From IMG/VR virus record IMGVR_UViG_3300021139_000197, positions 1 to 20,409 of that record: a DNA stretch of 20,409 nt, one strand, 5' to 3'. Origin of the DNA: a virus. Below the pieces are notes generated by a model. It did not search any database, was not told the DNA's origin, and saw nothing but the letters and a program-made list of their open reading frames with translations. Made by a program: the position numbers and the translations under genes. Each line of letters begins with the position of its first letter. Position 1 is the first letter of the stretch. Shown piece after piece: positions 1 through 20,409 of this stretch.

Positions 1-1
1 T

Positions 2-30
2 CATGCCCCCACCTTACACCTGCAGGGGGC
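2..30 (-). promoter_or_regulatory. Hairpin and possible next start at the window edge
   Basis: On the minus strand GCCCCC (25-30) pairs with GGGGGC (5-10) around a 14-base loop, directly before an ATG at 4-2. The upstream GGTGGGG could serve as a ribosome binding site, and it would be partly held in the stem. The next gene lies outside the window, so whether this ATG is used cannot be decided here. Confidence 0.3.
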
Positions 31-43
31 TAGGCTGGCAAAT

Positions 44-211
44 CTACGCCTGTGGCGTGGCAGAGTTGGCTGCAAGTGTGGCTAGATAGGCTTGGTAGTC
101 TGAGTTGGCAGGGTCGGTGGGGATAAACCAAATTGTTCCATCTTCTGCCGTCATTTTAATAATTGGCGATGATGGATTGTAAGGATTATCTAATTTTTCA
201 TAAGTATTCAT
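44..211 (-). CDS. 55-aa fibre accessory protein, copy 2
   Basis: The product begins MNTYEKLDNPYNPSSPIIKM and continues TAEDGTIWFIPTDPANSDYQ, ending AYLATLAANSATPQA. The segment FIPTDPANSDYQAYL resembles a short motif (F-I/V-P-x-D-P-x-N-x-D-Y-x-x-Y-L) that I know from small phage proteins encoded next to fibre genes, probably assembly helpers. Its ATG at 211 overlaps the stop of the 332-aa gene (TAATG). It has the same plan as the 58-aa gene at 1209-1385, which makes a second tip-plus-accessory unit. It stops with TAG at 44. Confidence 0.7.
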   Translation of the reverse strand: MNTYEKLDNPYNPSSPIIKMTAEDGTIWFIPTDPANSDYQAYLATLAANSATPQA

Positions 212-1209
212 TACAACTCCGCACTAGCAATAAAATATGCAACAACCGAATGTCCAGCACTTACACCAGTATCTACCTGACTAATAACCGCCGGATATGA
301 ACCATAGATTGTGGCAGAAACATCAGTTGATGAATCTTCATCATAGATTTTGCCGCTTGCTCCCGTTTGAGGACTATAAATAGTTGCACTTGGGGTGGTT
401 CGCATGGTTACTGGCAGCCAAGCACTTAGAGATGTTCTTGCCCCATTGTAATTAGCAATTCCTCTGGTAATGCCTGTGTAAGCAGCCGCACCCGCAATGC
501 CCGTTATTGATTTGTAGTAATACCTCTGGCAGAGGGCTAACTCTCCTTGGAGTGTGGCACCTGTTCGGCTGAATGGGGTTGCTACTGAACCAAGTTCTAA
601 CTGTACGCCAGTAAATTGAAAGTTAGCACCATTTACAGTTGAGTTTGAATTACCAAATTCAATAGAAAATGATGTTGCATTTGATGGAACTGTAAAGGTT
701 AAAGGATTTCCAGCAGTCCACGATGTAGTGTTTGTTAAAGTGCTTGATGCAATAGATGTACGAGTATTGTATGGGGCAAGATTTCCATCTGTTGCAGTTG
801 AATAATAAGCCGTTACAGTCCAAGCGCTTGAAAAGTTTGTTGGTATTTTGTAAAGGTAGGAAAGCGTTACTGTTTTTCCAGCCATTCTCAAAACATCTGA
901 AGTTTCCAAAAATTGAGCAATAAAGTAATTTGTTGAACTAGCACTTGATTGGGTAATGCTTTGGTAATAACGAAAACCTGTTGGTGGATTAGATGTACCC
1001 TGAGCAACAGTAAACGCCTGACCCGAGCCAAAACCAGTAGTGAACCAACGGTCAAGACCGTAAGCATTTCCAGTTCCTAGCGATTGGCTAGTACCGCGTT
1101 GTGCTAATTCCATCGCTCCGTTAATTAAAAAGTTCTTACCAGCAACCACAGGAGCTACTGCTCCACCCGTATTCTGCTCAACTGTTGAAGTTAATTGTGC
1201 GCGACTCAT
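211..1209 (-). CDS. 332-aa free-standing fibre tip protein
   Basis: This looks like a separate copy of the tip domain of the 984-aa fibre. Residues 23-60 (GKNFLINGAMELAQRGTSQS and then YGLDRWF) match the fibre's GRNKILNGDFAIAQRGTTF and YTLDRWL. VQLELGSVATPFSRTGATLQ corresponds to VQLEAGSVATPF with TGTLQ, ELALCQRYYY to ELAACQRYYW, and PVTMRTTPSATI to PVTMRVAPSGTI. Both end in SAEL. Residues 1-22 (MSRAQLTSTVEQNTGGAVAP) lack any shaft or attachment module, so it must bind another fibre part or act as an alternative or extra tip. Its one Cys lies in the CQRYY motif. Base composition is AT-richer than upstream. The start overlaps the previous stop (TAATG). Confidence 0.85.
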   Translation of the reverse strand: MSRAQLTSTVEQNTGGAVAPVVAGKNFLINGAMELAQRGTSQSLGTGNAYGLDRWFTTGFGSGQAFTVAQGTSNPPTGFRYYQSITQSSASSTNYFIAQFLETSDVLRMAGKTVTLSYLYKIPTNFSSAWTVTAYYSTATDGNLAPYNTRTSIASSTLTNTTSWTAGNPLTFTVPSNATSFSIEFGNSNSTVNGANFQFTGVQLELGSVATPFSRTGATLQGELALCQRYYYKSITGIAGAAAYTGITRGIANYNGARTSLSAWLPVTMRTTPSATIYSPQTGASGKIYDEDSSTDVSATIYGSYPAVISQVDTGVSAGHSVVAYFIASAEL

Positions 1210-1385
1210 TATTCACCTGCCTGTGGTGTTGTAGGAATGGAAGACTCGGATGGGAGTGTGTTTTGTGCCGCTAACTGGGCATCGTAATACTCTTTGGTCA
1301 TTGATTGATATTGATTTGGCGCTACTTCAATTTGCACCCAATCAACCATTGTTCCATCTTGTGCTTGAACTTGAAATGTAATCAT
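1209..1385 (-). CDS. 58-aa fibre accessory protein, copy 1
   Basis: The product begins MITFQVQAQDGTMVDWVQIE and ends IPTTPQAGE, with a Tyr/Gln-rich middle (NQYQSMTKEYYDAQLAAQ). Its ATG at 1385 comes directly after the fibre stop (TAAATG), and its stop overlaps the ATG of the 332-aa tip protein (TAATG at 1209). It has the same overall design as the 55-aa gene at 44-211: an A-x-DGT core, a Y-x-A-x-L segment and a TPQA ending. Small genes directly after fibre genes often encode fibre assembly chaperones; that is the best guess here, without a known family. It is supported by its exact fit between neighbours and by the paired copy. Confidence 0.65.
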   Translation of the reverse strand: MITFQVQAQDGTMVDWVQIEVAPNQYQSMTKEYYDAQLAAQNTLPSESSIPTTPQAGE

Positions 1386-4340
1386 TTATAACTCCGCACT
1401 AAATCCGAGATAACCGCTTGTTGTGCCTTTGGTGTAAGCCCAAACCACAGTTCCAGAAAATCCAGACCCGCCAAATGCAAGTTCGGATTGATCTTTGCCG
1501 CTTCCGTTAGGTTGAAAAGCAATCGTGCTAGGTGTTTGGTCTGCACCAAAAGCAGAGAAAGCAACATTTGACCAATCAATAGTTCCTGATGGGGCTACTC
1601 TCATTGTTACTGGATGCTTTACGATAATAAAAGCATTTGTTGAACCTGTAACATAACCAGAACCTAAAATTTGATAGGGTTGGTCGCCGCCTTGTCGCCA
1701 GTAGTACCTTTGGCAAGCCGCTAACTCCCCCTGAAGTGTGCCAGTAGCAGTTGTGAATGGGGTGGCTACTGAGCCTGCTTCTAACTGTACGCCCCAAATG
1801 TCAAAAGTATTTACGCCACCAGCAAGGTTAATATCTATTTCAAGATAAGAACCTGTTCCAATAGTTTTACCTGAAATACTTGGGATTGTGTAAGTACCGT
1901 AAACTCTTGTCCAGTTGCTTGAAATGGTTGCGCTACCGATTGGTGTAAATCCAACTGCGCCAGAACCACCGCTACCAAAGTTCTGATACATATTTGAGCC
2001 ACCAAAAGAGGTGGTAGTGGATGACCTAATCCAGAATGAATAAGTAATAGTTTGACCTGCAAAAACCCTTACATCTTCAATTCTTTGTTGCATCAATACA
2101 TAAGTATTTCCTGTACCAGCAGCGGTTGTTGCTATACGAAGGAAAGTTCCAGATTCATAACCTGTTGGGCTATTTCCTGGAGTCATAACTTGCTGAGATA
2201 CAGTTCTTGTTGCTCCCGAACCGTCATAACCGATTAACCAACGGTCAAGCGTATAACTGGCTGAAGCGGGGTTGCTGAAAGTAGTACCGCGCTGCGCTAT
2301 TGCGAAATCACCGTTTAGAATTTTATTACGGCCAGCCAAGAATGATGGGCCAGACCAAGACACTCCACCACCAGCAGAAGAGTTTGCCACGAGTGTTGAC
2401 CCGTCAGCGCCTACGTTTAAGGTGCCTACGGTGCTGGCACCAGTGCCTAGAGCTAGATCGCCTTTGGCGGTATAGGTAGATAGTGGTACAGCATTGGCTA
2501 CGCTAAAGGCTGTGAAGGCTAGTACTACAAGAACATCGCCAGCGACTAACGCGGTAAGTCCAGTAATGCTTGAGCCAGTTGAAGCTGTGTAGTCGACGTT
2601 GCGTACTAGGAGTACGCCGTTGACATAGACCTGCTCAAAGCCTACTGCGTAGGCAAGAGTAGCGCTGTTATCGTCAGCACCGGACTTGGAGGTTTCACCT
2701 CCCGTCGCTGTGTAGCGGTACATAGTAATGTTAGCCGTGGCAGTTATGACTGTCCAAGCTGTTCCATTCCATACATACATGGTGTTGTTAGATGAGTTCC
2801 AGTATTCGGCTCCGGTTGCTAGGGCACCACCTTGATTGTTTAAGGTAGGCGGTGACGATTTAGCACCCAGATACTTTTGATCGATACTGGTAAAGGATGA
2901 GGCTGATGATGTAGCTGAGGTAGCGGCTGCAGTTGCCGATGCTGCTGCTGATGTAGCAGAAGTAGATGCTGCGGTAGCAGATGCTGCAGCGGATGTAGCT
3001 GATGTAGCAGCAGCCGTTGCTTGTGCAGCAGCTCCTGAGTAAGCACCGCCAGCTCCAGTTGCCGAGATGGATGCAGAGTTGGCATAGCCAGATGCAGAGG
3101 TAGCGCTAGCAGCAGCAGAGGTAGCAGAAGTAGCAGCACTGTTTGCGCTAGTTGCTGCAGCAGTAGCGGAAGCAGCAGCGCTGGTTGCTGATGTAGCAGC
3201 AGCAGCCACGCTAGCCGTCATGGATGCTGCAGAAGCAGCAGCGCTAGAAGCGCTGGTTGCAGCTGAAGCAGCCGATGTGGCAGCAGCAGATGTGTAGGAA
3301 GCAGCAAGTGTGGCAGAAGCAGCAGCAGAAGTTGCCGATGTTGCAGCGCTTGCAGCAGAAGTTGTGATGGTTGCTACCGAGTTAGCAGCAGTAGTAGCAC
3401 TGGCTGCAGCAGCGGTGGCTGAGTTAGCAGCGGAAGTAGCACTGGTTTGCACTGAACTAAGGTATGTAGCAGCACTAGTAGCACTGGTAGCAGCAGATGC
3501 AGCTGAAGTTGCTGCAGCCGTTGCAGAGGCGGCAGCAGACGTTGCTGAAGTTGCAGCAGCAGTCTGGCTTACGAGGGCGCTAGAGGCGCTTGTAGCCGCG
3601 CTAGCAGCGCTTGTAGAGGCAGCTGTAGCAGATCCTAGGATTGCATCTACATAACTCTTAGGAGTAGCAGATGAGGTAGACATGCCTGCAGAAGACAAGC
3701 CAGTGATGACCGGTGTGCCACCGATTGTAGGGCTGGTCAAGGTCTTGTTTGTCAAGGTTTGGGTAGCGCTGTCAAGGATCACTGTGCCTGAAGTATTAGG
3801 CAGGGTGATGGTGTTGTCCTGTGTCGGATCAACTACGCCAAGGAATGTCTGGTTGCTATCTACTGTAGAACCTTCAAAGGAAATACCTGAGTCAGCCTCA
3901 GCAGTAGAGGTGAGGATAGGGGAAATAAGAGTCTTGTTGTAAAGAGTCTGGGTATCTTGGGTACCTACGACAGCCGATGTGTTGCCTAGACCGTGTACTC
4001 CCATGGTAGCGACTTCGTGGGTGTTAGCCTCACGTAGGTCACGACCGATAACCATGTGACGGACAACGGCACCAGCTGAGTGATCCTGTGCTGTGGACCC
4101 ATCTACTGCACGAGTGATTGTGATGTTATTGCCAGAGACGGCAGTAATATCTACAATTTCTTCAAGTGATGTATCTGGATCGATAACAATGGTAAAGGTT
4201 TGACCCGCTGAGATTGTTACTCCACCAAGCAAGGTAGTCGCTGAGTTAACAGAGGCTACCGTAGCTGTATCGATAAGAGTAGATGAAAGAGTGGTCTGTT
4301 GGGACCGCGAGGAGTACTTACGAGGTGTCTGGGCTGTCAT
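1386..4340 (-). CDS. 984-aa tail fibre protein
   Basis: This is the receptor-binding fibre. Residues 15-100 are an N-terminal beta module (EEIVDITAVSGNNITITRAV, then STAQDHSAGAVV), probably the virion attachment end. Residues about 130-215 contain two copies of a QTL-x-NKTL-x-SP motif common in phage fibres. Residues about 237-480 are a long Ala/Ser/Thr repeat of the lambda-side-fibre type, which probably forms a trimeric shaft. Residues 480-660 include EYWNSSNNTMYVWNGTAWTV and further beta segments. The C-terminal 320 residues begin with GRNKILNGDFAIAQRGTTF, include YTLDRWLIGYDG, VQLEAGSVATPF and ELAACQRYYW, and end FSAEL. This is a jelly-roll-like tip domain widespread in phage fibres. The start at 4340 follows TAAGGTAGACG. 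It is followed by a small accessory gene and then by a separate second copy of the tip domain. Confidence 0.88.
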   Translation of the reverse strand: MTAQTPRKYSSRSQQTTLSSTLIDTATVASVNSATTLLGGVTISAGQTFTIVIDPDTSLEEIVDITAVSGNNITITRAVDGSTAQDHSAGAVVRHMVIGRDLREANTHEVATMGVHGLGNTSAVVGTQDTQTLYNKTLISPILTSTAEADSGISFEGSTVDSNQTFLGVVDPTQDNTITLPNTSGTVILDSATQTLTNKTLTSPTIGGTPVITGLSSAGMSTSSATPKSYVDAILGSATAASTSAASAATSASSALVSQTAAATSATSAAASATAAATSAASAATSATSAATYLSSVQTSATSAANSATAAAASATTAANSVATITTSAASAATSATSAAASATLAASYTSAAATSAASAATSASSAAASAASMTASVAAAATSATSAAASATAAATSANSAATSATSAAASATSASGYANSASISATGAGGAYSGAAAQATAAATSATSAAASATAASTSATSAAASATAAATSATSSASSFTSIDQKYLGAKSSPPTLNNQGGALATGAEYWNSSNNTMYVWNGTAWTVITATANITMYRYTATGGETSKSGADDNSATLAYAVGFEQVYVNGVLLVRNVDYTASTGSSITGLTALVAGDVLVVLAFTAFSVANAVPLSTYTAKGDLALGTGASTVGTLNVGADGSTLVANSSAGGGVSWSGPSFLAGRNKILNGDFAIAQRGTTFSNPASASYTLDRWLIGYDGSGATRTVSQQVMTPGNSPTGYESGTFLRIATTAAGTGNTYVLMQQRIEDVRVFAGQTITYSFWIRSSTTTSFGGSNMYQNFGSGGSGAVGFTPIGSATISSNWTRVYGTYTIPSISGKTIGTGSYLEIDINLAGGVNTFDIWGVQLEAGSVATPFTTATGTLQGELAACQRYYWRQGGDQPYQILGSGYVTGSTNAFIIVKHPVTMRVAPSGTIDWSNVAFSAFGADQTPSTIAFQPNGSGKDQSELAFGGSGFSGTVVWAYTKGTTSGYLGFSAEL
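2900..3632 (-). repeat. Ala/Ser/Thr-coding repeat tract in the tail fibre shaft
   Basis: About 730 bases of imperfect short repeats rich in GCA, GCT and GCC codons, encoding runs such as AATSATSAAASATAA within fibre residues about 237-480. Repeats of this kind are known in lambda-Stf-like fibres and can change length by recombination. Because of the repeat, other frames on both strands stay open here and give false Ala-rich and Leu-rich reading frames. Confidence 0.85.
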
Positions 4341-4348
4341 CGTCTACC

Positions 4349-5272
4349 TTATCGAGAGTAGTGGGTACGGGTAGGGTAATTAAGCTTCTGCTTCAAGGAC
4401 TCGTCCTCAAGGCGTTGCTGGTACATCATTTGTAGCTGCTTGGTCACATTGATACCTGTGCCATAAGGACGCTTGGAATCGTATTCATCGGCAGCAGCAG
4501 AGGTCAAAGACATACGAGCAGGATCGATAAAGGATGACAAACGGTAAGTAGCACCGTAGATAATGACATCTCGCATAGAAGATGGAAGGGTGGTTACAGC
4601 CTCAAAGTTATCTGTCTCGTTGACAAGGAGCGATGGCTGCTTGGCATAGACACAGTGAACTGTACGACCCGGAAGGATGTTGTCATATAGTGAGACAGTC
4701 TTAGCGTAACCCGGTGTGAATCCATCAGGGGATTCAACTGACCAAGTAGCCTGATCTGCTAGTGGATCCCAACGCCATTGGCGAATTGGTAGCCATTCCT
4801 TTGTAGGACCAACAGTCTGCCATGACATGTGCAAGATCTGGGTTGCTTCTGATGGGATCTGGTAGGTAGTACGAGATGCCAAGAAGCTGAAGTCTGTAGA
4901 GCCAACTCCGAATACCTTTGGGTATACAGCAGAGATGGTGTCGTTAATAGCACGGGTAACCGCTACGCGTGGAAAGGTGGGGGTAACAATAATCTGAGCA
5001 TTGGCTGAGTGTGCAGCAGCGGTTGTACCGTTGTAGCCACGTCCGAAAGGAGCGATGGTCACGGTGTTAGCCTGACGATCGTAAGCATCTACCCACATCA
5101 GTTCGTCATCGATCTCGATGATTCCTGTGCCGATGTTCTGAGTATCGCCTACATAAATGAGTAGGTCTCCAGAGGTGCAAGCCTGAGTCAGGTAGGTAGA
5201 ACGATCCTGACGATAGGTGAAGCCTTGGATGTTAAGTTTAGTATCGTTGATTAGGTCAGCAAGAGTTGTCAT
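4349..5272 (-). CDS. 307-aa head-tail adaptor or tail-tubular-like protein
   Basis: Residues 1-20 are a short helix (TLADLINDTKLNIQGF). Residues about 28-97 form a beta module with IIEIDDELMWVDAY, then FGRGYNGTTAAAHSANAQI. After it come a helix (VAVTRAINDTISAVYPKVF, 103-121), TYQIPSEATQILHMSW, GPTKEWLPIRQWRWDPLAD and a C-terminal helical region with YGATYRLSSF. The arrangement of a helix ahead of YPKVF followed by beta strands is typical of phage adaptor proteins and resembles T7 gp11-type or DUF6682-like proteins in outline. This fits a ring joining the portal to a short tail. The beta module looks like the N-terminal module of the fibre encoded next. The stop overlaps the ribosome binding site of the fibre gene (TAAGG). 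The assignment is by pattern and position only. Confidence 0.6.
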   Translation of the reverse strand: MTTLADLINDTKLNIQGFTYRQDRSTYLTQACTSGDLLIYVGDTQNIGTGIIEIDDELMWVDAYDRQANTVTIAPFGRGYNGTTAAAHSANAQIIVTPTFPRVAVTRAINDTISAVYPKVFGVGSTDFSFLASRTTYQIPSEATQILHMSWQTVGPTKEWLPIRQWRWDPLADQATWSVESPDGFTPGYAKTVSLYDNILPGRTVHCVYAKQPSLLVNETDNFEAVTTLPSSMRDVIIYGATYRLSSFIDPARMSLTSAAADEYDSKRPYGTGINVTKQLQMMYQQRLEDESLKQKLNYPTRTHYSR

Positions 5273-5613
5273 TAGGAGGCAATAGTCCTTAATGCGGTGA
5301 CCGCTTCGACGTAAGTTGATGGGGAACCGATGGTTCCAATACCGGAGATCTCAGCAAGAACTGAGTTCATTTCACGATAATCTCGTGGTTGGCGAGTAGC
5401 GCTGACTTTGTAGTTCAGCGAAGCAATTACGCCTGTGCCTACTGGGGCACCTGTCCATTTATTCACTGCACCTTGGACATCTAGGTAGACAGCGGGACTT
5501 GGGTAAGTACCACCATTAGCTAGGCGGTTAAATTCATCTCGGATAGAAGAGCCGGGGAAACCGTAGAGCGTATAGGTTGTGCCGTTATAGACGGCTGTAC
5601 CATAGGTAGCCAT
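5272..5613 (-). CDS. 113-aa hypothetical protein, probable head-tail region component
   Basis: The N-terminus is beta-rich with YNGTTYTLYGFPGSSIRDEF (about 9-28), followed by RLANGGTYPSPAVYLDVQGA, a turn with GAPVGTGVIASLNYKVSA, and a C-terminal helix ending AVTALRTIAS. I recall similar small proteins, with a GALN- or ASLN-like segment and an AVxALR ending, from actinophage structural blocks, but I have no function for them. The ATG at 5613 is preceded by AAAGG seven bases upstream. The stop overlaps the ATG of the 307-aa gene (TAATG at 5272), so it is probably produced with it. There is no Cys. Confidence 0.7.
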   Translation of the reverse strand: MATYGTAVYNGTTYTLYGFPGSSIRDEFNRLANGGTYPSPAVYLDVQGAVNKWTGAPVGTGVIASLNYKVSATRQPRDYREMNSVLAEISGIGTIGSPSTYVEAVTALRTIAS

Positions 5614-5636
5614 TACTTACCTTTCTTGTTAAGAAG

Positions 5637-5661
5637 CCCTGCCCGCACGTGGTAGGCAGGG
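5637..5661 (-). terminator. Hairpin between the basic peptide gene and the 113-aa gene
   Basis: Perfect 7-bp arms CCCTGCC and GGCAGGG, with an 11-base loop (TACCACGTGCG on the minus strand). It is followed by CTTCTTAACAAGAAAGG, which contains a second small palindrome and the ribosome binding site of the 113-aa gene. There is no T-run, so this may be an attenuator or an RNA stability element rather than a classic terminator. Confidence 0.45.
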
Positions 5662-5667
5662 ATTCGA

Positions 5668-5841
5668 TTACTTACCTTTTTTGGCTGGTAGAACGTTCTT
5701 AAGGTTCGGATTAGCCTTCTTTGCTGCTGGAGATGCCTTGCGAGTTGATGAAGCAAGGATTGCTCCTGCTGACTTCATAGATACGCCAGACTTCTTAGCG
5801 ATTGACTTTTGGGCGGCTTCAAAGCCCATACCCTTTGCCAT
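5668..5841 (-). CDS. 57-aa Lys/Ala-rich basic peptide
   Basis: The product runs from MAKGMGFEAAQKSIAKKSGV to NVLPAKKGK, with 13 Lys and one Arg against a single acidic residue, giving a strongly positive charge. The middle, VSMKSAGAILASSTRKASPA, looks helical; the C-terminal tail (AAKKANPNLKNVLPAKKGK) resembles histone-H1-like or other DNA-binding tails. It starts in a TAATG overlap at 5841 and ends before a hairpin. A role in binding DNA inside the head, or in bridging other proteins, is possible but inferred only from charge. It is too short for family assignment. Confidence 0.6.
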   Translation of the reverse strand: MAKGMGFEAAQKSIAKKSGVSMKSAGAILASSTRKASPAAKKANPNLKNVLPAKKGK

Positions 5842-6038
5842 TAGTGTTGACGTCCTGCTTCAGGCTGTACGTATACGCCTTCTACAACTTCTCCACCCAT
5901 AACAGAGCCTTTAACTCCATCAAATGGTTGTGCTACTGGTGCTGATGCTGGTGCAACCCCACCTTTGAAGTCTGCTGTGTTTGCTGCAGAGAAATCGCTG
6001 TAAGCACTACGTGTGCTTGGGTTCATCATGTCTGCCAT
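5841..6038 (-). CDS. 65-aa hypothetical protein
   Basis: The start chosen is ATG 6038 (MADMMNPSTRSAYSDFSAAN), because AAAAGG lies upstream at a suitable distance and the upstream gene ends one base earlier. A longer in-frame form from 6110 would overlap the 42-aa gene and lacks support. The middle is Ala/Pro-rich and the end contains VMGGEVVEGVYVQPEAG. There is no recognisable domain, Cys or membrane segment. The TAA overlaps the ATG of the next gene (TAATG at 5841). Function unknown; it lies in the connector gene region. Confidence 0.6.
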   Translation of the reverse strand: MADMMNPSTRSAYSDFSAANTADFKGGVAPASAPVAQPFDGVKGSVMGGEVVEGVYVQPEAGRQH

Positions 6039-6039
6039 G

Positions 6040-6168
6040 TTATTTTCCTTTTCCGTATGGGGGTGGTACATCGAAGCCTTTGATGATTGAAGCATCTTGG
6101 CCCGGTGCAACTCTGACTGGTGCTGTGATTGTTACTGGTTGCTCACCGCAACCGCATGTCATACACAT
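6040..6168 (-). CDS. 42-aa peptide with N-terminal CxxCxC motif
   Basis: A short gene starting at ATG 6168 and ending with TAA at 6040. The product begins MCMTCGCGEQPVTITAPVRV and ends FDVPPPYGKGK. It has three cysteines within the first seven residues (C2, C5, C7). The ATG follows the stop of the 172-aa gene directly (TATAAATG), and its own stop is one base before the next ATG, so it fits the gap exactly. Its end carries AAAAGGA, which serves as the ribosome binding site of the next gene. The cysteine cluster may bind a metal, perhaps with the neighbouring zinc-ribbon-like protein. Without the exact packing between neighbours I would be less sure that it is translated. Confidence 0.6.
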   Translation of the reverse strand: MCMTCGCGEQPVTITAPVRVAPGQDASIIKGFDVPPPYGKGK

Positions 6169-6687
6169 TTATACTGCTCCTACTTCCTTAAAGACTTCTA
6201 CTGATTTTTCATTGATGTAAGCTGCTTTAGGCATAGTTTCGCCGTCATAAGGTTTATTGAGAACCTCCGACGCTTGGATAGCTTTTTCGATAGCAGCGGT
6301 GCTGGTACCTTCGGGCTTAATACCTTGGCGTCTAGCGTCTCGGTATTTATCCAATTCTTTGTCCCACTTCTTTTGAGTGGTGCCAGATTCGATGATGTGA
6401 CCTGCAGCATCACCCGTGGCTAGTTCAAGTGTCTTGATCTTGCAACCGAAGCATCCATCCACAAAGGACTTATGACCGTCATGCTCGGTAACTTGATCTG
6501 GTTCCCTGAAAGGAACCAATGATGTTTCATCGCATTTTGTGCATCCGTAAAGGGATACTTTCTGCTTCATGTCTCCATCTATAAGGTCGTACTGCCATTT
6601 CAAGACCTTGCTAACATGACTATGAGGTGTAAGGCCATTCGTTGATTGGGATGATGTAGTCCCCGTACCCCGCTGCTGTGAGCTCAT
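6169..6687 (-). CDS. 172-aa protein with paired CxxC zinc-ribbon-like motif
   Basis: Two CxxC pairs, C49-x2-C52 (GCTKC) and C79-x2-C82 (GCFGC), are separated by 26 residues that include H69 and H72. This is a good candidate for one structural zinc site. Residues 105-145 are helical and charged (KKWDKELDKYRDARRQGIKP, then IEKAIQASEVLN). I recall the combination of FVDGCFGCK with an ELDxYRxARxQGxxPxGT segment from actinophage proteins of unknown function encoded after the capsid gene. The N-terminal 25 residues are Ser/Thr/Gln-rich and probably flexible. It is one of two adjacent genes with clustered cysteines, in a window whose other proteins are nearly Cys-free. It may be a head completion or connector-associated protein, or a non-structural DNA-binding protein. 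The stop is directly followed by the ATG of the next gene (TAAATG). Confidence 0.75.
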   Translation of the reverse strand: MSSQQRGTGTTSSQSTNGLTPHSHVSKVLKWQYDLIDGDMKQKVSLYGCTKCDETSLVPFREPDQVTEHDGHKSFVDGCFGCKIKTLELATGDAAGHIIESGTTQKKWDKELDKYRDARRQGIKPEGTSTAAIEKAIQASEVLNKPYDGETMPKAAYINEKSVEVFKEVGAV

Positions 6688-6901
6688 TTGCTATCTCCTG
6701 ATTGATGACGTTCTTATATCCGCCCCATAGGACGTAATCGGCTGCGCCAGTCTGATCTTCGGTGGGGTAACGAATCTCAGTCCAGACGTTGTTCTGTCTT
6801 AAAAGTGTGATACCGCGGTCTAGGCGAAAGCGGATAAACAATCGTCCGCCACCGGCTGGACCTTCGGAGGTCGTAGGACCAGTGAAGTAATACTGAGTCA
6901 T
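6620..6901 (-). CDS. Small head-tail-region protein after the capsid gene
   Basis: A 93-residue protein, mostly beta with aromatic residues: an N-terminal YYFTGPTTSEG, then GGRLFIRFRLDRGITLL, VWTEIRYPTEDQTGAADYVL and a GGYKNVIN segment. Small proteins of this type, with a Y-x-G-G motif after an aromatic strand, follow the capsid gene in many actinophages and are usually left as hypothetical. A capsid-decorating or connector role is possible. The ATG at 6901 follows AAGGAG on the minus strand. The last 68 bases overlap the start of the next gene in another frame. It has no Cys. I cannot name a function from sequence alone. Confidence 0.7.
   Translation of the reverse strand: MTQYYFTGPTTSEGPAGGGRLFIRFRLDRGITLLRQNNVWTEIRYPTEDQTGAADYVLWGGYKNVINQEIANELTAAGYGDYIIPINEWPYTS
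6695..6699 (-). promoter_or_regulatory. Ribosome binding site deciding the start of the 172-aa gene
   Basis: AGGAG on the minus strand, seven bases from ATG 6687. It lies inside the 93-aa gene and supports a start that creates a 68-base overlap between the two genes. The next in-frame ATG (residue 40) would remove the overlap. Confidence 0.6.
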
Positions 6902-6925
6902 GGCACTCCTTGGTTAATAGTCTGT

Positions 6926-6962
6926 TAATTAAAAGGCCACAAGGCTGGGGGTTTACCCAGCC
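6926..6962 (-). terminator. Terminator-like hairpin after the major capsid gene
   Basis: On the minus strand GGCTGGG and CCCAGCC form a 7-bp GC-rich stem with a six-base loop (arms at 6956-6962 and 6943-6949), followed after eight bases by TTTTAATT. It lies about 25 bases after the capsid stop, where partial termination would keep capsid expression above that of the downstream genes. The T-run is displaced from the stem, so it may be leaky or may act as a 3' end stabiliser. Confidence 0.6.
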
Positions 6963-6986
6963 CTGCAGTCAATCAATTACTAGTGG

Positions 6987-8177
6987 TTACACGTAGTCAA
7001 TGCTTGATGATGATTCGACACGGTAAAGTGACTCTTGACGATAGATCGCCCAGCCGCCTACTCCGTACCAACCAAGTGGACGCTGACGCATCAACTTATC
7101 AACGACCGGACCGATCACAACGTGGAATTCTTCGGCTACGGCTTCAGACAGAGCTTGCTGTCCTGCGAAGTAGGTGTTGAATACCTTTGTGACTGGTGTT
7201 ACGGTTACTGTTGCACCTGATGTGACACCAGCTGATGTGACAGCGTTAGATAGTGTCCAGATGAGTCCTGTTGCATCGATTGCTGTAACAGTTGTAGAAG
7301 CAGCAATACCTGTAGCAGCAACCTGATCTCCGACGTTGATTGACAACGCACCGGAAGTTGATGATGTTACAGCGATTGTTGTAGCACCTGAAGCAGCTGA
7401 TGTTGAAGTAGCTGTTGTCCAAGTAGACTGTGTAGCACCTGTCTTAGCTGAAAACATACGAGGTGACTCGATGTAGTACGCACCTTCGTACGAACCAATT
7501 TCGCCAGCCCAGATCTCATCTGCAGCTTGGTACTCGTGTGGCTGACGCCATGATCCAACGCCTGTTTCAGAGCGGAGATCAAGGGCAACCTCTGGGTGGA
7601 TGTACGCAGCGTACATGTTACCCTTGCGAGGAATTGCCTTGTTTGTGCGTAGCTTAGCTGTGACCTTACGGGCAGTAGCTGAGTTAAATGTTGAAGAAGA
7701 AGTCAATGAAGCAGTTGATGTAGCTGATCCCGGACGAAGTACGTTTGTACCTGCAGCGAGAACATTCTGAGCAACTGTATCGATCGAGTCTGCCATGTTG
7801 AACGCGATGATGTTAGCGATAGCTGGATCTACGTCAGCAAGGCTGAAGAGTTCCAACGCACGTGTTACGAGCACTGCGTTACCATACTCGGCAAGAGTAA
7901 TGGTTGTGTATGTTGGTGTAGCGAGCGCTACTGCATCCGGATCAACTGTCTCTGTGAGAGAGTTGGTCTGTTGTGTCAAGTCAACGTAACGTTGCAATAC
8001 AACAGATGAGCCCGGGATGCTTTGACGTGCTGGTGTCTTATCCGCAATGTTACGGATAAGAGGTTGAGCACGGAGCTGGAATTCGATAAGGCGATCATAC
8101 GCCTTCTGAACTAAACCAGCACTTCCGACTGTACCGCCAAGACTGGTCGAGCCAGTATTTGTATAAGCGTTAGCCAT
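6987..8177 (-). CDS. Major capsid protein, N4-gp56-like, with inserted beta-rich domain
   Basis: A 396-residue protein that forms the shell. The N-terminal half carries the pattern I associate with N4-gp56-type coat proteins: AYDRLIEFQLRAQPLIRNIA (26-45), the extended-loop-like SSVVLQRYVDL (57-67), SLTETVDPDAVALATPTYTT (73-92), AEYGNAVLVTRALELFSLAD (96-115) and NMADSIDTVAQNV (127-139). Further on come YAAYIHPEVALDLR (189-202), EIGSYEGAYYIESPR (226-240) and the C-terminal VIGPVVDKLMRQRPLGWYG. Between about residues 245 and 330 lies a Ser/Thr/Ala/Val-rich insert (TTIAVTSSTSG, NVGDQVAATGIAASTTVTAI, TLSNAVTSAGV) that looks like a separate beta domain, probably displayed on the capsid surface. The gene has the best ribosome binding site seen here and is followed by a terminator-like hairpin. 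It contains no Cys. The fold class (HK97) follows from established knowledge of the family. Confidence 0.88.
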   Translation of the reverse strand: MANAYTNTGSTSLGGTVGSAGLVQKAYDRLIEFQLRAQPLIRNIADKTPARQSIPGSSVVLQRYVDLTQQTNSLTETVDPDAVALATPTYTTITLAEYGNAVLVTRALELFSLADVDPAIANIIAFNMADSIDTVAQNVLAAGTNVLRPGSATSTASLTSSSTFNSATARKVTAKLRTNKAIPRKGNMYAAYIHPEVALDLRSETGVGSWRQPHEYQAADEIWAGEIGSYEGAYYIESPRMFSAKTGATQSTWTTATSTSAASGATTIAVTSSTSGALSINVGDQVAATGIAASTTVTAIDATGLIWTLSNAVTSAGVTSGATVTVTPVTKVFNTYFAGQQALSEAVAEEFHVVIGPVVDKLMRQRPLGWYGVGGWAIYRQESLYRVESSSSIDYV

Positions 8178-8181
8178 GTTG

Positions 8182-8189
8182 CACCTCCT
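8182..8189 (-). promoter_or_regulatory. Strong ribosome binding site of the major capsid gene
   Basis: AGGAGGTG on the minus strand, followed by CAAC and the capsid ATG at 8177. It is the closest match to the full anti-Shine-Dalgarno sequence that I noticed in the window, as expected for the most abundant virion protein. Confidence 0.75.
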
Positions 8190-8212
8190 ATAAGGTTAGA
8201 GTTGGGTTGTTA

Positions 8213-8704
8213 TTAAAAGTTTCCGCTGCGAATCATTTCGAGCAGTTCGGCTTCGCTAGCATTAGCGACCCTTGCTGCAATATCTTCGTCACGGCCGGGT
8301 GTTACTGCACCCTGCGTAGCAATGTCCTGCTGGCGTAATGCCGCACGGTCAATTTGCTGTTGAGGGTCTGCCTGCTTTTGCACAGTCAACCCAAAAAGAT
8401 CCGCATTATCATCGAGCCAGTTATTGACTGACTCCTCGTTAACGCTGTCTAAATCTTTTAGGATAAGTCGTGCCGCTTTAGGACTGACACCCTGTTGATC
8501 AAGGACTTTATGAACGATCTGCTCGCGCTGTACTTTGGATACTGACTCAAAGCGCTCAGCGAGGTCTTTGTTCTCTTTCTCTTTTGCTCGAAGTGCTTTA
8601 CGCAACTTCTTAACAAGGTCATCACCGCTAGATGAATTGTTGTTATTCAAGCTCTGATCTTCGAGATCAAAGTCATCTTCATCGTCCCAATCGTTTGTTG
8701 CCAT
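8213..8704 (-). CDS. Scaffolding-like protein
   Basis: A 163-residue, strongly charged protein directly before the capsid gene, the usual place for a scaffold, which guides coat assembly and then leaves the shell. Residues 1-17 are very acidic (DDEDDFDLED), followed by an Asn/Ser-rich linker. Residues 29-62 are a likely coiled coil (LVKKLRKALRAKEKENKDLA onward). Residues 65-105 contain LDQQGVSPKAARLILKDLDS and a conserved-looking NNWLDDNADLFG. The C-terminus ends with a short amphipathic helix (ASEAELLEMIRSGNF) that could bind the coat protein. It has no Cys and no serine-protease motif, so it is not an obvious fused protease. The identification rests on charge, coiled coil and position rather than on a sequence family. 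Confidence 0.75.
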   Translation of the reverse strand: MATNDWDDEDDFDLEDQSLNNNNSSSGDDLVKKLRKALRAKEKENKDLAERFESVSKVQREQIVHKVLDQQGVSPKAARLILKDLDSVNEESVNNWLDDNADLFGLTVQKQADPQQQIDRAALRQQDIATQGAVTPGRDEDIAARVANASEAELLEMIRSGNF

Positions 8705-8827
8705 AGCAACCGTTCTCCCATTCTGTTATGTGTATCGCAGACCGCACGGACCATTCGGGGAAATGACGTGGCTTCTACTACCGGTCTATGTACGCTATCT
8801 CTGCCGGTGTGTGAGATAGGATTCTGT
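8705..8827 (-). promoter_or_regulatory. Intergenic gap with inverted repeat ahead of scaffold and capsid genes
   Basis: This is the longest gene-free stretch in the window. It holds an inverted repeat CTATCTC (8795-8801) and GAGATAG (8813-8819) with an 11-base loop, directly downstream of the 447-aa gene. No T-run follows, so it does not look like a simple terminator. It may be an mRNA end, a processing site or part of a promoter region for the highly expressed scaffold-capsid pair. I see no convincing -35/-10 pair. The scaffold start at 8704 is preceded by GGGAG about ten bases upstream. Confidence 0.4.
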
Positions 8828-10171
8828 TTAGAACTTACCTTGCATTGACTTTCTCAAGGTTTGGACGTTAGGGTTAATGCCTGATTGACCTTGGAAGTTA
8901 GCGGTTTCATAGGCGCTAAGCTTTTGTTGGGTTAGGGCTGCTTGTCCGTTGTTCAGTAGGTATTGCTGTTCGGCACTCTGCTGGTTGTAATTCAAGCCAG
9001 TCTGATTGCCGTAGATGTTAGAAATGTTGGTAGCTGCAGGAAGCACATTGGCTACTTTGCCAAAGCCTGTCTGGGCTGTGGCTTGGGTAACGCCAGCTCC
9101 ATAGAGAGCTTGGCTGTTAGCCACTGTGTTAGCCAGTCCTTGACGAGCAGCTTCAGCACCGATCTGTGAAGATCCGACTTGCTCTTGAAGCAAGGTGCTT
9201 GAGATCGTAGGATCCAATACATGGGCTACCATCTGCTGTGGGCTGATGCCGTAGTACTGCTGCAAAGCTGCGGTATAGTACGGATCAGCGTTAGCTACGC
9301 TAGCCTGTGCTAGGTTGATACGAGATTGAACCTCAGAGGTGCTAAGGTCAGAACCGATAAGGTTGCCGATAGCAGCTTGCGTGTAGTACTGAGGTGGAAG
9401 TCCAGCATCCTTCATCATGCCTGTGATCTGGTTCTCGTAATCGAGGTAATCAGCAGGGGACAAAACGTTAAGTCCAGCTTTAAGACGCTGAGTGTTTCCT
9501 GAGAAACGAGTCATGTAGGCTTGGCTGGTCTGAAGATCAAGGCTGATAGCATCGGAACTCATGCCACCCATGGCATCGTTCTTGATGATTGCTTGCAGGG
9601 CAGCTGATGATGAATCAAGCTGACCAGTTACAGGATCTGTTTTGTAGATACCGTAAGAAGTAAACAAAGCGTTAACCGTGTCGTAGACACTTTGACGCTG
9701 TGTTTGTACACCAGCATCTAAGCCTGAAGAAGTACTGACGTTAGTTGTACCATCTGAGTATGTGATGGTGGTTACATCTTGCCCTTGAGCGTTAACCGAT
9801 GTGCTACTGCCAACCACTGTCTTGCCACCGTTACCAGCAGCGGAAGAACCAGCAGCGGAAGAACCGCCACCAGAAGATGAGCCAGTGCTATACAATCTCC
9901 AAGAACCGCCACCGCCTGCGCTGCTAATCCATGTATATGTGTATCCCGGAGGAGCTACAGGTTGAGTGCCACGGTCAGAAAGATTGGGCGAAGTAGACGC
10001 AGCAGGTGTTGAAGTAGCAGCTGGAAGACCCATTTGCGCTAGGGATGCATTGATTGCAGCCATGTCTGAGGCATTAGATGCCATAGCAGCTTGGTTATTT
10101 GAAATCTGTACGGCTGCTTGTTGAGCTGGAGTTTGGTAATCTAATTGAACCGCTTGCTTGTTAGTTGCCAT
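8828..10171 (-). CDS. 447-aa structural-type protein with central Gly/Ser linker
   Basis: Residues 1-55 form an Ala/Gln/Asn-rich helical leader. Residues 65-95 contain PVAPPGYTYTWISSAGGGGS, followed by a Gly/Ser linker (about 96-118) and a short beta segment (VTTITYSDGTTNVS). Residues 155-375 are helical, with GLPPQYYTQAAIGNLIG, YYGISPQQMVAHVLDP and GAEAARQGL. This arrangement (Gly-Leu, Tyr, a stretch of helices, then Gly-Ile-Ser and a conserved LDP) matches a family I remember from actinophage genomes and partly parallels the 346-aa protein. The last 70 residues are Gln/Asn-rich. There is no Cys. The gene starts in a TAATG overlap with the 346-aa gene and is the last of the block; a gap of about 120 bases follows before the scaffold gene. 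Probably a virion protein working with the giant protein; no catalytic motif is visible. Confidence 0.8.
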   Translation of the reverse strand: MATNKQAVQLDYQTPAQQAAVQISNNQAAMASNASDMAAINASLAQMGLPAATSTPAASTSPNLSDRGTQPVAPPGYTYTWISSAGGGGSWRLYSTGSSSGGGSSAAGSSAAGNGGKTVVGSSTSVNAQGQDVTTITYSDGTTNVSTSSGLDAGVQTQRQSVYDTVNALFTSYGIYKTDPVTGQLDSSSAALQAIIKNDAMGGMSSDAISLDLQTSQAYMTRFSGNTQRLKAGLNVLSPADYLDYENQITGMMKDAGLPPQYYTQAAIGNLIGSDLSTSEVQSRINLAQASVANADPYYTAALQQYYGISPQQMVAHVLDPTISSTLLQEQVGSSQIGAEAARQGLANTVANSQALYGAGVTQATAQTGFGKVANVLPAATNISNIYGNQTGLNYNQQSAEQQYLLNNGQAALTQQKLSAYETANFQGQSGINPNVQTLRKSMQGKF

Positions 10172-11211
10172 TAGGTTGCCACTCCAAAGTCTTTAAGAAT
10201 GCCGTGTGCGATACCAGTGACTGTGTCACGGGCGTTGTTCGTGTACTGCCAACGAGGGTCAGAACGAAGGTTCTGTTGGAACTGCCACATAGATGTGGGA
10301 GTCGCAGTACCGTCTGGTCCGATAGTCGTACCTAAGGCTTTTTGAATTGTTGGATCTTTTGAGAAATCAATAGATGCAGGATCTAATTCAAGAATGCTGC
10401 CCATTTGCTGAACATAAGGATCAGCGATCTGCTTCATGGTCATGCCTTTGTCGATCAGCCCAGCAAATCCTGAGTATTGGCTTTTAGCCATATCACGAAG
10501 ATGTTGCTGATAAGTCTCAATGGTTGCACCAGAGCTAGGGTCATTAACCGCATTGGCAGCCGAGGTAATGTAATCATCGCCTACATTGACACCCATGTCT
10601 TGAGCTGTACTACGAAGGCTTTGCTCAGTGGTGATACCAGCACCGGCAGTAATAGGGATCTTGGAGTTGACTGCAGTCTGAGTGATCTTAGACTGAAGCT
10701 TGGTCTGGTAATCAGATGATCCGTAAACGCTTGCATCAAAGGCTTGGTACATCGAAGCTGTGACAAGATCATTAAGATTCTTGTCATCAGGAAGGGTATA
10801 GCCAAGCTTGGTAGCCTCTGCTTGAATGGCTTGCTTGCGGATTTCAAAGGCAGCCTGATAGTTAGCAGGGTTTGTGAACTGGGCTTCAGCGGCTAGAAGT
10901 CCTTGACCGCCATTGGCTTTGTACCAGTTGCTAGATTGAAATAGGGTATTAAAGTTAGTTGGGTCAGAAGACTGAAGGTAACCCTTATCAATGGCTGTCT
11001 GAAGCACCCAGCCAAGAGATCCTTTAGGGGAATACTTCTTGCCAGTGGTAGGGTCTGTTACATCGTCTTGATGCCAGAAAGCATAGGCTCCGGAGTATTG
11101 ATTCTGGAGGATGTTAGATGTGGCATTGATGCCTTGGAGTAAACCGCCTACTGCATTTTCAGTAGCTGTTGAGGCAGAGGTGTTTGCTGGTGTTTTAGCT
11201 TTGTCAGCCAT
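10171..11211 (-). CDS. 346-aa structural-type protein with C-terminal LRSDPRW motif
   Basis: After a short polar leader (residues 1-25) the protein is mostly helical. Residues about 40-110 contain YSGAYAFWHQDD and the segments GSLGWVLQTAIDKGYL and LFQSSNWYKANGG. Residues 252-290 hold LIDKGMTMKQIADPYVQQMG followed by an LELDP segment, and residues 310-343 hold QFQQNLRSDPRWQYTNNARD followed by an amphipathic helix ending KDFG. I recall the combination of ADPY, LELDP and LR-DPRW-T-NA from a family common in actinobacteriophages, usually annotated as hypothetical or minor structural. There is no Cys. Overlapping TAATG junctions at both ends tie its translation to the 321-aa and 447-aa genes. It is probably part of the same virion subassembly as the giant protein. 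Function otherwise unknown. Confidence 0.8.
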   Translation of the reverse strand: MADKAKTPANTSASTATENAVGGLLQGINATSNILQNQYSGAYAFWHQDDVTDPTTGKKYSPKGSLGWVLQTAIDKGYLQSSDPTNFNTLFQSSNWYKANGGQGLLAAEAQFTNPANYQAAFEIRKQAIQAEATKLGYTLPDDKNLNDLVTASMYQAFDASVYGSSDYQTKLQSKITQTAVNSKIPITAGAGITTEQSLRSTAQDMGVNVGDDYITSAANAVNDPSSGATIETYQQHLRDMAKSQYSGFAGLIDKGMTMKQIADPYVQQMGSILELDPASIDFSKDPTIQKALGTTIGPDGTATPTSMWQFQQNLRSDPRWQYTNNARDTVTGIAHGILKDFGVAT

Positions 11212-12176
11212 TATACTCCTGCCATATTAGATGTGGCTAGCTTCTGCATCATGTCGAATGCAGTACCAGCTGCGGTGTAGGCGTTGTATTCACCTGATTG
11301 GCGAATCGAATTCTCTACGAATTGGTTCTCAGTAAGGTCATTGCTTGTTGAGTTGTAGGTCTGACCAGACTTAACACGGGATACTGTTCCGCTAGTTGGG
11401 TTAGTAGCCGGGGTATAGCTGGTAGAACCCGTCTCATTCATGGTTGGGTTAGCAGCGGCATACTTGAGGTATGCGTTGCCATAAGCAGCCAGTTCTTGAT
11501 CACTAGCCTTGCGTCCCATGAACTGAAGGAATAGATCGTTAACCACGTTATTGCTAGCCACGACGTTAGGCTGATCACGGCTGACACGGCTGTAAGTGCT
11601 GTTAGCAAAGTAAGGGCTAGAAGCAATGGAATCTTGCTGTCCCATAAATGCTCTAATGTCTACAGGAGCACCTTGGCTAAGACCAGATGTAGGGTTGCTA
11701 GCCTGTTGCATAGCCCCTTGAAGGGCTGTTGCATCGGCTGTAGTGAACTTAGAACCTAGCTTGAGTTGGTAGTTCTTGATGCCAGCAGCATCGTAGTAAC
11801 CGCCAGCTGCTGCGTTCGTACGCAGAGCATCAGCCATGTTCTGGTTAGCTGACAAGAATAAAGAAGCCATGTAGGTAAGACCGTCAACTGTAGATGGCAA
11901 AGGCTTACCATCTGATCCAACCATTGTCTTGCCGTTAGGCATCTTGGTTGGGTATTGAGCTGTCTTCCAAGCATTGGTAGCTGAAGTCGTTGTACCTGTG
12001 GTAATAACACCACCAGTATCTGCAGCAAGACCTGCAGGAGCAGTGCCTGTTGTAGTTGTCTGGGTGTTTCCTGTGGTAGTGGTTTGGCTACTGCCACCCA
12101 TAGTACCGGGACCAAGACCTAACGCTCCAGCAGCTTTGGTATCTGTAGTAGCTGAACTACGAGCAAATTTAGCCAT
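11211..12176 (-). CDS. 321-aa structural-type protein with GR-x-AS motif
   Basis: Residues 1-70 are a low-complexity Thr/Gly/Ala leader with repeats such as TTTTGNTQTTTTGT, probably flexible. Residues about 211-243 hold NDLFLQFMGRKASDQELAAY, a pattern (F-x-x-GR-x-AS-x-x-E) shared by a group of actinophage proteins and loosely like DUF4214-type repeats. The C-terminus (about 285-315) has NQFVENSIRQSGEYNAY and then an amphipathic helix, which resembles the C-terminal end of the following 346-aa protein. There is no Cys. The gene is joined by TAATG overlaps to the giant gene before it (12176) and to the 346-aa gene after it (11211), so the products are probably made together and act together. 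A virion or ejection component is the likeliest role. No enzymatic motif is seen. Confidence 0.8.
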   Translation of the reverse strand: MAKFARSSATTDTKAAGALGLGPGTMGGSSQTTTTGNTQTTTTGTAPAGLAADTGGVITTGTTTSATNAWKTAQYPTKMPNGKTMVGSDGKPLPSTVDGLTYMASLFLSANQNMADALRTNAAAGGYYDAAGIKNYQLKLGSKFTTADATALQGAMQQASNPTSGLSQGAPVDIRAFMGQQDSIASSPYFANSTYSRVSRDQPNVVASNNVVNDLFLQFMGRKASDQELAAYGNAYLKYAAANPTMNETGSTSYTPATNPTSGTVSRVKSGQTYNSTSNDLTENQFVENSIRQSGEYNAYTAAGTAFDMMQKLATSNMAGV

Positions 12177-15100
12177 TACTTCACTTCCTCAATAGGTCCA
12201 AAAGTAGATTGATAGAACTTCTTGTAGAAGCCCAAGAAACGCGGATCGGCTTTAGATGTAGGCGTTCCCATGGCAATCGCCACTGCCTTATCACGCATCT
12301 TCTGAGTATCAGCAGCCACTGTGTTGATGTCCTTGGTTGTATTGATCTTATTTAGGACTACGGTTGCTTGATCAAAGAATGATTGATAGTTGGCATAGTT
12401 CCAGTCGTTAGACTGATCCAAGCGGTTCATTGTCTTGGTAAGAGCATCATTCTTTAGTTCATAACCAGCTGTGCTTCCGCCAGCTTCATAAGCTGGATAG
12501 AGCAAACCAGCGTACTTCTCAATACTTGAAGCATTGATTTTAAGGTTTTCGATTGTACGTGGAATGTAGGTTCCAGCTGGAAGTGCTTGAGCCCATGTCA
12601 ACTTACGGCTAATAGCCGGAGCCAAGTAAGACTTAGCCAAGGTAACAAAGTCAAGACCTTGCTGAACTTGTCCTAGATCGCTAGTCGTGTTTGAGTAGTT
12701 AATAGCACGACGAGGAGGATTCTTGAAGATGTCAGAGTTAACAAAGTTAGCGAAATGCTGTGCTTCGTTAAGGATCTTAAGCCATCCGGCTTGTGCCGTT
12801 TCTGGCAAAGTTCCCTGACCCCATACGTTCTGACCAGTCTCTGGGTTGTAACCCACAAGCAAAGCGTTCAACTCTGACCATGCTGGAATCAAGCCCTTAA
12901 GGAGCTTGGTAGCCTGTGAAGCGTTATCAGAGGTAATAGCCTGCGGCGCGAACATGTTCAAGATGGTGTTGATGTACTGAGAGTTAATACCACCAAACTG
13001 TCCTAGACCAATTCCATGGTCAAGGGCGTTCAGTTGCTTAAGCTCTGTAATCAAAGCAAAGTTCTTATCTAGCCAGTTACCGATAGCGTTGTTTTTATTG
13101 AAGGCAAATTCATGCCCATCAATCTTGACGCCATGCTGATATACCTGTAAAGCCTGATTAAGGATTGCTGCTTTACCTGTGTTATCTAGGATGTAACCAC
13201 CGATGTTGCGGTAGAGAGTCTTGTTAAATGAGAATGGATAGAAGACTGTAGCGATGCTCTTCTCAAAGGCGGTACGATCTCCGTAGCCGTTGATTTTCTC
13301 AAGTTTGCCAGCAATCTCTTCGTCGCTAAGACCCATCTCTTTGAGATGTTGGGCTTGCCACATCATGCTGTGCAAAGGATTGTAGAAGTTGAAGATGTCA
13401 CTTTTAGCCAATGTGCCGTCAAGCTCACTAGCGCCAGACATCTTGCTACCAAATTCCTCTGGGATCAAGCGCTTGGTAAGATCAAATGCATCCTGCAAGC
13501 GACCTGTACGCATCAAAGATAGGTAAGGGTTAGCAGTCGCAGGGATGCCTTCTAAGGCAGCCTTAAGGTTAGTCTTAACCATACGACGGATACCAAATAG
13601 TGGGTTCAGATCAAAGCGGAACTTATCGCGTAGAGCGATCATGTTCTGTCCTAGACCAGCTGTGGCATCAAAAAGACCCCAACGAGCTGAAGATTCTCCA
13701 GCAGGTAGCGCTGTCTTACCCATGAATGACATAGCACCCTTGGCAATACCAGCGGTAGAAGCACGAAGTACATCTTCAACTTTACCTAAGCCTACGTAAG
13801 TAGCCTTCATCTTTGCATCAGATGCAAGGATATGGGTGATAACCGCGTTAGCTGTAGCACGATCCATCAAAGGAAGTTCGTATCCAAGCTTGCTATCTGG
13901 GTTGATAGGCTGCATGAGGATCTTGCGCATGCTTGCAGTGCTGAGATTGTTGACAGTAGTCTCAGCGCTTTTAGCAAGCTGAGCCTTAGTGCGCTGTTCT
14001 GCACGAGCTGTCTCAATTGCAGTTTCATCGCCAGAAGCGAGAAGCTCTGCATTGGCAGGATCTTCATTAAATATCTTGTCGGTCATAGGTGTAGCGCGGT
14101 TGTAAACAACGCTGAGTGCACGCTTAGGAATGGTCATCGCATCTTGGAAGATGTGACCTACTTTACCTAGCTTTGCACCTTCTTTAGCCGCACCTTGTGA
14201 GAGCAGGTTCAGTACATCGCGTCCGTTCATATTGAACGGTAGCTTTGTTCCTGTCTTCAAAAGCCATTCATCGATAGCCGCTGCGCGTTGAGCACGGCGT
14301 ACTTCAAAGACGTTAGTGTCCTTGATAGCATCCATGCCTAGACCTAAGCCACGGGCTGCATTACGGATAGCGTTGTTGTTGTCTTCGACAACGTGTGGAG
14401 GAATGATCGACTTCTCATAGGCATGACCGATGCCGGTACCTAGAGCTGGACGCCATCCATGAGCCTTAACAGCCTCCCAAGCATCATGTGCTTCCTGAGG
14501 AGCGTTATCAAGAAGAGATGCCTCTGAAGCCTGTGTTTGTGAGCGCTTCCAAAGTGCGTACATCATCTGGATTGGATCTTCTAGAAGAGATACTGTCTTA
14601 GGAGACATACCTAGCTTCTCGGCAAGAGCCTGACCTTGCTTCCAGATTTCATGTTCTTTACCACCGATAGGCATAGGTTGCAGAGCATGAGGAGCCACTT
14701 CTGGGGCTACGTTATTTCTAGCTTCCATCTCAATAGTTGAGAACATGTTAGCTACTTCTTGGTCGTGACCAAGCTTTGAGTATTTGCTAGCCATCTTGCG
14801 TACAGCGTTCTGGATGTCTTGTTGAGTCTGGTATTCCGGACCAACAAATCCAAGCTGTCCACGTCCCACAACGTTATTGTGGAAGATAGTGCTAGGCATA
14901 AAGCTATCTTTGGCAAGTGCTGGATCTACGCGTACCTTGACAGCAGTGGCTGCTTCAGGCTTAATAACATGAAGGGTCTTGCCATCCTTGTTCATGTACT
15001 TGAAACCAGAGGATTCAGTCTTGCTCATCGCATCGCGTGTTACTGCAGCGATACGCTGATCTACTTGCTGCTTGTTAAGCTTGCCAGCAGCTGTAAGCGC

Positions 15101-17554
15101 TGTGCGGTAAGCATCAAGGACTTCTTGTCCTGTGTAGTTAAAGTCATCTTTGAGAGCCTTACGAAGCTGCTCATAGCCCTTTGATACCTTGCCCGGGATA
15201 GCACCCTTTTCAAGATAACGAAGAGTATTGGGAGTATCTCCCGGTTCCATAACGCCTAGCTCATCAAGAGCCTTATTGATGTCACCTGAACGACCCATGT
15301 TGCTGCCGATAACTTCTTTGATCGCATCAGCAATGGCATTGCTTTCGCCACGCTTGTTAAGATCTAAGATCTTGGCTGATGCCCCCGAAGGAGACACATG
15401 AGTAAGGTTGTAGGTATTCTTCTTAGAGCGGCCTACCCAGTTGGTGTCATCTGTAGCCTTGATACCAGAACCGTAAGGTCCATTCTCGCTAAGCATCCAT
15501 GTCTCAGGAGCGTGGTCATCTACCTTGTCATTGAGGTGATAGAGAGCCTTGGTATTAGCAGTGTTATCAAAAGTAGGGTTCTTGTTCATGTCAGCGGCTA
15601 AGCGCTCGCTGCGTAGGTCTTCAGCCTTGGTTACAGCACTGGACCCGAAGACAAACTTCTTGTTCTCTTCTTTGAGGAGAGTCTCAAGATCTGAACGCAA
15701 AGCGGCAATCTTCTGACGAGCTGCGATCCACTTCTCTTTACCGGCTTTGCCAGTCTTGAATTCAGGTAGAACTTCGCCAGTAGCCTTCTTGTCAAGGTAG
15801 TCGAAGTTTTCCTTCATAAAATGGGTGATCATGTCATTGGATTGACCAATAAATGAGTTGCGAGCAAAGTTGGCAATGTGATCTTCTGAGTATGCATCTT
15901 CTGCGTACTTCTGACCAGCCTTGAAGTAGTCATCTGTACCTGCTTCAAACTTGCCATCTTTAACATCTTGAGCAAGTCGAGTCTCAGCGTAGTGATAAGC
16001 AGCGCCTTTATTGAGGTACTCGTTGTAGATGTTGGTAGCTTCAGTCTGACCAAAGGCTTCAGTCATGTCTTTGACAGACAATCCTGTAGCTTGCTTGAAA
16101 GCATCGCCTACGCCTGCGGTAGCAAGGCTATCCTTGAGAGGAGTAAGAGCTCCTTCAATAAAGTTACCTGCGTGAACAGAGCCAGCATTGCCCATGAAAT
16201 GTCCACCAGCAGACATGCTGATTGCATTCAAGGCTTGTCCAAGCATGCCTGAGTAAGGTGCTTGGTGTGCTAGATCATAAGTAGCGGGTGTCCCACCGCT
16301 AAGCTTGTCTTCAGCTTCGCTGATAGCAAGGCTTTTGATGCCTGTGCTGAATCCTTGAGATGCCAATGCGTTGGTAACTTGGCGAGCAGGGATACGGCTA
16401 AGAGAAGCAATAGTGTTTTTAAGCACTGCATACTTGCTACCTTCGGTAGGCAATTTAGCAATCAAAGGTAATAGGTTGCGAGCACCGGGAACTCCGTTAA
16501 GGAGGTTCAATACACCGGAGCCTTCAGCGCCTTTAGCAGCATCTGGAGCAGCATTGTAAAGCCATTTAACGAAACCAAAGCGTGGAGTAGCAGAAAACTC
16601 TTCAGGCAAGCTACGAGTAATCATAGATTGAGGCTCAGTAGCAGTCTTCTTGACAAGGGCTGCAACTTTTTGAGCAACGTTAGCGTCCTCAGGGACACTT
16701 CCCTTAATCATTCCGCCAGCTACGTTCTTGACAACGCCAGAAACGCCAAGTGCACCGTCAATGACGGATGCAAACTGGAACATGTTTCCGATGTCAGCGA
16801 TAGAACGACGTGTCATTCCTTGCTGCATAACTTGTTCTGTGGTGGTATTGCCACCAAGATCGTTTTCGATACGGGCTACGTTGGCTGCTTGGTTCTCGTC
16901 AGGAGAACTTCCGTGGCCTACGCCGAAATCGTTCATAATAGAACCAGCTTGGTCAGCCATAATCTGGCGTCCAGCACGTCCTAGGTTCTCTACCCAACCG
17001 ACTATCTGAGGCGCTACCTTAGCTAGGCTAGCTTCTCCGAGAAGTGGGGAGATGATCTTCATGGCAGATACGTTGCCAAAGCCGGGAACGTTGAATTGAT
17101 CGTTCGCTAAACGGCGTAGTTCATTTGTCCATGATGAAGTCCAGTTACCCTTAACCAAAGGTTGTCCTGTATTAGGGTCAATACCGTAACCTTTAAGCTG
17201 CATGCTAGCCTGAACATCGTTGATGTTCGAGGTAACTACAGGTGGGTGTGAATACTGGTTATGAGCCCATGATAGAGCCTTCTGAATAGGCGTCTCAACT
17301 GCATGAAGCAAAGGATCTGAAAGGAATGTAGAGCCTTCTAAAGGCTTTGTCATCATTGCTAACTTCATTGTGTCAGCGTTGGTAGCCATGTTCTGAGTGC
17401 TACCACCAGCAGGGCTGGCTACGTGAGCAGCAAGAATTGGGTCCATCCACTGTGTGTGACCTAGAGCAGCAAGAGTATTGATACGATCGCCAACAAGATC
17501 CGCTGAAGGATTACCTGATGGTGATACCGGAGGCAATGGAGTTACATCAGACAT
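12176..17554 (-). CDS. Giant 1792-residue virion-associated protein, possibly internal/ejection protein
   Basis: At 1792 residues this gene takes up over a quarter of the window. It is alpha-helical in character. Near the N-terminus is MQLKGYGIDPNTGQPL, which faintly recalls a peptidoglycan-binding repeat. A charged, possibly coiled-coil stretch lies at about 590-660 (KWIAARQKIAALRSDLETLL), a helical segment with SPKTVSLLEDPIQMMYALWK near 990, and an aromatic segment FYPFSFNKTLYRNIGGY near 1440. I read the whole translation and found no Cys. I found no T7-type RNA polymerase motif, no lytic transglycosylase motif, no helicase P-loop and no HExxH metalloprotease motif. It is not obviously a tape measure: it lies before the capsid gene and no tail-tube genes are present. 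The best guess is a large internal virion protein ejected with the DNA, comparable in logic to T7 gp16, but no homology is claimed. The ATG at 17554 follows GGGGT, and the gene ends in a TAATG overlap with the 321-aa gene. Confidence 0.9.
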   Translation of the reverse strand: MSDVTPLPPVSPSGNPSADLVGDRINTLAALGHTQWMDPILAAHVASPAGGSTQNMATNADTMKLAMMTKPLEGSTFLSDPLLHAVETPIQKALSWAHNQYSHPPVVTSNINDVQASMQLKGYGIDPNTGQPLVKGNWTSSWTNELRRLANDQFNVPGFGNVSAMKIISPLLGEASLAKVAPQIVGWVENLGRAGRQIMADQAGSIMNDFGVGHGSSPDENQAANVARIENDLGGNTTTEQVMQQGMTRRSIADIGNMFQFASVIDGALGVSGVVKNVAGGMIKGSVPEDANVAQKVAALVKKTATEPQSMITRSLPEEFSATPRFGFVKWLYNAAPDAAKGAEGSGVLNLLNGVPGARNLLPLIAKLPTEGSKYAVLKNTIASLSRIPARQVTNALASQGFSTGIKSLAISEAEDKLSGGTPATYDLAHQAPYSGMLGQALNAISMSAGGHFMGNAGSVHAGNFIEGALTPLKDSLATAGVGDAFKQATGLSVKDMTEAFGQTEATNIYNEYLNKGAAYHYAETRLAQDVKDGKFEAGTDDYFKAGQKYAEDAYSEDHIANFARNSFIGQSNDMITHFMKENFDYLDKKATGEVLPEFKTGKAGKEKWIAARQKIAALRSDLETLLKEENKKFVFGSSAVTKAEDLRSERLAADMNKNPTFDNTANTKALYHLNDKVDDHAPETWMLSENGPYGSGIKATDDTNWVGRSKKNTYNLTHVSPSGASAKILDLNKRGESNAIADAIKEVIGSNMGRSGDINKALDELGVMEPGDTPNTLRYLEKGAIPGKVSKGYEQLRKALKDDFNYTGQEVLDAYRTALTAAGKLNKQQVDQRIAAVTRDAMSKTESSGFKYMNKDGKTLHVIKPEAATAVKVRVDPALAKDSFMPSTIFHNNVVGRGQLGFVGPEYQTQQDIQNAVRKMASKYSKLGHDQEVANMFSTIEMEARNNVAPEVAPHALQPMPIGGKEHEIWKQGQALAEKLGMSPKTVSLLEDPIQMMYALWKRSQTQASEASLLDNAPQEAHDAWEAVKAHGWRPALGTGIGHAYEKSIIPPHVVEDNNNAIRNAARGLGLGMDAIKDTNVFEVRRAQRAAAIDEWLLKTGTKLPFNMNGRDVLNLLSQGAAKEGAKLGKVGHIFQDAMTIPKRALSVVYNRATPMTDKIFNEDPANAELLASGDETAIETARAEQRTKAQLAKSAETTVNNLSTASMRKILMQPINPDSKLGYELPLMDRATANAVITHILASDAKMKATYVGLGKVEDVLRASTAGIAKGAMSFMGKTALPAGESSARWGLFDATAGLGQNMIALRDKFRFDLNPLFGIRRMVKTNLKAALEGIPATANPYLSLMRTGRLQDAFDLTKRLIPEEFGSKMSGASELDGTLAKSDIFNFYNPLHSMMWQAQHLKEMGLSDEEIAGKLEKINGYGDRTAFEKSIATVFYPFSFNKTLYRNIGGYILDNTGKAAILNQALQVYQHGVKIDGHEFAFNKNNAIGNWLDKNFALITELKQLNALDHGIGLGQFGGINSQYINTILNMFAPQAITSDNASQATKLLKGLIPAWSELNALLVGYNPETGQNVWGQGTLPETAQAGWLKILNEAQHFANFVNSDIFKNPPRRAINYSNTTSDLGQVQQGLDFVTLAKSYLAPAISRKLTWAQALPAGTYIPRTIENLKINASSIEKYAGLLYPAYEAGGSTAGYELKNDALTKTMNRLDQSNDWNYANYQSFFDQATVVLNKINTTKDINTVAADTQKMRDKAVAIAMGTPTSKADPRFLGFYKKFYQSTFGPIEEVK

Positions 17555-17557
17555 GTG

Positions 17558-18094
17558 TTACCCCTGTTGTGTCGGTGGTGTTGGCGCTACGTTGCCCGGG
17601 ATTCCTTGAGGAGCTGATGGTGCTACAGCACTAGCATTGCTCAAGTGAGCCTGCAAAGCGTTGCGGATTGACTTGACTTGGTTTGAAGCATTATTACCAA
17701 GTTGGTCAAGAAGATTAAGTGTCTGAATTAAGCCAGCGTTCTGTGCTTGATTCTGTTGCGAGACATAAGGCTGTCCATTAAGACCAGCGTTTACAGGCTC
17801 GTTAGGGCGCTGTGTAGGCGCAGATAGCGGAACAGCCTGCGGACCGCTTGTAGGCAATCCTCCGCCCGCTGAAGGCATAGCTGGGACAGGCGTTGGATTA
17901 CCTGCCAATGGTGCTGCTTGCTGTGTAGCAAAGGTTGAACGGCCTTGACCTTGAGGCAAGCCCGGCATGTAGCGAGGAGCCTGTGTTGTCATCTGACGGA
18001 TCACTGGAGAATTACCCTTGTTTCCGTTTCCACCTGAAGCGGATACGCCAAAGTTGTTTTGAGGAGCTGATGGTCGGTAACCGCCACTTGCCAT
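17558..18094 (-). CDS. Disordered Gly/Pro/Gln-rich protein with TQRPNEPVNAG motif
   Basis: A 178-residue protein that is low-complexity and probably disordered over residues 1-115 (Gly, Pro, Gln, Ser, Ala). Inside this lies PLSAPTQRPNEPVNAG (about residues 88-103), a motif I recall from proteins located between portal and capsid genes in actinobacteriophages. Residues about 120-150 form a likely amphipathic helix (LIQTLNLLDQLG, then NQVKSIRNALQAHL), the only part that looks folded, and could be a docking segment. There is no Cys and no membrane segment. It starts in a TAATG overlap with the 80-aa gene and ends three bases before the giant gene, so it sits within one translational unit. It could be a linker, a minor head protein or a chaperone for the giant protein. 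Function unknown. Confidence 0.7.
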   Translation of the reverse strand: MASGGYRPSAPQNNFGVSASGGNGNKGNSPVIRQMTTQAPRYMPGLPQGQGRSTFATQQAAPLAGNPTPVPAMPSAGGGLPTSGPQAVPLSAPTQRPNEPVNAGLNGQPYVSQQNQAQNAGLIQTLNLLDQLGNNASNQVKSIRNALQAHLSNASAVAPSAPQGIPGNVAPTPPTQQG

Positions 18095-18336
18095 TAGTCT
18101 TCCTCTTCTTCCTCTATGTGTTTACGAATCTCTTCAATGGTTGGATTCTTATGAACTACCCAATCAGGGTAGGAATCTTTATCAATAACTAAGCCAAGGG
18201 CTGTAACATCATCAAATCCTGCACGGCGCAATGACTCGTAATACTCGTGAAGCCAAATGCAGTACATCTCTAAATTGGAATAGCTCTCATCATCAACTGT
18301 CTCAACCTTTGCAGATTTCTTACGTTGAGTAGCCAT
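18094..18336 (-). CDS. Small acidic hypothetical protein after the portal
   Basis: An 80-residue protein with a basic N-terminus (MATQRKKSAK), a helical centre containing LHEYYESLRRAGFDDVTALG, then SYPDWVV, and a very acidic tail ending in EEEEED. The LHE-Y-SLRRAGF pattern looks like a family of small proteins found beside the portal gene in actinophages, whose function I do not know. The ATG at 18336 follows TAAGGAATAGTC, so the stop of the portal gene overlaps the ribosome binding site of this one. Its own TAA shares one base with the ATG of the next gene (TAATG at 18094). This tight coupling suggests that the products are made in linked amounts. The charge split could suit a chaperone or assembly role, but that is speculation. 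Confidence 0.7.
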   Translation of the reverse strand: MATQRKKSAKVETVDDESYSNLEMYCIWLHEYYESLRRAGFDDVTALGLVIDKDSYPDWVVHKNPTIEEIRKHIEEEEED

Positions 18337-18345
18337 GACTATTCC

Positions 18346-20115
18346 TTACCTAAGAGGAGTGACTTGTTTTGTGTTTACGCTGCCTGTTGGCTGTCCACCG
18401 GCTGTAAGGCCGGATAGCAATGTCTGTAAGTCTGGTGGTCCCTGAGGAGCAGCTCCGGGAGGAGTGCCTCCTACTGGAGCGCCGGGAGCAGAGGGGACGG
18501 ACGGCTGCTCAACCTGTTGTTCAGCCCCAGCAGGAGGATTCTCGGGTGCGAAGATCTCTTCTATAGCGTCTTCGATCTGAATACCCTTTTGTCGGGCTTG
18601 GATCACCGCTGCGATCTTCTTGACTAGATCCGTTGGATCCTGTCCTTGAGTAATCATCTGTGGGATTGCTTGGGTCATGGCGGTAATGCCGCCGAGCAGA
18701 GCAGAGCGCAAATCTTCCGTCTCGATACGTTCTTGTTCTAGGGTTACGTTTACTCCGAATGGAAGCTCACGCATAGCCAAGTCCTTGGAGATTAACTTAC
18801 CGCCAAGTGCTTGGAGCATAAATACTAGACCTTGTGCTGGGTTGAGACCAGCAAGCATGCCATAACGAACATCGGCAGAGTAATCACCCTTGATGTCCTT
18901 GGATGGTGTGTACGTTACTGAGTAAGGAGATCCGGAATCGATACCACGGATCGTCTTGGTCTCGTCAAATAACTTCTCATCTACTTCAAAGCAGAGGCTA
19001 AGCACATCACGGAGGGCTGCAGCAAAGATTGTTTGTGCAGACTTCACTTGGGTGTCAAATGCACCAAGTAGGGCATTGACGCCCTCGCCTGTAACGACGG
19101 ATGCATTAACATTGCCGGTACGTGATTCAGGGTATCGCGCTCCTACACGGAGTTCTTCATTCAATAATTGTGACTCATTGAATGCTCCTTGAGGCAGCGT
19201 GAGTTCTACTCGACGTACGCCTTGCGGGTTAGCTGTACGAATGACAGCATCTCCACCCAACTGAAGCTCTTGCACATCGTTGGGCAGTACGATTGGTGAT
19301 TGAACGGATTTCTCTGCGGCTTCCATAGCAAGCAGAGCAAATCGGTTACGTAGCAACTGAATGCCTAACACATCGTCGAACTGTCCACGAAGTTCACCAT
19401 CAACGCTTGGTCGCTTAGCGACAATAACCATCATCTTGCCCATAGGGTTTGGAACCTGTGAGAGGACGAAGTTGGTACGTGATGGAAGATACATCATCGA
19501 CTGATCTTTATCGTAATAGCGGATCATCTCGATCATGCCATTAAGATCTTGCTTGTACCCGTCCGGTCCAAGGATCTGTCGTTCGTAGTCTGGGAATTGA
19601 GCGACTAACTCAGATAGCGTCATTGAATAACGCTTAACAAAGGCTATGCACCGTCCGTAGCGATCAAACTCGGGATAAGCTCCCACAGGATTTTCTAGTC
19701 GGATGCGTGGCAACTTTGCCTCTTCATCCAGTTCAATAATGAACGGGAGGAATCCATAAGTGATGTACATGTCTGCGCCATTGAACATCTGTACATCCAT
19801 TTGAGAATGTGCAAAGTAGTTGCTGGCGATACGTGTACGAGTGTCCGCAAACTTGCGGGCACGGTCTGATGTTTGGTTGACAGCAGAACAGTTAACTGCT
19901 GGTAGTGGGGCAAAGACTTCTGCGAAGTCACGTGCTACTACATCGATAAAGTTGGCTACGACGTTTTGGTCGATACCATCTGGGAAGAAGTTAGGGTAGA
20001 CCTGTGAGATCTTTCCCTGACGTACCATCTGCACATCACCATTACGCATGTCACGAGACGTGCTGCGATAGCGAAGTGCCATCACACGTGAGATGACTTG
20101 TTGCTTGGTTAGCAT
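18346..20115 (-). CDS. Portal protein
   Basis: A 589-residue protein that I read as the portal, the dodecameric ring at the capsid vertex through which DNA is packaged and leaves. The N-terminus has a short basic helical region with the motif RSTSRDMRNGDVQMVRQGK (about residues 17-35), then PNFFPDGIDQNVVANFIDVV and a PLPAVNC segment, a pattern I associate with actinophage portals. The middle holds mixed alpha/beta wing-like sequence and a long helical stem candidate (LLRNRFALLAMEAAEKSV, roughly 250-270). The C-terminal 75 residues are Pro/Gly/Gln-rich and probably disordered. The size is usual for portals (450-700 residues). The start at 20115 is supported by AAGGA seven bases upstream. The position ahead of scaffold and capsid genes fits, although unusually many genes intervene. 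It has three Cys, in contrast to the Cys-free block that follows. The family assignment comes from recognition of the pattern, not from a search. Confidence 0.8.
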   Translation of the reverse strand: MLTKQQVISRVMALRYRSTSRDMRNGDVQMVRQGKISQVYPNFFPDGIDQNVVANFIDVVARDFAEVFAPLPAVNCSAVNQTSDRARKFADTRTRIASNYFAHSQMDVQMFNGADMYITYGFLPFIIELDEEAKLPRIRLENPVGAYPEFDRYGRCIAFVKRYSMTLSELVAQFPDYERQILGPDGYKQDLNGMIEMIRYYDKDQSMMYLPSRTNFVLSQVPNPMGKMMVIVAKRPSVDGELRGQFDDVLGIQLLRNRFALLAMEAAEKSVQSPIVLPNDVQELQLGGDAVIRTANPQGVRRVELTLPQGAFNESQLLNEELRVGARYPESRTGNVNASVVTGEGVNALLGAFDTQVKSAQTIFAAALRDVLSLCFEVDEKLFDETKTIRGIDSGSPYSVTYTPSKDIKGDYSADVRYGMLAGLNPAQGLVFMLQALGGKLISKDLAMRELPFGVNVTLEQERIETEDLRSALLGGITAMTQAIPQMITQGQDPTDLVKKIAAVIQARQKGIQIEDAIEEIFAPENPPAGAEQQVEQPSVPSAPGAPVGGTPPGAAPQGPPDLQTLLSGLTAGGQPTGSVNTKQVTPLR

Positions 20116-20140
20116 TTAGTAGTCCTTAAAGTTGATTGAA

Positions 20141-20398
20141 TTATTCGGTTCCGCGTCCCATACCAAAGCCCGGTGTATCAGCGGTGCCTGTATAGCCGCC
20201 CTTACCGTTAGTAGTCAAGATAACCTGACCCTTGCTATTTTTGATGTCCGTCAAACCATTCTTGGTGACAGAGGTTTCGCCATGTGGCAGAGGATGTGTT
20301 TCTGCGTGTCCTGTGTAATCTGGACGTGCATGCTGTCCACCGAGTGAACCCTTTTGAGGAAGCGGTGCGCTATGTCCTTGAGGAGCTGGGGTTGCCAT
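20141..20398 (-). CDS. Small His/Gly/Pro-rich hypothetical protein upstream of the portal
   Basis: An 85-residue protein that I do not recognise. The first half is rich in His, Pro, Gly and Gln and is probably disordered. The second half has a beta-like stretch (DIKNSKGQVILTTNGKGG) followed by a Gly-rich tail ending GMGRGTE. It has no Cys, no signal peptide and no membrane segment. It starts at ATG 20398 behind an AAGGA ribosome binding site and ends 25 bases before the portal start, in the same direction, so it is probably co-transcribed with the portal gene. Its place between a presumed terminase and the portal suggests a minor head or packaging accessory, but nothing in the sequence shows this. 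That it is a real gene is supported by the ribosome binding site, its fit between neighbours and the lack of a competing frame. Confidence 0.65.
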   Translation of the reverse strand: MATPAPQGHSAPLPQKGSLGGQHARPDYTGHAETHPLPHGETSVTKNGLTDIKNSKGQVILTTNGKGGYTGTADTPGFGMGRGTE

Positions 20399-20409
20399 GT
20401 TTGTCCTTA
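20399..20409 (-). promoter_or_regulatory. Ribosome binding site and possible upstream stop at window edge
   Basis: On the minus strand the edge reads TAAGGACAAAC followed by the ATG of the 85-aa gene. AAGGA is a reasonable Shine-Dalgarno core five bases from the start. The TAA could be the stop of the gene before it, because the same TAAGG arrangement occurs at two junctions inside the window (4349 and 18346). The upstream gene itself lies outside the window; a terminase would be usual in that position. Confidence 0.45.

Follow-up and report, generated by a model that had tools for sequence, protein, structure and literature searches.

What is the beta-rich stretch that interrupts the coat protein of this virus, and does it belong to the core of the shell or has it been added to it? 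The window, that is, the whole stretch of DNA that was analysed, is a virus record of 20,409 bases. An earlier note had described a Ser/Thr/Ala/Val-rich beta-domain between an otherwise typical coat core and its C-terminal part, and had pointed to repeats more usual in fibres and adhesins. The observation is confirmed here, while its interpretation is partly supported. We put at roughly two in three the probability that the stretch is an exchangeable, outward-facing barrel of the I-domain type in a coat of the N4-gp56 family.

The protein that carries it is an N4-gp56-family coat protein with the HK97 fold:

6987..8177, minus strand: major capsid protein, N4-gp56 family, 396 aa (TIGR04387, phrog_1357, PF13252, 9e99_A)

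It scores 107.7 bits against TIGR04387, for which the curated cut-off is 60, and it matches phrog_1357 (major head protein, E 3e-77) and PF13252 of Pfam (E 5.7e-7). The TIGR04387 match covers residues 42-262 and therefore ends within the start of the insert. When the AlphaFold2 model of the whole coat is compared with the PDB, N4-like coats rank first; the resemblance to the N4 capsid chain 9e99_A (Foldseek E 1.2e-10; Z 16.8 over 248 residues) is that of an HK97 fold like N4 gp56, at an overall sequence identity of 19%.

Other genes of the window can be noted in passing. Two fibre-like proteins (211-1209 and 1386-4340) have a common C-terminal region (34% identity over 256 residues of the shorter, E 5e-26), which suggests duplicated ends; the second of them, with 984 residues, has a long Ala/Ser/Thr-rich repetitive stretch. 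The product of 4349-5272 matches the SU10 adaptor over residues 99-256, just under the cut-off, and a small stretch preceding this match fits tail-protein PHROGs. The frame at 12176-17554 (1792 residues) has no Pfam match at E 0.1; as a guess, it could encode a large virion or ejection protein. As to the host, none of 31 pattern matches in bacterial genome contigs is related to the coat.

Within the coat, the insert, its leading part and its conserved borders are placed as follows:

7467..7502, minus strand: conserved A-domain stretch before the insert, residues 226-237 (G228, Y230, E231 and G232 invariant; N4 alignment)
7188..7445, minus strand: inserted beta-barrel, very probably of the I-domain type, with its leading linker, residues 245-330 (absence in relatives, AlphaFold2, P22 profile match)
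7380..7445, minus strand: Ser/Thr/Ala-rich, nearly uncharged entry linker and first strand, residues 245-266 (composition; profile alignment)
7164..7184, minus strand: conserved A-domain strand after the insert, residues 332-338 (strand in the AlphaFold2 model; conservation)

Both peptides quoted in the earlier note, VGDQVAATGIAASTTVTAI and TLSNAV, are found in the translation of the 396-residue frame, and residues 245-330 correspond to 7188-7445, at most one base away from the 7187-7445 given there. The compositional bias is real: Ser, Thr, Ala, Val and Gly make up 79% of residues 245-330 as against 45% elsewhere in the coat, and the maximum over all 86-residue spans of residues 1-243 is 56%. 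Only three of the 86 residues are charged, K245 being the sole one in the entry linker. On the upstream side, G228, Y230, E231 and G232 are unchanged across 70 aligned coats; on the downstream side, residues 332-338 are kept in insert-bearing and insert-less relatives alike.

Alignment with N4-gp56-type coats, a check that the earlier note had proposed, finds the segment present in some relatives and absent in others. In a tblastn search with the coat, 54 of 50,697 phage records match. Coverage of the query is 80% or more in two of them, both ct2KA10 (61%), whereas the matches of 29 Streptomyces phage records fall into two pieces that span 66-72% of it. Both intact Streptomyces-phage coats that were read out (L083 and L085) lack the segment, and have at its site IETPR, about 12 residues and then a VYNTYFTGQQAL-like strand. 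In the Streptomyces phage JXY1 (L084), the coat is split into two annotated genes, and the frame read here stops early.

A set of 320 coat frames was assembled from the window's own locus, 310 loci of five IMG/VR searches and nine phage records, with redundancy between the searches left in. The insert profile is matched by 162 of them, a different insert at the same site by nine, and neither by 149, numbers that are counts and not frequencies, three of the searches having used, among others, insert peptides. Of the last group, L294 carries a long insert that is unassigned, and the frames of L084 and L258 stop upstream of the site. Profile matches were used for these counts because a first regex count of insert lengths had left 53 of 245 loci unparsed; alignment-based inspection of the site covered 99 of the 320 coats. 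Search by search, the insert is present in all of the best 80 of 214 IMG/VR relatives of the window and in all of the best 80 of 595 relatives of ct2KA10, and in none of the best 80 of 241 relatives of Stella. In a group of gut phages, five coats (L250-L254) carry an insert at the A-domain site and three (L255-L257) do not, although the best segment of the latter matches L250 at 85-86% identity. Similarity of these gut-phage inserts to the insert of the window was not found (E 0.39), nor was similarity to P22. Residues 245-330, approximately, are thus a genuine insert, absent in Streptomyces-phage coats and in most sampled distant coats.

Structure prediction, also proposed in the earlier note, yields a confident six-stranded beta-barrel. 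In the AlphaFold2 model of the whole coat, made from a 70-sequence alignment, residues 241-340 stand in blocks of pLDDT 84-92 and the insert has six strands; the mean is 65.5, residues 1-37, 46-117 and 346-373 fall below 50, and the N-arm and E-loop of the core are poorly modelled. Modelled alone, the insert reaches a mean pLDDT of 88.6 and a pTM of 0.76, with the same six strands. The predicted strands, each seen in the whole coat and in the domain alone, are:

7407..7421, minus strand: predicted strand 1, residues 253-257
7368..7379, minus strand: predicted strand 2, residues 267-270
7314..7325, minus strand: predicted strand 3, residues 285-288
7278..7292, minus strand: predicted strand 4, residues 296-300
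7251..7262, minus strand: predicted strand 5, residues 306-309
7197..7211, minus strand: predicted strand 6, residues 323-327

The six-stranded barrel that characterizes P22-type I-domains is therefore predicted in both models. A segment that is absent from many relatives, that is predicted to be a barrel and that lies outside the HK97 core agrees with the idea of an extra beta-domain between the core and the C-terminal part of the coat; the converse, that all relatives have the segment as part of their core HK97 fold, was examined and does not hold.

The best structural match of the domain is the tail tube of phage Mystique (9n71; E 5.7e-3, Z 9.7 over 83 residues, 4.5 Å, 25% identity). Next come the Chi tail tip (Z 8.3), the LKA1 tailspike (Z 8.2), a chain of 124 residues from a Bridgette structure (Z 7.5, 31% identity) and a VP1 capsid chain (Z 7.2), and then, at Z near 6, ATP synthase barrels, with the proviso that a Z under about 8 may reflect no more than a common arrangement. 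The Bridgette chain may be a capsid cement protein. No Foldseek match of the domain in the PDB reaches E 0.001, and P22 is not among the 50 structural matches listed for the domain alone. Against viral predictions, the list is headed by tail proteins and by phage proteins that are uncharacterised, the best at E 2.9e-4, and it includes one HK97 coat (7e-3). Similar barrels do occur in a tail tube, a tail tip and a tailspike, but an origin from fibre or adhesin repeats is not supported, the best-supported profile relative being the P22-type I-domain of other coat proteins (see below). Neither does the insert appear to be Ig-like: over residues 242-335, no family of Pfam, whether Ig-like or other, is matched at E up to 10, in a search in which the HMMER filters drop most weak matches.

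The site of the insert on the shell can be approached through N4. Residues 296 and 327 of N4 gp56 align with residues 240 and 332 of the coat, and the conserved residues 226-237 align just ahead of the N4 loop 300-328, which is described as part of an outer-surface protrusion in the solved capsid (PMC11768535). Because of this alignment and the outward direction of the N4 loop, the insert would, by homology, replace an outer-surface loop. It probably faces outwards, in line with the shell-decorating position suggested in the earlier note, and one copy of the domain per coat subunit would stand on the outer shell.

The LKA1 barrel, six-stranded as well, was matched by its authors to the P22 coat I-domain (PMC5701251), and the I-domains of P22 and CUS-3 are reported to be six-stranded barrels (PMC11243222). 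For these reasons, the insert was compared with P22 at the level of profiles. Reported borders in the P22 coat are 128-221 for the A-domain, 222-345 for the I-domain, 346-357 again for the A-domain and 358-416 for the P-domain (PMC9965877). With hhalign, the insert alignment (58 sequences) matches ten P22-type coats at E 2.7e-4 for a single comparison (probability 42%), over P22 residues 257-310, inside the I-domain. The score of 32.2 is reached by none of 300 column shuffles (mean 11.0, sd 2.0, maximum 19.7), and reversed insert controls score 11.7 and 10.7. Since 219 of the 300 shuffles landed on the same P22 region, it is the score, and not the location, that counts as evidence. The whole coat aligns collinearly with the P22 coats (residues 22-294 with P22 8-281, E 3.5e-4, probability 37%), and the insert is therefore placed at the P22 I-domain position; together with the P22 borders, this corresponds to an insertion in the A-domain before the strand that returns to the P-domain. 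Under other settings the alignment shrinks to residues 22-96 (E 8e-4), and for a divergent set of N4-gp56 coats, most of them without the insert, the comparison with P22 yields E 0.12.

Being upstream of the P22-aligned stretch, the entry linker 245-266 lies roughly at the position of the P22 D-loop. A charged D-loop clasp is not found in it, given the charge content described above; D-loops of other P22-type coats vary too. Because the charged D-loop is missing, the label "I-domain-type" is used rather than that of a full P22 I-domain. With this restriction, the insert is very probably, in identity and in site, an autonomous six-stranded barrel of the P22 I-domain type at an outward loop site of an N4-gp56 coat.

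Searches with the insert by itself had a modest yield. Among the sequences of solved structures, neither the insert nor its profile found anything beyond chance-like matches (best E 0.021 and 0.37), and tblastn with the insert alone gave nothing at E 1 among phages; with the inserts of two relatives, one gave nothing and the other three weak matches. Single inserts match two PHROGs at E 0.01, phrog_10467 in 23 of 58 and phrog_5838 in 11 of 58, the window's own matching none; these links were given no weight, as composition may help them. When the insert profile was run against other genes, at E up to 10 and with coats set aside by a crude motif filter, two non-coat frames matched: the first lies in L020 (E 3.7e-4), the second, which is adaptor-like, in L019 (E 0.07). 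The former (L020:6203-6694) directly follows the coat gene and resembles, by eye, window 6620-6901; the match lies in an extra C-terminal stretch, and a search with it found only its own contig.

The kinship with P22 raises the question of whether the insert might be ancestral to P22-like and N4-gp56 coats, and lost in several lineages rather than gained later. P22-type coats have the same site and a related profile, as would be expected from such a history, but most sampled N4-gp56 coats outside the groups of the window and of ct2KA10 lack the insert, N4 included, and other same-site inserts have no detectable similarity to that of the window or to P22. Judged by presence and absence among the sampled coats, ancestry followed by loss seems unlikely.

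Where the insert occurs, it is the variable part of the coat. Mean identity to the window over 81 rows, of which the window's own locus (L001) is one, is 0.78-0.93 in the core regions and 0.58 in residues 245-330. Median omega is 0.36 in the insert as against 0.11 in the core, for 364 non-independent pairs chosen by a core dS of 0.05-0.8. The insert is thus constrained, but less so than the core.

Furthermore, insert and core differ in history to a greater extent than core segments differ from one another. Two sets supplied 161 insert-bearing coats, that of the window included, and identities were compared for 157 of them (short, X-bearing or unreadable ones were dropped, and L082 was not given); trees were built from 89 of the 157 after dereplication. 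Over pairs of the 157, the correlation of core and insert identity has an r of 0.59; when a core segment is set against the remaining core, r is 0.84-0.91. Insert and core trees have three of 86 splits in common, and the five core segments 14-27 of 86. When the insert is constrained to the tree of the remaining core, 1538 log units are lost; for core segments, the loss is 187-383. In the AU test the core tree is rejected for the insert (p 1e-23), but the rest-of-core tree is likewise rejected for each of the five core segments (p 1.8e-4 or less), so that recombination in the coat gene, or misfit of the model, is not confined to the insert.

Single pairs depart in both directions. In one pair (L028/L080), core identity is 97.7% and insert identity 41.8%; two others are 79.1 and 77.6% identical in the core and 98.8 and 95.5% in the insert (L179/L217 and L170/L213, respectively). 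Nucleotide identity shifts at the insert borders: in L028/L080 it is 0.84-1.00 in core bins and 0.68, 0.46 and 0.54 in the insert, in L179/L217 it is 0.66-0.81 in the core and 0.85-0.89 in the insert, and between L008 and the window it is 97.2 and 99.0% in the flanks and 80.6% in the insert. Pairs with less than 82% identity in the rest and at least 95% in the segment number 15 of 8062 for the insert; for the five core segments they number 12 of 8730, 62 of 8411 and none in the other three, the two segments concerned being slow ones. Divergence at four-fold degenerate sites is higher in the insert (0.21) than in the core (0.12-0.16) in the closest identity bin (283 pairs), and falls within the core range in the other three bins.

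These observations could be accounted for by recombination through the conserved flanks, by which the domain would move between coat genes as a cassette. That the insert is such an exchangeable cassette is likely, though not proven. Rapid evolution of an exposed domain, without any recombination, would also produce some of the pattern: omega is about three times that of the core, much of the conflict consists of low insert identity combined with high core identity, core segments are mutually discordant as well, and the four-fold excess is absent in three of four identity bins. It would not, however, be expected to give nearly identical inserts in the divergent cores of L179/L217 and L170/L213, nor nucleotide identities that drop or rise at the insert borders, nor far fewer shared splits and a lower correlation than in any core segment. 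We regard rapid evolution alone as quite unlikely, and exchange of the domain as the better reading.

As to function, the domain would mainly be a replaceable surface module that contacts cells, other particles or the medium weakly, rather than a P22-like ionic clasp; this role is suggested because some relatives do without the domain and because it is almost uncharged and fast-changing. A role in surface contact is put forward tentatively. A strong rival, if on the whole a rather doubtful one, is a barrel that chiefly serves as a stabilizing clamp, contacting neighbouring coat subunits and strengthening the shell or setting its size. The D-loop of the P22 I-domain is reported to make ionic contacts across two-fold axes, and the loss of these contacts leads to aberrant particles (PMC9962691). 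In the tail tube of YSD1, inserted domain 2 latches neighbouring subunits (PMC7385642), and the Mystique tube, which provides the best match of the insert, is reported to be structurally homologous to that of YSD1 (PMC12013898); the matched domain may thus correspond to YSD1 domain 2. The match to the Bridgette chain would point the same way if that chain were the dimeric capsid cement protein that this phage has (PMC13033339). Uncharged surfaces, moreover, could still clamp. A P22-style salt-bridge clasp is nevertheless unlikely in view of the uncharged Ser/Thr linker and the few charged residues of the insert, in which a counterpart of the charged D-loop is missing. The clamp is also at odds with an insert that changes faster than any other part of the coat and that related coats lack, for contacts between subunits are expected to keep residues constant. 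A surface module accounts better than a clamp for a domain that is optional, lies at an outward site, changes fast and is probably exchanged.

A further alternative, and an improbable one, is that the barrel helps its own coat chain to fold or guides assembly, and does little once the particle is complete. It is suggested by P22, in which 10 of 18 temperature-sensitive folding substitutions of the coat are reported to fall in the I-domain (PMC9965877). Related coats manage without the domain, though, closely similar gut-phage coats occur with and without an unrelated insert at the same site, and one would not expect a domain that served folding alone to be swapped between coats in divergent versions.

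Beta-domains inserted into coats are already known from P22, crAss001 (PMC10172136) and phi29 (named in PMC11768535). An I-domain-type insert in N4-gp56 coats, or its exchange between coats, was not found in the titles and abstract openings of the open-licence literature. It is possible, and no stronger claim is made, that the relatives of this virus carry an I-domain-type barrel on every subunit as a plug-in cassette of the outer face and swap divergent versions of it by recombination. If so, the shell would vary its outer surface by module swapping, as tail fibres do, the P22 I-domain type would extend to a second large family of coats, and the domain would be optional and exchangeable in the N4-gp56 setting. 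Natural pairs with 98% identity in the core and 42% in the insert would then be at hand for testing a coat-borne surface domain, and an outer loop tolerant of insertion would be marked, which would be useful for display.

Several known systems have elements in common with this insert. With N4 gp56, the coat has the family, the variant of the HK97 fold and the position of an outer A-domain loop in common; N4 differs in having the extended loop 300-328 at this site and separate Ig-like gp17 decorations (PMC11768535). The I-domains of P22 gp5 (222-345) and CUS-3 resemble it in their six-stranded barrel, corresponding place in the A-domain and profile, but they are longer (112-129 residues in P22-type I-domains as against about 86) and more charged (7.7-22.6% across ten of them as against 3.5%), whereas the insert has no charged D-loop, resides in a coat of the N4-gp56 family and is variable and probably exchanged. 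The insertion domain of the LKA1 gp49 tailspike (283-370) is likewise a six-stranded barrel, but sits in a beta-helix beside the active site. The domain of the Mystique tail tube that gives the best structural match is external (PMC12013898), but is borne by a tail tube; in the tube of YSD1, inserted domain 2, its presumed counterpart, serves as a latch (PMC7385642). Finally, the I-domain of the PhicrAss001 coat is also a beta-barrel inserted into a coat protein and resembling the P22 I-domain, but it emerges from the E-loop instead of the A-domain (PMC10172136).
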